From: Billgrantia tianxiuensis
GTDB lineage: Bacteria > Pseudomonadota > Gammaproteobacteria > Pseudomonadales > Halomonadaceae
Assembly: GCF_009834345.1 (NCBI RefSeq)
Contig: NZ_CP035042.1
Coordinates: 1,984,001-2,048,000 of the forward strand
Reading direction: 5' to 3'
Length of the DNA stretch: 64,000 nt
The notes beneath the pieces are model-generated. The model saw only the letters and a program-made list of their open reading frames with translations, was not told where the DNA came from and searched no databases. Positions 1-64,000 of the stretch are shown piece after piece (position 1 is the stretch's first letter; each line of letters begins with the position of its first letter). A program made the position numbers and the translations under genes.

Positions 1-284
1 ATCATGCGCTGATCGATGGCCAGCCGAGTTCCGGTGAGCGGCACTTCTGTTCCCGCTGCGGCAGTGCCCTGTGGGTCTTCGACCCGAGCTGGCCGGAGCT
101 GGTGCATCCTTTCGCTTCGGCCATCGATACGCCTTTGCCGGTACCGCCAGAACGGGTTCATCTGCTGCTGGACAGCAAGGCCAGTTGGGTGGAGCCGGAA
201 GTGAAGCCACGCGACAAGTGTTTCGATCACTACCCGCAAGAGAGCCTGGCGGAATGGCACGAGCGCCTGGGGCTTGTCAGGTAG
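1..284 (+). CDS. GFA/CENP-V family protein, 3' part (5' end outside window)
   Basis: This is the C-terminal part of a protein read in the frame beginning at base 3; its start lies upstream of the window. The visible 93 residues contain the zinc-binding CSRCGSALW motif, a CxxC pair followed by Gly and an aromatic stretch. Farther on is a segment with DPSWPELVHPFASAID and a closing acidic-aromatic tail (SWVEPEV..DKCFDHYP). This arrangement is typical of the glutathione-dependent formaldehyde-activating enzyme (GFA/CENP-V) fold, whose small members bind zinc with three or four cysteines. Many family members have unknown substrates, so I do not infer formaldehyde metabolism. The stop codon TAG ends at 284. 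Confidence 0.75.
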   Translation, partial: HALIDGQPSSGERHFCSRCGSALWVFDPSWPELVHPFASAIDTPLPVPPERVHLLLDSKASWVEPEVKPRDKCFDHYPQESLAEWHERLGLVR

Positions 285-351
285 GCGGGAGCCCTTGAGA
301 ATGGCCGCCGAACGGCTTCCAGGCGAGCCGCAGCGATGGCAAGGGGGGATC

Positions 352-888
352 ATGAAGCGAGAACACGTGCTGAGGACGTGGCTGGCGGCGTTGGCGCTGC
401 TGGCCGTGGCCGGCCCTTTGGCAGCGAGTTCGCCGGAGGAACCCGAGATCGCAGGTAGCATGATGGGGTTGCTGGACGGTCAGGAGCGCGAGTGGTTCAT
501 CGTGCGTCAGGGAGCCGACTCCAATGCTACCTTCACCGAGCTTGGCGATCACATCAAGATAGATCTCGTCGGCTTCGTCGCGCCGGACGACTGGCGAGTG
601 AGAGACTCGCTATCCCTCAGCATCACCCTGGAAGATGGTGAGGTCACACAGTTCGACGTGCTGCATGCGATTGGCGCAACTGCCATGCCGCCGGTATTCA
701 CTTCCGACCATGCCGCGCTCAATCTGACTCTTGATACTTTTAACGTGGAAGGCGTCAGAGCGCGCGTTTCAGGCAGGGTGCAGGGCATTCTGGCGTTGCA
801 GAAAGCGTTGGATGAGGAACCCAGCGTGGACGAGGGTATCGGCATTTCGGTGGAGTTCGATGCCGAAGCATCCCGCCTGGAATACTGA
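352..888 (+). CDS. Secreted protein of unknown function
   Basis: A 178-residue protein that I do not recognise. The N-terminus (MKREHVLRTWLAALALLAVA followed by GPLAAS) is a clear Sec signal peptide, so the mature protein should be periplasmic or secreted. The rest is acidic and beta-rich with no Cys and no known motif. I chose the ATG at 352 because a GGGGGG Shine-Dalgarno lies four bases upstream and because it puts the signal peptide at the true N-terminus; an in-frame ATG exists at 274. The 3' end overlaps the start of the following methyltransferase gene by 29 bases, so the two are probably translated from one message. Confidence 0.7.
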   Translation: MKREHVLRTWLAALALLAVAGPLAASSPEEPEIAGSMMGLLDGQEREWFIVRQGADSNATFTELGDHIKIDLVGFVAPDDWRVRDSLSLSITLEDGEVTQFDVLHAIGATAMPPVFTSDHAALNLTLDTFNVEGVRARVSGRVQGILALQKALDEEPSVDEGIGISVEFDAEASRLEY

Positions 889-2071
889 ACAGCGCTTTTC
901 TCGTCTCACCGCGTTGCTGGCCGAGTGGCAGCCATGGTGGCAGCCGACACCGTTCACCTATCGCCTACCGCCGTGGCCGGCTGGCTTCTCCGCGCGGATC
1001 GAGGCGCTGCTCGAGCTGAATGACGAACAGGTGGCCCGGCTGCAGGCCAACCCCTGGCAGCAGTCGCCGCTGTGCGGCTGGCTGCCGGTCGATGAACTGG
1101 CCGCGCTGGTACGCCTGACACCGCTCGATGCCGCTCCGTTGTCGTTACCTGACGCATGGGGCAGCCACGTGAGCGGCCGCAAATGGCAGCAGATCGAAAC
1201 GTTCCTCCAGCACCTGCGCGTGGCGCCGCACGACCTTTTGCTGGACTGGTGCGCAGGCAAGGGGCATCTGGCTCGTGCCTTGGCTCACTGTCACGCCGCG
1301 GAGGTCTCCGCCCTGGAGTGGCAGGCTCCGCTATGCGAGGAGGCCCGGCGTCTGGCAGCACGGCAGCAGGTATCGGTGAGGGTCCAAGAACAGGACGTAC
1401 TGGCCCCCGACGCGAGTCGTTTTCTCTCTTCCAGGACTCACGCCGTCGCCCTGCATGCCTGTGGCGATCTGCATCTACGGTTGCTCGAGCTGGCGGCGGC
1501 ATCGGGTAGTGCGGTCAGCCTGGCGCCCTGTTGCTACCACCGTACGCGGGACGAGCGCTATCGTCCCGTATCGAAGCGGGGCCGTGAACTATGCCAACGC
1601 CACGGCCTGCGGCTCGACCGCCACGACCTGGCCCTGGCCGTTCAGGAAACCGTCACCGCGCCACTGGGAGTGCGTCGTCGTCGTGAGCAGGCCAATGCCT
1701 GGCGGCTTGGCTTCGACGAGCTGCAGCGCGAGTTACGCGGCGAGGACAGCTACCTGCCGGTGCCCAGCCTGGCCTATGGCCGCTTGCCCGGACGCTTCGA
1801 TGCGTTCTGTCGCTGGGCGGCGCATGGCAAAGGGCTCGAGCTGCCGGGCTCCCTCGATCTGGCACCCTATGAGCGGGCGGGCTGGAAGCGCCAGGCAAAG
1901 GTGAAACGGCTGGAGCTGGTACGCCATCTATTCCGTCGGCCGCTCGAAGTGTGGCTGGCATTGGATCGGATTTCACTGATGGAAGAGGCCGGCTTTACCG
2001 TAGAATTCGGCACTTTCTGCAACGCGGAATTGACGCCGAGAAATCTGTTCATCCACGCCAGGAAAGCTTAA
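860..2071 (+). CDS. SAM-dependent methyltransferase (Methyltransf_32-like)
   Basis: A 403-residue protein. Around residues 125-140 it has a Rossmann SAM-binding motif I (LLLDWCAGKGHLARA). Near residue 195 there is HACGDLHLRL, and near 220 a LAPCCYHRTRDERY motif. This order (glycine-rich motif, HACGDL, PCCYH) matches the large cytosolic methyltransferases of the Methyltransf_32 type, some of which act on RNA; the substrate cannot be read from sequence. The start at 860 lies inside the end of the upstream secreted-protein gene and has a GGTGGAG ribosome site. A longer in-frame opening to 731 would overlap the neighbour far more and encodes nothing family-like, so I reject it. Confidence 0.8.
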   Translation: MPKHPAWNTEQRFSRLTALLAEWQPWWQPTPFTYRLPPWPAGFSARIEALLELNDEQVARLQANPWQQSPLCGWLPVDELAALVRLTPLDAAPLSLPDAWGSHVSGRKWQQIETFLQHLRVAPHDLLLDWCAGKGHLARALAHCHAAEVSALEWQAPLCEEARRLAARQQVSVRVQEQDVLAPDASRFLSSRTHAVALHACGDLHLRLLELAAASGSAVSLAPCCYHRTRDERYRPVSKRGRELCQRHGLRLDRHDLALAVQETVTAPLGVRRRREQANAWRLGFDELQRELRGEDSYLPVPSLAYGRLPGRFDAFCRWAAHGKGLELPGSLDLAPYERAGWKRQAKVKRLELVRHLFRRPLEVWLALDRISLMEEAGFTVEFGTFCNAELTPRNLFIHARKA

Positions 2072-2144
2072 TCTGGAAGCAGTAGGTGAGGTCCTGCTTT
2101 CCGCTTAGCCACATCTGCCGATAACGATTATAACGACGCCTGCT

Positions 2145-4208
2145 TTGGGTCCTGGCAACACGCTGCGCGTGGCTGATCCTGGCGAAGACGTCGACATGCA
2201 AGGGAACCGAGCTGTGAACGAAGGTAACTCGGCGGCGTCTTTCGACGACGATCTGGGCTGTCTGCTGCATGAATTACCCCTGCCGGTTCTGGTGGTTCGG
2301 GCTCGGCAGGGCTGGCGTTTGCTGTATGCCAACGACGCTGCTCGCTGCCACTTCGGACTCGTCGGCAGGGTCGTGGAGCAGGATCTCCTGCAGCTCGTGG
2401 GCGATAGCGAGCGCCAGGCGCTGGAGGCGGGGGCCTCCGCCCTGATACAGGCTGACCTCACCGAGACGAAATTCGCGTATCGGGGAGGCAGCGGCAAGCC
2501 GCCTTGTGAGGCGGTTCTGCGACGCGCTACCTGGCAACGCCAGCCGGCATGGCAGTTGACCCTGATTCCTCAGCAGGATGCGGCATGCCCCGGCCGGGCG
2601 TCTTTTTACGAGCAGATGTTCAACACCAACCCGGCGGTCAAGCTACTGATCGACCCCGTGGATGGAGGCATCGTCGATGCCAACGATTCGGCGGTGGCCT
2701 TCTACGGCTATCCTCTCGATGTCCTCAAGCAGCTCAACATCACCGATATCAACTGCATGGATCCCGACGAAGTCCGGGCCGGAATGGCCAAGGCCGAATC
2801 CTGCCAGCAGCTGTTCTTCGAGTTCCGTCATCGTCTTGCCAACGGCGAGATTCGTGACGTCCACGTCTATTCGGGACCAGTATTGCTGAACGGCCACGAG
2901 TACCTGCACTCGATCATCGTCGACGTCACCGACGAGAAGCGCTACTACGCCCAGCTCGAAGCCTACAACAGTCTGTTTCACAACCTGCCCGTAGGCATCT
3001 ATCGTCACACGGCAGGGCCGCGGGGGCACTTCACGGCGGCCAATCCCGCCATGCTGCGCATCTTCGAGGCAGACTCTTACCCGGCGCTCTTCGCCGCGCG
3101 AGTCTCTTCCTTTTACGCGTGCCCCAAGCAGATCAGGGCTTTCATGGCAGACCTCAAGCGTGACGGTGCCGTTGTACGCCGTCCGTTGCGGTTGCGCACC
3201 ATGAAGGGCCGCCTCATCCATGCCGAGGTGACCGCCTATCGCCAGACGGAGGCGGATGGCACGGCGGAATTCAGCGGTATCGTCGAAGACGTGACGGCGC
3301 AGCATGCCGCACAGCTCAACCAGGACAGGTTGACGCATCTGCTCGATGCCTCGCCGGATATTGTCGCTATTGCCGATGCCGAGCAGCGGGTGGCATACAT
3401 CAACAAGGCGGGGCGCGAGCTGCTCGGCGCCTTGCCCGAGGCGCTGCCGGATGCGTTGGCCACGGCGCATCCGCTGTGGGCGTGCCGGCTCATCCAGGAA
3501 CAGGGCATTCCTTACGCACTGGAGCATGGCCATTGGTATGCGGAAACGGCAGTGAGGACGTGTGATGGCGAGATTCCCGTTTCGCAATTGATCGTCGCCC
3601 GACGTGACGAAAACGGTGTGCTGGATAGCATCGCGACTATCATGCGTGACATCAGCCAGGCCAAGCGCTATCAGGCCGAACTGGAATATCACGCCGGCCA
3701 CGACCCCTTGACCGGCGCCGTCAACCGCAATCGCTTCATCGACCTGTTGACGCGTGAACGACAGAAGGCGCATCGAGAAAGCAAGCCCCTGAGCCTGGTC
3801 ATGTTCGACATCGACCGCTTCAAGCACGTCAACGATTCCTTCGGCCACAGCGTGGGTGACATGGTGCTGAGCAAGCTGGTGCGAACCTGCGGTGCACTGC
3901 TACGCGAAGTCGACGTGCTCGCCCGTTGGGGTGGGGAGGAGTTCATGCTGCTGTTGCCCGACACTCCGTTGGCCGGGGCCGTGACGTTGGCTGAGCGTCT
4001 GCGTCGGGCAGTGGAGAAGGAGAACTTCAGCCCGGTACCCGGCATTACCAGTAGTTTCGGCGTTGCCGAACTGGGGCCTGACGAGCCGGAATCCCAGTGC
4101 TACAAGCGTCTCGACGAAGCGCTCTACCGGGCCAAGGACGAGGGACGCAACCGAGTCTGCATGGCCGAGTCGGCTGAGGATGTTGCCGAGCAGCCCAAGG
4201 CCCGGTAG
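2145..4208 (+). CDS. Diguanylate cyclase with four tandem PAS-like domains
   Basis: A 687-residue soluble sensor. PAS-like segments lie at about residues 35-125, 145-265, 270-390 and 400-510; the second has the typical FYEQMF..DANDSAVAFYGY pattern. A GGDEF domain occupies about 515-675, with HDPLTGAVNRNRF at its start and an intact RWGGEEF active site near residue 595. Five residues upstream is REVD, the RxxD inhibitory site for product feedback. No EAL domain and no transmembrane segment is present, so it should make c-di-GMP in the cytoplasm in response to a ligand, redox or light cue sensed by the PAS units. An alternative ATG at 2196 would shorten it by 17 residues; neither start has a strong ribosome site. 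Confidence 0.88.
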   Translation: MGPGNTLRVADPGEDVDMQGNRAVNEGNSAASFDDDLGCLLHELPLPVLVVRARQGWRLLYANDAARCHFGLVGRVVEQDLLQLVGDSERQALEAGASALIQADLTETKFAYRGGSGKPPCEAVLRRATWQRQPAWQLTLIPQQDAACPGRASFYEQMFNTNPAVKLLIDPVDGGIVDANDSAVAFYGYPLDVLKQLNITDINCMDPDEVRAGMAKAESCQQLFFEFRHRLANGEIRDVHVYSGPVLLNGHEYLHSIIVDVTDEKRYYAQLEAYNSLFHNLPVGIYRHTAGPRGHFTAANPAMLRIFEADSYPALFAARVSSFYACPKQIRAFMADLKRDGAVVRRPLRLRTMKGRLIHAEVTAYRQTEADGTAEFSGIVEDVTAQHAAQLNQDRLTHLLDASPDIVAIADAEQRVAYINKAGRELLGALPEALPDALATAHPLWACRLIQEQGIPYALEHGHWYAETAVRTCDGEIPVSQLIVARRDENGVLDSIATIMRDISQAKRYQAELEYHAGHDPLTGAVNRNRFIDLLTRERQKAHRESKPLSLVMFDIDRFKHVNDSFGHSVGDMVLSKLVRTCGALLREVDVLARWGGEEFMLLLPDTPLAGAVTLAERLRRAVEKENFSPVPGITSSFGVAELGPDEPESQCYKRLDEALYRAKDEGRNRVCMAESAEDVAEQPKAR

Positions 4209-4233
4209 CCCTGGGCCCCGCGCATGTCTGCGC

Positions 4234-5355
4234 TCAGCGCTTCACCTCCAGATGGAGCTCGACGGTGCGCAGCAGTCGCTGACGATCGATCCAGCCGCTG
4301 ACGCGTCCATTCTCCATGACCGGGATCTGGTTCAGGCCATGTTCGTTCAGTAGCTGCAGGACCTCGTCGGCTTTGGCGCCGGGTGCGACATGATACAGCT
4401 TCTCGACGGGCGTCATGATGTCTGCAACCCGGGTGATGGGCCACTGGGCCTGTTCCACGCGACGCGTATCGCTGAGTGAAACCAGTCCCACCACGTGCGC
4501 GGTATCGGTGCCGATCAGGAAGGCTCGGCGGCCGGACGGCAGCACGTCTTGATACAGCCAGGCCTCGATAGAGCGCTGCGCATCGACCAAAGGAATATCG
4601 GTCTCGGCCAGGTCGCGGGCCCGGACTCCGGCCAGGCGCTCCCGTAGCATGTGCATGCGGCCCTGGGCCTGAGTCATGTTGAGCAGGAACCAGGCGATCA
4701 GCATGATCCAAAGCCCGCCAACCAGATTGCCTGCCGCCATGTTCCAGATGGCCAGGCCGAACAGGCCGTAGGCCACCAGTTTGCCGCTGGCAAAAGCCAT
4801 CTCGTTGCTCTTGCGAGAGTCGCCGGTCCACTTCCAGACCAGGGCGCGCAGGACGCGACCGCCATCCAGGGGAAAGCCGGGAATGAGATTGAAGATGGCG
4901 ACCACGAGATTGATCGTGGCCAGCCAGCCCAGTGCCACCGGGACCGGTTCATGCCAGCCGCTGGTCATGGCGGCGAGCAGGGCGAAGCCGGCGGCCAGGA
5001 CAAAGCTCACGATCGGCCCGGCGATGGCGATCCAGAACTCGTCGTCCGCCTTGTCGGGATCGCGGGTCATTTGGGCCACGCCGCCAAAGATGAATAGAGT
5101 AATGGCCGTGACGGGAACGCCACGCCGAATGGCCACGAGACTATGACCCAGCTCGTGAGCCACGATGGAGGAGAAGAACAGCAGGGCGGTCACCAGGGCG
5201 GTGAGCACGGCGGTCGTGATGCTCCAGTCAGGGTATTGGTTCTGGAAACCGGCGCTCATGGTCGTCAACAGAAGGGCGAAAATGATCAGCCAACTGATAT
5301 GGACTTCCAGGCGAATGCCACGGAAATGGCCGAGGACCAGCACGGATTTGAACAT
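4234..5355 (-). CDS. Site-2-protease-type M50 zinc metalloprotease with CBS domains
   Basis: A 373-residue integral membrane protease. The zinc motif HELGH is at residues 67-71 and the second catalytic motif, FPLDGGR, has its LDG at 163-165, both embedded in about six hydrophobic helices. The C-terminal part (about 245-373) looks like a CBS pair (VADIMTPVEKLYHV..NGRVSGWIDR), which in this rhomboid-unrelated M50B group is thought to bind adenosyl nucleotides. The ATG at 5355 is chosen because a GGGGGAGG ribosome site precedes it. The gene converges with the PAS-GGDEF gene, leaving only 25 bases between the stops. Substrate unknown; the family cleaves within membranes. Confidence 0.9.
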   Translation of the reverse strand: MFKSVLVLGHFRGIRLEVHISWLIIFALLLTTMSAGFQNQYPDWSITTAVLTALVTALLFFSSIVAHELGHSLVAIRRGVPVTAITLFIFGGVAQMTRDPDKADDEFWIAIAGPIVSFVLAAGFALLAAMTSGWHEPVPVALGWLATINLVVAIFNLIPGFPLDGGRVLRALVWKWTGDSRKSNEMAFASGKLVAYGLFGLAIWNMAAGNLVGGLWIMLIAWFLLNMTQAQGRMHMLRERLAGVRARDLAETDIPLVDAQRSIEAWLYQDVLPSGRRAFLIGTDTAHVVGLVSLSDTRRVEQAQWPITRVADIMTPVEKLYHVAPGAKADEVLQLLNEHGLNQIPVMENGRVSGWIDRQRLLRTVELHLEVKR

Positions 5356-5520
5356 GGCGCCTCCCCCTTTTTTTGTCAGCCTAGTTTGATCGGTTTGTTG
5401 CGTGAAAGCCAAGCCGTGCGGAGGGGAGGGGCAATTTCTCTGTTCAGGGGTATGTCGGGCACCTATCTTGAGCACAGGGTTCGATCAGAGGGAGCGGGAT
5501 GACTCCAGGGAGGGGGGAGA

Positions 5521-6591
5521 ATGCGTATGAGCGTGTATCGGGGGCGAAGTGGCTCACGCCAGGGCGTAGGTGAGAACGCAGTGAGGCGCCGGCGCTCGTT
5601 CATGCCGACGATACTAGGCGCAATGGTGCTGTTCGCTGTTGTCGTCCTGGCAGGAGGATACTGGCTGATGCTGTACATGCCAGCAGCGTCCTTTCGCGGC
5701 GAGCCGGCTTCGCTAAGCGAGGATGGCAAGGTTTTGAGCGAGCGCTTGCATCGCCACGTGCGTACCCTGTCCGAGACGATCGGCGAGCGTCACTATTGGC
5801 GCCCGGAAGCTTTGCAGGCCGCCGAGGATTATATCGAGCAGGCCTTCCAGGCAGCGGGATTGCGGCCGCAGCGACAGGCCGTGCCGACAGGGAGCCGGGT
5901 CTTCCATAATATCGAGGTGATCCTGCCAGGCGGCCAGCTGGCGGAAGAGGTGTTCGTGGTTGGCGCTCATTACGATACGGTGCGCGGCACGCCGGGCGCC
6001 GACGACAATGCCTCCGGTGTGGCCGTGCTGATCGAATTGGCGCGCCTGCTGCAGCAGGCCGAACTCGACCGCACGCTGCACCTGGTGGCATTCGTCAACG
6101 AAGAGATGCCTTTCTTCGGCAGCGCAGCCATGGGCAGCCTGCAGTATGCCCGGCAGGCCCGCGCCGAGGGGATGCATGTCGTTGGCATGATCTCGCTGGA
6201 GATGCTCGGCTATTTCAGCGACGAGCCCGGTAGCCAGGCGTATCCGTTCCCCCTCGACCGTTTCTATCCCGACCAGGGCGATTTCGTCGCCTTCGTCAGC
6301 AACCTTGAATCCCGCCGCCTGGTGCATCAGGTCATCGAGGCGTTTCGCCACCATGCCGAGGTTCCCTCTGAAGGGTTGGTGGCGCCTCCTCTGCTGGGCG
6401 ACATACGGCGTTCGGACCACTGGGCCTTCTGGGAGATGGGTTTTCCCGCCATGATGCTGACCGACACCGCCAACTTTCGCAATCCTTATTACCACGGCCC
6501 TGACGATACCCATGATCGGCTGGATTACGCCACCATGGCCAGGCTCACCAAGGGCTTGGCGGCGGCGCTGGAAAGCCTGGCCCGGCGCTGA
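5521..6591 (+). CDS. Membrane-anchored M28-family zinc aminopeptidase
   Basis: A 356-residue protein with a basic N-terminus, one membrane anchor (about residues 28-52) and an M28 peptidase domain. The expected dizinc ligands are visible in order: His in VGAHYDT (about 149), Asp in GADDNASG (about 160), the catalytic and ligand Glu pair in VNEEMPFFGS (about 193), a later acidic ligand, and His in YYHGPDDTHD (about 325). The catalytic domain should face the periplasm. A GGAGGGGGG ribosome site sits just upstream of the ATG. It is transcribed divergently from the M50 protease. M28 enzymes remove N-terminal residues from peptides; specificity is unknown. Confidence 0.88.
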   Translation: MRMSVYRGRSGSRQGVGENAVRRRRSFMPTILGAMVLFAVVVLAGGYWLMLYMPAASFRGEPASLSEDGKVLSERLHRHVRTLSETIGERHYWRPEALQAAEDYIEQAFQAAGLRPQRQAVPTGSRVFHNIEVILPGGQLAEEVFVVGAHYDTVRGTPGADDNASGVAVLIELARLLQQAELDRTLHLVAFVNEEMPFFGSAAMGSLQYARQARAEGMHVVGMISLEMLGYFSDEPGSQAYPFPLDRFYPDQGDFVAFVSNLESRRLVHQVIEAFRHHAEVPSEGLVAPPLLGDIRRSDHWAFWEMGFPAMMLTDTANFRNPYYHGPDDTHDRLDYATMARLTKGLAAALESLARR

Positions 6592-6676
6592 TCGGAATGA
6601 CGAAGCAGGCCTCGCCGCAGGCGAGGCCCAAACGAGAGAGAAGTTGCCACAGCGGCGCGAGCGGCGTCTGGTACGT

Positions 6677-7147
6677 TCAGTGATGGCGGCTGAACTGGCC
6701 GTGGGGGCTCTTTTCCATCAGCCTCTCGAACTCCCTGCCGCTCATGTGCAGCAGCGTCTCGTGATCGCCGGCATCGAAATAGATGTCCGGCTGATGGCGC
6801 AGCATGTCGTCGACGTAGACCTGCAGGCCGTAGGCTTGACCGACCGGCGTAGTGGCGCCGGGATCGCAGTCGCGGAAACGGCTGATGATCTCTTCCTCCG
6901 TAGCCAGCTCTACCGGTTCGTTGAACAGTTGCGCAAGGCTGTTGAGGTCGGCATCACAGGTGCTGGGCAGGACGGCGATCCGGTAGCCTGAACTGCCGTG
7001 CAGCATGATGGCCTTGGCAAGCTGTTCGCCAGTGATATGAGTCTGCTGGGCAATGCGACTCGCGCTGACTTCACGGTCGTGCCTAACCTCCTCGTAATCG
7101 ATATCACAGGCTCTCAAATATTCCCGAAGGGTTGCCGGGATAGCCAT
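6677..7147 (-). CDS. YbaK/EbsC-type aminoacyl-tRNA deacylase domain protein
   Basis: A 156-residue single-domain protein of the YbaK/ProX family, which hydrolyses mischarged aminoacyl-tRNAs in trans. Family hallmarks seen are the segment with the catalytic lysine (GEQLAKAIML), the glycine-proline stretch GATTPVGQAYGLQVYVDD, and the final DIYFDAGDHETLLHMSG strand-turn. The C-terminus (EKSPHGQFSRHH) is short. Which amino acid it edits is not clear: it lacks enough of the signature to call it YbaK (Cys-tRNA-Pro) rather than another member. It stands alone, convergent with the M28 peptidase gene. Confidence 0.82.
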   Translation of the reverse strand: MAIPATLREYLRACDIDYEEVRHDREVSASRIAQQTHITGEQLAKAIMLHGSSGYRIAVLPSTCDADLNSLAQLFNEPVELATEEEIISRFRDCDPGATTPVGQAYGLQVYVDDMLRHQPDIYFDAGDHETLLHMSGREFERLMEKSPHGQFSRHH

Positions 7148-7491
7148 GACTCTGTCTCCCTCGGCACGGCGGCCGACGTTGCGAGTAGCGCTTCCCTGCT
7201 ACGGTTTTCCTTTGATCTCAGCATAGCGTCAACGGACACGATGAGCAGGTCGGCAAACGATGAACCGAAGGCGACGCTGCCAGCAGACAGCGAGGGGCTG
7301 CGACTGCGATGCCATACGCAGCATCGTCTTGATTAGGCATATTGCGTTGATACGACAACATGCATGGCCACGCAGGGCTGACCATACTGTGCCGTGTGGG
7401 CGGGCGAATGCGCTGGCCCGACTTCTCCGGATGGCCGACGGCTCTGGCGGGCGTCTGCCCGGACACATAACAACAGCAAAGAGGTTGCGTC
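7148..7491 (+). other. Intergenic region, 344 bases, no gene seen
   Basis: The stretch separates the divergent YbaK-type gene and the LysM-protein gene and should hold both promoters. I found no convincing -35/-10 pair, no strong hairpin and no reading frame with family-like sequence. A ribosome site (AAGAGG) lies about ten bases before the LysM gene start at 7492. Confidence 0.4.
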
Positions 7492-8142
7492 ATGAGCGAG
7501 ATGCTTACCCCCTTACGAGAGCGCTGCACGCGGCTCTCGTCCTTTCCTTACTTGCTGGCGGCTGGGTTGCTGGCGATCTCCATGAGTGCGGCGAGCTGGG
7601 CCCAGCAGGATGACGAGGGCGAGCCTGAGGCAGCTGCAGCAGACCAGGCCGAGCAGACCGATGCCGAGCCGAGCGAAGAGGCCGAAGCGGTCGGGCAGGA
7701 CGCCGCGGCACTGCGTGAGGAGTTGGAGGCACGCGAGCGTGAGCTGCGCAACGCCCAGCGTGAACTGAGTGCACTACGGGCACGTCTGCCAGCCGAAGAG
7801 GGAGGTGAGCTGGACCTCGATGGCGCGCTGCGGTCAGCCAGCGTCACATTGGGAGCGATTCGATCCACGCGAGCGGAACTGATGCGTGCCGGCGGTCGCG
7901 ATGCGGCGCTGGAAGAGAGTATCGATGAACTGATCGCCGAGCTCGAGCGTGAGCAGCGGCTGGTGGCCCGGGCACAGGATGCCAACCTTTACCGGGTGCA
8001 GCGTGGCGACACACTGGCCGCCATAGCGGGGCGCTTCTACGGCAACCGCCAACGCTGGGAGGAGATACACGAGGCCAACCGGCACGTGCTGCCCAATCCT
8101 GATCTGGTCTGGCCGGGATTGACCCTGGTGATTCCTCGCTGA
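7492..8142 (+). CDS. Secreted LysM-domain protein with acidic coiled-coil region
   Basis: A 216-residue exported protein. Residues 1-37 form a signal peptide ending at SAASWA. Residues 38-75 are Ala/Glu-rich and very acidic, and about 80-160 are heptad-like (REELEARERELRNAQRELS), suggesting a coiled coil. The C-terminal 50 residues are a LysM repeat (YRVQRGDTLAAIAGRFYGN..LVWPGLTLVIP), a peptidoglycan-binding module. No catalytic domain is present, so it is likely a cell-wall-associated scaffold, similar in layout to FimV-type or BON/LysM proteins. A 13-bp perfect hairpin follows the stop. Confidence 0.85.
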   Translation: MSEMLTPLRERCTRLSSFPYLLAAGLLAISMSAASWAQQDDEGEPEAAAADQAEQTDAEPSEEAEAVGQDAAALREELEARERELRNAQRELSALRARLPAEEGGELDLDGALRSASVTLGAIRSTRAELMRAGGRDAALEESIDELIAELEREQRLVARAQDANLYRVQRGDTLAAIAGRFYGNRQRWEEIHEANRHVLPNPDLVWPGLTLVIPR

Positions 8143-8149
8143 AGCCTTG

Positions 8150-8180
8150 CCTACCGCCGTTTCACGCAAACGGCGGTAGG
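8150..8180 (+). terminator. Perfect 13-bp hairpin after LysM gene
   Basis: The arms 8150-8162 and 8168-8180 (CCTACCGCCGTTT and its exact complement) are separated by CACGC. It sits eight bases after the stop codon of the LysM gene. There is no U-tract after it, so it is either a non-canonical terminator or an mRNA-stabilising hairpin. Confidence 0.5.
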
Positions 8181-8226
8181 CGCTAACCAACTGAAAGCCG
8201 CTCAATAGCGGTCAGGCAGGTAGGGA

Positions 8227-8574
8227 GTGGAATTGATACGTCGATGGGGAATGGTCGTGCTCGCCTTGCTCGCGCTCACGGCTTGCTCGGATCGTGAGGA
8301 AAAAGTCCGCCAGGCAACCTTAGCGGTGCTCGTCAACCAGGCCGAGCAGCTCGATGGCTCGCGTGTGGCGACACAGGGAGTGGTGCGGCATTTCGAGGAT
8401 CCGCTGCATTACTGGATCGAGGACGAAGACCTGAATCGCGTGGAGATATTTCCCCACGAGCGTATCGCCCCTCATCTGGGTGAAACGGTGCGAGTCGTTG
8501 GTGTTTTCGAGTACTCTTCCGCGGAGGGACGGCGTGTGACGCTTGAAAGCGTCGAGCCGATCAAGACCCCCTAG
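8227..8574 (+). CDS. Small lipoprotein, probable OB-fold
   Basis: A 115-residue protein with a lipoprotein signal peptide: hydrophobic segment then lipobox LALTAC, so lipidation is expected at Cys20. The mature part has alternating strands (GSRVATQGVVRHFEDPLHYWIEDE..VEIFPHERIAPHLGETVRVVGVF) that resemble the nucleic-acid/oligosaccharide-binding OB fold of small periplasmic proteins. The function is unknown. It lies 42 bases before the acyltransferase gene and is probably co-transcribed with it. Confidence 0.7.
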   Translation: MELIRRWGMVVLALLALTACSDREEKVRQATLAVLVNQAEQLDGSRVATQGVVRHFEDPLHYWIEDEDLNRVEIFPHERIAPHLGETVRVVGVFEYSSAEGRRVTLESVEPIKTP

Positions 8575-8615
8575 GGTTGGCGCAGGGGAAGCGATTGACT
8601 CAGCGAGGGAGCCGC

Positions 8616-9721
8616 ATGATCGGGTTCACCCAGCGGCCACAGCTGCCGCCATTGTCGACCAGAGTCGATGCCATCGACCTGGCCCGGGGTATCGCCATTG
8701 CCCTGATGATTCTCAGCCATGCGGTCAGCGGGCTGCTGGGTATTCGTCAGGTGCCGGATTGGGGCATGGTACCGATCCACCTCATCACCAAGTTCTCTTC
8801 CTCGTTGTTCATCCTGGTGTTCGGTGTTGCCCTGGCGGTGGCCTTCCTGCCCAAGGTCGGCACGCCCGACTGGCCCAGGCGACGGCTCAAGCTGATGCTG
8901 CGCGGGCTCGAGGTGATGTTCTGGTACAAGGCGCTGACTATCGTCGAGATGCTGCCGCTCTTCACGCCCGGGGACATACTCGACACGCTGCTCTACCAGC
9001 GCTTCGCCATCTGGGTCGAGATTCTTGGCTTCTATGCGCTGGCGCTGCTGTGGCTGCCTTGGGTGCTGCCGCTGTGGTGTCGCATGCCGCTGTGGTCGCG
9101 GTTGTTCGCTCCGGTGGCGGTGGGCGTGATCTCGGTGATGCTCGAACGCCACTTCCACTTCTGGGACAGCGTAATCCTCAAGGCGCTTTTGGTGGAAGAT
9201 GCCGATCACTACACTTGGGGCCAGCTGGCGCGCCTGCCGCTGGTGATGCTGGGCCTACTGGTCGGCGAGGCCATTCTGCGCTGGTACGGCGAAATCACCA
9301 CTCGCCGTCGATTGTTGGCAGGCCTGGCCGGGTTGGGAGCGCTGTTTCTGCTGGGCTTCGTGGTGCTTTCGTTGCCCGATTGGTATGCGGCGCTGATGGC
9401 CGTGGCCTGGAACGTCGGCAAGCATCCCCCGAGGTACCCTTCATGCTGTTCAGTACCGGCGGAGCACTGGTGATCATAGCACTGTGCCTGCTGGGTGGCA
9501 GCCGTGCGGCAAGATGGCTCAAGCCTCTTACCGTGATCGGTAGCGATGCCCTGCGCGCCTTCATCTTTCATATCGTGGTGATCTTCCTGATCTTCCGCTT
9601 GCTGCTGGGCGCTTGGCAGGTCTACAGCTATCCCCAGGTGCTGGGCATTGGCCTGGCACTGATTCTTCTCACTGCGGGCTGGATTGCCCTGGTGCGCTGG
9701 TACAGGGAGTGGAGTCGATGA
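8616..9721 (+). pseudogene. Polytopic membrane acyltransferase (DUF1624/HGSNAT-like), frameshifted
   Basis: Residues from the ATG at 8616 encode a multi-spanning membrane protein starting RVDAIDLARGIAIALMILSH, the hallmark opening of the HGSNAT/DUF1624 and OpgC-like transmembrane acyltransferases. The frame closes early at 9473, but the next frame continues the protein (LFSTGGALVIIALCLLGG..AFIFHIVVIFLIFRLLLG) to a stop at 9721. The break falls in a C5 run at 9426-9430; one more C restores a single reading frame through HPPEVPF. The protein would be about 368 residues with ten or so helices. The stop overlaps the start of the next gene as ATGA. Either a recent inactivation or, more likely, a consensus error. 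Confidence 0.75.
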
Positions 9722-10821
9722 GGAAAGAAGGGCTCTGGCCTAAAGGGCTCATCCGAGCGCTGTTGTTGCTGGCCATGGCGCTACCGTCGCTTGCCGCGGC
9801 GCAGCCCGGTTGGGCGGAGCAGGTCGACGCCTGGGTCGAGCCGCCTTGGGCCGAACGCCTGAAGGCGAGGCTGGCGCTGCTCGAAGCTGGCTTCGATGGT
9901 GAGCTTGGGGTGCACGTGCGGGACCTCGATACGGGGGCGCGCCTGGGCTGGCGGGATGGTGAACGCTGGTACTTGGCTTCGCTGGTCAAGCTACCCGTAG
10001 CGATAGAGTTGATGAGCCGTGTCGAGGCGGGCGAGATGTCACTCGAGGATCGCCTGACCCTGTTGCGCAGCGACTATGTCGACGGCGCCGGCTCCACCAA
10101 CTGGGCGCCACCGGGCAGTGCCTTGTCGCTGCGTCAATTGCTGGAATCTATGCTGATCGTCAGCGACAACACGGCAAGCGACATGCTGATACGTCACTTG
10201 GGGCTGGAGAGCGTCAATCGCCGGGCTCGCCAGCTCACTCCTGCAGGTGGGCTGGGGCCGATCACCACCTTGGTGGACGTACGCCGCCATGCTTTTGCCA
10301 ACTTGCACCCGAGCGTCTTCGAGCTGAACGGCATGGACTTCATCGAGCTGCGCAAGCGCCAGGACGACGCCGCCCGAGTGGCGTGGCTGCGCCAGCGCCT
10401 GGGCCTCGCCCCGCAGGAGTTGCTGCTGCCGAGCATCGATGCAGCTTTCCGCCTTTACTATGCCACCGATCTCAACAGCGGCCGGCTCGACGCTCTCGGT
10501 GACCTGCTCGAGGCGCTGGCCCAGGGCAGGGCGCTGGGGCCTGAGGGCACCGCCGAGCTGCTGGCGATCATGGCGCGAACCACCAGCGGTGAGCGCCGGC
10601 TCAAGGCCGGGTTGGGGCGCAACGTCCGACTGGTCCACAAGACCGGTACCCAGCATCGGCTCGCCTGCGATGCCGGTATCGCCACCCAGGGGCAGGGCGA
10701 TGACGTCCGCCGCGTCATCGTCGTTGCCTGCGCCCGGGGCGAGCTCAGCCTGGCCCGCAACGAGCAGATACTCGCGGCAGTGGGGCGGGCCGTATGGGAG
10801 GCGGGGGCCTTCGAAGGGTGA
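9718..10821 (+). CDS. Beta-lactamase-like serine hydrolase, periplasmic
   Basis: A 367-residue exported protein with a signal peptide ending near residue 28 (PSLAAAQ). It carries the three penicillin-recognising motifs in order: SLVK (SxxK, near residue 87), SDN (near 147) and KTGT (near 306). The best candidate for the class A omega-loop is FELN, in which the general base position (Glu166 in class A) would be Val, and the loop comes later than usual. It therefore looks like a class A-related serine hydrolase or peptidoglycan-acting enzyme rather than a proven beta-lactamase. Its ATG overlaps the upstream stop (ATGA), indicating translational coupling to the acyltransferase. Confidence 0.8.
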   Translation: MRKEGLWPKGLIRALLLLAMALPSLAAAQPGWAEQVDAWVEPPWAERLKARLALLEAGFDGELGVHVRDLDTGARLGWRDGERWYLASLVKLPVAIELMSRVEAGEMSLEDRLTLLRSDYVDGAGSTNWAPPGSALSLRQLLESMLIVSDNTASDMLIRHLGLESVNRRARQLTPAGGLGPITTLVDVRRHAFANLHPSVFELNGMDFIELRKRQDDAARVAWLRQRLGLAPQELLLPSIDAAFRLYYATDLNSGRLDALGDLLEALAQGRALGPEGTAELLAIMARTTSGERRLKAGLGRNVRLVHKTGTQHRLACDAGIATQGQGDDVRRVIVVACARGELSLARNEQILAAVGRAVWEAGAFEG

Positions 10822-10886
10822 GCGATGAGCATGCCCATTGGCCGCACTCTACGACCAACGTCTAGGTTCTGTTAACTGGTTTTACA

Positions 10887-10916
10887 TTGACAGCCCCGAA
10901 GCGACTGACCTAGCCT
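10887..10916 (+). promoter_or_regulatory. Candidate sigma-70 promoter of the gluconate TRAP operon
   Basis: A perfect -35 hexamer TTGACA (10887-10892) is followed after 18 bases by TAGCCT (10911-10916), a weak -10. The predicted start point lies just ahead of the GntR-type palindrome at 10930, a good arrangement for repression by road-block. Confidence 0.55.
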
Positions 10917-10929
10917 TCATGACATCGAA

Positions 10930-10943
10930 TGTTACCGGTAACA
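10930..10943 (+). promoter_or_regulatory. GntR-type (LacI family) operator
   Basis: TGTTACCGGTAACA is a perfect 14-bp palindrome with a central CG, as LacI-family operators have. Its half site TGTTACC matches the gluconate-repressor operators known from enterobacteria. It lies about 95 bases before the dctP start, downstream of the candidate -10, and the same locus encodes the cognate repressor. Confidence 0.75.
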
Positions 10944-11037
10944 AGTCATGCCGACATTCGACACCTCGGGAGTCGTGCAAGCTTCCGGGAAAGATGAGAC
11001 GTGCCAATTCACAACGATAAATCGACTGGAGTCCGCC

Positions 11038-12108
11038 ATGACCACCATCTGGCGCAATACCCTCACGCTAGCCGGTGCCGCCACTCTCTCCCTGGGTATC
11101 GCTTACGCCCAGAGCCCCGATCTTTCCGACCCGCCTGCCATCGAGGGCGACGTGGTGGGCGATCACGGCAGTCATACCCTGCGTATGGGCATCGGCCTGG
11201 CCGAGAGTTCGCCGCAGTATCTTTCCGTGCAGTACTTCGCCGATATTCTCGAGCAGCGCAGCGAAGGGCGTATTTCCGTCAATGTCTTCCCCAACAGCCA
11301 GTTGGGCGATGACGTACAGATGATGGAGATGCTCCAGACCGGCTCGCTGGACATGACCTATCCCTCCTCGTCGCCGGCGACCACCTACGTGCAGGAGCTG
11401 GCGGTATTCGACCTGCCGTTCCTGCTGCCGACCCGCGAAGCGGCCATCGCGGTGATGCAGAGCGATACCGCTCAGCGCATGTTGGATGCCTTCGAAGGCA
11501 CCGGTCTCAAGGCACTGACCTTCTCCGAGAACGGCTACCGCCAGCTTACCAACAGCGCGCGGCCGGTGGAGTCGCCGGAAGACGTGGCCGGCCTCGACGT
11601 ACGTGGCCTGACCGTGCGTACCATGGAGAACCCGGTCCATCTGTCGATCTGGGAAACCCTCGGGGCCAATCCCACCCCGATGGCCTTCGGCGAACTGTTC
11701 TCGGCCATGGAGCAGGGCGTGGTCGACGGCCAGGAAAACCCCTGGAGCACCATCCTGACCTCTAACTTCCATGAAGTGCAGGATTACGGTTCCGAGACGC
11801 GTCACGTCTACACGCCGTTCATCATGATGATTTCCGAGCGCACCTGGGATCGCCTGGCGCCGGAGTATCAGGAACTGGTGCAGGAGGCGGCACGTCAGTC
11901 GGCCGAGTACGAGATTCAGCTCGCTACCGAGTACGACGATTGGTCACGCGAGCAACTGGAGGAGCGCGGCATGCAGATCACCCGTCTCAATGACGAGCAG
12001 ATCGCCGCCTTCCAGGAAGCCGTGCAGCCGGTCTACGACCAGTGGGCGCCGCGTATCGGTGAGGACCTGATCGCCGAGATCCAGTCCATCGTTGAATCCG
12101 CCCAGTAA
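11038..12108 (+). CDS. dctP: TRAP transporter solute-binding protein DctP, probably for gluconate
   Basis: A 356-residue periplasmic receptor. After a signal peptide (residues 1 to about 25, ending AYAQ) it shows the TRAP DctP pattern: the receptor Arg region VRGLTVRTMENPVH and the signature FGELFSAMEQGVVDGQENP. The conserved Arg of the first motif salt-bridges the carboxylate of the ligand in this family. It is the first gene of a tripartite transporter with DctQ and DctM. Substrate assignment to gluconate or a related sugar acid is inferred from the gluconokinase and GntR-type repressor in the same cluster. The ATG at 11038 gives the signal peptide; an upstream in-frame ATG at 10948 would cover the operator region. 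Confidence 0.92.
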   Translation: MTTIWRNTLTLAGAATLSLGIAYAQSPDLSDPPAIEGDVVGDHGSHTLRMGIGLAESSPQYLSVQYFADILEQRSEGRISVNVFPNSQLGDDVQMMEMLQTGSLDMTYPSSSPATTYVQELAVFDLPFLLPTREAAIAVMQSDTAQRMLDAFEGTGLKALTFSENGYRQLTNSARPVESPEDVAGLDVRGLTVRTMENPVHLSIWETLGANPTPMAFGELFSAMEQGVVDGQENPWSTILTSNFHEVQDYGSETRHVYTPFIMMISERTWDRLAPEYQELVQEAARQSAEYEIQLATEYDDWSREQLEERGMQITRLNDEQIAAFQEAVQPVYDQWAPRIGEDLIAEIQSIVESAQ

Positions 12109-12170
12109 TCTCTTCATCCGTCTGACTTGGCAGGGCAGGGGGCGTCCCCTTGCCCTGCACGGAGCGCTGC

Positions 12171-12761
12171 ATGACTTCGCCCACCCAACTGCCTGACGAG
12201 GCCAGCGCCTACCTGGAAGATCCCAGGCGTGAGCCGCTCGAACTCGATATCGAGGAGCGCCGCGGCCCGGCGGTTTTCCGCTGGATGACGCGCCTCATGG
12301 AACACTTGATTGCGACGATTCTGGTGGCGCTGATCGTCTCTGTATCGGCTAACGTAATCGGCCGCTCGCTGTTCAATCGCTCGCTGCCCTGGGCCGATGA
12401 ACTGGCGCGCATGCTGTTCATCTGGCTGATCTTCGTCGGTGCCGCGGCCGCTTTCGCTCGCTACGAGCACATCGCCGTGGATTTCCTGGTGCGCCGGCTC
12501 AAGCCGCGGGCCGCCTATCTGCTCTATTTGTTGCAACACCTGATCATTGCCGCGCTGATGGGCATCATGGTGTGGGGCGGTTACCTGGTGATGTCACGCT
12601 CCACCGGACGCACCGCCATCCTCGGCGTGCCCTGGAACCTGATCAACGTCTCGCTGGTACTTTGCTCGCTGTTCATCGTCGCGATGTCGCTATGGCGGGC
12701 CTGGCAGTGCCTGCGCCTTATCCGTGATCCGGCACAAGCCAACCGAACGGCAGGAGACTGA
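12171..12761 (+). CDS. dctQ: TRAP transporter small permease DctQ
   Basis: A 196-residue membrane protein with an acidic cytoplasmic N-terminus of about 40 residues and four hydrophobic helices. It contains the DctQ signature region SLPWADELARMLFIWLIFVG with the family's W-x-E-E/D-like loop. DctQ proteins tie DctM to the membrane and are required for transport. I prefer the ATG at 12171, which has GGAG upstream, over one at 12150. The stop is three bases before the DctM start. Confidence 0.9.
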   Translation: MTSPTQLPDEASAYLEDPRREPLELDIEERRGPAVFRWMTRLMEHLIATILVALIVSVSANVIGRSLFNRSLPWADELARMLFIWLIFVGAAAAFARYEHIAVDFLVRRLKPRAAYLLYLLQHLIIAALMGIMVWGGYLVMSRSTGRTAILGVPWNLINVSLVLCSLFIVAMSLWRAWQCLRLIRDPAQANRTAGD

Positions 12762-12764
12762 GCC

Positions 12765-14048
12765 ATGCTGTGGATCTTCCTTGGTATCCTGTTCGCCTCC
12801 ATCATCATGGGGCTGCCGATCGCTTTCGGTCTCGGTGTGGCCGCCGTAGTCATGGCCGTGCTCTCGGACATCCCTCTGTCGATCCTGATCGAGCAGTCGA
12901 TCCGCGGCGTGAACAATTTCCCGCTGTTGGCCATCCCCTTCTTCATTCTGGTGGGGGAAGTGATGAGCAACGGCGGCATCGCCCGCCGGCTGATGGAGCT
13001 CGCCGGGGCCTTGGTCGGCTTCGTGCGCGGCGGGCTCGGGCAGGTGGCGATCACCGGCTCGATGTTCTTCGGCGGCATCAGCGGCTCGGCGGTGGCCGAT
13101 ACCGCCGCCACCGGCGCGATGATGATCCCGTCGATGAAGCAGCAGGGCTATACCGCCCCGCATGCCACCGCGATCAACACCGTCTCCTCGGTGATCGGCA
13201 TCATCATTCCACCGTCGATCCCGCTGATCCTGTTCGGCATCGTCACCGAGACCTCGATCAGCCGGCTGTTCATCGCCGGCATCGTGCCGGGGTTGATGAT
13301 CGGCTTTGCGCTGATGGTGACCACGTTCATCATGGCCAGCATCGAGCACGCCGGGCAGACCCGAAAATTCGAGCTGGGCCGCCTGTGGCAGGCGCTGAAG
13401 GCGGCGTGGCTGGCGCTGGTGCTGCCGGTGATCGTGATCGGTGGCATCCTCGGTGGGGTCTTCACCGCCACCGAAGCGGCCGTGGCCGCACTGCTCTATT
13501 CGCTGTTCATTTCGCTGGTGGTGTACCGCGAATTTCACCCTCGCGAGCTGTGGGGCATGCTGATCCGCACCGCGCGGCTGACCGGCATGGTGCTGCTGCT
13601 GCTGGCGTTCGCCACCGTCATTGCCTGGTTCCTGACCATCAACATGGTACCGCAGACCCTGGTGAGACAAGTCCAGGCCATCACCCAGGAGCCGTTCCTG
13701 CTGCTGCTGATAGTGGCCGGCCTGCTCCTGCTGGTGGGTTTCGTGATGGACCTGACGCCGGCGATGGTGATCATGGCGCCGATGCTGACGCCGATCGTCA
13801 CCTCGGTAGGGGTCGATCCGGTCTACTTCGGCGTGCTGATGGCCTTCATCCTCGGCATCGGCCTGCTGACGCCGCCCGTGGGTACCTGCCTCTACGTGGG
13901 CTGCGGTGTCGGCCGGGTCACCATGGAACAACTGGTCAGGGCGATGCTGCCGTACTACGCGGCGCTGCTGGTGGTGTTGGTGGTATTGATCGCCTTCCCC
14001 GGAATCGTGACCTGGCTGCCCGACATGGCTGCAGTCCGTGGAAACTGA
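12765..14048 (+). CDS. dctM: TRAP transporter large permease DctM
   Basis: A 427-residue polytopic membrane protein of the DctM/SiaM type. Recognisable segments are GLPIAFGLGVAAVVMAVLS, PFFILVGEVMSNGGIARRL, the conserved FFGGISGSAVADTAATGAMM loop and GLLTPPVGTCLYVGCG. The last two form the sodium and substrate sites in structurally known members. It follows DctQ directly and precedes gluconokinase by 28 bases, so the four genes form one operon. Confidence 0.93.
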   Translation: MLWIFLGILFASIIMGLPIAFGLGVAAVVMAVLSDIPLSILIEQSIRGVNNFPLLAIPFFILVGEVMSNGGIARRLMELAGALVGFVRGGLGQVAITGSMFFGGISGSAVADTAATGAMMIPSMKQQGYTAPHATAINTVSSVIGIIIPPSIPLILFGIVTETSISRLFIAGIVPGLMIGFALMVTTFIMASIEHAGQTRKFELGRLWQALKAAWLALVLPVIVIGGILGGVFTATEAAVAALLYSLFISLVVYREFHPRELWGMLIRTARLTGMVLLLLAFATVIAWFLTINMVPQTLVRQVQAITQEPFLLLLIVAGLLLLVGFVMDLTPAMVIMAPMLTPIVTSVGVDPVYFGVLMAFILGIGLLTPPVGTCLYVGCGVGRVTMEQLVRAMLPYYAALLVVLVVLIAFPGIVTWLPDMAAVRGN

Positions 14049-14076
14049 GTGCGGCAACTGACAACCGGGAGGTGTC

Positions 14077-14604
14077 GTGAAAACAACCTCATACCGCATC
14101 GTGGTGATGGGGGTGTCGGGGTCGGGCAAGTCGTGTATCGGCGCCTTGCTCGCCAGCCGCCTCGGCGTCGCGTTCATCGATGGCGACGATTACCACTCGC
14201 CGGCCAGCATCGACAAGATGGCCAACGGCATCCCGCTCGGCGACGAAGACCGTCGCGAGTGGCTGGAGACGCTGGCCGGCCTGATCGGCGACCACCGGCG
14301 TCGCGATGCCTCGCTGGTGTTGGCCTGCTCGGCGCTCAAGCGGCGCTACCGCGAACTCCTGCGGCGCGGCGACCCTGGGCTCATCTTCCTGTTTCTCGAA
14401 GGGGAGCGTGAACAGTTGCGCGAGCGCCTGTCGGCCCGGGAGGAGCACTTCTTTCGTGGCGAGGCGATGCTGGACAGCCAGCTTCACGATCTCGAGGCGC
14501 CCGATGCGCTGGAGGCAGTGGTGAGCAACATTGCCGCCACGCCTGATGCCATCGTGACGGCTTTTCTGGAGGCGAAGCCCGAGTGTCGCCCTAGCAGCGA
14601 CTGA
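14077..14604 (+). CDS. gntK: Gluconokinase
   Basis: A 175-residue P-loop kinase that phosphorylates gluconate to 6-phosphogluconate with ATP, feeding the pentose phosphate and Entner-Doudoroff routes. The Walker A GVSGSGKS is at residues 12-19, followed by family motifs FIDGDDYHSPASIDKMANGIPLGDEDR and LACSALKRRYRE, both characteristic of GntK. The start is GTG at 14077, preceded by GGGAGG at good spacing. It is the last gene of the transporter operon. Confidence 0.95.
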   Translation: MKTTSYRIVVMGVSGSGKSCIGALLASRLGVAFIDGDDYHSPASIDKMANGIPLGDEDRREWLETLAGLIGDHRRRDASLVLACSALKRRYRELLRRGDPGLIFLFLEGEREQLRERLSAREEHFFRGEAMLDSQLHDLEAPDALEAVVSNIAATPDAIVTAFLEAKPECRPSSD

Positions 14605-14700
14605 ACGGGCGCAAATGACGGCAGGTGTGGTGCGACTCCGGTATCATGCCGGCGGGCGCCATCGGCATGCGCCAGGACCACCAGCTGCCAGTGGGGCACC

Positions 14701-15696
14701 GTGAAGAAGAAACGACCGACACTCCAGGATATCGCCGACCGGGTCGGGGCGACCAAGATGACCGTCAGTCGCTGCCTGCGCGATCCTTCGACGGTATCGG
14801 AAGGATTGCGCAAGCGCATTTTCGCGGTGGCGGAGCAGGTCGGCTACATTCCCAACCGCGCTCCCGATCTGCTTTCGCGCGCCACCAGCCACTCCATCGG
14901 CCTGCTGGTGCCGTCGTTGACCAACCAGGTGTTCGCCGACGTTCTGGTGGGTATCGAGAAGGTCACCGAGCCGCTCGGCTACCACCTCATGCTCTCTCAC
15001 TACGGCTATAGTGCCGAACTCGAGGAGCGCAGCCTGGCCTCGTTGCTCTCCTACAACGTGGATGGCGTGATCCTTTCCGACAGCCACCATACGGCACGCA
15101 CCTGTCGCATGCTCGAGACCGCCGGCATCCCCACCGTCGAGATCATGGATGTGCTGACTCCGCCGCTGCATCAGGCGGTGGGCTACGATAACGTGCAGGC
15201 CGCCTACGATATGGTCAGCGAGATGATTCGCCAGGGCCGGCGTCGAATCGTCTATCTCGCCGTACGACTCGACCCTCGCACCCTGCAGCGCGAGCAGGGC
15301 TATCGCAAGGCCATGGAGGAGCACGGCCTGCCACCGCTGACCCTGCAGCGCAGCCAGCGCTCCTCCTACACCGTGGGCGCGGCGCTACTGGGCGAGATCC
15401 TGCAGGAACATCCCGAGACCGATGGCATCTTCTGCACCAACGACGACGTGGCGGTTGGCGCCTACTTCGAGTGCCTGCGGCGCGGCATTCGGGTGCCTGA
15501 GCAGATGGGCATTGCCGGCTTCCACGGCCACGACATGGGTCAGGTGATGACTCCGCGCCTAGCCAGCGTCGTCACCCCACGGCAAGCGATCGGCGAGCGA
15601 GCGGCCAGGGAACTGCTGGCGCGCATCCAGGGACAGGCGACCCAGGATCGTGCCATCGACTTGGGCTACCGTATCGAGCCGGGGATGACCCTTTAG
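14701..15696 (+). CDS. gntR: LacI-family transcriptional repressor, GntR-type
   Basis: A 331-residue regulator with an N-terminal LacI helix-turn-helix (PTLQDIADRVGATKMTVSRCL, about residues 6-26, plus hinge LLSRATSHSIG) and a periplasmic-binding-protein-like effector domain. The close agreement with gluconate repressors, the gntK neighbour and a TGTTACC/GGTAACA palindrome in front of the operon point to a gluconate-responsive repressor. The start is GTG at 14701. It is 96 bases downstream of gntK on the same strand, so it may be read from the operon promoter or its own. Confidence 0.9.
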   Translation: MKKKRPTLQDIADRVGATKMTVSRCLRDPSTVSEGLRKRIFAVAEQVGYIPNRAPDLLSRATSHSIGLLVPSLTNQVFADVLVGIEKVTEPLGYHLMLSHYGYSAELEERSLASLLSYNVDGVILSDSHHTARTCRMLETAGIPTVEIMDVLTPPLHQAVGYDNVQAAYDMVSEMIRQGRRRIVYLAVRLDPRTLQREQGYRKAMEEHGLPPLTLQRSQRSSYTVGAALLGEILQEHPETDGIFCTNDDVAVGAYFECLRRGIRVPEQMGIAGFHGHDMGQVMTPRLASVVTPRQAIGERAARELLARIQGQATQDRAIDLGYRIEPGMTL

Positions 15697-15701
15697 CGAG
15701 T

Positions 15702-16449
15702 TCACATACTCTCTTCGACGATGAGCTGTGGCTGCCCCTTCGAGCAGGGTTCGATGCGTGCGTTGACACGATAGACCCGCTGCAACAGCTCGGGGTGACG
15801 ACCTCGGTGGTAGCGCCGCAGGCGATCAGGTGTCCGTTTTCCAGCACCATGGCTTCGTCGGTGAAGCGCAGCGCATGGCCCAGGTCATGCAGCGCCACCA
15901 TGATCAGCATCCGGCGCTCGCGGGCGAGTCGGCGCAGTACCGTCAACAGGCCGATCTGGCGGTTGAGGTCCAGCGCCGAGGTCGGCTCGTCGAGCAGCAG
16001 GATCTCCGGCTCCTGCACCAGGGCCTGCGCGGCGCTAACGAGTTGACGCTGGCCGCCGCTGATGTCGCCGATATCCCGCTCGCCAAGGGCCGAGATGCCC
16101 AACTCCTCCAGCGCCTGGTCGACCTTCGCCAGGTCTTCGGCAGCCACCTTCAGGGCTCTGCCCTGCATACGTGCCAGTAGTACCGATTCGTAGACCGTGA
16201 GCACTGCATTGACGCCAGTGTCCTGGGGCATGTACGCCACCGGCCTCGGCGAGGAAGCACCGTCGATGCGTACTTCACCGCCGCCCTTGAGCACCCGAAG
16301 ATGCGCCGAAAGAGCGTGGACTTGCCGGCAGCGTTAGGGCCTAGCAGTGCCACCACCCGGCCACCCTCGAAGCGGGGTGTGGAGATTTCCGCCAGGATCT
16401 GACGGCGGCCGTAGCGCGCCGACAGGCGATCGAGCTGAAGCGTTACCAT
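15702..16449 (-). pseudogene. Iron-type ABC transporter ATPase, two frameshifts
   Basis: The ATP-binding subunit of a FecE/BtuD-type importer. It starts MVTLQLDRLSARYGRR and has Walker A LLGPNAAGKSTLF, the signature ISGGQRQL, Walker B ILLLDEPTSALD and the switch His in ALHDLGHALR. Two single-base losses break it: one near 16294-16296 (GGG that should be GGGG on the coding strand, after RRIFG) and one near 15792-15795 (CCCC that should be CCCCC, after EVVTP). With both restored, 750 bases encode 249 residues ending QPQLIVEESM. The start overlaps the permease stop by seven bases. It supplies energy to the FecCD-type permease next to it. Confidence 0.8.
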
Positions 16450-17511
16450 GTGGCCTTCTTGTGATTGAGGATCAGGAACAGGAAGAAGGGATGCCGACCA
16501 GCGACGTGATGATGCCGATGGGAATGATCGTGCCGGAATGATCACCTTAGACAGCACCGAGCCGATGGAGAGTATCAGCGCGCCGCACAGGGCCGATCCG
16601 GGGAGAAAGAAGCGCTGATCCTCGCCGACCAGCATGCGCGCGATGTGCGGCCCGACCAGGCCGATGAAACCGATGGTACCGACGAAGGCGACGGCGATGG
16701 CTGCCAGCAGGGAGACGAGTACCAGCACCTCCAGGCGCAGGGCGCGCGGCTTGACTCCCATGCTTTCGGCCTTGGCGTCGCCCAGGCGCATGGCGGTCAG
16801 CGCCCAGCCATGGCGGGCCAGCAGCGGCAGCACCGTGACCAGCACACCCAGCGCGATCCAGAACTTGGGCCAGGTGGCCTTGGTCAGGCTGCCCATGGTC
16901 CAGAACACCACGGCCGCCACGGCCTGCTGGCTGGAAAAGAACTGAATCAGCGCCATCAGCGAGTTGAAGATGAACACCATGGCGATGCCCAGCAATACGA
17001 TGGTCTCGATGGTGACGCCGCGCTTCAGGCTCATGGCATAGATGAGAAAGGAGGTCACCATGGCCATGACGAAGGCGTTGATCGGCACCACGTACTCCAC
17101 CGCCGTGGGTACGACCACCACGCCGAACGCCAACGCCAGGGCGGCCCCGAAGCTGGCGCCGGCCGAGATGCCCAGGGTGAAGGGGCTGGCCAGGGGATTG
17201 CTGAGGATGGTCTGCATCTGTGCGCCGGCGATCGACAGGCTGGCGCCGACGACCAGCGCCATCAGTGCTACCGGCATGCGGATCTCCCACAGGATGACCC
17301 TGGCCTGCTGGCTCACGGTGTCGGGCGAAAACAGGGCGCTGACCACCTCGGCCAGACTGAAGCGTGCCGGGCCCAGCGCCAGATCAAGGCAAAAGCTCAA
17401 CAGCAGCGCCGCGGTCAAGGCGACGAGAACGAGCTGGCGGCGCAGCACCAGGGCGCGGTAGAAACTATGCTCTCCGGCATGGAAACCGGATTGGGCGATT
17501 TCAGCGCTCAT
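16443..17511 (-). pseudogene. FecCD-type iron/siderophore ABC permease, frameshifted near 3' end
   Basis: A FecCD-family permease of about 356 residues with around ten membrane helices. Typical segments are RMPVALMALVVGASLSIAGA, the NPLASPFTLGISAGASFGA loop and FVGTIGFIGLVGPHIARMLVG. Near the 3' end the frame breaks twice: around 16530-16535 and at the GGG at 16488-16490 on the plus strand. With a base added at each point the expected ending IIPIGIITSLVGIPFFLFLI is restored, and the stop overlaps the ATPase start. The N-terminus overlaps the binding-protein gene by 11 bases. The two breaks near the C-terminus would remove the last helix if real. Confidence 0.8.
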
Positions 17512-18634
17512 TCAGTGAAACCCAATAGCCAGGTTCATAGTCCACGGGCAGGAAGCGCTCGTGCAGCTCCTTCATCGTGGCCTCGGGATCGAGGTCGGCG
17601 AACAGTTCCGGATGGAACCACTTGGCCATTTGCTGAATCGCGACGAAGTAATACGGGTTGTTGTAGAACTGGTGCCAGATGGCGTGGAAATTGTCGTTCT
17701 CCACGGCGTCGATGCCGGTCATGGCGGTGCGTTCGGTCAGCGCTTGCAGTTTGACTCGTGCCGCATCGAGATCCGCCCCCGGCCCCACGCCGACCCAGCC
17801 ACCGCCGGGCACGTAGGCGTCCCAGCTGCCGCCGGTCACCACCACATGCTCGGGGTTGGCGGCGATGATGTGTTCGGGGTTCAGCGTACCGAAGGTCGCG
17901 GGAATGATGTCCTTGGCAATATTGTCGCCCCCGGCAATCTCGACGTATTCGCCGAAGTTACCGGGTCCGAAGCTCATGCAGCAGTCTTCGGTGTAGCCGC
18001 CGGCACGGTCGACGAATACGCTCGGACGCTCGTTGGACCCGACCTCGGCCTCGATCACCTGTATGACTCGTGCCATTTGGGCCTCGGAGAATTCGATGAA
18101 GGCTTCGGCATCCTCTTCCTCACCCAGCAGCTGGCCGAGCAGGCGCATGGAAGGGATGGTATGGCGCAGCGGATCCTCACGGAAATCCACGTAGACGATG
18201 GCGATGCCGAGTTCGGCCAGCTTCTGGTCGTAGGCCGCTTCCTCGGTGGCCGCCTTGGCTTCCAGGTTCATCAGCACCACATCGGGGTTGAGGGAAGCGG
18301 CCTGCTCTACGTCGAAGGTGCCTTCCTTGAAGCCGCCGAAGGTGGGGAGCGCCTCTAGTTCGGGAAACTTGGCGGCATAGCGCGCGTAGTTGTCCGGATC
18401 CGCCTGGGAAAAATCCTCGCGCCAGCCCACCACGCGATTGAAGGGATCTTCCGGCTGGAGGGCGCCGAGCAGGTAGACCTGGCGTCCTTCGCCCAGGATC
18501 ACGCGCTCGACGGGCACCTCGAGGGTAATCTCGCGGCCGGCGATGTCGGTAAGCGTGACCTCGTCGGCCTGAGCGATGGCACAGCCAAGCGCCAGTCCAG
18601 CGCATGTGAGGATTCGAGTGACGGGATACGGCAT
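17501..18634 (-). CDS. Iron-type ABC transporter substrate-binding protein
   Basis: A 377-residue periplasmic binding protein of the FecB/FepB class (cluster III, two lobes joined by a long helix). It has a signal peptide of about 23 residues (ending AIAQA), then the typical opening VTLTDIAGREITLEVPVERVILGEG. Further on are LNPDVVLM and NPEHIIAANPEHVVVTGGSW. A DCC motif occurs mid-protein. Substrate may be a ferric siderophore, heme or other metal chelate and is not evident. It is the first gene of a three-gene operon with the permease and ATPase, preceded by a Fur-like palindrome about 85 bases upstream. Confidence 0.87.
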   Translation of the reverse strand: MPYPVTRILTCAGLALGCAIAQADEVTLTDIAGREITLEVPVERVILGEGRQVYLLGALQPEDPFNRVVGWREDFSQADPDNYARYAAKFPELEALPTFGGFKEGTFDVEQAASLNPDVVLMNLEAKAATEEAAYDQKLAELGIAIVYVDFREDPLRHTIPSMRLLGQLLGEEEDAEAFIEFSEAQMARVIQVIEAEVGSNERPSVFVDRAGGYTEDCCMSFGPGNFGEYVEIAGGDNIAKDIIPATFGTLNPEHIIAANPEHVVVTGGSWDAYVPGGGWVGVGPGADLDAARVKLQALTERTAMTGIDAVENDNFHAIWHQFYNNPYYFVAIQQMAKWFHPELFADLDPEATMKELHERFLPVDYEPGYWVSLNER

Positions 18635-18717
18635 GTCTGGAGGACTCCCTGGGACAGGTATCGAACATCAATGGGGTAACGATAGGCGTTGCTTCCTGCA
18701 ATATCGATGCCCATGTT

Positions 18718-18737
18718 TATGCGAATCATTCGCTATT
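18718..18737 (-). promoter_or_regulatory. Candidate Fur box upstream of the iron-type ABC operon
   Basis: Within 18718-18737 is GCGAATCATTCGC, a perfect 13-bp palindrome with the GAATCATTC core typical of gammaproteobacterial Fur boxes. It lies upstream of the binding-protein gene on its strand. This fits iron-repressed expression. Confidence 0.55.
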
Positions 18738-18823
18738 GAGGTCGCGTAGTATGCAACGAGGCGTTGCAGGCTGTCGATACATGAATTCAGGGCTGGGGTG
18801 GGTTCGTAATGGCGCTTGCTAGG

Positions 18824-19269
18824 CTAGTCTTCCCGTGATGAGGGCGGCTCAGCGGGTTGGCGTGCCATCAGCGTGATCTCGACATTGGCGCCACCGCTCA
18901 AGCGTGGCGATTCAGTGCAGGTTCGGGCCGGGTAGCTATGATTCTCGAAGAACTCGGCGTAGGCGGCATCCATGGTGTGTATGGTATCGAGGCTGGTCAG
19001 GTGGACGTCCACCCGCACCACATCGGCCAGCGAGGCGCCGGCGTACTCCAGCATTCGTGCGAGACGACGCATCACCCAGCGGGTTTCCTCGGCAATGTCG
19101 CCAAGCACGGCCTCACCGCCCTGAATGTCGGTAACGGTCAGCCCGGAGAGGAAGATGTAATGACCATCCATCACGATGTGGCTGCCCGGAAAGACCGGAA
19201 TGGCGAGGGTGGGTCGTTGAGGAAACGATGCATCGGATATGCCTCGGTATTGTTGGTGTTTCCATCCAT
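18824..19269 (-). pseudogene. RidA/YjgF family protein, probable frameshift near 5' end
   Basis: The main frame encodes a RidA fold: HIVMDGHYIFLSGLTVTDIQGG, then ETRWVMRRLARMLEYAGASLADVVRVDVHLTS, and SYPARTCTES with the conserved Arg that binds the carboxylate of imine intermediates. No good start exists in this frame. A plausible start, ATG at 19269 (MDGNTNNTEAYPMHRF), is in another frame. Adding one G at 19211-19213 joins them into a 148-residue protein. RidA proteins hydrolyse reactive enamine/imine products of PLP enzymes; the SGGANVEI ending differs from canonical RidA, so this may be a divergent subgroup. Confidence 0.6.
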
Positions 19270-19402
19270 TGTGGCGCCTCGCTCCCGGGGCGCAAGCGCT
19301 TGCCTTCGCCACTGGCGTGACCGATGCTAACGTTAATTGCTTGCTGCGCTGCAATATTCAGCGTGGCCAGCCACGATTCCTATCGCGACCGGGGCGCAGC
19401 GT

Positions 19403-20821
19403 ATGCAAAGCCAGGGACCGTCGCTCGACAACGGGCATATCGAGAACCGCACCTTCGATGAGATACGCATCGGCGATACGGCATCGCTCGAGAAACGCCT
19501 GACCCTCGACGACATCAAGCTTTTCGCCATCATGTCGGGTGATATCAATCCGGCGCATCTCGACGATGACTTCGCCAAGAGCACGCGCTTCCAGGAAGTG
19601 GTGGCGCATGGCATGTGGGGCGGGGCGTTGATCTCCACTGTGCTGGGTACCGAACTGCCTGGGCCCGGTACCATTTACCTGGGACAGACATTGCGCTTCT
19701 ACAAGCCGGTCCGGCTGGGCGACGTATTGCGCGTCAGCGTGCGTGCGCAAGCCAAGGACGAGCGGTACAAACGCATCGTGTTCCAGTGCCTGTGTACCAA
19801 CCAGAACGGCGAGACCGTCATCGAAGGCGAGGCGGAGGTGCAGGCGCCCACCGAGAAGGTGATCCGGCCGCGCGCCGTACTGCCGCGGGTGCGGATGGCC
19901 GAGCGCGCCCGCCTGCACGAAATGCTCAGTGCCGCCGAGCATCCCGAGCCGGTGAGCATGGCGGTAGTGCACCCGGTGGATGAGGTGTCGATCCTGGGTG
20001 CCTATGAGTCGGCGCGCCAGGGACTGATTCGCCCGGTGCTGGTGGGGCCGCGCGCCAAGGTGTATGCCGCCGCCGAAACCGCCGGAGTCGACATCGCCGA
20101 ATTCGAACTCATCGATGTGCCACATAGCCATGCTGCGGCTGCCGAGGCGGTGGCCTTGACCCGGGCGGGGCGGGTAGAGGCCTTGATGAAGGGCGCGCTG
20201 CATACCAACGAGCTGCTGCATGAAGTGGTCAAGCGCGATACGGGACTACGCACCGAGCGCTGCTTGAGCCATGTCATGGCGTTCGATGTGCCGACCTACC
20301 CACGACCGCTGTTCATCACCGATGCGGCGATCAACATCTACCCCACGCTCGCCGACAAGAAAGACATCGTGCAGAACGCCATCGACCTGGCCCATGCGGT
20401 GGGCAACGCCTCGCCCCGGGTGGCGATCCTATCGGCGGTGGAAACGGTCAACCCCAAGATCGCCTCGACCCTCGAGGCCGCCGCGCTGTGCAAGATGGCC
20501 GAGCGCGGACAGATCTCCGGCGGCGTGCTCGACGGTCCGTTGGCCTTCGACAACGCCGTCTCCGAGGCGGCGGCCGCTGCCAAGGGTATCGTCTCGCCGG
20601 TGGCCGGACGTGCCGATATCCTGGTCGCACCCGATCTCGAGTCGGCCAACATGCTGATGAAGCAGCTCACCTACCTGGCCGATGCCACCGGTGCCGGCCT
20701 GGTAATGGGAGCCCGGGTACCGATCGTGCTGACCAGCCGTGCCGACGATGCCATCACCCGCCTGGCGTCCTGTGCCCTGGCACTGTTGGTGGCGGAGCAG
20801 CGTAAGAAGGCCAGGCCATGA
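19403..20821 (+). CDS. Bifunctional enoyl-CoA hydratase (MaoC)/phosphate acetyltransferase-like protein
   Basis: A 472-residue fusion. Residues about 12-150 are a MaoC/R-hydratase hot-dog domain with the catalytic pattern FAIMSGDINPAHLDDDFAKST and FQEVVAHGMWGGAL. Residues about 170-465 are a PTA/PTB domain with GRVEALMKGALHTNELL, RPLFITDAAINIYPTLADK and SGGVLDGPLAFDNAVS. Such fusions hydrate enoyl-CoAs and exchange CoA for phosphate; the resulting acyl-phosphate is a substrate for the acetate kinase encoded immediately downstream, whose start overlaps this stop (ATGA). The start at 19403 is the first Met that precedes the conserved region. Confidence 0.88.
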   Translation: MQSQGPSLDNGHIENRTFDEIRIGDTASLEKRLTLDDIKLFAIMSGDINPAHLDDDFAKSTRFQEVVAHGMWGGALISTVLGTELPGPGTIYLGQTLRFYKPVRLGDVLRVSVRAQAKDERYKRIVFQCLCTNQNGETVIEGEAEVQAPTEKVIRPRAVLPRVRMAERARLHEMLSAAEHPEPVSMAVVHPVDEVSILGAYESARQGLIRPVLVGPRAKVYAAAETAGVDIAEFELIDVPHSHAAAAEAVALTRAGRVEALMKGALHTNELLHEVVKRDTGLRTERCLSHVMAFDVPTYPRPLFITDAAINIYPTLADKKDIVQNAIDLAHAVGNASPRVAILSAVETVNPKIASTLEAAALCKMAERGQISGGVLDGPLAFDNAVSEAAAAAKGIVSPVAGRADILVAPDLESANMLMKQLTYLADATGAGLVMGARVPIVLTSRADDAITRLASCALALLVAEQRKKARP

Positions 20822-22037
20822 ACGGGGAGATCCTGGTCGTCAACAGCGGGTCCTCGAGTCTCAAGTTCGCCCTGTACGAGTCCGTGCACGCGGAGAACCC
20901 CATGGATCTGGCGCTGCGCTGTCGCGGGCAGTTCTCGGGGCTCGGTGATTGGGCGCAAGTCGAACTGAGTGTGGGATTCGACGAGACCGTGGGCCAAGCG
21001 TACACGGCCGCGCTGCGTAACGTGCCACCCATGTTGGGGCACCACGGGGCTCTGGCCCGCCTGCTCGAATGGATCGAGGTGAACCCGAGGCTGGGTGATC
21101 TTCGCGCCGTGGGCCATCGTATCGTCCACGGTGGTGCGCGCTATCGCGACCCGCTGCGTCTCGATGAGACGAGCCTAGCCCAGTTGGAGGCGCTGGTGGC
21201 ATTGGCGCCGCTGCATCAGCCCTATGGCCTGGCGCCGGTGCGGGCGCTGGCCGGCCTGCGCCCATCGCTGCTCCAGGTGGCCTGCTTCGATACGGCCTTT
21301 CACGCCACTCAGCCGGCGCTGGCGCAGACCTTTCCGCTGCCGCGCCGGTATCGCCAGCAAGGTGTGATCCGTTACGGCTTCCATGGACTCTCCTTCGACT
21401 ATGTCAATCGTGTCCTGGCCGAGCAGGTGTTGCCGCAGCACCGCCAGGCGGCATCGGGCGGACGGGTGATCGTCGCCCACCTGGGCAACGGTGCCAGCCT
21501 GTGTGCGTTGCGTGATGGTCGAAGCGTGGCGGCCACGACCGGGTTTACGGCGCTGGAAGGGCTGATGATGGGCACACGCAGCGGCAGCCTCGACCCTGGC
21601 CTGGTGCTGCACCTGATCCTGCAGGAGGGCATGCCCCGGAAGTGGTCCAGCGCATGCTCTATCAGGAGTCGGGCTTGCTGGGCGTTTCCGGTATCAGTGG
21701 TGACATGCGCGAACTGTTGGCCAGCCAGGCTGCCGAGGCGGCCGAGGCCATCGACCTGTTCGTTTACCGCATCGTGCGCGAGATCGGCAGCCTGGCGGCA
21801 GCCCTGGGCGGAATCGACCACCTCGTATTCACCGCCGGCATCGGCGAGCGCGCCGCTCCGATACGTGCGGCCGTGGCAAAGGGCTGCGAATGGCTCGGTG
21901 CCAGGCTCGATGCCGGCGCCAACGCCGCTCATGCCACGGATATCGCTGCTGCCGATAGCCGGCTGGGGCTATGGGTCATCCCCACCGACGAAGAGCGTAT
22001 GATCGCCTGGTATACGGTGAAGGAACTGGTGCGGTAG
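20818..22037 (+). pseudogene. ackA: Acetate/propionate kinase family protein, one frameshift
   Basis: An acyl kinase that should convert acyl-phosphate plus ADP to acid plus ATP. Motifs seen are ILVVNSGSSSLKFALY at the N-terminus, VGHRIVHGG, CFDTAFHATQP, YGFHGLSFDYV, VIVAHLGNGASLCA and MMGTRSGSLDPG. The frame breaks at a C4 run at 21634-21637; one more C gives EGMPPEVVQRMLYQESGLLGVSGISGD and continues to the ADP-site motif FTAGIGERAAPIR and a stop at 22037 (406 residues). It is translationally coupled to the MaoC-PTA gene, so the pair probably makes ATP from acyl-CoA. Confidence 0.85.
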
Positions 22038-22048
22038 CAGGGCAATCG

Positions 22049-23442
22049 CTACAAGGTTTGCCAGGGTGCGGCCGGGGGCTCGGCGAGCAGTTCGGCCAGC
22101 GTATCCAGCGCCTGGGTCAGGGCGCTGCGGGACGGTGCAGCGCTAAGGCACAGCCGCAGCGCCTGGGGTGCGGGCTCGCTGCCCACACAGAAGGGCTCGG
22201 CGCTGCTCACCAGCACGTTGCGTTGGGCCAGCGCTTCGACGAACACGGCGCTGCGCAGTCCTTCCGGCAGCGGCAGCCACAGGTTGTTGCCGTGAGGGCG
22301 GCTGCTGATGGCATAGCCGGTCAGCCGCTCCCTGGCCATGCGCTGGCGCTCGCCCAGCTCTTCGATCAGCCATTCGAGCAGAACGTCGCTCTCTTCGCTG
22401 GCGACCCAGCGACACACCGCTTCGACCATCAGCGGCGGCGCCATCCAGCTCTGGGCGCGCAGTGCCGTGCCCAGCCGCTCGCGCACCGTCGGCGGAGCGA
22501 GCAGGGTGCCGATGCGCAATCCTCCGGCCAGCACCTTGGAGGTGCTGAAGATGAACAGGGTACGCTCGGGCGCCAGGCGATAGATCGGCGTGCCGCGCTC
22601 CGGCTCCGGCAGGTACTGCACGCCATCCTCGACGATCCAGAAATCATGCCGGCGTGCCAGGGCCGCCAGGCGCTCGCGCCGGGCCTCGCTCAGCGGGGTG
22701 CCGGTCGGGTTGTTCTGGTCCGGCGTGACATAGACCAGCCGCGGTGGCTGCTGTGAGCAGAGCCGGGCCAGGGCATCCATGTCCATGCCCTGATCGTCCA
22801 TCGGCACGCCCAGTGGCTTGAGATGCACCTGGCTGGCGGCGGTGAGCAGGCCGGGGTAGGTGAGCACGTCGGCGGCGATGCGCTCGCCCGGTCTTGTCAG
22901 TGCCTGTAGGGCCAGGCTGATGCCGTGCTGGCCTCCCTGGGTGACCAGCAGCGACTCGGACTCGGCGGCATGCCGAGGCGGGTCATCCAGGCGGCCAGCT
23001 GCTCCCGATGTGCGGGTACGCCGCGATCCGGCTGGTATTCCACGGCGCGCTGCAACACCGCCGCCTCGTCGGCAATCTCGTGCAGCACACGCCCCAGGCT
23101 GGCGGCACGCATCGGATGCGGTGGCGGCAGGCTCAGGCTGAGATCGATGGTGCCGTCTTCGAGCGGCCGGCTGGCGAGGAATTCCTGTTTTGCCGGGGTC
23201 TCGCTGTCGCGCACGTAGGTACCGCTGCCGACCCGGGCACTGACCCAGCCCTGGCGCTCGGCTTCGGCATAGGCGCGGGTCACGGTGCCCACCGTGACGC
23301 CGAGGCGGTCGGCCAGCTGGCGTTGCGGCGGCAGTTTCTGCCCTGCGGCGAGTTCGCCGGATTGAATGGCCAGCGCGATGGACTCGGCGATGGCGCGGTA
23401 GCGAACGCCTTCGTCGGCGAGCCGTGGAACCCATATTGTCAT
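22049..23442 (-). pseudogene. MocR-type regulator (GntR HTH + aminotransferase-like), frameshifted
   Basis: The N-terminal part (from ATG at 23442) is a GntR-type winged helix: SGELAAGQKLPPQRQLADRLGVTVGTVTRAYAEAERQGWV. The rest is a class I aminotransferase fold with LVYVTPDQNNPTGTPLS and the PLP-lysine region FIFSTSKVLAGGLRIG. The frames join near 22964-22970, where one base appears to be missing in the GMPPE..SESLLVTQGGQHG region. Restored, it is 464 residues. MocR proteins use PLP or amino compounds as effectors and often control the neighbouring divergent gene, here a LysE-type exporter. Confidence 0.8.
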
Positions 23443-23471
23443 GGTGACAATAAAACCTTTGACGGAATATG

Positions 23472-23487
23472 TAGCATCATTATGCTA
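23472..23487 (+). promoter_or_regulatory. Candidate operator between MocR gene and LysE gene
   Basis: TAGCATCATTATGCTA has inverted arms TAGCAT/ATGCTA around four bases, and a further TAGCAT copy lies at 23514-23519. The 97-base gap between the divergent genes is AT-rich and holds both promoters, so these repeats are natural MocR binding sites. Confidence 0.5.
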
Positions 23488-23539
23488 ACAATTGTGCGCA
23501 CTTTCCAATCAAATAGCATAATTGTATGGGTTCAATGAC

Positions 23540-24142
23540 ATGGAAGCTCTGGCGTTCCTCGGGCCGGCGGCCCTCTACATGATCTCGATGACCATCACTC
23601 CCGGGCCCAACAACGTGATGCTCACGGCCTCGGGGGCCAACTACGGCTTCATGCGTACCTTGCCGCACATGTTCGGCATCCTGGGTGGTTGCTTCCTGCT
23701 GTTCTCGGGCATCGCCCTGGGGCTGGGGTTGATCTTCGAGCGCTATCCCGCCGTACAGATGACCCTGCGCGTGATCGGTAGTGCCTACCTGCTTTACCTG
23801 GCCTGGAAGATCGCCACCGCGCCGCCGCCGGACCTGCGTCACAAGGGCGAGGGACGCCCCCTCAGCTTCTGGCAGGCGGCGGCCTTTCAGTTCGCCAATC
23901 CCAAGGCGTGGGTGATGGGGCTGGCGCTGATGGCGGGCTTCCTGCCCCAGGGTGGAGATACCGTCGTCAACGCACTGCTCCTGGCGGGTTTTGCCGAACT
24001 GGTGGCGCTGCCCTGCATCGCCGTATGGGCGGGGTTCGGCATGGCGCTTGGACAGTGGCTCGACACGCCGCGTGCCTGGCGGATCTTCAACTGGACCATG
24101 GGTGGGCTGACCGCGGCCTGCGTCATCTTTATCCTCGGCTGA
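23540..24142 (+). CDS. LysE/RhtB-family amino acid exporter
   Basis: A 200-residue inner-membrane protein with about six helices. The family signature is MTITPGPNNVMLTASGANYGF near the N-terminus, followed by LRVIGSAYLLYLAWK and the second conserved block FANPKAWVMGLALMAGF. These exporters expel amino acids or their analogues. ATG at 23540 is preferred over an upstream TTG at 23522 because it places the first helix correctly. The divergent MocR-type regulator probably controls it. Confidence 0.88.
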   Translation: MEALAFLGPAALYMISMTITPGPNNVMLTASGANYGFMRTLPHMFGILGGCFLLFSGIALGLGLIFERYPAVQMTLRVIGSAYLLYLAWKIATAPPPDLRHKGEGRPLSFWQAAAFQFANPKAWVMGLALMAGFLPQGGDTVVNALLLAGFAELVALPCIAVWAGFGMALGQWLDTPRAWRIFNWTMGGLTAACVIFILG

Positions 24143-24160
24143 ACCCTGGCCGCTGCGGCG

Positions 24161-25107
24161 TCAAAGGAATGGCGCCAGTTCCTCCCGGCTCATGTTGCCG
24201 CCGGTGATCACCACCACGACATCGCCTGATGCCGGCAGCGTGACGGTTTCCTCCAGCAAGGCGGCCACGCCTACCGCGGCGCCCGGTTCGGCCATCAGCT
24301 TGGCCTGGTAGAGCAGATGGTGCATGGCTCGAGCGATGGCCTTGTCGTCTACCTGTACCAGTGCCCGTACGGTCTCACGGCATATGGGGTAGGTATGCTC
24401 ACCGACGATGGCTGCCCCAGGCTCTTGGCACAGGTCTCGACCTTTTCCAGTCGCGAGGGTTCGCCCTGAGCCCAGGCATGGGCCATGCTGGCCGCACCGC
24501 TCGGCTCCACGCCGAACAGCGCCAGGCCGGGGCGCAGCTCCGCGGCAGCCGAACCGATACCGGCGATCAGCCCGCCGCCGCCCACCGGGCAGAGAATGGC
24601 AGTGGCCTCCGGAGCTTGTTCGAGTATCTCTAGCCCCACCGTGCCCTGGCCGGCGATGATGCGTTCGTCGTCATAGGGGTGGACCAGAGTCAGTCCGCGT
24701 TCGTCCACCAGCCGGTGCATCAGCTCCCAGGCCTCGTTGATGTCACCGTGCAGGATTACCTCGGCGCCCAGTTCGCGACTCCCTTCCACCTTGAACTGAC
24801 TGGCGTTCTCCGGCATCACGATGGTGACCGGTACGCCGGCCTGGCCTGCTGCCCAGGCTAACCCCAGGGCGTGGTTGCCCGCCGACACCGCTCCCAGCCC
24901 GCCGGCCAGCTCCTGCCGGCTGGCGGTACGAATCCAGTGCAGGCCACCGCGTGGCTTGAACGAGCCGGTGCGCTGAAACAGTTCTCCCTTGAGCCACACC
25001 TGCCTGCCGAGCCGCTCCGACAGCACATGATCGAGGAGCATGGGCGTGGGAAGCAGCGTATCGGCGATCAGGCGCTGGGCTTCCTGCAGGCGTTCGAGCG
25101 GGAGCAT
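24161..25107 (-). pseudogene. Threonine/serine dehydratase-like PLP enzyme, one frameshift
   Basis: A fold-type II PLP enzyme. Seen are the Lys motif FQRTGSFKPRGGLHW, the phosphate-binding loop ILCPVGGGGLIAGIGSAA, and the SAGNHALGLAWAA segment. The frame is lost at 24415-24418 (a G4 run on the coding strand that should be G5); with it, the protein reads on through AKSLGAAIVGEHTYP to VVVVITGGNMSREELAPF, 315 residues. It probably deaminates threonine or serine to a 2-oxo acid and ammonia; a serine/threonine racemase role is also possible. It lacks the C-terminal ACT-like regulatory domain of biosynthetic IlvA. Confidence 0.8.
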
Positions 25108-25116
25108 GGCGGACTC

Positions 25117-25737
25117 CTACAGCAGGTTGTAGAGAATGACGAACAGGCTGAGACCGGTGATGAGAAAAGCAAGGATCGACAGCAGGCCATCGCGAGCCAT
25201 GATCGCCAGGCCAAAGAGCGTCAGCGCAACACCGGCGATGTTGACCGTGAGCGGCACCAGTTCCATGGGCGGCATGGCCAGGGCGAGGGCGAAACACGCC
25301 AGGGCGGTCAGGCGGATGCCCTGTCGGCCGGTCATGAAGGTGATGCGTGGGTGCAGCAGGCGATCGACCCATTTGGCCGGCTTGTACATCCATTTCAAGC
25401 CGGTGTGAACCTTGTCGCTGGGTAGCGTGCGATTGCGCAGCCAGCCTGGCAGCCAGAAGGTGCGTCGTCCGACCAGCAACTGCACGCAGACAAGCAAGGT
25501 AAACAGTGCCATCAGCGACGGCACACCGGGAATGCCACTGACGATGGGCATCAGCGTGACCAGGCCTGCCAGCAGCAGCAGCGGGCCAAAGGCACGCCGA
25601 CCGATGGCGTCGAGTACCTCGTCGAAGCGAATCCGACCCGAAGGCGTGTCGATCGACTCGATGGCGCGCATCAGTTCGACCAGGTTATGCGGCTCCGTAT
25701 TGGAATCGTCCGCTTGATTGTCGCGTGAGGCTTGCAT
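25117..25737 (-). CDS. ExoD-family membrane protein
   Basis: A 206-residue inner-membrane protein. The conserved ExoD opening is RIRFDEVLDAIGRRAFGPLLLL, then IPGVPSLMALFTLLVCVQLLVGRR and LPGWLRNRTLP. Several hydrophobic helices make up the C-terminal half. ExoD was first linked to exopolysaccharide synthesis in rhizobia, but the biochemical role is unknown. The start is nine bases downstream of nothing obvious; it lies upstream of and in the same direction as the dehydratase gene, with nine bases between them, so the two are likely one transcript. Confidence 0.85.
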   Translation of the reverse strand: MQASRDNQADDSNTEPHNLVELMRAIESIDTPSGRIRFDEVLDAIGRRAFGPLLLLAGLVTLMPIVSGIPGVPSLMALFTLLVCVQLLVGRRTFWLPGWLRNRTLPSDKVHTGLKWMYKPAKWVDRLLHPRITFMTGRQGIRLTALACFALALAMPPMELVPLTVNIAGVALTLFGLAIMARDGLLSILAFLITGLSLFVILYNLL

Positions 25738-25903
25738 CCTTTCTCCTCGTTCTCTCGTTCCTTTGTCGAGACATCTACCACTGACACCAGCATAGCCATT
25801 ATGCGCCGGGCCATGTTCCAGGCGATCAGGAGGAGCGGTAGAGCTCGTCGTTACGGGAGGGCGATAGTTTGTTAGACAAAAGTCGAAATTTGGCTAATCC
25901 GAC

Positions 25904-25930
25904 TAAATCATATGGCTTTTCCGCCGATGA
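25904..25930 (+). promoter_or_regulatory. Sigma-28 (FliA) type promoter of chemoreceptor gene
   Basis: TAAA at 25904-25907, exactly 15 bases, then GCCGATGA at 25923-25930 matches the flagellar sigma-28 consensus TAAA-N15-GCCGATAA at all but one position. It is 50 bases before the chemoreceptor start. This links the receptor to the flagellar regulon. Confidence 0.75.
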
Positions 25931-25980
25931 AGAGAATATGCCTTTTCATTCAAGGAATTGTTACGCATGGGGGCGGTTCG

Positions 25981-27696
25981 ATGAAACATCTCTCTGTCAA
26001 GTGGAGCCTGACGGCCGCCTTGGCCACGCTGGTCTTGATGATCGGCCTGATCAGCGGCCTGGGCTTCTATTCCAGCGCCACCAGCGAAGCTGCGCTGCAC
26101 GAGCTGGCGGAAACCAACGTGCAACTCTCCAATCTGGCCAACCGTGCCCAGGTCAACGTGCTGCGAGCCCAGACCTTCCTCGATCGCTATGCTGCCCACA
26201 GTACCCAGGGCAACCCCGATCTTGGCCGCGAAAACCAGGAACTGGCGATAGCCGCGGTGGAGGCGGCGCAGGAACGCTTTGCCGAGTTCCGCCAGATTCC
26301 GATCGACTCCGCCGATACCCGGGCGTCCTATGTCGCGGCCATTACCGAAGCCTACGAGGCTTATGTCAATGAGGGCCTGGTGCCGCTGCTGGAGGCGGCA
26401 CCGTTCCAGGTGCAGCGTCAGCAGGAGGGGCTGGCCGAGCTGGGGGCGCAGCTCGACGATGCCATGGAGGCCTTCATCGAATACAGTGAGCAGCGTGGTG
26501 GTGCCGCCATTGCCGAGGTGGAAACGCTGGGCGACCGGATCGGCATGGTCGCCATCGGTCTGCTCGTCCTGGCCCTGGCGGCCGCGTTGGCCATTCGCAT
26601 TGCCATGATGCGTGTGGTGGTGACGCCGCTGCGGGAAGCCATTGCGCATTTCGAGCGCATCGCCGATGGCGATCTCACCGCGCGCATCGAGGATCGCGGT
26701 CGCAACGAGATCGGCCAGCTCTACAGCGCCTTGGGACGCATGCAGGAGAAGCTCAAGACGCTGGTGGTATCGCTGCGTGACAGCAGCGAGAACGTATTCA
26801 CCGGTGCCGGAGAAATCGCCTCGGGCAGCCAGGATCTCTCCTCGCGCACCGAGCAGCAGGCCTCCGCACTACAAGAGACCGCTTCCAGCATGGAGGAAAT
26901 GGCATCCACGGTAAGCAAGAACACCGACACGGCCATCGAAGCCGACCGGCTTTCCGCTTCTGCCTCGCAAACCGCCGAGGCTGGCGGCCAGGAAGTCGAG
27001 CGCACCGTCCAACTGATGCGCGAGATTGCCGAGAGTGCCAAGCGCATCAACGACATCATCGGTGTGATCGACTCCATCGCCTTCCAGACCAACATTCTGG
27101 CACTGAACGCCTCGGTGGAGGCGGCACGGGCCGGTGATCAGGGCCGCGGTTTCGCGGTGGTGGCAAGCGAGGTTCGCTCCCTTGCCAGCCGCAGTGCGGA
27201 ATCGGCCAAGGAAATTCGCAGCCTGATCGAGGACACCACCTCGCGTATTACCAGCGGTGCCGAGCAGGCCGAGCGCAGCGGCGAGACCATCGATGAAACC
27301 GTTGCCTCTATCCGCCAGGTGAGTGCGCTGATGGCTGAGATCTCCACCGCCACGCGGGAGCAGAACAGCGGCATCGAACAGATCAATGCTGCGCTGACCG
27401 AGATGGATTCGGTGACCCAACAGAACGCCTCCCTGGTGCAACAGACCAGTGCCGCCGCTGCCTCACTCGAGGATCAAGCCAGCCGCCTCTCCGCCTTGAT
27501 CGCCACCTTCCGGGTCGGGGAGCACGCCGCCCCAGCCGTCACGGAAGCCGAGCGCCAGGACGCCGCCCCGCATGAGGAGCAAGACGATGGAAGGGAAAGC
27601 GAGCGCGAAAAGCACCAGTTGGTCAAGCTGACCGATCCAAAGCCGACCAGCGTCCGCCAACGCTCTGCGGCGGAGAGTGACTGGAGCGAGTTCTGA
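25981..27696 (+). CDS. Methyl-accepting chemotaxis protein, Tar/Tsr-like topology
   Basis: A 571-residue chemoreceptor. TM1 is about residues 10-30, a helical periplasmic sensor follows to about 185, TM2 is about 186-209, and a HAMP domain about 210-262. The signalling domain has the highly conserved hairpin [19 protein letters not shown] near residues 365-385. The last five residues, DWSEF, resemble the CheR/CheB docking pentapeptide (NWETF type), after a flexible linker. It should therefore be a high-abundance type receptor able to recruit methyltransferase. The ligand is unknown. An upstream sigma-28 promoter supports flagellar control. Confidence 0.92.
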
Positions 27697-27715
27697 TAGC
27701 CCATCCAGGAGTGGC

Positions 27716-27733
27716 AGGCTTGGAGCCAAGCCT
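27716..27733 (+). terminator. Candidate hairpin after chemoreceptor gene
   Basis: AGGCTTGG and CCAAGCCT form inverted arms around AG, 20 bases after the chemoreceptor stop. No U-tract follows, so the terminator call is weak. Confidence 0.35.
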
Positions 27734-27938
27734 ACCGAAAGCCATCCAGGGTATCGACTGCTAGACTGAAGATTCCGGCAGAAGCCCTGGATGGAGAATT
27801 CCAGATACATGACCTCGGCTCGCTTCATGCGAGCCTTTACTTCTTGCTCAGGAGAATTCTTCTCCACTCATCGCATGCTGCCCGAGCCGGTCGTGAGCCA
27901 TAAGGCCGCCTGATCTATCAAGAAGAAACGGGTGCGAC

Positions 27939-28742
27939 ATGAGCGATGCAATCGATTACGAGGCGATTACCTCGGCCCAGAAGGGTACATGGTCCGCAGG
28001 TGACTTCCATCAAATAGCTCGGCAGAACGTCTGCATGGCCGAAGCACTCTGCGAGGTTGTCGACCCACATCCCTGCGAGCAGGTGTTGGACATCGCCTGC
28101 GGTAGCGGCACGGCGGCGCTGGTGGCCGCGAGGCGATACTGCCAGGTGACCGGGCTCGACTACGTTCCCGAACTGATCGAACGTGCCCGGTGGCGATCCG
28201 CGGCTGAAGATCTCGAGGTCGAGTTCGACATCGGCGATGCCCAGGCCTTGCCTTATCCTGACGCCAGTTTCGATGTCATCTTCTCGGTTTATGGCGCCCA
28301 GTTCGCGCCCGATCAGAAGAGGGCGGCCAAGGAGATGCTGCGCGTACTGCGCCCAGGGGGAAGAATCGGTCTGGCAACGCCCATCGCGGAAGGCTGGAGC
28401 GGCGATTTCTTTGCAACCCATGCCAAGCATATGCCGCCACCTCCGGGGCTGGTCCCTCCGCTGCGCTGGGGAACCGATGCCGGCCTGCACGAACTGCTGG
28501 GTCATGGTACTCGCTCGATCCAGAGCGAGAAGCGCACGGCCTGGCAGTACTACCGTTCCGTCGATCATGCCGTGGAGCTGTTCCTGACCTATTTCGGCCC
28601 GGCGATCCGCGCTTCCGAGAAGGGCGATAAGGTGGCCCTTGGCCAGGACTTGCGGCAAGTCTTCGAGCGCTACAATCGTGCCCGCGATGGTACGGCCATT
28701 GTCGAGAACACTTACTACCTGACCGTTGCCGTGCGTGCCTGA
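27939..28742 (+). CDS. Class I SAM-dependent methyltransferase (UbiE-like)
   Basis: A 267-residue soluble methyltransferase. Motif I is VLDIACGSGTAALVAA; motif II region is LEVEFDIGDAQALPYPDASFDVIFSVYGAQF; then EMLRVLRPGGRIGLATP. These are the features of the Methyltransf_11 group. The substrate is unknown. The next gene downstream, 99 bases away on the same strand, is a cytochrome P450, so the two could act on a shared small molecule, though a palindrome and own ribosome site in between suggest separate control. Confidence 0.82.
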   Translation: MSDAIDYEAITSAQKGTWSAGDFHQIARQNVCMAEALCEVVDPHPCEQVLDIACGSGTAALVAARRYCQVTGLDYVPELIERARWRSAAEDLEVEFDIGDAQALPYPDASFDVIFSVYGAQFAPDQKRAAKEMLRVLRPGGRIGLATPIAEGWSGDFFATHAKHMPPPPGLVPPLRWGTDAGLHELLGHGTRSIQSEKRTAWQYYRSVDHAVELFLTYFGPAIRASEKGDKVALGQDLRQVFERYNRARDGTAIVENTYYLTVAVRA

Positions 28743-28807
28743 TTGCCGGGCTCCAGCCTGTAATTTTTTGTTTTGACAAAGGATTGTAATACGTTGCCTG
28801 ACTAGAC

Positions 28808-28828
28808 TGCGAACCAGGAAGGTTCGCA
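28808..28828 (+). promoter_or_regulatory. Palindrome in front of P450 ribosome site
   Basis: TGCGAACC and GGTTCGCA are perfect 8-bp inverted arms around AGGAA. The element ends just before the AAGGAG ribosome site of the P450 gene. It could be a repressor operator or a hairpin in the 5' untranslated leader. Confidence 0.5.
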
Positions 28829-28841
28829 AAAGGAGTGCAAC

Positions 28842-30190
28842 ATGACTAGGGATTCGGTTCATCACGCATTGCCCACGGCGACCGTCGGTGAAACGCTTGC
28901 CGTGATGGGGGATGTCTTCGTTCCCAACATCGCCAAAGGTGTGATCGTGCGTCGGCCCAAGGCGGTGAGCATGGCGGAGAAGCTCGGCCTCGACCAGCGC
29001 GCCATTCGCCGCCTTCAGCAGCTCAACGAGAAGTACGGCCCCGGCCCGTTGATGCTCAACACTCCCGACAGCAGACCAATGGCGCTGATCCTCGACCCCG
29101 ATCACGCCAACCGGGTACTGAATGAGACGCCAGAGCCGTTCGCTACCGCCGAGTGGGCCAAGCGAAAGGCGCTGGAGCACTTCGAGCCCGACATGGCGCT
29201 GGTTTCCCACGGCCCGAACGCGCCGAGCGGCGCCGTTTCAATGAAGAAGTGCTGCAGAGCGAATGCCCAGTGCACGGCTTGGGCGCGCGATTCGCCAAGG
29301 TGGTGGAGGAGGAGGCCGGCGAGCTGCTCGATCATGTCGACAGGTACGGTAGCAAGCTGGACTGGGACATGTTCGATTCGGCCTGGAGCCGAGTGGTGCG
29401 CCGGGTGGTACTGGGCGATACCGCTCGCGACGATCATGGGCTGTCCGACATGCTGACCAAGCTGCGCTCTGCCGGGAACTGGGCGTTCTTTCATCCTGGC
29501 CACGACCGCCTGCGAGACACCTTCCACGAGCGGCTCTGCACCTATCTGAAGCGCGGGGAGGCGGGCAGCCTGGCCGGCGAGATTTCCCGCATGCCCATCA
29601 ACGAAGATACCCAGCCGGAGCATCAGGTACCGCAATACCTGTTCGCTTTCGACCCGGCGGGCATGGCCACCTTCCGTGCCTTGGCACTGCTGGCCGCCCA
29701 CCCCAGCCACACCGAGCGGGCCCAGGCCGAGATCGCCGGGAACGACCTGGAGCGCGCTCCCACACTCGACTATCTACGCGCCTGCGTACTCGAATCGCTA
29801 CGGCTGTGGCCCACCACGCCGATGGTACTGCGCCAGACCACCGAGGAGACCGAGTGGGAGAACGGCGTGATGCCGGCGGAAACCTCCATTCTCATGCTTG
29901 CTCCCTATTTCCACCGTGACGACCGCTACCTGGACGACGCCAACCGCTTCGACCCCGACCTGTGGCTGCAGCCGGGCGAAGCCGGCAACTGGCCGATGAT
30001 CCCGTTCAGCGGCGGTACCGGCATTTGCCCCGGACGGCGCGTGGTGTTGCTCGTCACCAGCCATATGCTGGCCAGGTTGCTCAAGGGGCGGGAGTATCAG
30101 TTGAACCCGCCGACTCGACTGCTCAGCAGCAAGCCGATGCCGCCGTTGCTCAACAACTACGACCTGGAGTTCAAGATCAGGGCGTATTGA
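28842..30190 (+). pseudogene. Cytochrome P450, one frameshift
   Basis: A P450 monooxygenase of about 449 residues. The heme-thiolate loop is FSGGTGICPG (FxxGxxxCxG), the K-helix ExxR is ESLRLWP, and the I-helix oxygen region is FDPAGMATF. The N-terminal frame (starting MTRDSVHHALPTATVGETLAVMG) ends early at 29456, while the second frame carries the rest; one missing G at about 29216 (HGPER) joins them. There is no N-terminal membrane anchor, so it is a soluble bacterial P450 needing separate redox partners, none of which is encoded nearby. Substrate unknown. Confidence 0.82.
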
Positions 30191-31118
30191 GCGCCTGCCC
30201 CGGATGCGAAATACCCATCTCCTCGGCCAGGCTTGGCAACCGCTGCGCCAGGAAATCGATGAGATGGCGTACCGCGGGGCGTAGGCCGCGCCGGTAGGGA
30301 TACACCGCATGAACCTGGCCATCGGGCAATTGCCAGTGCGGCAACAACACCTGCAACTCGCCGGTGGCCACGGCTGCGCGGCAGACGAAGCTCGGTAGCG
30401 CCACGAGGCCGATGCCGGCAATGGCGGCTTCTTGCAGGGCCTGCATGTCGTCGGTCACGAACCTGGGCGTCAGGGAAACGGTCTGGCTCGTGCCGCTTGG
30501 TTCGGTCAGGGTGAGGGCATGGCGACCATCGGCGAAGCGCATGGAGAGGCTGGGAAAACGCTCCAGGTCGGCTGGCACTTCCGGTGAGCCCAACTGCTCG
30601 ACCAACGCGGGGCTGGCCACCAATACGGCAGTGCTGACGGCGAACTGCCGCGAGACCAGCGAGGAATCCTCCAGCCGCGATCGAACGCGAAGGGCGAGAT
30701 CCACGCCTTCGGCAATGAGATCCACGCGCCGGTTGGTGGCGTTCAGTTCCACTTCCACACGGGGAAAGCGCAGCATGAACTCGGGCAGGGCGCGAGCGAG
30801 CAGCGTTTGCGATAGCGAAATAGGGCTGCTCATCACCACGCGACCGCGTGGTGTTTCCCGAACTTGTTCGATGACACCCTCGGCCGCTTCCGCTGCCGCC
30901 AGCAGGTCATGGCAGTGAGTCAAATAGGCACGGCCGGTATCCGTCAATGTCAGGCGTCGCGTGGTTCGGTGCAGCAGGCGCACTTCCAGCCGCTCTTCCA
31001 ACTGGCTGATGCGACGGCTCAGTGTGGACTTGGGCATGCCCAGGGCATGGGCCGCGGCGGTGAAGCTGCCATGTTCTGCCACCGAAGCAAAGTAGAAGAG
31101 ATCGTTGAGGTCTTGCAT
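30177..31118 (-). CDS. LysR-family transcriptional regulator
   Basis: A 313-residue regulator with an N-terminal winged helix (FYFASVAEHGSFTAAAHALG..KSTLSRRISQLEERL) and a LysR substrate-binding domain. It belongs to the group that commonly lies next to quinone/azo reductase or DoxX genes. Its gene is divergent from the azoreductase gene and overlaps the P450 3' end by 14 bases. A GTTCC-N6-GGAAC element lies in the shared 130-base promoter region, so the regulator probably controls the azoreductase. Confidence 0.88.
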   Translation of the reverse strand: MQDLNDLFYFASVAEHGSFTAAAHALGMPKSTLSRRISQLEERLEVRLLHRTTRRLTLTDTGRAYLTHCHDLLAAAEAAEGVIEQVRETPRGRVVMSSPISLSQTLLARALPEFMLRFPRVEVELNATNRRVDLIAEGVDLALRVRSRLEDSSLVSRQFAVSTAVLVASPALVEQLGSPEVPADLERFPSLSMRFADGRHALTLTEPSGTSQTVSLTPRFVTDDMQALQEAAIAGIGLVALPSFVCRAAVATGELQVLLPHWQLPDGQVHAVYPYRRGLRPAVRHLIDFLAQRLPSLAEEMGISHPGQALNTP

Positions 31119-31136
31119 GATCGCCTCGCCACAATT

Positions 31137-31152
31137 GTTCCGTTTTTGGAAC
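31137..31152 (+). promoter_or_regulatory. Inverted repeat in LysR-AzoR divergent promoter
   Basis: GTTCC-N6-GGAAC (16 bp) sits 18 bases from the LysR start. LysR proteins bind imperfect palindromes of the T-N11-A type in such positions; the spacing here is close but not exact. Confidence 0.45.
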
Positions 31153-31248
31153 TATGAATTCAATAATAACCGACTAGTCGCTTGAGTGGGTGAATCCTAA
31201 GGTGGGCTCATGGCGTTAAGCGCCTCCAACCGCCTCAAGGAGAAACCG

Positions 31249-31872
31249 ATGAAACTACTGCACCTGGATTCCGGCCTGTTCGAAAAGCAGTCCATCAGCC
31301 GTCAGCTCTCTGCTCGCATCGTCGAACATTTGCAGGACAGCTTGTCCGAACTCGAAATCGTCTATCGCGATCTGGTGGCTACGCCCCCGAGTCACCTCTC
31401 CGGCGAGATAATGGCCGGTGCGGGAGTGTCAGAGCAGGAACGCAACGGGCTACAGCACCGAGAGGCGCAGGTCACCGAGGCTTTGCTGGAAGAATTTCTT
31501 TCCGCCGATGTCATCGTCATCGGTGCGCCGATGTACAACTTCACCATACCCAGCCAGTTGAAGGCCTGGCTTGATCGTATCCTTCAGGCCGGCAGAACCT
31601 TCCGTTACACCGAAAACGGCCCGGTGGGGCTGGCTGGCGGGCGGCAGGTGATCATTGCCTCATCGCGTGGAGGCATCTACTCGCAGGGGCCCGATGCCGA
31701 GAACGATTTCCAGGAGCGCTACCTGCGCGCCGTGTTCAGCCTGATCGGCATCGACGATGTGACAGTGATCCGCGCCGAAGGCGTCGCCATGGGCGATGAA
31801 GCACGGGAAAGCGCCGTGGCTTCTGCTCAGGCGGCCATCGCCCAAGCGGTCAAGCCACGGCAGGCTGCCTGA
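31249..31872 (+). CDS. azoR: FMN-dependent NADH-azoreductase
   Basis: A 207-residue flavodoxin-fold protein. N-terminal LHLDSGLFEKQSISRQLSARIVEHL binds the FMN phosphate; then VIVIGAPMYNFTIPSQLKAWLDRI, the best known AzoR signature, and ASSRGGIYS near the flavin. The ATG at 31249 has AAGGAG upstream. Such enzymes reduce azo dyes and quinones with NADH; the physiological role is probably quinone or electrophile detoxification. It is likely controlled by the divergent LysR gene. Confidence 0.9.
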   Translation: MKLLHLDSGLFEKQSISRQLSARIVEHLQDSLSELEIVYRDLVATPPSHLSGEIMAGAGVSEQERNGLQHREAQVTEALLEEFLSADVIVIGAPMYNFTIPSQLKAWLDRILQAGRTFRYTENGPVGLAGGRQVIIASSRGGIYSQGPDAENDFQERYLRAVFSLIGIDDVTVIRAEGVAMGDEARESAVASAQAAIAQAVKPRQAA

Positions 31873-31923
31873 GTTGCCGGGCAGTGCGTTAGGTGCTGCT
31901 GTGAGCGAGCCGATGGGTTTCGC

Positions 31924-33456
31924 TCACCCATGCGCCGCGCGCTGCTTGCGCCGCTCGCTCTTGTCATCGTACATGCGCTCGTCGGCCAGGGAGAGCACCT
32001 CCTGGGCCGATGCTTCGCTGGAGCTGGCGCCGCCGAGGCTCAAGCGAAGCTCCAATGTCAGCCGTTCGCCATTGGCGGTGGTGATGGTACAGCGCTGGCC
32101 TTCGATATGCGTTCTGATCAGGCTGGCCAGGCGATTCGCGGCCGCGATGTCCGCGGAAGGAAAGAGCACGACGAATTCATCGCCGCCATAGCGCGCCAGG
32201 ATGTCGCTGGCACGGCAGTGCACTTGCAGGCGCTCGGCCACCGTGGTGATGAGCTGGTCGCCCGCTACATGGCCGTAGCGGTCATTCACCTCCTTGAGCC
32301 CGTCGACATCCATCATCAGCACGGCAAAATCCAGGCTCGGTGCCTGATTCTTTCCCTGGATGCTCAACTGAAGGGCTGATTCGAAGAAGCCTCGATTATA
32401 GAGACCGGTCAGCCCGTCGCGTTCCGCCGTTTTCTTCAGTGCGAGATGGAGCAGCTTATTCTCGGTGGCTGCCGCCAGCTGGTCGACGAACAGGGTCAGC
32501 ATGCGCTCCAGGGGAGCGTCCAGCTTTGGGGCACGTACGACCAGCCAGCCATCGTATAAGCTCAGACGACCCGCCATGGAGGAGGCGTACAGCTGCTCGC
32601 CGTCGGTCTTCTCGCGCAGCTTGATCGTACTTTCCTGCCGCTCCTGAAGCGTTGCCAACAGGCCGCCCAGGCGACGCTCATCCTCGGCGCCCAGGCGAAG
32701 ACCGGCCACGGCAGCGTAGCGTGTCACCTCGGGGCGCTGCCGCTCCTGTAGGAACACGGCAAAGCCGTACTCGGGGAAATCGGCATGCAGATGCTTCAGG
32801 GAATCGTCCAGCAGGGTATGGATATTCGAGGCGCGATTGGCCGCGACACCAAGCTCGAGCAGGGCGTGAAAGACCCGGTTCTGAAACTTGATCTCGACGA
32901 TGCTGCGACCGATCTTGCGGTTCTGCCCATACATCACGTAAGCGAGCGCAAGCAAGTAGATCACTGCGCCGGCTCCCTGGTAAATATCCAGCCCGGTGCT
33001 GACATAGGGCCTGAATTCGAATCCCGTCACTAGGCTCCAGCTCAGCGCGCCGCCGGCAAATAGGGCCATGGAAATGGTCATCCGGCGCAGGCCGCCCACC
33101 ACCATGTTGTTCATCAGGCAGGCAAGCCCAATGGTGACGGTGGCGAGTACATAGAAATCCAGCACGCCGCACCAAACGCCAAAGAGCAGGCTGTCCAGAT
33201 ACAAGTTCTTGAACTCGGCGCGTTTCGAGTTCTGGGCACCTGCCGCGTGGAGGTATGCCACTGCAGGCCACAGCAGCAGGAGAAGGCCCGGCCCGATCAA
33301 CGACCAGCCGCTACCCTCCGCCAGGGCGATCCATACCGTCAGCCCGAAGGTATGGCAAAAGGCGAAGGCACGCGGTGCCAGCGTAGCCAGTGCCAGGCGA
33401 TGAGGGCGCCTGAGTGGGAGGTGTATACGAGCGAAGGGGAGGCTGGACTTTTGCAA
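31924..33456 (-). CDS. Membrane-bound diguanylate cyclase (MASE2-GGDEF)
   Basis: A 510-residue protein. Residues about 20-195 form several membrane helices in the MASE2 style (RFAFCHTFGLTVW..GPGLLLLLWPAVAYLHA). About 200-345 is a GAF-like region, and about 350-505 is a GGDEF domain with ERDGLTGLYNRGFFE and RYGGDEF. RASD five residues before GGDEF is the I-site. It should make c-di-GMP in response to a membrane or quinone-linked cue. It is on the reverse strand between azoR and the DUF2795 protein. Confidence 0.88.
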   Translation of the reverse strand: MQKSSLPFARIHLPLRRPHRLALATLAPRAFAFCHTFGLTVWIALAEGSGWSLIGPGLLLLLWPAVAYLHAAGAQNSKRAEFKNLYLDSLLFGVWCGVLDFYVLATVTIGLACLMNNMVVGGLRRMTISMALFAGGALSWSLVTGFEFRPYVSTGLDIYQGAGAVIYLLALAYVMYGQNRKIGRSIVEIKFQNRVFHALLELGVAANRASNIHTLLDDSLKHLHADFPEYGFAVFLQERQRPEVTRYAAVAGLRLGAEDERRLGGLLATLQERQESTIKLREKTDGEQLYASSMAGRLSLYDGWLVVRAPKLDAPLERMLTLFVDQLAAATENKLLHLALKKTAERDGLTGLYNRGFFESALQLSIQGKNQAPSLDFAVLMMDVDGLKEVNDRYGHVAGDQLITTVAERLQVHCRASDILARYGGDEFVVLFPSADIAAANRLASLIRTHIEGQRCTITTANGERLTLELRLSLGGASSSEASAQEVLSLADERMYDDKSERRKQRAAHG

Positions 33457-33621
33457 GATATTGGTTCTGATTTTGCCTGCAAGTAAGATGAGATGATGCT
33501 AATGCGATCGTCTGAGCCACATACAGCGATATGGCGGTTAGCCTAGCACTTATAGGTGTGTTCGCCGAACCCCTCGTGCATACGCACCATGTATCGTCCG
33601 CCTTCGTTCAGGCATGTGCCA

Positions 33622-34617
33622 TCAACGTACCTCCCCAACGGTCTTTTGCACGTCGGCCATGGTCTCGAACTTCCGGTCGGGGAATTCGCCCAGCACTTCG
33701 ACGATTTCCCGTGGGGCATCGTTGGCCTTGGCCTGTTCGAGCAATGCCTTGCTGTCGCAGGGGAACTCCATACCTCTCAGCGCTTGGGCGATACCTGCCG
33801 CAGAGGCCGTCTTGCGGGCCGCCTTGCCGCCACGCTCGCCACCCTTGGTGCGATCGCGCTTGGGCGCAAGGGTTTCGGCCTGCATTTGCGGCTCCGCAAG
33901 CGTGCCGCCCTCGAGCGCTTCGGTGGGCCACTCGCGTTCATTCAACCCGAGTGTCTTGAACAGGTGGGCCGTGCCGGTTATCTCGATGCCCTCCTCGCCG
34001 AGATCGTCGTGTGCTCCGATCAGTACCAGCTGTGCTTTCTCGTAATCGAGCAACGTGGGGTCGTCGATATCGATCCAGCGCTTGTCGGCGAACTTCTCTT
34101 CGAGCCGCTTGGGGAAATTCGGTTTGGAATGGGGAAACCCGGGAACGTCGATGGCCGGGTTGCGCACCGAGATGATGTAGCTTCCCTCGGGCAGGATACC
34201 CAGCTCCCGCTGCGCCTTGCCGGGCTTCCCGGGGCTGGTCAGCCGGTAGGCCAGGCGTGAGCTGCCCTCGCGTTCGAAGATGACATAGCGGCCCTCACCG
34301 GCGGGAATCGCCTCGCCCTGTTCCTGTTCTCCGCGGGTCTTGGTTGCATACTCGAGAGGGGCCAGCGCCTTGCCGATCTCTTGCGGTTGACCGGTCAGGT
34401 CGTTCATCATCCATTCGCGGGCGGTGGACTTCGGCTTGCTCTTGATGATCTCGGGTAAACGCTTCTTGCCGACCAGAAACAGTCGCACCCTGGAGCCATT
34501 CTCCGGGGCCAGCACCACATGCAGGCGCTGCACGTCATCCAGGCTCTCTACCTTCTCCACGTTGACCTTGGGGCGGTAGAAGAAATAGATCTCGCCCTGT
34601 TCCACGTAATCCGTCAT
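33622..34617 (-). CDS. DUF2795-containing protein of unknown function
   Basis: A 331-residue protein. The N-terminal half (EIYFFYRPKVNVEKVESLDDVQRLHVVLAP and REWMMNDLTGQPQ) has no recognised motif. The middle is a linker rich in Lys/Arg/Glu (residues about 240-275). The C-terminal 55 residues (AQALRGMEFPCDSKALLEQA..EIVEVLGEFPDRKFETMADV) are a DUF2795 domain, a small helical unit of unknown role. It is a cytoplasmic, alone-standing gene divergent from the AraC regulator. Confidence 0.7.
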   Translation of the reverse strand: MTDYVEQGEIYFFYRPKVNVEKVESLDDVQRLHVVLAPENGSRVRLFLVGKKRLPEIIKSKPKSTAREWMMNDLTGQPQEIGKALAPLEYATKTRGEQEQGEAIPAGEGRYVIFEREGSSRLAYRLTSPGKPGKAQRELGILPEGSYIISVRNPAIDVPGFPHSKPNFPKRLEEKFADKRWIDIDDPTLLDYEKAQLVLIGAHDDLGEEGIEITGTAHLFKTLGLNEREWPTEALEGGTLAEPQMQAETLAPKRDRTKGGERGGKAARKTASAAGIAQALRGMEFPCDSKALLEQAKANDAPREIVEVLGEFPDRKFETMADVQKTVGEVR

Positions 34618-34762
34618 TTGGCACCTCCTGCGCCATCACGGCTATCCGGAATCCGTTCACTCTTCTGGGTAGCAGAGAGGTGCCAGCCCTGCAACGCGGT
34701 AATGCTGGCAGTGCCGCTCGGCGAGCGCTATCTTGAGGCATCGGTACTTTCGGAAGCCCGCC

Positions 34763-35596
34763 ATGTCGGATGCCACCAAGCCCTTGTTCTGGCGCGATTC
34801 GCGCATGCCCCACGTGGAGCTGCGCAAGGTCGAGGATGGCCGCAAGATCTGCTACGCGCCGCATAGCCATACCCACTGGTCACTGGGCGCCATCACCGCC
34901 GGGGAGAGCACCTTTCGCTATCGTAGCGACCGCTATCACGTCAGCGCCGGTACCCTGGTCCTGATGAATCCCGACTGGATGCACGCCTGCAGTGCCATCG
35001 AGGACCGGCCCTGGGCCTACCTGATGCTCTATGTCGATAGCGACTGGCTGACCCAACTGCGCTACCAGGCGGGGCTGCTGGCAGAGCCGCACTGGCAGGA
35101 CATCGCCACCGCCGTGCTTGGCGAGCCCAGGTGGTACGAAGGTTACTGCCACATGGCGGAGTGCCTGCTGGACTCGAACCGCGATCTACTGGACAAGCAG
35201 ACGGCCGTGGTCGAATACCTCGCCTCGTTAATGCACGAACTCGCCGGCCAGCCCGCCCAACCGCTGCCCGAGGCGCCGGCCATGTTGCGCGAGCTGGCCG
35301 CCTACCTGGACGAGAACGCGGCGCAAGACATTTCTCTCGACGATCTATGCGAGCGTTCGGGCTACAGCCCCGGGCACCTCATTCGTGCCTTCAAGCAGCA
35401 CTTCGGCTTCACGCCCCACGCTTACCTCGTCAACCGCCGCATTCAGCTGGGCCAGCGCGAGCTGAAGGGCGGCATGCCCATCGCCGAGGCGGCGCTGAAC
35501 GCCGGTTTCTCCGACCAGCCGCATTTCCAGCGCACCTTCAAGCGACTGGTGGCTGCCACGCCGAAGCAGTATCGCCAGCCTTCACTCGAGAAGTAG
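34763..35596 (+). CDS. AraC-family transcriptional regulator
   Basis: A 277-residue regulator. An N-terminal cupin-like sensor (HSHTHWSLGAITAGESTFRYRSDRYHVSAGTLVLMNPDWMHAC) is followed by two HTH units: SLDDLCERSGYSPGHLIRAFKQHFGFTPHAY and GMPIAEAALNAGFSDQPHFQRTFKRLV. This is the subgroup that often sits beside LysE-type exporters, and a LysE gene indeed converges with it, overlapping 15 bases at the 3' ends. I chose ATG at 34763, which begins the conserved region; an upstream ATG at 34733 exists. Confidence 0.88.
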   Translation: MSDATKPLFWRDSRMPHVELRKVEDGRKICYAPHSHTHWSLGAITAGESTFRYRSDRYHVSAGTLVLMNPDWMHACSAIEDRPWAYLMLYVDSDWLTQLRYQAGLLAEPHWQDIATAVLGEPRWYEGYCHMAECLLDSNRDLLDKQTAVVEYLASLMHELAGQPAQPLPEAPAMLRELAAYLDENAAQDISLDDLCERSGYSPGHLIRAFKQHFGFTPHAYLVNRRIQLGQRELKGGMPIAEAALNAGFSDQPHFQRTFKRLVAATPKQYRQPSLEK

Positions 35597-36175
35597 ATAC
35601 AAACAGCTACCGGCCAGCAGCAGCGCCAGCGTGCGGTTGACCGTCATCAGCACGGCTGGCCTGTGTACGTAGCGGCGCAGGAAGGCCCCGGCGTAGACCC
35701 AGCTACCCAACGACAACCAGCAGATCGGCAGGTAGAGCGCGGCGAACAGCAACACCTGATTCAGATCGCTGCCGCTGGTATAGGCACCGATGCCCGAGGC
35801 CGATGCCAGCCACGCCTTGGGGTTGAGCCATTGCATCAGCGCCCCTGTCATGAAGCCCGGCGCCCGTCGGGCTTCGCCCTGGGGCAAGCGGCCATCGTCG
35901 CGGAACAGTCGCCAGCTCAGGTAGAGCAGAAACGCCACGCCGGCCCAGCGCAGTGCCCGATCCAGCCCCGGCACCACCGACAGCACCGAATAGAGTCCCA
36001 GCCCCACCGCCACGAACAGCACCACGAAGCCCAGCGTCGCGCCGGTAACGAACACCAGTCCCTGCGAGAGGGGATATCGCGTGCCGCTGCTCAGGCAGAC
36101 CAGGTTCACCGGCCCCGGCGAGATCGAAGCCGCAAGGGCAAACGCCGACATCGGCAGAATCATGGCAAGGCTCAT
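35582..36175 (-). CDS. LysE-family exporter
   Basis: A 197-residue membrane protein with about six helices. Characteristic blocks are ALAASISPGPVNLVCLSSGTRYPLSQG and GALMQWLNPKAWLASASG. The start at 36175 is favoured because AGGAGG lies six bases upstream; two other in-frame Met codons at 36181 and 36196 are nearer or upstream of this site. It is convergent with the AraC regulator gene, a gene pairing common in gammaproteobacteria, in which the regulator probably responds to the exported amino acid. Confidence 0.86.
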   Translation of the reverse strand: MSLAMILPMSAFALAASISPGPVNLVCLSSGTRYPLSQGLVFVTGATLGFVVLFVAVGLGLYSVLSVVPGLDRALRWAGVAFLLYLSWRLFRDDGRLPQGEARRAPGFMTGALMQWLNPKAWLASASGIGAYTSGSDLNQVLLFAALYLPICWLSLGSWVYAGAFLRRYVHRPAVLMTVNRTLALLLAGSCLYLLLE

Positions 36176-36248
36176 CGTCATCCTCCTGGGTGGCAATGAG
36201 CCAAGCCTGCCTTGTCGCTAGGGCGCGGTATTGAACGAAATTGAGGTG

Positions 36249-36935
36249 TTACTTCCCGAGAGCCGCCAGCAGCAGCCGGGCCGTCGGCTCGGAGGAGGGC
36301 GGGTTCTGCCCGGTGATCAGCTTGCCGTCCTGGCGGGTGTACGGAGTGAATACCTCCGCCTTTGAGTAATTGGCGCCGCCTTCCTTGAGGGCGTTCTCCA
36401 CCAGATGCGGCACCACCTCTGTAAGGCCAACGGCCTCTTCTTCTTCGTTGGTGAAGCCGGTGACCTCACGGCCGCGGATGATCGGATTCCCTTCCTCGTC
36501 ACGCGCATGGAGCAGCACGATGGGCGCGTGGCACACGGCGGCCACCGGTTTCTGCTGTGCCCAGAAGGTTTCGATCAGGCGGATCGAATCCGCATCGTCG
36601 ACCAGATCCCAAAGCGGGCCATGGCCGCCGGGGTAGAAGATGGCGTCGAAATCGTCGGCGCTCACCTCGCTCAGCTTGTGTGTATTGGCCAGCGCCTGCT
36701 GGGCCTGATCGTCCTGCTGGAAGCGACGGGTCGCCTCGGTCTGGCTCTCTTCGGCGTCGCTCTTGGGGTCCAGCGGTGGCTTGCCACCCTTGGGCGAGGC
36801 CAGCACCACCTCGGCGCCGGCGTCCAGGCAGGCGTAGTAGGGCGCCGCCAGCTCCTCCAGCCAGAAACCGGTAGGCTCGCCGGTATCGCCGAGACGGTCG
36901 TGAGAGGTCAAGACCATCAGAATTCTCTTGCTCAT
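36249..36935 (-). CDS. DJ-1/PfpI-family glutamine amidotransferase-like protein
   Basis: A 228-residue protein close to the HchA/YhbO-like class I amidotransferase group. The nucleophile Cys is in KPVAAVCHAPIVLLHA, and the early Glu is in DTGEPTGFWLEELAAPYY. FYPGGHGPLWDL is the oxyanion region. Members act as protein/nucleotide deglycases, chaperones or glyoxalases; which applies here is unknown. ATG at 36935 follows AAAGGAGAG. The gene is reverse-strand, followed downstream by the LysE exporter gene. Confidence 0.86.
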   Translation of the reverse strand: MSKRILMVLTSHDRLGDTGEPTGFWLEELAAPYYACLDAGAEVVLASPKGGKPPLDPKSDAEESQTEATRRFQQDDQAQQALANTHKLSEVSADDFDAIFYPGGHGPLWDLVDDADSIRLIETFWAQQKPVAAVCHAPIVLLHARDEEGNPIIRGREVTGFTNEEEEAVGLTEVVPHLVENALKEGGANYSKAEVFTPYTRQDGKLITGQNPPSSEPTARLLLAALGK

Positions 36936-36975
36936 GGGGCTCTCCTTTTCACTCATTCGTTTACGGGGCACTCAT

Positions 36976-37392
36976 TCATTTACGGACCAAGTTCCCGATG
37001 CGTCCCTTCCCCAAAACCCTCAATAACCCATTACGGCATGCCCTGAGCAGTGGATAAAGCCGCGCCGTGCGCTCCTGGCTCGCAAAGAGCCGATACATCG
37101 TTCGATTGAACGCGCCGCTGCGGGTGCCGAGCAGGGTGAGGCGGTGCAGGGCCTCGCTGCCGTGATACCAGCGCTCGCCGATTTGCAGGGCAAAGCCCTC
37201 ATCCAGGTCGATGCCCCGGGCGGTGAGTTCCCGGCGCGCCTCGCTTTCCTGCCTGGCGTCGATGAGCTCCAGTTCACCGACCTCCCTGCGAATGCGCTGC
37301 CAGCGTACGTAGCGCCGGCACATCGGGCATTCGCCGTCGTACACCAGGCGGAGCTTGCGGTTCGATGCGCCCTGATCGCGCGAATCGTTCAT
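36976..37392 (-). CDS. DCC-family thiol-disulfide oxidoreductase-like protein
   Basis: A 138-residue protein with the DCC hallmark DGECPMCRRYVRW (DxxCxxC), which gives the family its name. YHGSEALHRL is also typical. These are thioredoxin-like proteins of undefined substrate. I start at ATG 37392 (MNDSRDQG), since the upstream opening in this frame covers the divergent gene's promoter. It lies upstream of the DJ-1-like gene, 40 bases away, on the same strand and could share its transcript. Confidence 0.8.
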   Translation of the reverse strand: MNDSRDQGASNRKLRLVYDGECPMCRRYVRWQRIRREVGELELIDARQESEARRELTARGIDLDEGFALQIGERWYHGSEALHRLTLLGTRSGAFNRTMYRLFASQERTARLYPLLRACRNGLLRVLGKGRIGNLVRK

Positions 37393-37553
37393 CGGCGGCA
37401 CTCTACTATCCTGATGTCGTTGATGAGTAGCGGTGCTCCGGCAAAGCCGGAATCTTCGAGACATGTCAGTGAGGTTAGCAATCTTCCGCGGTGGTCTCGA
37501 CCGCTCATGAATGTGCCAGTCCACCCCATTCCCATCATTTCGAGGAGGCGACC

Positions 37554-38039
37554 GTGTTTCGTGTGTGGTGGCATTTCACATTACTCATTACGGCGCTGGG
37601 CCTCGTCATGGGGGGAGCCCATGTCCTTGAGCTACCGATTCGGATGCAATACGACCCCGAGTTCTACATGCGGGTCACTTCAACCCTGTACCCGTACTTT
37701 GGATTCGTCGGTGGGCCGATTCAGGTCGTTGCCATCCTTGCTGCTGGTGTACTCACCTGGATGGTGCGCGAGCATGTGGCTTTTCGGACGACCCTGGCGG
37801 GAACGGCCTGCCTGGGCCTCTCCCTGGGGCTTTGGTTTCTGCTCGTTCAGCCGGTGAACGCCGCCTGGGCCGAGGCGCTGCAGGCCAGCCCGGCTGATGC
37901 GGTTCAGGCATACGCTCAACTGCGCAGTCGCTGGGAATACGGTCATGTTGCTGCCTTCATTGCCTGGTGCCTTGGTTTTGCGCTGCTTCTGAACGGAGTG
38001 GTGCGGGAGGCGATACAACCTTCAAGGCTTGAGCGCTGA
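37554..38039 (+). CDS. Four-helix membrane protein, DUF1772/anthrone-oxygenase-like
   Basis: A 161-residue protein with four predicted helices. The pattern FTLLITALGLVMGGAHVLELPIRMQYDPEFYMRV at the N-terminus and RSRWEYGHVAAFIAWCLGFALL at the C-terminus fit the DUF1772 fold. The family name refers to fungal anthrone oxygenases, but bacterial members have no proven activity. The start is GTG at 37554 with GAGGAGG upstream; an in-frame ATG at 37491 lacks a ribosome site. Confidence 0.65.
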   Translation: MFRVWWHFTLLITALGLVMGGAHVLELPIRMQYDPEFYMRVTSTLYPYFGFVGGPIQVVAILAAGVLTWMVREHVAFRTTLAGTACLGLSLGLWFLLVQPVNAAWAEALQASPADAVQAYAQLRSRWEYGHVAAFIAWCLGFALLLNGVVREAIQPSRLER

Positions 38040-38097
38040 TGCGCCAATCTTACCGCGCTGATGCGGCTGCCGCGCCTCAGCATGCTTCGAGGACTGT

Positions 38098-38673
38098 ATG
38101 AACCAGGATTACAGGACACCACCGGATAAGGCCGGCATGGAGCGTATCGAGCACAAGATCCGTTTTACGGGAACGCTTGGGCTCGTGCTGTTCGCGGTAG
38201 CAGTGGGTCTGGCTTACCTGCTTCTGCCTGCGTTCATTGGCTTTCCGCTCGAGCTGGCCGAACGCCTGGCCTTTGCCGCGCGTGCCAGCGCCGTGGTGCT
38301 GTTCTGTGTGCTCGTGGCGGTCGGCATGGTAGCCACGATACGCAGGTATTCACCGGAGGATATCGGCGGTTCCGCCGCCGGGCCGCCGAGTGAGAAGCTT
38401 GCCATTTATGTAGCGTTCCTGCAGAACACCCTGGAGCAGGCGGTATTGGCGGTTGGGTTCTACTTCGCCTTTGCCAGTCTGGTCGTGGGGGCGTGGCTTT
38501 CGCTCATCCCCGTCAGCGCAGCGTTCTTCGTGGTCGGTCGTATACTGTTCCTGCGAGGATATCGGCGAGGTGCCGAGGGGCGTGCTCTTGGCATGGTTCT
38601 GACCATGATGCCCGCCATCGTGGGCTATCCGGTCGTGTTTATCCTAATCTTGACTAACGCAATCGGTAGCTGA
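38098..38673 (+). CDS. MAPEG-family membrane protein
   Basis: A 191-residue protein with four membrane helices. The second half has MAPEG signatures: SEKLAIYVAFLQNTLEQAVLAVG (with Asn and Glu), and GRILFLRGYRRGAEGRALGM. MAPEG proteins conjugate glutathione to lipophilic electrophiles or reduce lipid peroxides, but many bacterial members are untested. It follows the DUF1772 protein gene by 58 bases. Confidence 0.75.
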   Translation: MNQDYRTPPDKAGMERIEHKIRFTGTLGLVLFAVAVGLAYLLLPAFIGFPLELAERLAFAARASAVVLFCVLVAVGMVATIRRYSPEDIGGSAAGPPSEKLAIYVAFLQNTLEQAVLAVGFYFAFASLVVGAWLSLIPVSAAFFVVGRILFLRGYRRGAEGRALGMVLTMMPAIVGYPVVFILILTNAIGS

Positions 38674-38712
38674 GCGATTATTTTCTGCAAGGGACGTGAC
38701 AGGAGAGCTTTC

Positions 38713-39096
38713 ATGGACGAATCGAAGCAACGCGAGCTGATCGAGCAGTACATCGCTGCCTATAACGACTTCGACATCGAAGGAATGCTTGCCGTACTGG
38801 CACCGGACGTCGAGTTCGAGAATTACTCGGGCGAGGAGCTGACGGCCTCGGCGAGTGGCATCGAGGAGTTCCGCTTGCTCGCACAGCGGGCCAAGGGGCT
38901 CTTCACCGAGCGCTTTCAGCGTGTGACCTCTCTGGTCTTCAACCAGGAGAGCGCCACGGCCGAGATCGACTACCATGGCCGCCTGGCCCAGGACATTCCC
39001 GGCGGGCCGAAGGCGGGAAGCCTGATCGAACTGAACGGCGTCTCGGAGTTCACCTTCGGCGCTGGACGGATCATCAAGATAATCGATCGAAGCTGA
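38713..39096 (+). CDS. SnoaL/NTF2-like domain protein
   Basis: A 127-residue single-domain protein. The pattern QYIAAYNDFDIEGMLAVLAPDVEFENYSGEE is typical of the SnoaL-like polyketide-cyclase/NTF2 fold. C-terminal strands (ELNGVSEFTFGAGRIIKIID) close the cone. Such proteins are versatile small-molecule binders or isomerases. It is part of a same-strand run (MAPEG, SnoaL, RibD-like, SDR). Confidence 0.8.
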   Translation: MDESKQRELIEQYIAAYNDFDIEGMLAVLAPDVEFENYSGEELTASASGIEEFRLLAQRAKGLFTERFQRVTSLVFNQESATAEIDYHGRLAQDIPGGPKAGSLIELNGVSEFTFGAGRIIKIIDRS

Positions 39097-39118
39097 CGTA
39101 ACGGAAAGGCGTGAAGCC

Positions 39119-39685
39119 ATGAAGACACAGTATTACACCGCATCCAGCCTGGATGGCTTTATCGCCACCGAGGACGACTCGCTGGAGTGGCTGTTTCCGC
39201 TTGGTGATCTGAACGAATCCAGCTATCCGGCGTTCATCGCCGAGGTGGGTGCGTTGGCCATGGGGGCTTCCACCTACGAGTGGATCCTGCGCAATGCCGA
39301 TACCGTGGCGGCCGAAACCGGCTCGCCATGGCCCTACACCCAGCCGACCTGGGTGTTCACCCATCGTAACCTGGCGATTCCCGAAGGAGCGGACGTTCGC
39401 TTCGTGCAGGGGGAGGTGGGGCCTATCCATGAAGAGATGCGTGCAGCCGCGGGAGGAAAAAACCTCTGGATCGTCGGTGGTGGCGATCTGGCGGGGCAGT
39501 TTCATGATGCCGGCCTGCTCGATGAGCTCATCGTCCAGATTGGTTCCGTTACCCTGGGCAAGGGTAAACCGCTATTTCCACGCCGCGTGCTGAGCCCAAC
39601 CCTGCGCCTCGAATCGGTACGCCAGATGGGTGCCGGTATGGTCGAGTTGCGGTATGGGGTGGTCGCAAGGGAGGAATCGCATTGA
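39119..39685 (+). CDS. Dihydrofolate reductase/RibD C-terminal family protein
   Basis: A 188-residue reductase domain. The opening KTQYYTASSLDGFIATEDDSLEWL, ALAMGASTYEWIL, and the NADPH-binding strand NLWIVGGGDLAGQFHDAGLLDEL are features of the RibD C-terminal/YwjB family. It likely uses NADPH on an unknown substrate. The stop overlaps the TTG start of the SDR gene, so the two are translationally coupled. Confidence 0.85.
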   Translation: MKTQYYTASSLDGFIATEDDSLEWLFPLGDLNESSYPAFIAEVGALAMGASTYEWILRNADTVAAETGSPWPYTQPTWVFTHRNLAIPEGADVRFVQGEVGPIHEEMRAAAGGKNLWIVGGGDLAGQFHDAGLLDELIVQIGSVTLGKGKPLFPRRVLSPTLRLESVRQMGAGMVELRYGVVAREESH

Positions 39686-40428
39686 AGAAAGTCCTGGTGG
39701 CTACCGGCGGCAGCCGGGGCATCGGCGCGGCCACCGCCCGCCTGGCTGCCGCTGGCGGCTATGCCGTATGCATCAACTATCGTCACAATGAAGCGGCGGC
39801 GCTGGCCGTGGTCGAGGAGATCGCCCAAGCCGGCGGCGAGGCGATTGCCGTGGCGGGGGATGTCGGCAACGAGGCCGACGTGATGCGCCTGTTTGCCGAA
39901 GTCGATGAAAAGCTCGGCACGGTCACGGCGCTGGTCAACAACGCCGGCATTCTGGAAACGCAGATGCGCGTAGAGGAGATGGACGCCGCGCGCCTGCACC
40001 GGGTGCTGACGGCTAACGTGATCGGCAGCTTTCTCTGCGCCCGGGAAGCCGTGCGGCGCATGTCGACCCGGCATGGTGGTCAGGGCGGGGCGATCGTCAA
40101 CGTCTCCTCGATTGCCTCGCGGCTCGGCGCGCCGGATGAGTACGTCGATTACGCCGCTGCCAAAGGCGCCATCGACAGCTTCACCATCGGCCTGGCCAAG
40201 GAGGTCGCGGGCGAGGGCATCCGGGTCAACGCCGTGCGTCCGGGAGTGATCTATACCGAGATCCACGCCAGTGGCGGCGAGCCCGACCGCGTCGAGCGGG
40301 TCAAATCCTCCGTGCCCATGCAGCGCGGCGGCCAAGCCGAGGAGGTTGCCCGCGCCATTCTCTGGCTGCTTTCGGATGAAGCCTCGTACTCCACTGGGGC
40401 GCTGCTGGACGTGACGGGAGGAAGATAG
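39682..40428 (+). CDS. Short-chain dehydrogenase/reductase (SDR)
   Basis: A 248-residue SDR. The NAD(P) motif is VATGGSRGIGAATA (TGxxxGIG), the NNAG motif is LVNNAGIL, and catalytic Ser, Tyr and Lys fall in VSSIA and YVDYAAAKG. Cofactor is probably NADPH, given NYRHNEA after strand 2. The start is TTG at 39682, supported by GGAGG at proper spacing and overlap with the previous stop. Substrate unknown. Confidence 0.9.
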   Translation: MKKVLVATGGSRGIGAATARLAAAGGYAVCINYRHNEAAALAVVEEIAQAGGEAIAVAGDVGNEADVMRLFAEVDEKLGTVTALVNNAGILETQMRVEEMDAARLHRVLTANVIGSFLCAREAVRRMSTRHGGQGGAIVNVSSIASRLGAPDEYVDYAAAKGAIDSFTIGLAKEVAGEGIRVNAVRPGVIYTEIHASGGEPDRVERVKSSVPMQRGGQAEEVARAILWLLSDEASYSTGALLDVTGGR

Positions 40429-40583
40429 TCGGCTGCGACAAGAGGAGAGATTCAGTCAGGCGTACGAGAACGGTCATGTGTCTAGACCTTTTGTCTATGT
40501 TGCTTTCAATGTTACTCAGCGTTAGCTTGGGTAATGAAAGCCGCTGAGACGGCTCTGACGAAAAAACACAAGTACGCAGGGAA

Positions 40584-40610
40584 CTACCCGGTAACAAGTT
40601 TGCCGGGTAG
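40584..40610 (+). terminator. Candidate terminator hairpin downstream of SDR gene
   Basis: CTACCCGG (40584-40591) pairs with CCGGGTAG (40603-40610) across 11 bases, followed by the T-rich ATTCTTGTTT. It would end the MAPEG-to-SDR transcripts. The rest of the 348-base gap (40429-40776) before the YcaO gene shows no other gene; it should contain the YcaO promoter, but I see no confident hexamers. Confidence 0.6.
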
Positions 40611-40776
40611 ATTCTTGTTTGCCCTATCTCCAGGCTCCTCACGGCTTCATCTTCCGACTCGCGGCGTATCGCCGGGATTTCCTCCCTTGCCCGTCGGTTA
40701 CCGAAAGCGCCCGGGCGGTGTGATAGACTGCGCGCCTCGGCCTGCGCCAGCAACACTTCCCCATCGGTAGCCCGTC

Positions 40777-42980
40777 ATGGAAATCAAAGTCAATTTTCTC
40801 GAAAATCTCAGGCTTGAAGCCAAGTTTGACGATTTCACCGTCATCACCGACCAGCCCATTCGCTACAAGGGCGACGGCTCGGCGCCAAGCCCGTTCGACT
40901 ACTTCCTGGCGTCTTCTGCGCTGTGTGCGGCCTACTTCGTGCGGGTCTACTGCCTGGCGCGCAACATCCCCACCGAGAACATCCGGCTCTCGCAGAACAA
41001 CATCGTCGACCCGGAAAACCGCTACAACCAGATCTTCAAGATCCAGGTCGAGCTGCCGGAGGACATCTCCGAGAAGGACCGCGAGGGCATCCTGCGCTCC
41101 ATTGACCGCTGCACCGTCAAGAAGGTGGTGCAGACCGGCCCCGAGTTTCAGATCGAGACGGTGGAGAACCTCGACGAGGACGCCCAGGCCCTGCTGATGG
41201 TGCAGCCCGACGAAGACGCCTACACCTGGATCGAAGGCAAGGACCTGCCGCTGGAGCAGACCATCGCCAACATGTCCGGCATGCTGGCGGAGCTGGGCAT
41301 GAAGATCGAGATCGCCTCCTGGCGCAACATCGTGCCCCACGTGTGGTCGCTGCACATTCGCGACGCCGCCTCGCCGATGTGCTTCACCAACGGCAAGGGC
41401 GCCACCAAGGAGAGCGCGCTATGCTCGGCGCTGGGCGAGTTCATCGAGCGCCTGAGCTGCAACTTCTTCTACAACGATCAGTTCTTCGGCGAAGAGATCG
41501 CCAACAGCGCTTTCGTTCACTACCCAACGAAGAGTGGTTCAAGCCGGGACCCAATGACGAGCTGCCGGAAGGCATCCTCGACGCGTACACCCGCGAGATC
41601 TACGACCCGGAAGGCGAGTTGCGCGGCTCGCACCTGATCGACACCAATTCCGGCAAGGTTGAACGCGGAATCGTCGCCTTGCCCTTCGTGCGCCAGTCCG
41701 ACGGCGAGACGGTCTACTTCCCCTCGAATTTGATTGAGAACCTCTACCTCAGCAACGGCATGAGTGCCGGTAACACGCTGCAGGAAGCCCAGGTGCAGTG
41801 CCTTTCGGAGATCTTCGAGCGGGCGGTAAAGCGGGAAATTCTGGAGCAGGAGCTGGCGCTGCCGGACGTGCCCCAGGAAGTGCTGCAGCGCTACCCGGCC
41901 ATTCTCGAAGGCATCCAGGCGCTGGAGGCCCAGGGCTATCCGGTACTGGTCAAGGACGCCTCCCTCGGCGGCCAGTTCCCGGTGATGTGCGTGACCCTGA
42001 TGAACCCGCGCACCGGCGGCGTGTTTGCCTCCTTCGGCGCCCACCCCAGCTTCGAGGTGGCGCTGGAGCGCAGCCTTACCGAGCTGCTGCAGGGCCGCAG
42101 CTTCGAAGGCCTGAACGACTTCCTGCCGCCGACCTTCAACTCCCAGGCGGTCTCCGAGCCCAACAACTTCGTCGAGCACTTCATCGACTCCTCGGGCCTG
42201 GTCTCCTGGCGCTTCTTCAGTGCCAAGAGCGAGTTCGAGTTCGCCGATTGGGACTTCTCCGGCAGCGGTTCCAACAGTACGGAGGAAGAAGCAGCCACGC
42301 TGTTCGGCATTCTGGAAGAGTTGGGGCTCGAGGCCTACATGGCCGTGCATGAAGACCTGGGCGCGCCGGTGTGCCGCATCCTGGTGCCGGGCTACTCCGA
42401 GGTGTACCCGGTGGAGGACCTGATCTGGGACAACACCAACATGGCGCTGGACTATCGCGAGGACATCCTCAACCTCCACGCCCTGGGCGACGAGCAACTG
42501 GCCGACCTGCTGGCGCGCCTGGACGAGAGCCAGCTCGACGAGCACATGGACATCATCACCCTGATCGGTATCGAGTTCGACGAGAACACCGTGTGGGGCC
42601 AACTCACCATCCTCGAGCTGAAGCTGCTGATCAATCTTGCCCTGGGGCAGCACGAGGAGGCGCTGGAGCGGGTCGAGATGTTCCAGCAGTACAACGACAA
42701 CACCGTGGAACGCGGGCTGTTCTACCAGGCCATGGCCGCGGTGCTGGAGATCGTGCTCGACGACGAGTTGGAACTCGACGACTACTTGCACAACCTCACT
42801 CGCATGTTCGGCGAGCAGACCATGGCGGCGGTGGTCGGTTCGGTGAACGGCGACGTGCGCTTCCACGGCCTCACGCCCACCAACATGCAGCTCGAAGGCC
42901 TGGAGAAGCATCAGCGCCTGATCGAGAGCTACAAGAAGCTGCATGCCCACCGCGCCAGGCGGGCAGGTGTGGCGGTGTAA
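40777..42980 (+). pseudogene. ycaO: OsmC-YcaO fusion protein, one frameshift
   Basis: A protein of about 734 residues. The N-terminal 130 residues are an OsmC/Ohr-like domain (GSAPSPFDYFLASSALCAAYFVR). Residues about 200-560 are the YcaO ATP-using domain (SPMCFTNGKGATKESALCSALGEFIERLS and SNGMSAGNTLQEAQVQCLSEIFERAVKRE, with Glu clusters for Mg-ATP). The C-terminal part is TPR-like and matches E. coli YcaO. The frame breaks at 41523-41525, where CCC should be CCCC (HYPNEEWF). YcaO domains activate amide backbones for cyclodehydration; non-azoline YcaO of this type supports ribosomal S12 methylthiolation in E. coli. Confidence 0.85.
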
Positions 42981-43011
42981 GCCCAACGAGCGCCAGCTCC
43001 GGCAACACACA

Positions 43012-43049
43012 AGCGCCCCGGGTCAGTTCATACTGGCCCGGGGCGCTTG
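43012..43049 (+). terminator. Strong terminator after YcaO gene
   Basis: AAGCGCCCCGGG (43012-43023) pairs with CCCGGGGCGCTT (43038-43049), with an inner TCAG/CTGG continuation. GCGTTTTCATT follows. It is 32 bases after the YcaO stop. Confidence 0.75.
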
Positions 43050-43091
43050 CGTTTTCATTCACCCAGGATATGAGCCAATGAGAGCAACAAC

Positions 43092-43568
43092 ATGGTGAAA
43101 GTGGCGATATTCGTGGACGTCCAGAACGTCTACTACACGGTGCGGCAAGCGTATAAGCGCAACTTCGACTACAACAAGTTCTGGGCCGAAGCCACCGCTG
43201 GCAGAGAGGTCGTGAAAGCCATTGCCTATGCCATCGACAGAGGCGACCGGAAGCAGCAGGAATTTCAGAACATTCTTCGCGCCATTGGGTTCGAGGTGAA
43301 GCTGAAACCCTACATCCAAAGATCGGACGGCTCGGCAAAAGGCGATTGGGATGTTGGCATCACGCTAGATGCCATCGAGTACGCCGAGCAGGCGGATGTC
43401 ATCGTGCTGGTCTCGGGCGATGGGGATTTCGATCTTTTGGTGAACAAGATTCGTGATGTACATGGAAAGACAGTCGAAGTCTATGGTGTGCCACAGTTGA
43501 CCGCCGCTTCGCTGGCGAGCGCGGCGAGTGAGTTCAGGCCTATCGATACAACTCTTTTGCTGATTTAG
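43092..43568 (+). CDS. NYN-domain (LabA/DUF88-type) putative RNase
   Basis: A 158-residue PIN-like NYN protein. Acidic residues expected of the metal site are seen in VAIFVDVQNVYYTV, KGDWDVGITLDAIEYA and VLVSGDGDFDLLVNKI. LabA/DUF88 proteins are thought to be metal-dependent ribonucleases. ATG at 43092. It stands alone between the YcaO terminator and an SDR gene. Confidence 0.85.
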   Translation: MVKVAIFVDVQNVYYTVRQAYKRNFDYNKFWAEATAGREVVKAIAYAIDRGDRKQQEFQNILRAIGFEVKLKPYIQRSDGSAKGDWDVGITLDAIEYAEQADVIVLVSGDGDFDLLVNKIRDVHGKTVEVYGVPQLTAASLASAASEFRPIDTTLLLI

Positions 43569-43702
43569 GTTGAATGAGGCAGCAGCGGTGAATTAGCTAA
43601 ATAATGCACTGTATGTTGTGCCTTGAAGCATGTTCCCCTATCGCCTATGCCTGATAGGCAGAAAGTGCCACCAGTACGTACGATTTGTCATGAGGGTGCG
43701 AT

Positions 43703-44452
43703 ATGGAATTCGCGGGCAAGGTTGCGCTGGTCACCGGAGCGGGGGCCGGCAACGGTGAGACGATAGCCGAACGGCTCCATGCTGGTGGGGCCTCGGTCGT
43801 GCTGCTCAGCCGACGGTTGGGTACGGTGCAGGCGGTATGTGAGAGGATCGACCCGCAAGGCACACGAACCATGCCGCTGGAGGCAGACGTGCGCGAGCCC
43901 GAGGCGATGGAACGTGCCGTGGCTGAGACGGTCGAGCGGTTCGGCAAGCTCGATATGGCCGTCAACAACGCCGGCGTGACGGGTCCTGCAGGCGTATCGG
44001 TGGCGAATATCGAAGTGGAGACGTGGCAGGAAGTGATCGAAACCGATCTTTCCGGCATCTTCTATTCGATGAAATACGAGATTCCCGCCATGCTCGAGAA
44101 TGGCGCCGGTGCGATCGTCAACCTCTCCTCGGCCAACGGGCTGGTGGGGCTCGCCGGCATGGCCGCCTATACCGCGGCGAAGCATGGCATCATCGGCCTG
44201 ACCCGCTCGGCGGCGCTGGAGCTGGCCGAGAGCCATGTTCGTGTCTGTGCCGTCGCTCCCGGCTATGTTGCTACCCCGCGGATTCTGGAGTCGGGGCAAG
44301 ACGTTACGGAGTGGATGGCAAGCCAGCATCCCATGAAACGCCTTGCCAGCCGGGAGGAAGTGGCGGAGCTGGTCGCTTACCTGCTGAGCGAGCGCGCCGC
44401 CTTCATGACAGGCAGCGTGCACTCCATTGACGGTGGGTATACGGCTCAATAA
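43703..44452 (+). CDS. Short-chain dehydrogenase/reductase (SDR)
   Basis: A 249-residue SDR with TGAGAGNGETIA as nucleotide motif (an unusual GAGNG form of TGxxxGxG), LEADVRE, AVNNAGVTGP, the catalytic Ser in LSSANG, and YTAAKHG. SVHSIDGGYTAQ is the standard ending. Cofactor preference is not clear. Substrate unknown. Confidence 0.88.
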   Translation: MEFAGKVALVTGAGAGNGETIAERLHAGGASVVLLSRRLGTVQAVCERIDPQGTRTMPLEADVREPEAMERAVAETVERFGKLDMAVNNAGVTGPAGVSVANIEVETWQEVIETDLSGIFYSMKYEIPAMLENGAGAIVNLSSANGLVGLAGMAAYTAAKHGIIGLTRSAALELAESHVRVCAVAPGYVATPRILESGQDVTEWMASQHPMKRLASREEVAELVAYLLSERAAFMTGSVHSIDGGYTAQ

Positions 44453-44537
44453 GAACGCTATTTCTGTTTCGAGCTCATTTAGCCGGAATGCTTCACGCTT
44501 GCGGCGGGCATAGTCTTCTGTAACCGAGGTTAGCGGA

Positions 44538-44975
44538 GTGACGATCACAATAAGAGCCTACCAAGAGCAAGACAGGGCAGCAGTCATTAGGCTATGGCAT
44601 GAATGTGGCCTGGTAAGACCGTGGAACGATCCTGAGAAAGACATCGACAGGAAGCTCACGATGCAGGCGGAGCTGTTCCTTGTCGGTGAGTTCGAGGGCC
44701 GCATCGTGGCCTCGGCGATGGCGGGATTCGACGGCCATCGCGGCTCCGTCTACTACCTGGCGGTCGATCCGCGGCATCAGCATATGGGGCATGGGCGTGA
44801 GCTGATGGCAAGGGTGGAGGCGCAGCTGCTGGCATTGGGATGCCCGAAGCTGAATATTGCCGTTCGCACCTCGAACGAGAGCGTTTTGGCCTTCTATCGT
44901 CGTCTCGGCTATTCCGTCGACGATGTGGTGAGCCTGGGTAAACGACTGATCGCCGACGACACTGCCTCTCCCTGA
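44538..44975 (+). CDS. GNAT acetyltransferase, YpeA-like
   Basis: A 145-residue N-acetyltransferase. The acetyl-CoA pyrophosphate loop is HQHMGHGRELM (Q/RxxGxG), preceded by GSVYYLAVDPRHQ. SNESVLAFYRRLGYSVDDVVSLGKRL is the C-terminal helix/strand. WHECGLVRPWNDPEKDIDRKL near the N-terminus is characteristic of the YpeA subgroup. The start is GTG at 44538. Substrate unknown. Confidence 0.87.
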   Translation: MTITIRAYQEQDRAAVIRLWHECGLVRPWNDPEKDIDRKLTMQAELFLVGEFEGRIVASAMAGFDGHRGSVYYLAVDPRHQHMGHGRELMARVEAQLLALGCPKLNIAVRTSNESVLAFYRRLGYSVDDVVSLGKRLIADDTASP

Positions 44976-45057
44976 GCAAGAAATATCTGAGAGTTGTGTC
45001 GATGTGCCCGGTAGTCGCTCGACGACTGATCAGATGCCACTCCCAACGGAGGCCACG

Positions 45058-45732
45058 ATGAGCCAACTACGCGTGTCATGCTTCAGTATTTCTCTGGATG
45101 GGTTTGCCGCCGGCCCCGAGCAGAGCCTGGAAAACCCGATGGGTATCAACGGCCTGGAGAATCAGGACTGGCAGTTTGCAACCGCGACTTTCCAGCAGCG
45201 CGTGCTGGGTAAGGAGGGTGGAGAAACCAGTACTGATGACGATTTCGTCACCCGCGGGTTCGACAACGTCGGCGCCTGGATCATGGGCCGCAACATGTTC
45301 GGTCCCGTACGCGGCCCCTGGCGGGATGAGAGCTGGAAGGGGTGGTGGGGCGACAACCCGCCGTTTCACATGCCGGTCTTCGTATTGACCCATCACCCTC
45401 GCGATCCGGTCGAGATGCCGGACGGCACCACATTCTACTTCGTCACCCAAGGCATTCATGCGGCTCTGGAGCGCGCCCGCGAAGCCGCAGGTGATAGGGA
45501 CGTACGCCTGGGCGGCGGTGTGGCGACCGTGCAACAGTACCTGAGTGCGCAGCTCGTCGATGAGCTTCACCTTGCCGTCACACCGGTACTGCTCGGCGCC
45601 GGGGAACACCTGTTCACCGGCCTCAACATGCGCGCGCTCGGCTATCGCTGCGTAGAGAGGGTGGCGACGGAAAAGGTGACCCACATGGTACTCAGGAGAA
45701 GTGCAGCAAGAGCGAACGGATATCCGTCATGA
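45058..45732 (+). CDS. Dihydrofolate reductase/RibD C-terminal family protein
   Basis: A 224-residue reductase of the RibD-C family, different from that at 39119. Seen are CFSISLDGFAAGPEQSLENP, WIMGRNMFGPVRGPW, VFVLTHHPRDPVEM and RLGGGVATVQQYLSAQLVDEL. Larger N-terminal insert (residues 20-70) than its relative. The ATG at 45058 has GGAGG upstream. NADPH-dependent, unknown substrate. Confidence 0.85.
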   Translation: MSQLRVSCFSISLDGFAAGPEQSLENPMGINGLENQDWQFATATFQQRVLGKEGGETSTDDDFVTRGFDNVGAWIMGRNMFGPVRGPWRDESWKGWWGDNPPFHMPVFVLTHHPRDPVEMPDGTTFYFVTQGIHAALERAREAAGDRDVRLGGGVATVQQYLSAQLVDELHLAVTPVLLGAGEHLFTGLNMRALGYRCVERVATEKVTHMVLRRSAARANGYPS

Positions 45733-45926
45733 TGCGTGCGCATTGACGTACTTACCGAAAAATTCCCGGCGGAGAGGGAACTGCCAGCTTCACCCAATAG
45801 CTAAAACTATCAGCTTCATTAATGGCTTTTTTTAGCCTGGTTCCGGTCACTTTGTGGCACACTCGGGCGTGAGCAGGGTTCGATCCAGCACGGACGCGCA
45901 GAGCAGCCTAGTGGAGCCCACGCACC

Positions 45927-46865
45927 ATGAGTGACGATGCCGCGCCGTTGAGCGTAGACACCGCTGTCTATAAAACGCTGTTGGAGTCTACTCAGGCCAT
46001 TCCCTGGCGAATCGATTGGGAGACGATGTGCTTCTCCTATATCGGGCCGCAGATCGAGCGCCTGCTGGGCTGGTCCCAGGGGAGTTGGATCGGTATCGAC
46101 GACTGGGTCGAGCGCATGCACCCGGAGGACCGCGAGCGGGTCGTCGGCTTCTGTGTGGCCCAGTCCAAGGCGGGAGTCGACCATGAGGCGGATTACCGCG
46201 CGCTGAAGGCCGACGGCAGCTACGTGTGGATTCGCGACGTCGTGCACGTGGTACGCAAAGACGACGGTGAAGTGGAAGCGCTGATCGGCTTCATGTTCGA
46301 CATCAGCGAGCGCAAGAAGAATGAGGAGAAACTGCTGCGGCTCCAGCGTGAGCTGGAGGAGCTCTCGTATCAGGATGGCCTGACCGGTGTCGCCAACCGG
46401 CGCCTGCTCGACTCCATACTGGAGTCGGAGTGGGCGAGTGCTCGGCGCTCCGGCCAGCCTCTATCGTTCATCATGCTCGATATCGACTGCTTCAAGCAGT
46501 ACAACGATCACTACGGCCATCTTGCGGGTGACGACTGCCTACGCCGGGTAGCGCACTCTCTCGGTTCCTCCATCGTGCGGCCTCGCGATTTGCTGGCACG
46601 CTTCGGCGGCGAGGAGTTCGCCCTCGTGTTGCCGGAAACGGACCTGGAAGCCGCCTGTCAGGTGGCGGAGCGCTGCCGAGCCGCCCTGAGCGACGAGGCC
46701 ATTCCTCATCGCGCTTCCGACGTCTCACACCTCGTCACCGTCAGCATGGGTGTGGCTACCGCCTACCCGGCAGAGGGCGGCATTCCGGCCAGTCTAATCG
46801 AGCAGGCGGATCGCCGGCTCTATCGTGCCAAGCAGAGTGGGCGGGATCGTATCGTTGCGGAGTGA
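45927..46865 (+). CDS. PAS-GGDEF diguanylate cyclase
   Basis: A 312-residue soluble protein. One PAS/PAC unit (about 15-135, AIPWRIDWETMCFSYIGPQIERLLGW..VWIRDVVHVV) is followed by a GGDEF domain (about 145-310) with QDGLTGVANRRLLD and RFGGEEF. RPRD five residues ahead is the I-site. No phosphodiesterase domain. It should synthesise c-di-GMP under PAS control. It is the third cyclase of the window. Confidence 0.9.
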   Translation: MSDDAAPLSVDTAVYKTLLESTQAIPWRIDWETMCFSYIGPQIERLLGWSQGSWIGIDDWVERMHPEDRERVVGFCVAQSKAGVDHEADYRALKADGSYVWIRDVVHVVRKDDGEVEALIGFMFDISERKKNEEKLLRLQRELEELSYQDGLTGVANRRLLDSILESEWASARRSGQPLSFIMLDIDCFKQYNDHYGHLAGDDCLRRVAHSLGSSIVRPRDLLARFGGEEFALVLPETDLEAACQVAERCRAALSDEAIPHRASDVSHLVTVSMGVATAYPAEGGIPASLIEQADRRLYRAKQSGRDRIVAE

Positions 46866-46944
46866 TTGACCTGTCTCAAGAGATGGGGTTGGCGCCAGCC
46901 TCCCTTGGTGATGTACGGTCAGTATTAACCTAGGTTATTGAGCG

Positions 46945-47553
46945 GTGAGGATTGTGAGCGCGGCACAGGAGATTCTCGAGCGATTGGCTGGCGGTTCGCT
47001 ACCGGACTGGCATCTAGTCGAGTCTGCGCTTCGGCGTAAGCCATTGGCGCCTGGTGATTGCCTATTTCTGGTGGGAGTTGCCCACCCTGTCGTCTATTTT
47101 GTGGAAAGCGGCGTCATCAAGATGGTTTACGAAACCTACGATGGCGATGCCTGGGTCAAGGCATTCGCTGCGGAAGGCAGGTTCTTTGCCAGTCTTGCCG
47201 CACTTACGCCCGGTGGTGTCACCAGCTTCAGTGCCATTGCCGCCTGTCCGGCTTCGGTCGAATCATTGCCTTACCACCTGCTGGATCAGCTCGGCGACAA
47301 GTACCCTCAATGGCAGCGTGCCCTCCGGAGAGGCTTCGAGATCTACGGTTTTCGAAAGGAAGCGCGAGAGCGCGACCTGCTGACACTCTCCGCGGAGGAG
47401 CGCTACCGGCGTTTCATCGAAGAATACCCCCACATCGCAGAGCGAGTGACCGATCGGGACATCGCTGGCTACGTCCGGGTTACGCCGGTTGCCCTCAGCC
47501 GGATCAAGGCGCGGATCAAGCTCAGGCAAACGGAGGAGGACGATGCATTCTGA
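46945..47553 (+). CDS. Crp/Fnr-like cyclic-nucleotide-binding-domain regulator
   Basis: A 202-residue protein with a cupin-like cNMP-binding-type domain (about 15-120, PLAPGDCLFLVGVAHPVVYFVESGVIKMVYET) and a C-terminal winged-helix region (RVTDRDIAGYVRVTPVALSRIKARIK). It lacks the arginine needed for cAMP binding at the usual place, as many Crp/Fnr-like proteins do, and has no Fe-S cysteine cluster. The start is GTG at 46945 or GTG at 46954. The 3' end overlaps the DUF1801 gene by 11 bases. Confidence 0.75.
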   Translation: MRIVSAAQEILERLAGGSLPDWHLVESALRRKPLAPGDCLFLVGVAHPVVYFVESGVIKMVYETYDGDAWVKAFAAEGRFFASLAALTPGGVTSFSAIAACPASVESLPYHLLDQLGDKYPQWQRALRRGFEIYGFRKEARERDLLTLSAEERYRRFIEEYPHIAERVTDRDIAGYVRVTPVALSRIKARIKLRQTEEDDAF

Positions 47554-47932
47554 CATCTACGAATACAACCAGGGGCAGGAGTCCTGCGATAAGGCGATAT
47601 GCGATCTGCTTGCCGAGACGATCGATCGTCACCTGCCCGAAGCAGAAAGCAAGGTGTGGCACGCCCATCCGGTCTGGTTTCTCGATGGCAACCCGATAGT
47701 GGGTTACAAGAAGCTCAAGCACTGCGTGCGCCTGCTGTTCTGGAGTGGCCAGTCCTTCGAAGAGGAAGGCTTGCAGAAAGAGGGCAGCTTCAAGGCCGCA
47801 GAGGCACGCTACACCGCCGTCGAGCAGGTCAACGTGAAGGACCTCGAGCGCTGGCTCGGTAAAGCCCGCGACATCCAGTGGGATTACAAGAACATCGTCA
47901 AGCGCAAGGGGCGGCTTGAAAGGCTGAAGTGA
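47543..47932 (+). CDS. DUF1801-family protein
   Basis: A 129-residue protein. SKVWHAHPVWFLDGNPIVGYKKLKHCVRLLFWSGQSF is the DUF1801 (YdhG-like) core, a small alpha-beta domain of unknown function. It overlaps the upstream Crp-like gene by 11 bases, so they are co-translated. A second DUF1801 protein lies at 51640. Confidence 0.8.
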   Translation: MHSDIYEYNQGQESCDKAICDLLAETIDRHLPEAESKVWHAHPVWFLDGNPIVGYKKLKHCVRLLFWSGQSFEEEGLQKEGSFKAAEARYTAVEQVNVKDLERWLGKARDIQWDYKNIVKRKGRLERLK

Positions 47933-47954
47933 CGCTGGGCGCAGCCACGTAGCT

Positions 47955-48578
47955 TTACGATGGCACTAACCAGACCTGCCGGCCCTCTCGCCGGATTCTT
48001 CCTTCGCGCTGAAGCTGTGCCAGCGCGCGATAGACCGATTCGTGCGTCAGCCCGATCTCACCTGCCAGGGCTTTCCAGCTACCCGGCAGTGTGAACTCCG
48101 CGTTTTCACCGCTGGCGTGCGCCTGCAAATAGGCGAGCAGGCGTTCCTGAGCGCTGGGTATGTTGAGGATCTCGATGCGCAGGCGTGCCTCATGCAGCCG
48201 CCGGGCCAGATCGATCATGAGCTCGGCGGCCAGCGCCGGTTGCCGCTGCATGCCTTCGACCACGGCTGCCTTGGGGAAGCTGAGCAGGCAGGCCGCTGCA
48301 TCAGCCATCGCATCGCAATGGTAGCGTTCCGCGAACAGCGATGCTTCGGCCAACCAGCGGGTGGGGCCGGCGCGGTCGACGGTCACTTCAGCGCCCGCCT
48401 GACTCACCCGCATCAGCCGAACCTGGCCGGACACGATCACGTACACCGAAGTGACCGCCTCCCCAGCGTGAAACAGCATCTCCCCCGCGGCAAGTCGCCG
48501 CCGATGGCCAGGGCGGCCGGCTAGCGTCTCCAGGGTCGAGGCGATGCCCGGTGGCTGACTGGATATGATCTCGCTCAT
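47955..48578 (-). CDS. Crp/Fnr-family transcriptional regulator
   Basis: A 207-residue regulator. The sensor domain includes HRRRLAAGEMLFHAGEAVTSVYVIVSGQVRLMRVS, and the C-terminal HTH_Crp is LPGSWKALAGEIGLTHESVYRALAQLQREGRIRREGRQV. No Cys cluster of an Fnr-type Fe-S sensor is present. ATG at 48578 is used; an upstream Met at 48680 would extend into the Spy-like gene's promoter. It is divergent from the Spy-like gene and may control it. Confidence 0.85.
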   Translation of the reverse strand: MSEIISSQPPGIASTLETLAGRPGHRRRLAAGEMLFHAGEAVTSVYVIVSGQVRLMRVSQAGAEVTVDRAGPTRWLAEASLFAERYHCDAMADAAACLLSFPKAAVVEGMQRQPALAAELMIDLARRLHEARLRIEILNIPSAQERLLAYLQAHASGENAEFTLPGSWKALAGEIGLTHESVYRALAQLQREGRIRREGRQVWLVPS

Positions 48579-48639
48579 ACCCAAATGATGCTGCCGGGCC
48601 CACTCTAGGTGCAACCGAAAACCGAGAGAGGGCACTCCA

Positions 48640-49167
48640 ATGACACGTCTGCTGGCTTTTGTGCTGTTAGTTCTGACCACCGGGGCGGCCCAGGGGGAAG
48701 CGGTGGGGCTCGGGGCCTACGCCGGGTTTCATTCACGCGAGATCAAGGCGCTCTCCGCCAGCGATGTGGAAGGGCTTCGGCTGGGCAGGGGGATGGCGCA
48801 AGCCCTGCCGGCGGAGTTGAACGGCTATCCAGGTCCCATGCACGTGCTGGAACTGGCCGATGCACTGAACCTGACCGAAGAGCAGCGGGAGCGAACCGAA
48901 CAGGCCTACGAGAACATGCGCGTCCGTGCCAGTGACCTCGGCGAGCAGGTGATCGAAAGCGAGCGCGAACTCGACCGGCTCTTTGCCGAGCAACGTGCAA
49001 CGCTGGATGAGATCGAACGCCTCACCGAACAGACGGCCCGGCTCTGGGGCCAACTGCGGGCGGTACACCTCGAATATCACCTGCGCATGCTCGCGGTGCT
49101 CGATGAGGAGCAGATTCGGCACTACAGTCACCTGCGAAACTACGGAAGTGGCGACCATCGTCACTAG
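48640..49167 (+). CDS. Periplasmic Spy/CpxP-like (LTxxQ) protein
   Basis: A 175-residue exported helical protein. A signal peptide (MTRLLAFVLLVLTTGAAQG) is followed by a LTxxQ-type motif (NLTEEQRERTEQAYENM) and a long amphipathic helix region. CpxP/Spy-type proteins are periplasmic chaperones or heavy-metal resistance proteins. It is transcribed divergently from the Crp/Fnr-like regulator and might be regulated by it. Confidence 0.75.
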   Translation: MTRLLAFVLLVLTTGAAQGEAVGLGAYAGFHSREIKALSASDVEGLRLGRGMAQALPAELNGYPGPMHVLELADALNLTEEQRERTEQAYENMRVRASDLGEQVIESERELDRLFAEQRATLDEIERLTEQTARLWGQLRAVHLEYHLRMLAVLDEEQIRHYSHLRNYGSGDHRH

Positions 49168-49341
49168 TGGCTCGAGCAAAGCCACGCATAGCAAAGCCAT
49201 GTGTATGCCTGTGGCGAAGATGCGGAATAGCAGGGGTAATTCCTGAACTATCGTGCACAGACTGTGAGTTGCCGCCGAGGAGAGGTTTCAGGCAATCTGG
49301 CATTGCAGAACTTCAGATAATAATTAAATGAAGGGGAAGCT

Positions 49342-49482
49342 ATGAAAATCGTAATCGTTGCTTTTGTGCTGTTGGTCTTCAGTAGTAGCGTTCTGGCCCA
49401 TGGTGGAGGCTGCCGCAAGAGTTCACCGCCAGGGCAGTGCTGCCACATGGATAACAGCGTAGGTAGAGTTCACTGTCACTGA
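49342..49482 (+). CDS. 46-residue secreted Cys/His-rich peptide, YHYH-like
   Basis: A small gene with ATG at 49342 and a GGGGAAG ribosome site. The product has a signal peptide of 19 residues (ending SSVLA, then HGGGCRK). The mature 27 residues contain four Cys and five His including CCHMDNSVGRVHCH, which resembles the repeated HGGG..GCH..GxYHCH pattern of small YHYH-domain proteins. The spacing of Cys and His suggests metal binding. It is followed by a strong terminator, consistent with a real small gene. Its function is unknown. Confidence 0.75.
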   Translation: MKIVIVAFVLLVFSSSVLAHGGGCRKSSPPGQCCHMDNSVGRVHCH

Positions 49483-49500
49483 GATCCAGTAGGGCAACCC

Positions 49501-49533
49501 AACACCCCGAGCCCGCGCCTGGCTCGGGGTGTT
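49501..49533 (+). terminator. Strong hairpin terminator after the small secreted peptide gene
   Basis: AACACCCCGAGCC (49501-49513) pairs perfectly with GGCTCGGGGTGTT (49521-49533) over a 7-base loop. It could serve both the peptide gene and, on the other strand, the FabF gene, which ends just beyond. Confidence 0.75.
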
Positions 49534-49564
49534 GTCGTTTGTGATAACAGGCTAGGGGCTGGCC

Positions 49565-50830
49565 CTACACCTTGCTCACGATCAACGCGGCATTCACCCC
49601 ACCGAAGCCGAAGCCGTTGCACAGCACGTGCTGGGTCGCATGCTCGCGCGCCTCACCCGAGACGATGTCTAGGTCGTGCAGGTCCTCGTCGCGGTGTTCC
49701 AGGTTCAGGGTCGGGGGCAGGCGGTCGTGCATGGCGGCCAAGGCAGAGAAGATGCTCTCCACGCCGCCGGCGGCACCGAGCAGGTGGCCGGTCGAGGATT
49801 TGGTCGCGGAGATCGGAATGCCGCCGAGGGCGTTGCCGAAGGCGTTGCGCAGGGCGGCGATTTCGGCCCGGTCGCCGACCGGGGTCGAAGTGGCATGGGC
49901 GTTGATGTGGTCGATATCGGCGGGAGAGAGCCCCGCCATTCTCAGCGCGGCACGAATGGCCGCCGCGGCACCGCCGCCGTCTTCCGGGCCGGCGGTGATG
50001 TGGTGGGCATCGGCACTGGTGCCGTAGCCGCTGAGGATGGCCAGCGGCGTAGCGCCGCGTGCCTCGGCGTGGGCCAGGGTTTCGATCACCAGCAGCCCCG
50101 CGCCTTCTCCCATCACGAAGCCGTTGCGCGCCTGGTCGAAGGGGCGCGACGCCTTGGTGGGGTCGTCCTGCTCGGTGGAGAGCGCCTTCATGGCGTGGAA
50201 GCTGGCCAGCGAGAGCGGGTCGATGCAGGCCTCGGCGCCGCCCACCAGGGCCACCTCGGCTTCGCCGCTGCGGATCATGCGCATGCCGTCGCCGATGGCC
50301 TGCACGCCGGCCGCACAGGCCGTGACCGGGCAGCCGATCGGTCCGCGCAAGCCGTAGCGAATCGAGACGTTACCCGCCGCCAGATTGGCCAGGAAGGCCG
50401 GCACGGTGAAAGGGGAGAGCCGGCGGTGGCCGCGCGTCGTCAGGGTATTCTGCGCCTGGGTGATGGTGGGGAAGCCGCCAATGCCGGAGCCGACGATGGT
50501 GGCCGTGGCCAGGCGCTGGGCATCGCTCTCGGGGAACCAGTTGGCCTGGCTCAGCGCCTCCTGGGCGGCGGCCATGGCGTAGAGGCTGAACAGCTCCAGC
50601 TTGCGACGCTCCTTGGCATCCAGCACGCGATCCGGATCGAGGCCGGCTTGCGGGTCGTTCTCAATGTCGGGCACCGAGCCTGCTACCTTGATGGGCAGGT
50701 CGCCGGTATCGAAACGGCTGATCGTAGAGAGGCCGGAGCGGCCGGCAAGCAGGCGCTCCCAGCCTGCCTTGACGCCGCAACCAAGCGGGCTGATCATGCC
50801 CATGCCGGTGATGACGAGCGGTGATTGCAT
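49565..50830 (-). CDS. fabF: Beta-ketoacyl-ACP synthase II (FabF-type)
   Basis: A 421-residue condensing enzyme. Catalytic Cys172 is in [11 protein letters not shown], His312 in [13 protein letters not shown] and His349 in [13 protein letters not shown], with KSSTGH and [11 protein letters not shown] typical of KAS I/II. It elongates acyl-ACP by two carbons from malonyl-ACP. Unlike the usual fabF it is not in a fab operon; a TetR gene is divergent, suggesting a specialised, regulated synthase (for example lipid homeostasis). ATG at 50830 is used rather than an upstream Met at 50923 that would overlap the TetR gene. Confidence 0.93.
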
Positions 50831-50875
50831 GGTAATTTCCTGAACAGCTTGGGGTTGTGCCACGCTAGCACCGAG

Positions 50876-50890
50876 CTTGATATGATCAAG
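50876..50890 (+). promoter_or_regulatory. Palindromic operator between FabF and TetR genes
   Basis: CTTGATATGATCAAG has perfect arms CTTGAT/ATCAAG around ATG. It lies in the 91-base divergent promoter, close to the AT-rich -10-like ATAATATT. It is the natural TetR binding site. Confidence 0.65.
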
Positions 50891-50921
50891 ATAATATTCA
50901 GCGTGGGAGTGTGAGGTCGCC

Positions 50922-51566
50922 ATGCCCTACTCGACGAACCACAAGGCCAAGTCGCGGGAGCGCATCCTCAAGTCGGCCATCGAGCTGTTCAGCCGCAAAG
51001 GCTTCGAGAAGGTCTCCATCGGCCAGATCATGAAGCTGGCCAAGATGACCCACGGTGCCTTCTATGCCCACTTCGCCTCGAAGGAAGCGCTCTACCACGC
51101 CTCGGTGCGGGAAACCCTGGAGAGCAGCCGCGCGGCACGGCTGGTCAAAGGGCCGCTCTCGGTGAAGCACCTGACGGAACTGGTCGCCAACTGCTGGAAC
51201 CTCCAGGAGCTGGAACGCAAGCACAAGCCGGGGCCCGAATCGGTGCTGTTCAACGAGATCGGCAACGAGAACGCCGAGATCCGCACGCTCTTCGAAGCCT
51301 CCTACCTGCGCATGAAGAAGATGCTGGAAACCCGGCTCATCGCCCTGAGCCGCCTGAAGAAGCTCCCCTTCGAGCCCGACCGCGAGATCATCGCCGACAA
51401 GGCCCGTGTCATTCTCGCCTCGCTGGTGGGTGCCGTGGCCATCGCCAAGAGCCTGCCCAACGAGCAGGAACGCCAGCACATCCTCGACGCCGCCCAGCGT
51501 AACATCCTGCAGATGCTAGGGGTCGATGAGAGCGAACTGGAGGGCATGGCGTCTGCCGCGGGGTAG
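50922..51566 (+). CDS. TetR-family transcriptional regulator
   Basis: A 214-residue repressor. The N-terminal HTH (KSAIELFSRKGFEKVSIGQIMKLAKMTHGAFYAHFASKEALY) is classical TetR. The C-terminal ligand domain includes KPGPESVLFNEIGNENAEIRTLFEASY. Given the divergent ketoacyl synthase, the ligand may be a fatty acid or acyl-CoA, by inference. The likely operator is the palindrome at 50876. Confidence 0.9.
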   Translation: MPYSTNHKAKSRERILKSAIELFSRKGFEKVSIGQIMKLAKMTHGAFYAHFASKEALYHASVRETLESSRAARLVKGPLSVKHLTELVANCWNLQELERKHKPGPESVLFNEIGNENAEIRTLFEASYLRMKKMLETRLIALSRLKKLPFEPDREIIADKARVILASLVGAVAIAKSLPNEQERQHILDAAQRNILQMLGVDESELEGMASAAG

Positions 51567-51639
51567 GGCGGTAGCTGACCGGCCTGCCGGCGTCACGCCA
51601 ACCGTCTCCATTCGAACGAATCAGGGAGGATAGGCACCG

Positions 51640-52080
51640 ATGGCACGCGACAACCCCAAACCCACGGCCGAAGCGAAGCCGAAGCTTCTTTCGGGAGGCA
51701 ACCCGCAGATCCCCAAGGGCGACGGCGACGCCCCGGTGCAGGCCTACATCGCCGCCATGCCGGAGTGGAAGCACGACGTCGGGCGCAGGCTCGATGCGCT
51801 CATCGTGCGTACGGTGCCCAATGTGCGCAAGGCCGTGAGATGGAACTCGCCCTTCTATGGCATCGAGGGCCAAGGCTGGTTTCTCACCTTCCACTGCTTC
51901 ACCAAGTACCTCAAGGTGGCGTTTCTCAACGGCGCCTCGCTGGAGCCACCGCCGCCTATCGCATCAAAGGACCCCAACACCCGCTACCTGCATATCCACC
52001 AGGACGAGCCGATCGACGAAGCACAGCTCGCGGAATGGCTTCGCCAAGCCTCCCGGCTGCCCGGCGAGCGCATGTTCTAG
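51640..52080 (+). CDS. DUF1801-family protein
   Basis: A 146-residue protein with a basic N-terminal tail and the core VRKAVRWNSPFYGIEGQGWFLTFHCFTKYLKVAFLNG, a DUF1801 domain. Function unknown. It is a paralogue-level relative of the protein at 47543 and stands alone. Confidence 0.8.
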   Translation: MARDNPKPTAEAKPKLLSGGNPQIPKGDGDAPVQAYIAAMPEWKHDVGRRLDALIVRTVPNVRKAVRWNSPFYGIEGQGWFLTFHCFTKYLKVAFLNGASLEPPPPIASKDPNTRYLHIHQDEPIDEAQLAEWLRQASRLPGERMF

Positions 52081-52205
52081 CGAGAGAGCCTGGGCCTAGG
52101 CGAACGCGATCAGATGACGGCACCTTGACCGGGCCTCATGAATGCCCAGCTCGAGGCTGCCATTTTTGCGTCCTTCTGCCGCTTGATCCGTCTCCTGTTA
52201 TGAAA

Positions 52206-52224
52206 GCCTCGCCAAGGGCGAGGC
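52206..52224 (+). promoter_or_regulatory. Hairpin in leader of Cys-rich peptide/SigZ operon
   Basis: GCCTCGCC and GGCGAGGC are perfect 8-bp arms with loop AAG. It ends ten bases before the AGGAGG ribosome site of the Cys-rich peptide gene. It might be a terminator of upstream transcription or a control element. Confidence 0.5.
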
Positions 52225-52246
52225 ATCTATCCAGGAGGAACATGCC

Positions 52247-52459
52247 ATGCTGAAGAAGATGCCATCTGCCGTATCGTCAGAATCGAGCCACACGACTCCT
52301 GCGGTCGAGAGCGAGCGCCCCGCGGCAGAGGCGGCCGGGCAGGGTATCGCAGCGCATTCATGCTGCGACCCAAGCGAACAGGCCACCTGCTGCCAGCCCC
52401 AGGCCAAGGCCGAATGCTGCGGCCCAACCACGGAGGAGGATTCATGCGGGTGTCGTTGA
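52247..52459 (+). CDS. Cys-rich small protein co-encoded with SigZ
   Basis: A 70-residue protein without a signal peptide. Its C-terminal half has nine Cys in CC and CxC groups: SCCDPSE, TCCQPQ, ECCGPTTEE, SCGCR. This looks like a metal-binding or redox-sensitive peptide. It overlaps the sigma factor gene by 16 bases. I do not recognise a named family. AGGAGG precedes the ATG at 52247 (an ATG at 52242 in another frame ends at once). Confidence 0.65.
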   Translation: MLKKMPSAVSSESSHTTPAVESERPAAEAAGQGIAAHSCCDPSEQATCCQPQAKAECCGPTTEEDSCGCR

Positions 52460-53013
52460 GCGCGAACGACGAACAGGCCCAACGCCTGCTGTGGCAGGCG
52501 TTTCGCAGCGAACTCCTGCGCTTCGTGAGCAGACGGGTAGCCGACGAGGGCGTGGCGGAGGACATCGTGCACGATGTCCTCATCAAGGCCTTCGCCTACC
52601 GCGATGAGCTGAGAGATGGCTCCCGGCTGCGCGCCTGGCTCTATCAGATCACGCGCAATGCGCTGGTGGATCACTATCGGGCACACAAACCGCTGGAACC
52701 GCTGCTGGCGGAGCTGGAGGAACAGGCGGAGGCAGATGAGCGAGCGCAAGCGGAGCTGGCCCTGTGCCTGCGCCCGCTCATGGGCAAGCTGCCGGAAAAG
52801 TACCGCGAAGCGCTGCTCTCCACCTTGGAGAGCGGCTTGAGCCAGAAACAGTATGCATCCCAGGCGGGGCTGTCGATCTCCGGCGCCAAGTCCCGCGTGC
52901 AGCGCGGTCGCACCATGCTGCGCGATGCGCTGGTGGAGTGCTGCCGGGTCGAAATGAACCAGCGCGGAGAGGTACTGAATTACGACGTGGGCGAAGGGTG
53001 CCAATGCCGCTAG
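52444..53013 (+). CDS. sigZ: RNA polymerase ECF sigma factor, SigZ-like
   Basis: A 189-residue sigma-70 family member. Region 2 is LLRFVSRRVADEGVAEDIVHDVLIKAF; region 4 is LPEKYREALLSTLESGLSQKQYASQAGLSISGAKSRVQRGR. The C-terminus has Cys in ECCRVEMNQRGEVLNYD and CQCR, matching the SigZ type, which carries Cys-rich tails. No anti-sigma gene follows; the Cys-rich peptide just upstream, which overlaps it, could be its sensor. ATG at 52444 has GGAGGAGG upstream. Confidence 0.85.
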   Translation: MRVSLSANDEQAQRLLWQAFRSELLRFVSRRVADEGVAEDIVHDVLIKAFAYRDELRDGSRLRAWLYQITRNALVDHYRAHKPLEPLLAELEEQAEADERAQAELALCLRPLMGKLPEKYREALLSTLESGLSQKQYASQAGLSISGAKSRVQRGRTMLRDALVECCRVEMNQRGEVLNYDVGEGCQCR

Positions 53014-53270
53014 CGCAAGACCGCCCTGAGACACCGACCTTCCACGTCGCCAATCTCTCATAGCCTGCCTCTCATAGCCTACCCCTATCGAGTCGAAAGC
53101 CTCCCTCTTGCTTGACGGCTTCGGTGTTGAATCCTTGACTGTAATCTGACGGCTTATAGGACTCTCAATGCCTTCGGCATAGGGCCGGAAGGCGTTTACA
53201 ACAACATGAGGCGATGCGGCGTTATCGGCTCAGATACCCTGTAGGCCACCACCCAGTCGAGGAGAAGACC

Positions 53271-55468
53271 GTGTCCGATCAAAAGCCTACACGCCGGGAG
53301 TATGGGGCGCGCACCACGTCCCGTCTGCAGGGCAACGAGCACTGGTGGCCCGACCAGCTCAACCTCAACATCCTGCACCAGAAACACCCCGACGCCAGCC
53401 CGTTCGGGCCGACTTCAGCTATGCCGAGGCATTCTCGCAGCTCGACGTAGACGAGCTTTGCGCCGATCTCGATGCCTTGATGACCGATTCGCAAGACTGG
53501 TGGCCCGCCGACTGGGGCCACTACGGCCCGTTCTTCATTCGCATGTCGTGGCACGCCGCCGGCACCTACCGCGCGGTGGATGGCCGCGGTGGCGGCGGTA
53601 CCGGCGCCCAGCGCTTCGCCCCGCTCAACAGCTGGCCCGACAACGGCAACCTGGACAAGGCGCGTCGTCTGCTGTGGCCGATCAAGCAGAAGTACGGCGA
53701 GAAGATTTCCTGGGCCGACCTGCTGGTGCTCGCCGGCAACCGCGCGCTGGAGACCATGGGTTTCCGCACCTTCGGCTTCGGCTATGGCCGCGCCGACATC
53801 TGGGCGCCGGAGGACGACATCTACTGGGGCCCCGAGACCGAGTGGCTCGCCACCAAGGACGAGCGCTACACCGGCAGCTGGGAAGACGGCAGCCGCGTGC
53901 TGGACAACCCGCTGGCCGCGGTGCAGATGGGCCTCATCTACGTCAACCCGGAAGGCCCCAACGGCGTGCCGGACGCCATGAAGTCCGCCCAGGACGTACG
54001 CGAGACCTTCGCCCGCATGGGCATGAACGACCGCGAGACCGTCGCGCTGACGGTGGGCGGCCACACCTTCGGCAAGATGCACGGCAACGGCTCGCCGGAT
54101 GCCGTGGGCGATGCCCCCGAAGGCGCCAAGATCCACCAGCAGGGCTTCGGCTGGGCCAACACCCATGAGACCGGCCTCGGCGAATACACCGTGACCTCCG
54201 GCCTCGAAGGCGCCTGGACCCCGACGCCGACCAAGTGGGACAACGCCTACCTCAACACCATCTTCGCCCACCAGTGGGAGGTGAAGAAGTCGCCCGCCGG
54301 CGCTAACCAGTGGCAGCCGGTCGAGGTCAAGGAAGGCTACTGGGTGCCCGACGCCCACGTGGAAGGCAAGAAGAACCCGCCGGTGATGAACACCGCCGAC
54401 ATGGCGATGATCACCGACCCCACCTACCTGGAGATCGCCAAGGAATTCCACCAGAACCCGGACAAGCTCGCCGACGAGTTCGCCCGCGCCTGGTACAAGC
54501 TGCTGCATCGCGACATGGGCCCACGCGCCCGCTACCTCGGCCCGCAGGTGCCCGATGAAGTGCTCGTGTGGCAGGATCCGGTGCCCGAGCACCAGGGGCC
54601 GCTGGTCAACGACCAGCAGATCGCCACGCTCAAGCAGCAGATCGCCGACTCCGGCCTCAGCGCCAAGCAGCTGGTGAGCACCGCCTGGGCCTCGGCCTGC
54701 ACCTACCGCCAGACCGACCATCGCGGCGGTGCCAACGGCGCGCGCATCTGTCTCGAGCCGCAGACCGGTTGGGACATCAACCAGCGCTCCGGCGTGTATG
54801 ACGTGATCGACAAGCTCAAGCAGATCAAGGACGCCTCGGACGCCAATATCTCGCTGGCGGACATGATCGTGCTGGGCGGCAGCGTCGGGGTCGAAATGGC
54901 GGCCAAGGCGGCCGGGCACAACGTCACCGTGCCGTTCACTCCGGGCCGCACCGATGCCACCCAGGAAATGACCGAGGTGGATACCATCGCCTACCTGGAG
55001 CCGAGGCACGACGCCTTCCGCAACTACATGCAGCCCCAGGCGACCTCCATCCCGGCCGAACACCTGATGGTCGACCGCGCCTTCATGCTCAACCTCAGCG
55101 TACCGCAGATGGCCGCGCTGCTCGGCGGCATGCGCGCCATCGGCGTCAACGTGGGTGACAACAACGACGGCATCCTCACCGACCGCCCCGGCCAGCTGAC
55201 TAACGACTTCTTCGTCAACCTCGTCGACATGGGCACCGTGTGGGAGCCCCTCGACGACAGCGAGGAACGCTTCGAAGGCCGCATTCGCAAGACGGGCGAG
55301 AAGAAGTGGACCGCCACCCGCGTCGACCTCGTGTACGGCTCCAACTCCCAGCTACGCGCCATCGCCGAGGAGTACGCCGCCAACGGCGGAGAGGAGCGCA
55401 TGATCGACCGCTTCGTGAAAGGGTGGGTCAAGGTCATGGAGAACGACCGCTTCGACCTGCACCGCTGA
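53271..55468 (+). pseudogene. katG: Catalase-peroxidase KatG, one frameshift near 5' end
   Basis: A bifunctional heme catalase-peroxidase of about 732 residues. Distal WHAAGTYR, proximal [10 protein letters not shown], and the LIYVNPEGP Tyr of the Met-Tyr-Trp adduct are present, as is the C-terminal duplicated peroxidase-like domain. The start is GTG at 53271 ([13 protein letters not shown]) with GAGGAG upstream. The frame is lost at the GGG at 53406-53408 (PFGAD region); one more G joins it to the rest, ending with FDLHR. It detoxifies hydrogen peroxide. Two hairpins follow its stop. Confidence 0.93.
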
Positions 55469-55473
55469 ACGAC

Positions 55474-55498
55474 AGGTCCGCGGCAGTAACGCGGACCT
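55474..55498 (+). repeat. Hairpin directly after katG
   Basis: AGGTCCGCG and CGCGGACCT are 9-bp inverted arms over GCAGTAA, just after the katG stop. It precedes the true terminator at 55519. Confidence 0.5.
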
Positions 55499-55518
55499 GG
55501 TGGGCTTCAAAACTGACC

Positions 55519-55551
55519 CCGGAGGCTGAGCAACCAGCCTCCGGTTTTTTT
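55519..55551 (+). terminator. Rho-independent terminator of katG
   Basis: CCGGAGGCT (55519-55527) pairs with AGCCTCCGG (55536-55544), followed by seven T residues. It is a canonical terminator. Confidence 0.85.
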
Positions 55552-55873
55552 ATGTCCCTACTCAGATCAAAAGAAGTGGCGCTATCGCCGCCTCATGCTT
55601 TCGTTGACGTTGCCCTAAACGTTTCTGTTGGTTACGGTTAGTAAAAAGTCACAGAAGATGACTAAGCAACCAAGACGTACTCAGGGACTGCCGCATTAGG
55701 ATGATGCGAACCATCATCCATTCTGCCAGCAGGGGCGGTAGCGTGCCCCGACTCCCAACTCCCCGCCAGACGAAATCAATCCTATTTACATTTTCCAGTA
55801 ACTTACTGAATCCAAATAGTTTCGACTGCGCATGGTATTCTCTGACAATCGATTGATTCGGAAGAGATAACCC
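55552..55873 (+). other. Intergenic region, 322 bases, no gene seen
   Basis: Between the katG terminator and the cold-shock/DUF1294 gene I see no gene on either strand that shows a family. A reverse reading frame (55649-56092) overlaps the cold-shock gene and has no family-like content. The start of the cold-shock gene at 55874 is preceded by GGAAGAG. Confidence 0.4.
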
Positions 55874-56477
55874 ATGCGCCATGAAGGCAAACTCACCGAG
55901 TGGAACGACGCCAAGGGCTTCGGCTTCATCACGCCAGCCGCAGGCGGCCCTCGTGTATTCGTTCATATCAGCGCCTTTCCCCGCGATGGGCGCCGGCCGC
56001 AAGTGAACGAACCGATCACCTACCACCTGACACACGACAGCCAGAACAGACCGAAAGCCCAGAAGGCGGGCTACCTGAAAGCGGCACGTCATTCACCCCC
56101 TCGCTCCAGAGGGCTGATGTTGGCATGCGCCATCGCCGCTGCGTTCTTCGCACTCCTGGCAGCCTTGAGCGCTCTAGGCCACATGCCAATGCAGCTCATA
56201 GCGGCATACGCACTGCACCTTCGCCATGTACGGCATCGACAAAGCCGCAGCAGGGAAGGGCAGAAGGCGCACTCCAGAAGCCATGTTGCTCTTCGCAGGC
56301 TTGATCGGTGGCTGGCCCGGCGCGCTGGTAGCGCAGCGGCTGTTTCGGCACAAAACCAGAAAGCAGCCGTTTCAGGCGATATTTTGGTGTGGGGTGGTGG
56401 TGAATTGTGGGGTGGTTGGGTGGCTGGTTTATTCGGATGAGGCAGCGAGGCTTTCGGCTGGTTTTGGGATCGGTTAA
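55874..56477 (+). pseudogene. Cold-shock-domain/DUF1294 membrane protein, frameshifted
   Basis: The N-terminal part (MRHEGKLTEWNDAKGFGFITP..RVFVHISAFPRDG) is a cold-shock-like nucleic-acid-binding domain with RNP1 (KGFGFI) and RNP2 (VFVHI). The C-terminal part is a DUF1294 membrane domain (YGIDKAAAGKGRRRTPEAML and GGWPGALVAQRLFRHKTRK). The frames join near 56210-56218, not in a C/G run, so two missing or one extra base is needed. The restored product is about 200 residues with three helices. The gene is the last one of ordinary composition before the AT-rich cassette array. Confidence 0.8.
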
Positions 56478-56639
56478 CAGTAACCAAGTCTGTTGTGCAA
56501 AAGGTATTCGGCTGCATGCCAGTCTATTAGAGAACCTACATACAGTATATTGGTCCCGGCAAAACGCGCAAACGCGAATTCTGCATAGGTGGCAGAGCTA
56601 TACTTAGGAGCTAAAAAATCAACGAGTTGCAAGGAATGA

Positions 56640-56669
56640 TGCGCGTCAGATAATATTGTTGAACGCGCA
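56640..56669 (+). repeat. Inverted repeat left of the cassette array
   Basis: TGCGCGT (56640-56646) and ACGCGCA (56663-56669) are inverted arms around 16 AT-rich bases. They lie 40 bases before the inferred first recombination point and might belong to an attI-like site or a terminator. Confidence 0.35.
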
Positions 56670-56708
56670 GGATGTTCATTGAATATCAGGACGTGCAGTC
56701 CAATCACT

Positions 56709-56715
56709 GTTATGC
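56709..56715 (+). other. Left recombination boundary of cassette 1 (GTTATGC)
   Basis: GTTATGC is a GTTRRRY-like integron core site and is the exact complement of the R'' box (GCATAAC, 58509-58515) of attC1. In an inserted cassette the first seven bases must be complementary to the R'' box at its end, so cassette 1 starts between 56709 and 56710. The sequence to the left lacks attC-type arms and might be a relic attI site or another cassette junction. Confidence 0.65.
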
Positions 56716-56734
56716 CCAAAGGAACTGACGATCA

Positions 56735-58492
56735 ATGAATCAAGATTGGATTCTTCAAAAAAAGGAAACTCGCCGGACTTTTTCAAAGTCTACTTGGGTG
56801 CCTTTGAGAGCATCAATTAACGATGAAAAAGGAAACTGCAAATATATAGGGCACGTTGGTGAGTACTTTGGTTGTGGTTCTGTAGCATTTCCTCCGGAGC
56901 ACAGAGAAATAGCAGAAAAAACTAGCTGGAGTGACATTGGGATTGGTTGTACCCCTCAACCTTATGCATATGAAGATGGCTATTATTCTACAATTGAACA
57001 GTACCAATGGAATGACAAAGAACCAATCGGAATCCATCTTATATTTGAGCACCCTCAACCTGTAGTTGGCGGAAGTTTATGGATATTGAATCCTGACTTA
57101 GTAGTAGCGCTTCGTCTTATAAAAGAGGGAAGTAATTGGGTAAGGCCAGAAGAGAATTTTGTAGTAGTAGCTCGGGAGGTTCTCGATGAAAAAGGGGAAC
57201 AGCGCCTGATCGAAATAAAAAGAGAGTTTCTTCTCGACTATTTGGCGGCTAGAAACTTATCTCTCAGGCTATCGTACTATCGACAAAGAGTTGAAAACGT
57301 ACCGACACTTGAAAATAGCGAATATGCTGGCCTGGAAGACCACCAAGAAGAAAGGGATGGCGGCCGATATGAACTACTTATTCAAAATTTGAATGATGTA
57401 TTTGGCGGTAGTTGGGCAATGTTTCGTGCTTGGCGCACAGAAGTAGACGAAGAGGAAGACGCTCCTGTAATGGGGCCCGAAACAAACGAAAATACTGATT
57501 ATGAAAAGTCTGAAGGAAACAAGTCCGGTTATGATGGTGTACGGGTGGAAGGAGAATTTTGGCGGGATGAATGGATTGAGCACCAAGGCATAAGCAAACG
57601 CGTTAGAGGGGACGCTGATACAAATCTACCTCAATTTATAGTCGAAACAGATAGTACACGCATCGCATCATCTGAGCTAAACAATGAAGACATTGGAAGG
57701 TGGCTGTGGTTCCGTTCAAGTATTGTAAATGAACTGTTGGGGCTTCGAGGCTTCTCACTTGAATGGTATACAGCCGAAACAGGTTCTATTCACTCAACGT
57801 CCGGTTATCGAATTCACTTTGGAGTGAACTCAGCGGATTTCATTACAGTATATGCTTATGACATCGCCCGTCTCCCTTCATGGGAACAGCACTTATGGGC
57901 CGCACATAATGCAGTCCCAGAGGGTAAGGTTTCCAGTGAGTTGTTAGATTCTCAAGTTAAGGCTCAACCCGCATCTACACATGCAGTAGAGGCGTTACTT
58001 TTTGAAGTAATGAGCATGCTGGAGAATGGATTTAAGCAAGAGTTTAATGTTTCTCTTTTCTCACATGATATAGACCGTAAAGAAGCCTTAAAGAAAATCT
58101 CCAGATTCGAAAGTAAAGATCAGGCGTCATTGCTAAGGCTAGCAAAAGAAATTGTACGCGTTTTCTCTGACCGGCTTAATGTCAAAGAGTTGCGGGCGTT
58201 ATCAGTACATGCGAATAAGGATAAACTTGGCTCAAACAAACTACTGCAAGACATACTATCCCGGAAGGTTGGAGATGCTGCTGCTCGTAAAGTCTTTGGT
58301 CCAATTGTAGGTGCTTATGATATGCGATTAGGTGATGCACACCCGACAAGTTCAAAAATCGGAGAAGCCTTAGAGCTTGCCGGAATTGACACTGAAAATT
58401 CATATCTAAGGCAAGGGCAACAATTGATTTCCAATGTTGGGCAGTCAATTTGGTGGATTGGTAAGATGATGTTTGAAGATCCTAAAAAATGA
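56735..58492 (+). CDS. Cassette 1: large protein of unknown function
   Basis: A 585-residue protein that I do not recognise. It has no signal peptide or membrane segment. The N-terminal third is beta/aromatic-rich (residues 1-200), the middle has an acidic low-complexity part (about 225-265, DEEEDAPVMGPETNENTDYE), and the C-terminal third is helical with repeated Lys/Glu and an AYDMRLGDAHPTSS motif. The size is unusual, since cassettes mostly carry short genes. AAGGA precedes the ATG at 56735. The stop is 16 bases before attC1. The high A/T codon use agrees with the rest of the array but not with the host flank. Confidence 0.6.
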   Translation: MNQDWILQKKETRRTFSKSTWVPLRASINDEKGNCKYIGHVGEYFGCGSVAFPPEHREIAEKTSWSDIGIGCTPQPYAYEDGYYSTIEQYQWNDKEPIGIHLIFEHPQPVVGGSLWILNPDLVVALRLIKEGSNWVRPEENFVVVAREVLDEKGEQRLIEIKREFLLDYLAARNLSLRLSYYRQRVENVPTLENSEYAGLEDHQEERDGGRYELLIQNLNDVFGGSWAMFRAWRTEVDEEEDAPVMGPETNENTDYEKSEGNKSGYDGVRVEGEFWRDEWIEHQGISKRVRGDADTNLPQFIVETDSTRIASSELNNEDIGRWLWFRSSIVNELLGLRGFSLEWYTAETGSIHSTSGYRIHFGVNSADFITVYAYDIARLPSWEQHLWAAHNAVPEGKVSSELLDSQVKAQPASTHAVEALLFEVMSMLENGFKQEFNVSLFSHDIDRKEALKKISRFESKDQASLLRLAKEIVRVFSDRLNVKELRALSVHANKDKLGSNKLLQDILSRKVGDAAARKVFGPIVGAYDMRLGDAHPTSSKIGEALELAGIDTENSYLRQGQQLISNVGQSIWWIGKMMFEDPKK

Positions 58493-58508
58493 TGAGGATC
58501 GTAAGGTG

Positions 58509-58580
58509 GCATAACAAGGCGCTGCTGTCGGACAAATTTTCCGCTGCGCTCCAAATCTGCCGCAGAGCGCGGCGTTAAGT
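58509..58580 (+). repeat. attC site 1
   Basis: The R'' box GCATAAC is at 58509-58515 and the R' box GTTAAGT at 58574-58580. Between them are imperfect complementary arms (GCGCTGCTGTCGGACAAATT against AAATCTGCCGCAGAGCGC) about a short loop. Extrahelical mismatches are visible, as required for single-strand recognition by IntI. 72 bases in length. Confidence 0.88.
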
Positions 58581-58600
58581 TTACAAAGAAGTAATGGTAT

Positions 58601-59629
58601 ATGTTTAAGACGAAGCCTACATGGGAACAGTTTGAAGACCTCGTTCGAAGAATTCTTGAAGCGAACAATTTTCGCATCCAGTCACATTTGCCTCGAGGTG
58701 ACTCCGGCTTCGACTTTCTTGGTATTTTGGGAAATGAACAATGGGCAATTGAAGTCAAATATTACAGGACAGCAAGAGCTCGCCCTTCGCTAATAGAGTC
58801 TGCCGCAGCCCGTGTAGTTAACAACGGCTTGCGTGGTGGTGCTAAGAAAGGAATGTTAGTCATATCAAGTGTTTTACCAACAGAAATGCGGCTTGTTCTG
58901 GAAGATAAATTCAGTATTTCTTTCGCAGATAGAACTGACCTGAGAAATTATGCTTCAGTTTCTCCGGCTCTTGCGGAAGAGCTAGATTCTTTACTTGAAG
59001 CAGATCCAGACTTGGTTCGTGATTTGTCCGACCGAAAGGAGGCACCCTGGAATAGAAGCCGCTCTATAAATGAACGGCAGGCGCCCCCGTCTGATACCAA
59101 AGGCACAGAGCTGTGCACTAGATTGAAAGATACAAAACGTGGGAAGCAAGCATGGTCTCAGTATGAAGAGCTTTGTATAGATGTCCTTAAGTACTTATTT
59201 CCGAACGACTTGCAAGGCTGGCATGCCCAGAAAAGAACAGATGATGGGGTAAGTAGGTACGACTTTGTTTGTCGAGTCCGTCCGATGACCGAGTTCTGGA
59301 GCTTCTTAGTGGAGCACCTTAATAGCAGGTACGTAATATTTGAATTTAAAAATTATGTAGGGAAAATAAAGCAAGGTCAGGTGCTAACAACCGAAAAATA
59401 CCTTCTTGAACGAGGCTTGAGAAAAGTTGCAATTGTCCTCACTCGGGCTGGAGCTGATAAGAACGCCTTCAAAATGATGCAGGGCGCAATGCGTGAGTAC
59501 GGGAAACTTATTTTAGTTGTTGACGATAAAAGCCTGTGCAGGATGCTCCATATGAAAGAGCAAGGAGAGGACCCAACTGATTATTTATTTGAGCTGGCTG
59601 ACGATTTCTTGTTATCGTTGCCAAGGTGA
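58601..59629 (+). CDS. Cassette 2: protein with two PD-(D/E)XK nuclease-like domains
   Basis: A 342-residue cytosolic protein. The first domain (about 5-115) resembles Mrr-type restriction endonucleases: helix WEQFEDLVRRILEANNF, then Asp38 in SGFDFLGILG, and Glu51-Val-Lys53 in WAIEVKYY. A linker (130-180) leads to a second domain (about 185-340) with helix YEELCIDVLKYLF, Asp221 in RYDFVCRV and Glu248-Phe-Lys250 in VIFEFKNY. Both show the D-x(n)-ExK pattern. Such nucleases cleave DNA, commonly modified or foreign DNA, so an anti-phage function is plausible but unproven. The ATG is at 58601. Confidence 0.72.
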   Translation: MFKTKPTWEQFEDLVRRILEANNFRIQSHLPRGDSGFDFLGILGNEQWAIEVKYYRTARARPSLIESAAARVVNNGLRGGAKKGMLVISSVLPTEMRLVLEDKFSISFADRTDLRNYASVSPALAEELDSLLEADPDLVRDLSDRKEAPWNRSRSINERQAPPSDTKGTELCTRLKDTKRGKQAWSQYEELCIDVLKYLFPNDLQGWHAQKRTDDGVSRYDFVCRVRPMTEFWSFLVEHLNSRYVIFEFKNYVGKIKQGQVLTTEKYLLERGLRKVAIVLTRAGADKNAFKMMQGAMREYGKLILVVDDKSLCRMLHMKEQGEDPTDYLFELADDFLLSLPR

Positions 59630-59630
59630 A

Positions 59631-59701
59631 ATTTAACAATTAGGTGAAGCCGACCGAAACTACGCTGCGCTGCGTCTCGGCGGCTTACTATGGCGTTAGA
59701 G
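59631..59701 (+). repeat. attC site 2
   Basis: R'' ATTTAAC (59631-59637) and R' GTTAGAG (59695-59701). Inner arms AAGCCGACCGA and CTCGGCGGCTT pair imperfectly. R'' is one base from the exact complement of the preceding R' (GTTAAGT). 71 bases in length; it starts right after the gene 2 stop. Confidence 0.85.
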
Positions 59702-59707
59702 GAAAGC

Positions 59708-60355
59708 ATGAATTCGAAGATTTGGTTGAAAAACATAGATCGAATTTCCTTATGCTCAGCGAGCGTTGACTACAAAGCTAAGAAAGCATTCAAGGCTGTA
59801 TTAAATTGGATTGTGAAAAACAATTATAGGGGTGGGTGTCATGATACGTCGGCGGCACTCCACATACTTCTTGAAGAGCAAGGAGTCAAGTCTAGCCTTT
59901 GTATTGGGGAAGTTAAAATTGATGAACAAAGCTTCTTTGATCACTCATGGGTGACAGTAGATGACTTGGTTCTTGATGCATCGGTATGCATGCCAAATAT
60001 TGGAGGCTACGCTTTCCCACCAGTGTTTGCATCGAAAGATCTCCTTACTCTGGATGTTCCCCAAATTTACTACGGTGAACGATCTCCAGTGGGGTTCGAT
60101 AGCGAGGCAAAATTTGTGAGCACCGCAAGCTTGTCTGAATATTCTACAGGCCATCTAGATGATCCAAACAAGCTGTGGAGCCTAACTAAAACACTAGCTA
60201 AGGAAGCAGGTGTCAAAGTTAATGCTGGGAAGTTGAAGGATCAGTACGGTGCAGTCATGCAGACATGTAGTCTGCGCCTAAATCCTCTAACAAATAATTG
60301 CAACGGATCAATTTACGCTGCGCTTCAATTGCCCGCTGAATTGGGCGTTAGCTGA
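59708..60355 (+). CDS. Cassette 3: transglutaminase/arylamine-acetyltransferase-like Cys-His-Asp protein
   Basis: A 215-residue protein. Cys44 in NYRGGCHDTSAALHILLEEQ, His79 in FFDHSWVTVDD and Asp90 in LVLDASV follow the order and spacing of the Cys-His-Asp triad of the papain-like transglutaminase/NAT superfamily. No name can be assigned. The ATG at 59708 (AGAGGAAAG upstream) is preferred to an ATG at 59690 within attC2. The stop codon lies just past the R' box of attC3, so about 23 C-terminal residues are encoded by the recombination site itself. Confidence 0.65.
   Translation: MNSKIWLKNIDRISLCSASVDYKAKKAFKAVLNWIVKNNYRGGCHDTSAALHILLEEQGVKSSLCIGEVKIDEQSFFDHSWVTVDDLVLDASVCMPNIGGYAFPPVFASKDLLTLDVPQIYYGERSPVGFDSEAKFVSTASLSEYSTGHLDDPNKLWSLTKTLAKEAGVKVNAGKLKDQYGAVMQTCSLRLNPLTNNCNGSIYAALQLPAELGVS
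60285..60353 (+). repeat. attC site 3, inside the 3' end of the gene
   Basis: R'' CTCTAAC (60285-60291) is the exact complement of the cassette's first box GTTAGAG. R' GTTAGCT is at 60347-60353. Inner arms TTGCAACGG..CAATTTACGC and GCGCTTCAATTGCCCGCTGAA pair imperfectly. 69 bases; it overlaps the upstream gene's last codons. Confidence 0.85.
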
Positions 60356-60375
60356 AATACTCTATGGGGCACAGA

Positions 60376-60795
60376 ATGAACTGGTACTGGATAATTGGCA
60401 TTGCAATAGCGCTAGCCCTGATCTATCGCCTTATTTCCGAAAAGCCGAAATCAGTAGCCTACGAAATTGGGCGAAGAATCAATGTGAAGCCACATTTCAT
60501 TGAGAACATGATCACTGCAATGGGTTCTAAGCGAGGTCTGATGTTTGTAGATCAGATGTCTCGCGGTGGCGATGAGTTTATTGAGAAAGGTGTGTATACT
60601 TTTATCGTCTTCGAGATTTCAAAGAACGACCATGCGGAGAATATCAAGTGGTGGAAGTCTCGACTCAAAGAGTCCGGCTTCGACCCACAAATGAATGCGG
60701 AGAGAGCAGAGGTTGCTTTTACGTATCTCAAAGATGCCGGAGCTGATCATTCTCAGATCCCCAATTTTATCAATGTGTACAACTCAATCAGCTAA
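60376..60795 (+). CDS. Cassette 4: small N-terminally membrane-anchored protein
   Basis: A 139-residue protein with one N-terminal membrane segment (YWIIGIAIALALIYRLI, residues 3-19) and a mostly helical, charged cytoplasmic part ending in NFINVYNSIS. No family recognised. I prefer ATG at 60376, which has GGGG at suitable distance, over ATG at 60364. Its stop codon lies within the R'' box of attC4, so cassette and gene are exactly coterminal. Confidence 0.6.
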   Translation: MNWYWIIGIAIALALIYRLISEKPKSVAYEIGRRINVKPHFIENMITAMGSKRGLMFVDQMSRGGDEFIEKGVYTFIVFEISKNDHAENIKWWKSRLKESGFDPQMNAERAEVAFTYLKDAGADHSQIPNFINVYNSIS

Positions 60796-60878
60796 CAAAG
60801 CGGTGTTGTCGCGGCACAAAATCGAGATGCGGGGATGCCTTCGCTGGCGCTCCGGCGCCCCAAACCGCGGCGTTAGAC
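60790..60878 (+). repeat. attC site 4
   Basis: R'' AGCTAAC (60790-60796) is the exact complement of the preceding R' (GTTAGCT). R' GTTAGAC is at 60872-60878. Arms GCGGTGTTGTCGCGGC and GCGCCCCAAACCGCGG pair imperfectly about a longer central loop. 89 bases. Confidence 0.85.
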
Positions 60879-60888
60879 TAAAAATCAT

Positions 60889-61278
60889 ATGAACTATTAT
60901 CTTCTAGCTCTATTTTTGGCACCGCCGTTTCTGAGAATATCCAGAAAGACACGGGTTGAAAAGATGCGTAAAGTTCTAACAGAGGGTCACAGACCAAGTT
61001 GCATCACAGTTGGCGGTGAGCCAATTCCCATCTCTGGACTTCCTCCAGAGTGGGAGTCGGCGCAGAAAAGGGCATATACTCCAGCTCACTCAGTTATGTA
61101 TTTGTTCAACGTCACGCGCTATGGCGGTCAAGGCAAAGGCGAACGCGTATGTACGCTGGGCGAGCTTGAGAAGTGGCTAGCCGATGAGAAGGATGTGCGC
61201 AAGTATTACCTCGGAGCTGTCGCTCTGGGCTTTATTGCTATTACTTTCATTGCCTTGCGTTTCGTTACAACAGGCTAA
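60889..61278 (+). CDS. Cassette 5: small protein with two terminal membrane segments
   Basis: A 129-residue protein with hydrophobic segments at both ends (YYLLALFLAPPFL and YLGAVALGFIAITFIALRF). The centre contains YTPAHSVMYLFNVTRYGGQG and a CTLGELEKWL segment. No family recognised. The stop overlaps attC5 by a few bases. ATG at 60889 is ten bases after the attC4 R' box; no strong ribosome site is seen. Confidence 0.55.
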   Translation: MNYYLLALFLAPPFLRISRKTRVEKMRKVLTEGHRPSCITVGGEPIPISGLPPEWESAQKRAYTPAHSVMYLFNVTRYGGQGKGERVCTLGELEKWLADEKDVRKYYLGAVALGFIAITFIALRFVTTG

Positions 61279-61365
61279 CAATCGCATACATTCGGACAGA
61301 AGAAAGAGCCGTTCCTCGTTCCTCGTCGCCCTGCTTCCTTCTGCCGATGATGTCAGACGCTATGT
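61273..61365 (+). repeat. attC site 5, with degenerate R' box
   Basis: R'' GGCTAAC (61273-61279) matches the preceding R' (GTTAGAC) except one base. The arms ATTCGGACAGAAG and CTTCTGCCGAT pair closely. The box at equal distance on the other side is GCTATGT (61359-61365) instead of GTTATGT. The changed base is inside the core GTT, so this junction may recombine poorly. 93 bases. Confidence 0.65.
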
Positions 61366-61402
61366 GCCAGCTTTATCTGAAAGAACATAGGAAGATTGAA
61401 GC

Positions 61403-61972
61403 GTGATACCAGAATTAAATCAATCAGGAGTGCTGCCGCCTTTTATACCCGAGCAAGGGCCAACCGACCCTGCTGGTATGGCTCCCTATAAGACTACGAT
61501 AACAGAGTTCATTCATCGTTATGCACACACTTTTGAGAGGAGAGCTATACTTAGAGGGCTGCTGGATTATCGTAGAAAGCTTAAGAGTATTGGAGTTCGT
61601 AACGGCTTCCAGTGGCTCGATGGTAGCTTTGTCGAGGATGTGGAGTTAAACCGTGGCCGACCTCCATCAGATGTGGATATAGTCACATTCGCTTTGAGGC
61701 CTACGAATGATTTAGAGTTATGGAAGAAATTGGTCTATGAAAACACAGATCTTTTTTTGCCCAATGAAGCGAAGCAGAAATACTGTTGCGATGCGTATTT
61801 CGTTGACCTAAACACGCATCCTATACATGTAGTGAGCAATACTCGGTACTGGTTTGGATTGTTTTCACACCAGCGCGAATCTTACCTTTGGAAAGGAATG
61901 GTGGAAATACCGATTGATTGCAGTGACGATGAGGCGCTAGAGATTTTGGATAGGGAGGCAGGTAATGCCTAA
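61403..61972 (+). CDS. Cassette 6, gene A: nucleotidyltransferase-like protein (DUF6932-type)
   Basis: A 189-residue protein. Gly74-Ser75 in QWLDGSFVEDVE and Asp90-Val-Asp92 in RPPSDVDIVTF fit the minimal nucleotidyltransferase motif (G-S-x(n)-D-h-D). HPIHVVSNTRYWFGLFSHQRES is also found in this family. Such proteins transfer NMPs to small molecules, RNA or proteins, and some act as toxins. The start is GTG at 61403 (GGAAG upstream). It overlaps gene B by eight bases, so the two are coupled. Confidence 0.62.
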   Translation: MIPELNQSGVLPPFIPEQGPTDPAGMAPYKTTITEFIHRYAHTFERRAILRGLLDYRRKLKSIGVRNGFQWLDGSFVEDVELNRGRPPSDVDIVTFALRPTNDLELWKKLVYENTDLFLPNEAKQKYCCDAYFVDLNTHPIHVVSNTRYWFGLFSHQRESYLWKGMVEIPIDCSDDEALEILDREAGNA

Positions 61973-62900
61973 GAAGCTCAATGTTGACAGCCTATCTTCT
62001 GAAATTAACACTCTTAATGAGCTGCTTTCTAGTGCGCGTCAATCTGGCGATTTCGTAGGTGAGATGCAGCTCGAGCATCGAATTTCTGAATTATCGAGTA
62101 AATTAGAATTATTGAAAGAGGGCTCAGTCTCTGATAACAGCGCGAGCGTTGCTCTATTTTTTGGTGGGCAGCCTGTGCTTGGTTCAAAAGGAATTGCTGC
62201 AGAATTTGCTGGAACAGCATTAGAGCAGTTTCAGGATCTTATCGCTAAAGTTTTCGCCAACAATGAAGTCGGCGATTTAGGTGAAAGAGGGAAAGTGCCA
62301 CTCAAGGCAAGCTCAGAGCTAATGGTTACTGGCTTGGCAAGGGGTTCTTTTGGTTTTGTTCTTGATGAAATGAGCGAACAAATTCAAATGGAATCTTCAC
62401 AGTTATCGCATGTTATAGACAAGGCTGCACTTCTTCTTCGGGATTCTGCTGCCCAGGACGATGCGGTTTTTGAGTCTATTTTAGAGGAATTGGAGCCGAG
62501 AACGCTAATCGCTCTCAGGGATTTTTTTTCCAACTTGGATTCAAGTAAAGCAACTATAAGGGTTGTTGAAAAAGAGCTGGATTTTACTCTTGATGGTCCT
62601 TCTATCCATAGGGCGAAAGTTAGAACGGAAGCTACAAGCATTGAAGAAAAAACAATTGAAATTGAAGGAACTCTGGTAGGATTTTTGCCAGAGCACCGAA
62701 AATTTGAACTGGCTGACAATGCAGGAAAACTTTTCTATGGCTCCGCTACTAAAGAGGCTGTTGATCAGTTTACAAAAGCTACTGACAGCGTGATCGGAAA
62801 AAAATGTCTAATTAAAGTCACGGTTAAAACTGTTGCTCCACTAAACAGACCGCCAAGAGAAGTGGTTCGTTTGATAGAGTTTCTCCGGTTTGGAGAATAA
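61965..62900 (+). CDS. Cassette 6, gene B: unknown protein coupled to the nucleotidyltransferase
   Basis: A 311-residue soluble protein I do not recognise. The N-terminus is a likely coiled coil (LSSEINTLNELLSSARQSGD..HRISELSSKLELL, about residues 8-50). A middle helical part precedes a C-terminal beta region (KTIEIEGTLVGFLPEHRKFEL, then AGKLFYGSATKEAV). Gene order and overlap suggest partner of gene A, possibly its antitoxin, regulator or target. The ATG is at 61965. Confidence 0.6.
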   Translation: MPKKLNVDSLSSEINTLNELLSSARQSGDFVGEMQLEHRISELSSKLELLKEGSVSDNSASVALFFGGQPVLGSKGIAAEFAGTALEQFQDLIAKVFANNEVGDLGERGKVPLKASSELMVTGLARGSFGFVLDEMSEQIQMESSQLSHVIDKAALLLRDSAAQDDAVFESILEELEPRTLIALRDFFSNLDSSKATIRVVEKELDFTLDGPSIHRAKVRTEATSIEEKTIEIEGTLVGFLPEHRKFELADNAGKLFYGSATKEAVDQFTKATDSVIGKKCLIKVTVKTVAPLNRPPREVVRLIEFLRFGE

Positions 62901-62902
62901 AC

Positions 62903-62963
62903 ACATAAAAATCGCGTCAATTATGGCGCTTGCAAACTCGAGCCTATTACGCGGGCGTTATAT
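62903..62963 (+). repeat. attC site 6, degenerate R'' box
   Basis: R' GTTATAT (62957-62963) is clear. R'' is ACATAAA (62903-62909), agreeing at five of seven bases with the complement of the cassette's opening GCTATGT. Arms ATCGCGTCAATTATGGCGC and CTCGAGCCTATTACGCGG pair imperfectly. 61 bases. Confidence 0.7.
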
Positions 62964-62983
62964 TTTTTTCCCGGGGATCAGTA

Positions 62984-63913
62984 TTGAAACAATTGTGTAA
63001 ATACATGAATGAACCAAGAGATATCTTTAGTGATGGGTTCATTCGACTATCTCAGCCAGCAGTTTTGAATGACCCATTCGAGGCTTCATTCTGCGAGAAT
63101 AGCTTAGAAGAATTAGCCGGCCATTTTAATTATCCAACGGCTCAGGATCCAGAATTCGGCGATTTGAGCTTTTCTCAGTACATCGAAATGCGGATGCATA
63201 ACATCGGTGTTATATACTTTTCCGAAAACAAAGAGGATCTATTGATGTGGGCTCATTATGCAAACGAGCATAAGGGGCTTGCTATCGGCACAGTGTCTAT
63301 TCCTGGCAATGGGTCCATTTTCCATAACCTGTTCAGATCGGATGCTTTGATAAATTCTTCTTGGGGCGAGGTATACTCACCATTTGACGGAATTCCTAAG
63401 CCGGTTTCCTATAGGAAAGGGCTTCGATACAGAAATGACAAATTCGACTATGACTACTCGAATATCTCAGTGGAAGGTGCTAATAGAATACTCTATGAAG
63501 TATTTATGCGAAAAAGTGACGAATGCATTTATGAACAAGAGCACCGAGTGGTCCTTAGGTTAAAACAGTCAGACCGAGTGGTTCTTGAATGTATTGACCT
63601 TATGCCTAACGAGCGTGTTAGAGACCGAGTTTCGTCTGTAGAGTGGTCTTTTATTGATCCGAATAGTGGCCGAGCTGATATTAATCTTATGGGCATTCAA
63701 GATGATGTTGAAAGGGTATCGCTTTCAATGCATTTGGCGAAGTTAAGTCGTAATCCCAATGTGGTGTATTTGATGAAGTTATCATCTAGCAGCATCAATA
63801 ATTGCTTGTTTGGACTTAGGTCGAAACTTGAAAAGGAGGATGTCATTGGAGGTACGCATCCTCTACAGGTATCTAGATGTCTGGAAAGCAAGAAAGAATC
63901 AGGGTTGCTATAG
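62984..63913 (+). CDS. Cassette 7: DUF2971-family protein
   Basis: A 309-residue protein whose opening KYMNEPRDIFSDGFIRLSQPAVLNDPFEAS and later VIYFSENKEDLLMWAHYANEHKGLAIG are the DUF2971 signature. The function is unknown; some members occur in defence loci. The start is assigned to TTG at 62984 (GGGG upstream), giving the complete domain; the alternative ATG at 63005 removes seven residues. An ATG at 62930 lies inside attC6 and is unlikely. Confidence 0.7.
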   Translation: MKQLCKYMNEPRDIFSDGFIRLSQPAVLNDPFEASFCENSLEELAGHFNYPTAQDPEFGDLSFSQYIEMRMHNIGVIYFSENKEDLLMWAHYANEHKGLAIGTVSIPGNGSIFHNLFRSDALINSSWGEVYSPFDGIPKPVSYRKGLRYRNDKFDYDYSNISVEGANRILYEVFMRKSDECIYEQEHRVVLRLKQSDRVVLECIDLMPNERVRDRVSSVEWSFIDPNSGRADINLMGIQDDVERVSLSMHLAKLSRNPNVVYLMKLSSSSINNCLFGLRSKLEKEDVIGGTHPLQVSRCLESKKESGLL

Positions 63914-63929
63914 CCTTGAGTGCCAAGAG

Positions 63930-64000
63930 ATATAACAAGGCCAAGCACAGCGACAGCATTCTCGTTTCAGCTTCGCCTACACTACAAAGCCGCTTGTGCT
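63930..64000 (+). repeat. attC site 7, truncated by the window end
   Basis: R'' ATATAAC (63930-63936) is the exact complement of the preceding R' box (GTTATAT), so it closes cassette 7. The opening arm AAGCACAGCGACAGC and the inverted GCTTGTGCT at the end of the window agree with an attC whose R' box lies outside. The array therefore continues. Confidence 0.8.

Follow-up and report, generated by a model that had tools for sequence, protein, structure and literature searches.

The distal part of the window (the whole stretch of DNA analysed, 64,000 nucleotides long, whose numbering is used below) from Billgrantia tianxiuensis holds an attI-headed cassette array that lacks intI and probably belongs to a family of chromosomal integrons in the Billgrantia/Halomonas group. 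To its left, outside the array, lies a cold-shock/DUF1294 gene (55874..56477, + strand) that is apparently frameshifted, with DUF1294 assigned by eye; a preliminary description, made from the letters alone, had rightly placed ordinary chromosomal genes on this flank. The array continues past the window end at 64000 to about 67,020, where an ordinary regulator gene follows. Its G+C content of 43%, against 62–63% in the flanks, bears out the AT-rich character noted earlier. A predicted attI (56537..56709, + strand, 173 bp) with a G|TT crossover between 56709 and 56710 heads the array, and no intI lies to its left. This segment has approximately 70–90% identity to the segment adjoining intact intI genes in relatives, and the CTG|TT crossover is common to 24 of 25 aligned attI copies. 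A promoter search across 56400–56800 gave two weak consensus matches, where 0.7 would be expected, and so identified no promoter in the attI.

attC sites and their detection

The array contains ten attC-type sites, all on the + strand and three of them with a broken core, as detected by a covariance model (R1) trained on 47 attC sites, all from other genomes. A first alignment of the array's own sites was set aside, which kept R1 free of them, and the test is therefore independent. In the window, R1 returned seven matches, all on the + strand and 61–93 nt long, in agreement with the number, strand and length range of the sites proposed earlier, which had been given without individual positions. 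The series begins with attC1 (58509..58580; 72 nt, 86.1 bits), attC2 (59631..59701; 71 nt, 54.2 bits), which overlaps the mechanical start of ORF 3, and attC3 (60285..60353; 69 nt, 56.9 bits), which lies inside the 3' end of ORF 3. It continues with attC4 (60790..60878; 89 nt, 28.8 bits), attC5 (61273..61365; 93 nt, 29.9 bits), whose R' core reads GCT and not GTT, and attC6 (62903..62963; 61 nt, 19.5 bits, E 0.07), whose R'' core reads AAA and not AAC. The window cuts attC7 (63930..64013; 84 nt, 41.6 bits for the full site) at 64000; further on lie attC8 (65043..65091), a weak and partial match (17.6 bits, E 0.22), attC9 (66359..66430; 47.4 bits) and attC10 (66935..67012), again weak (15.7 bits, E 0.63) and, with attC5 and attC6, one of the sites with a broken core. 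Each site sits where one ORF ends, ahead of or at the start of the following ORF, and may overlap an ORF by as much as about 70 bases. At E ≤ 1, R1 matched nothing in the window or the 75 kb beyond it besides the ten sites of the array, and at E ≤ 0.1 it matched 16 sites at four places in the whole genome, 7 of the 16 belonging to the array. Given this confinement to four places, we rejected dispersed repeats, which the preliminary description had named as a possible refutation, as the identity of the attC-like elements.

By homology and structure, as captured in the covariance model, the sites have the paired arms and extrahelical bases of attC. Paired cells account for 95.9% of the training set (at most 40.6% in slid versions), 259 cells carry double changes (84.5 in shuffles) and 15 of 20 pairs show double changes, a value reached by 75 of 500 shuffles; the training sites were chosen partly by arm pairing, and the pairing and double-change statistics are inflated by this choice. 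When single sites were folded by minimum energy, the attC hairpin did not appear consistently, and two home-made pattern scores gave noisy results; the covariance model was used next. A simple pattern scan yielded nine candidates in the array compared with a shuffled mean of 3.3 and maximum of 9 (30 shuffles), a result unconvincing alone. Rfam at gathering thresholds returned no matches, to which we gave no weight, as we know of no attC family in that collection.

Integrase genes in the genome

The preliminary description had reported no IntI-like frame in the window, and this extends to the whole genome: TIGR02249 gave seven matches on the 5.0 Mb chromosome, none over cut-off, indicating that no intact integron integrase is encoded. 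PF00589 identified five tyrosine recombinases. The joint check by attC covariance model and IntI profile that had been suggested for the array thus found the seven sites and, beyond 64000, no intI over cut-off; tblastn at the array locus likewise revealed no IntI trace. An intI remnant does lie at 1373–1377 kb, about 660 kb from the array, with 43 aa aligned at 93% identity to an intact IntI, and an attC adjoins it.

Cassette contents

All cassette ORFs described here lie on the + strand. Cassette 1 (56735..58492) encodes a protein of 585 aa with no Pfam match, in which R531 and H536 (R-x4-H) are invariant among eight aligned sequences; we take this to be a HEPN-like motif. The product of cassette 2 (58601..59629) has an Mrr_cat nuclease domain and a PDC-M36A-like C-terminal part, and that of cassette 3 (59690..60355) matches Transglut_core3, with lasso_biosyn_B2 at 28.4 bits, under its cut-off of 33. 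Cassette 4 (60364..60795) encodes DUF1198 and cassette 5 (60889..61278) a 129-aa protein of no family. Cassette 6 holds two overlapping ORFs, a (61403..61972; DUF6932, PDC-M63A-like) and b (61965..62900; 311 aa, no family), which adjoin each other in three other records also. For cassette 7 (62975..63913; DUF2971, PDC-S31-like), the start was chosen by hand, the mechanical ORF start being 62930. The earlier statement that the cargo is mostly without known function holds in part: six of the 11 cassette ORFs score above a Pfam cut-off, three of these solely as domains of unknown function. Judged from sequence, several cassettes look defence-like and would extend the list of candidate defence genes, among them those of a two-gene module that has no name and is shared with another genus.

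The orthologous locus in related species

At the orthologous locus beside the cold-shock gene (CSD locus) in 18 species, attI is full length in 12, truncated in three and absent in three. Behind the same attI, cassettes differ among related species, and the few shared pieces lie distally; in one pair of genomes (G025 and G084), the shared segment ends at the last attC match in both arrays. Comparison of the B. tianxiuensis array with 19 other stretches from 16 genomes found no shared stretch of at least 180 bp (E ≤ 1e-10). The right flank is 84–96% identical among the CSD-locus genomes covered by the flank comparison. An intact intI occurs in one of the 18 species examined, elsewhere than at the CSD locus; the genome concerned (G041) has four attI copies, one of them at the CSD locus. 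The preliminary description had missed the attI, this orthologous locus with other cassettes in relatives, and the integrase scraps elsewhere.

By tblastn, none of the 18 CSD loci retains an IntI trace, and the same run found remnants at 8 of 17 comparison loci. The other nine comparison loci gave no tblastn trace either, and for this reason missing intI traces are not borne out as a mark unique to the CSD locus; some of the nine contain short intI pieces detected by blastn or a diverged intI start recognized by eye.

Relation to known integron types

By definition the array is a CALIN, yet it is attI-headed. The preliminary description had offered a CALIN or the start of a larger array, and both hold: the array has the features of a CALIN and extends to its ten attC sites. 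A CALIN is defined by a minimum of two same-strand attC sites, here ten, of which two are weak matches at E 0.22 and 0.63, and by the lack of a nearby integron integrase, as found here by TIGR02249 over the whole genome and tblastn at the locus. With this IntegronFinder class the array shares clustered one-strand attC sites and the lack of a nearby intI; it differs by the recognizable attI at its head. As far as the available text of PMC9024848 describes it, attI detection by IntegronFinder is confined to class 1, and attI-headed loci are therefore not distinguished from bare clusters.

Xanthomonas offers parallels in loss of intI, retained arrays and conserved secondary CALIN loci: the available text of PMC12444791 reports an ancestral chromosomal integron with repeated lineage-specific inactivation of intI, arrays that were kept, and CALINs at conserved secondary loci. 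That text describes no attI at the secondary loci, whereas the secondary array of Billgrantia is attI-headed, and arrays are said there to be more stable where intI is inactivated, whereas contents differ between close species here. A CALIN is also listed for Halomonas sulfidaeris SST4, of the same broad group, by IntegronFinder type and, in the portion of PMC10295459 available, with no description of attI, locus or cassettes. Conserved secondary CALINs and one Halomonas CALIN are thus already in print, and the new aspect is the attI heading the array. Compared with a sedentary chromosomal integron (intI-attI-array), attI, attC family and array polarity are alike, and the same attI and attC types adjoin intact intI in relatives; however, intI is absent at the locus and none passes the cut-off genome-wide, so that the array lacks the intI of a complete integron. 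In mobile integrons, pieces of attI (delta-attI) in attI-type gene cassettes serve one cassette as its downstream site, according to the available text of PMC12901181; attI is away from its intI in both cases, but here it is the head of a chromosomal array.

Origin of the array

We favour, with a probability of roughly 0.6 for the account as a whole, filling in trans by an integrase encoded elsewhere, followed by freezing after integrase decay. In an ancestor, attI and an array without intI would have been placed, or kept, with a cold-shock gene on one side and an AAA regulator gene on the other. IntI from another chromosomal locus, and perhaps from incoming integrons too, would have put cassettes into attI in trans, and new cassettes would therefore have piled up at the attI end. 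With decay of the integrase genes in this genome, the array would have turned into a frozen store of genes, probably of defence type, that are transcribed from internal or attI-borne promoters, with some attC cores decaying. As a counterpoint, intact intI is found today in only one of the 18 species.

Somewhat unlikely, in our estimate, is that a complete integron formerly stood here and that, in the common ancestor of the clade, an in situ deletion reaching as far as the promoter removed intI, the array only looking satellite-like and its later turnover stemming from other integrases or array exchange. Across the CSD loci, the left edge has almost the same position, a short way upstream of the intI start, as one old deletion predicts, and such a deletion of a former local intI would leave the same picture as filling in trans. 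Loss of intI is also common in the group, with different lesions at other loci, where one deletion junction is common to G043, G008 and G052, with a similar one in G084, and a second junction is common to G006 and G017. However, intI elsewhere often decays piecemeal, leaving scraps beside attI (the 8 of 17 tblastn-positive loci), whereas the CSD locus has none in any of the 18 species.

We also consider it unlikely that contents differ because strains swap whole arrays through homologous recombination across the conserved flanks, the donors being strains with an active integron. Conserved flanks and orthologous loci would permit such swaps, and species without an intact integrase still differ in contents; yet it is distal pieces that are shared and the cassettes near attI that differ, so that stepwise insertion at attI fits better, and the flank tree is too weakly resolved for testing exchange. 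Off-target insertion of cassettes by an integrase at a non-canonical genomic site (attG), which to our knowledge brings no attI, is highly improbable because a 173-bp attI is present at the junction. In its favour, conserved CALIN loci away from intI are reported in Xanthomonas, with attG discussed in the available text (PMC12444791).

The locus bears on the origin of CALINs and on the reasons for continued array turnover in genomes that lack an integrase. The same attI stands at one orthologous locus in many close species, nearly all without intact integrase, and heads differing cassettes; together with the one relative that has an intact integrase, this allows service in trans, local loss and array exchange to be tested as competing explanations. 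More tentatively, the Billgrantia group may have a distributed integron, in which several intI-free attI platforms, separately placed on the chromosome and carrying an array apiece, receive cassettes in trans through an integrase encoded elsewhere and outlast its loss. Such a platform type would stand between 'complete integron' and 'CALIN', invisible to present classification, which makes no search for attI. Were attI also sought outside class 1, CALINs would fall into two groups, attI-headed and bare.

Decay of attC cores was also considered as a sign of freezing. Broken cores number 7 of 63 in CSD-locus arrays and 3 of 71 beside intact intI, a count that left out the partial attC8, all matches on the CSD-locus contigs of G041 (a genome with an intact intI) and two weak matches (L063 at 10634 and L079 at 4170). 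The excess is not significant (Fisher p 0.19), and the sign was dropped. In the B. tianxiuensis array itself, three of the nine counted attC sites are broken.

An attI-headed cassette array

The cassette array spans positions 56710 to about 67020 and comprises 10 attC sites and 11 counted ORFs, with 43% G+C compared with 62–63% in its flanks; the chromosome is a single contig of 5.0 Mb, of which the window covers bases 1984001–2048000, and coordinates past 64000 continue on the same scale. A covariance model of attC (R1), trained on 47 sites from arrays outside the B. tianxiuensis genome, matches seven sites of 61–93 bases in the window, all on the + strand and the seventh truncated by the window edge, and finds no attC in the window beyond these. 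The seven same-strand cassettes and attC sites of the preliminary description are real. The training sites derive from 54 candidates passing a pattern filter with length limits, of which 7 were removed by hand; because this filter demanded TAACA, GTTA and well-paired arms, the 95.9% arm pairing of the training sites is inflated. R1 E-values are rough. The same description had allowed for the beginning of a larger array, and three further ORFs with attC sites indeed follow right of base 64000. As the last attC (66935–67012) is degenerate and an HTH-AAA-TPR regulator starts at 67057, the array ends at about 67020.

The array start first read at 56710 falls exactly on the crossover point of a predicted attI. 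In eight of the loci that have the cold-shock gene (CSD loci), left-flank homology ends at 56709–56716, and it ends earlier in the remaining loci. Positions 56537–56711 can be aligned to an intI-adjoining segment of G014 (taken as B. campisalis), and the element is matched in 60 of the 90 genomes of the genus set, sometimes partially and often in multiple copies per genome. Among 25 chosen copies, seven of which adjoin intI (six intact, that of G048 split), CTGTT is common to 24 (in G048 after a short repeat) and the sequences diverge past it; the CSD copy of G074 lacks the TT. This pattern of conservation and divergence places the predicted crossover within the shared CTGTT, between its G and TT (56709 and 56710).

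Cassette cargo

Six of the 11 ORFs match Pfam over cut-off (Mrr_cat, Transglut_core3, DUF1198, DUF6932, DUF2971, and HD with HD_assoc). PADLOC models match cassettes 2, 6a, 7, 8 (weakly) and 9; besides dGTPase and weak ZorE matches, these are mostly candidate (PDC) models. Cassette 8 encodes an HNH-like protein (64051–65001; Pfam HNH_3, below cut-off), cassette 9 a dGTPase (65143–66351; TIGR01353, 348.6 bits; PADLOC dGTPase, E = 1.2e-108) that scores 263.4 bits against the anti-phage dGTPase model NF041026, below the cut-off of 400, and cassette 10 a 140-aa protein (66509–66931) that matched no family. Homologues of cassette 1 occur in 13 plasmid records and, within the order, in 2 of 293 genomes counting B. 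tianxiuensis itself. One is flanked by the R gene and the M gene of a type I restriction-modification system, and another, at 37%, follows an attC in the G089 array, adjoining an interrupted intI. R531 and H536 are invariant across eight aligned cassette 1 sequences; their spacing fits the R-x4-H motif of HEPN ribonucleases. The cassette 6 pair (61403–62900), overlapping genes for DUF6932 and an unnamed 311-aa protein, recurs in a second genus of the order (two genomes, 84–88% identity), with attC matches nearby, and at 36–50% on a conjugative Paraburkholderia plasmid; it is a candidate defence or toxin–antitoxin pair.

The locus in related genomes

Of the 90 genomes in the genus set, 21 have a match to the cold-shock gene and 24 to the regulator. 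We studied the locus in 18 of the 21 with the cold-shock gene (G042, G047 and G086 were left out); several loci lie at contig ends, and in G006, G024 and G041, where the locus is split over contigs, the IntI search covered the cold-shock side alone. Full-length attI is present in 12 of the 18 (G000, which is B. tianxiuensis, G006, G009, G021, G024, G025, G041, G043, G057, G072, G074 and G089), truncated or partial in three (G008, G049 and G052) and absent from three (G064, G068 and G084). On the cold-shock side, 16 loci have at least two R1 attC matches (E ≤ 0.3, relaxed to E ≤ 1 for B. tianxiuensis), all of them oriented like attI or the cold-shock gene; G052 and G064 have none there, and G064 has a short cold-shock/regulator junction without an array.

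These orthologous attI platforms carry differing cassettes. When 20 array stretches (17 genomes) were compared with one another by blastn, 11 matches of 180 bp or more linked different genomes, most of them regulator pieces or the tail past the last attC match, and none involved the B. tianxiuensis array. In the regulator tree, in which only 4 of 17 inner branches are well supported, B. tianxiuensis falls within a group of nine close rows (support 87/96). G025 and G084 have in common a segment (80%) ending in the last attC match of both arrays, and G041 and G068 share 1.5 kb in the distal half, starting right after an attC in both. The shared pieces lie distally and it is the cassettes near attI that differ, a pattern that insertion at attI would produce. 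Extra copies of the regulator 5′ end (window equivalent 67055–67550) are found within or close to the arrays of several relatives (L063, L065, L066 and L069–L072); those of G009, G052, G021 and G001 are cut at 67547–67550, as though the right junction had been duplicated long ago.

Integrase loss and origin of the array

In line with the first reading, no integrase is found at the array: the IntI profile TIGR02249 gives seven matches in the whole genome, none over cut-off. Two are scraps at 1373–1377 kb which, with one attC nearby, represent a decayed integron about 660 kb from the array; this stretch (G000:C1:1373214-1377583, L012) holds two intI remnants and one attC, and the attI search of the genus set gave no match there. 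The same chromosome has two additional attI-headed attC arrays, at 2341 and 2354 kb (G000:C1:2341308-2349084 and 2354139-2358650; L112 and L113). In these, blastn picks up short intI pieces, and their cargo includes cupin, DUF4238 and DUF6998 proteins, among others.

A TIGR02249 match over cut-off is present in 27 of the 90 genomes of the genus set, that of G089 having an internal stop, and other genomes carry broken intI with differing lesions; among the 18 genomes studied for the locus, only G041 (taken as B. kenyensis) has an intact intI over cut-off. One deletion junction is common to G043, G008 and G052 (similar in G084) and a second to G006 and G017; the integrase was therefore probably lost before some of the species separated. 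The junctions shared among these species groups are at L126, L128, L132 and L130, and at L136 and L144.

An integrase encoded elsewhere probably put cassettes into this attI in trans and was then lost, which would have left the array as a fixed gene store. For the intI-less state itself, we lean towards relocation of attI together with the array, because tblastn with five IntI proteins found no intI trace at any of the 18 CSD loci. The less favoured explanation is an old deletion of a local intI; at 17 comparison loci, the same search found remnants in 8 and none in 9, some of the latter having short intI pieces (blastn) or a diverged intI start left of attI (by eye).

Clusters of attC sites lacking an integron integrase (CALINs) and their trans-mobilization by functional IntI are already in print for Xanthomonas, where intI has been inactivated repeatedly and secondary CALIN loci are conserved (PMC12444791). 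Detection of attI by IntegronFinder is limited to class 1 (PMC9024848), and delta-attI cassettes are known from mobile integrons (PMC12901181). A vent-microbe study has a CALIN entry for Halomonas sulfidaeris SST4 and notes that CALINs may derive from integrons after integrase loss (PMC10295459); we found no further paper on Halomonas or Billgrantia integrons in the open-access literature, and a term search of a paper on integrons from hypersaline environments (PMC7923331) returned neither name. Judged by titles and abstract openings, the open-access papers listed include none on attI-headed CALINs.

Flanking genes

Left of the array, the cold-shock/DUF1294 gene (55874–56477) has an apparent frameshift near 56215 compared with related genomes, most of which have an uninterrupted frame of some 200 aa there; this may be a sequencing error. 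Right of the array, a very long VgrG/RHS-like ORF of 1891 aa (named by eye) occupies L008:13705-19380, and a 54-base stretch of it is repeated 3.5 kb further right.
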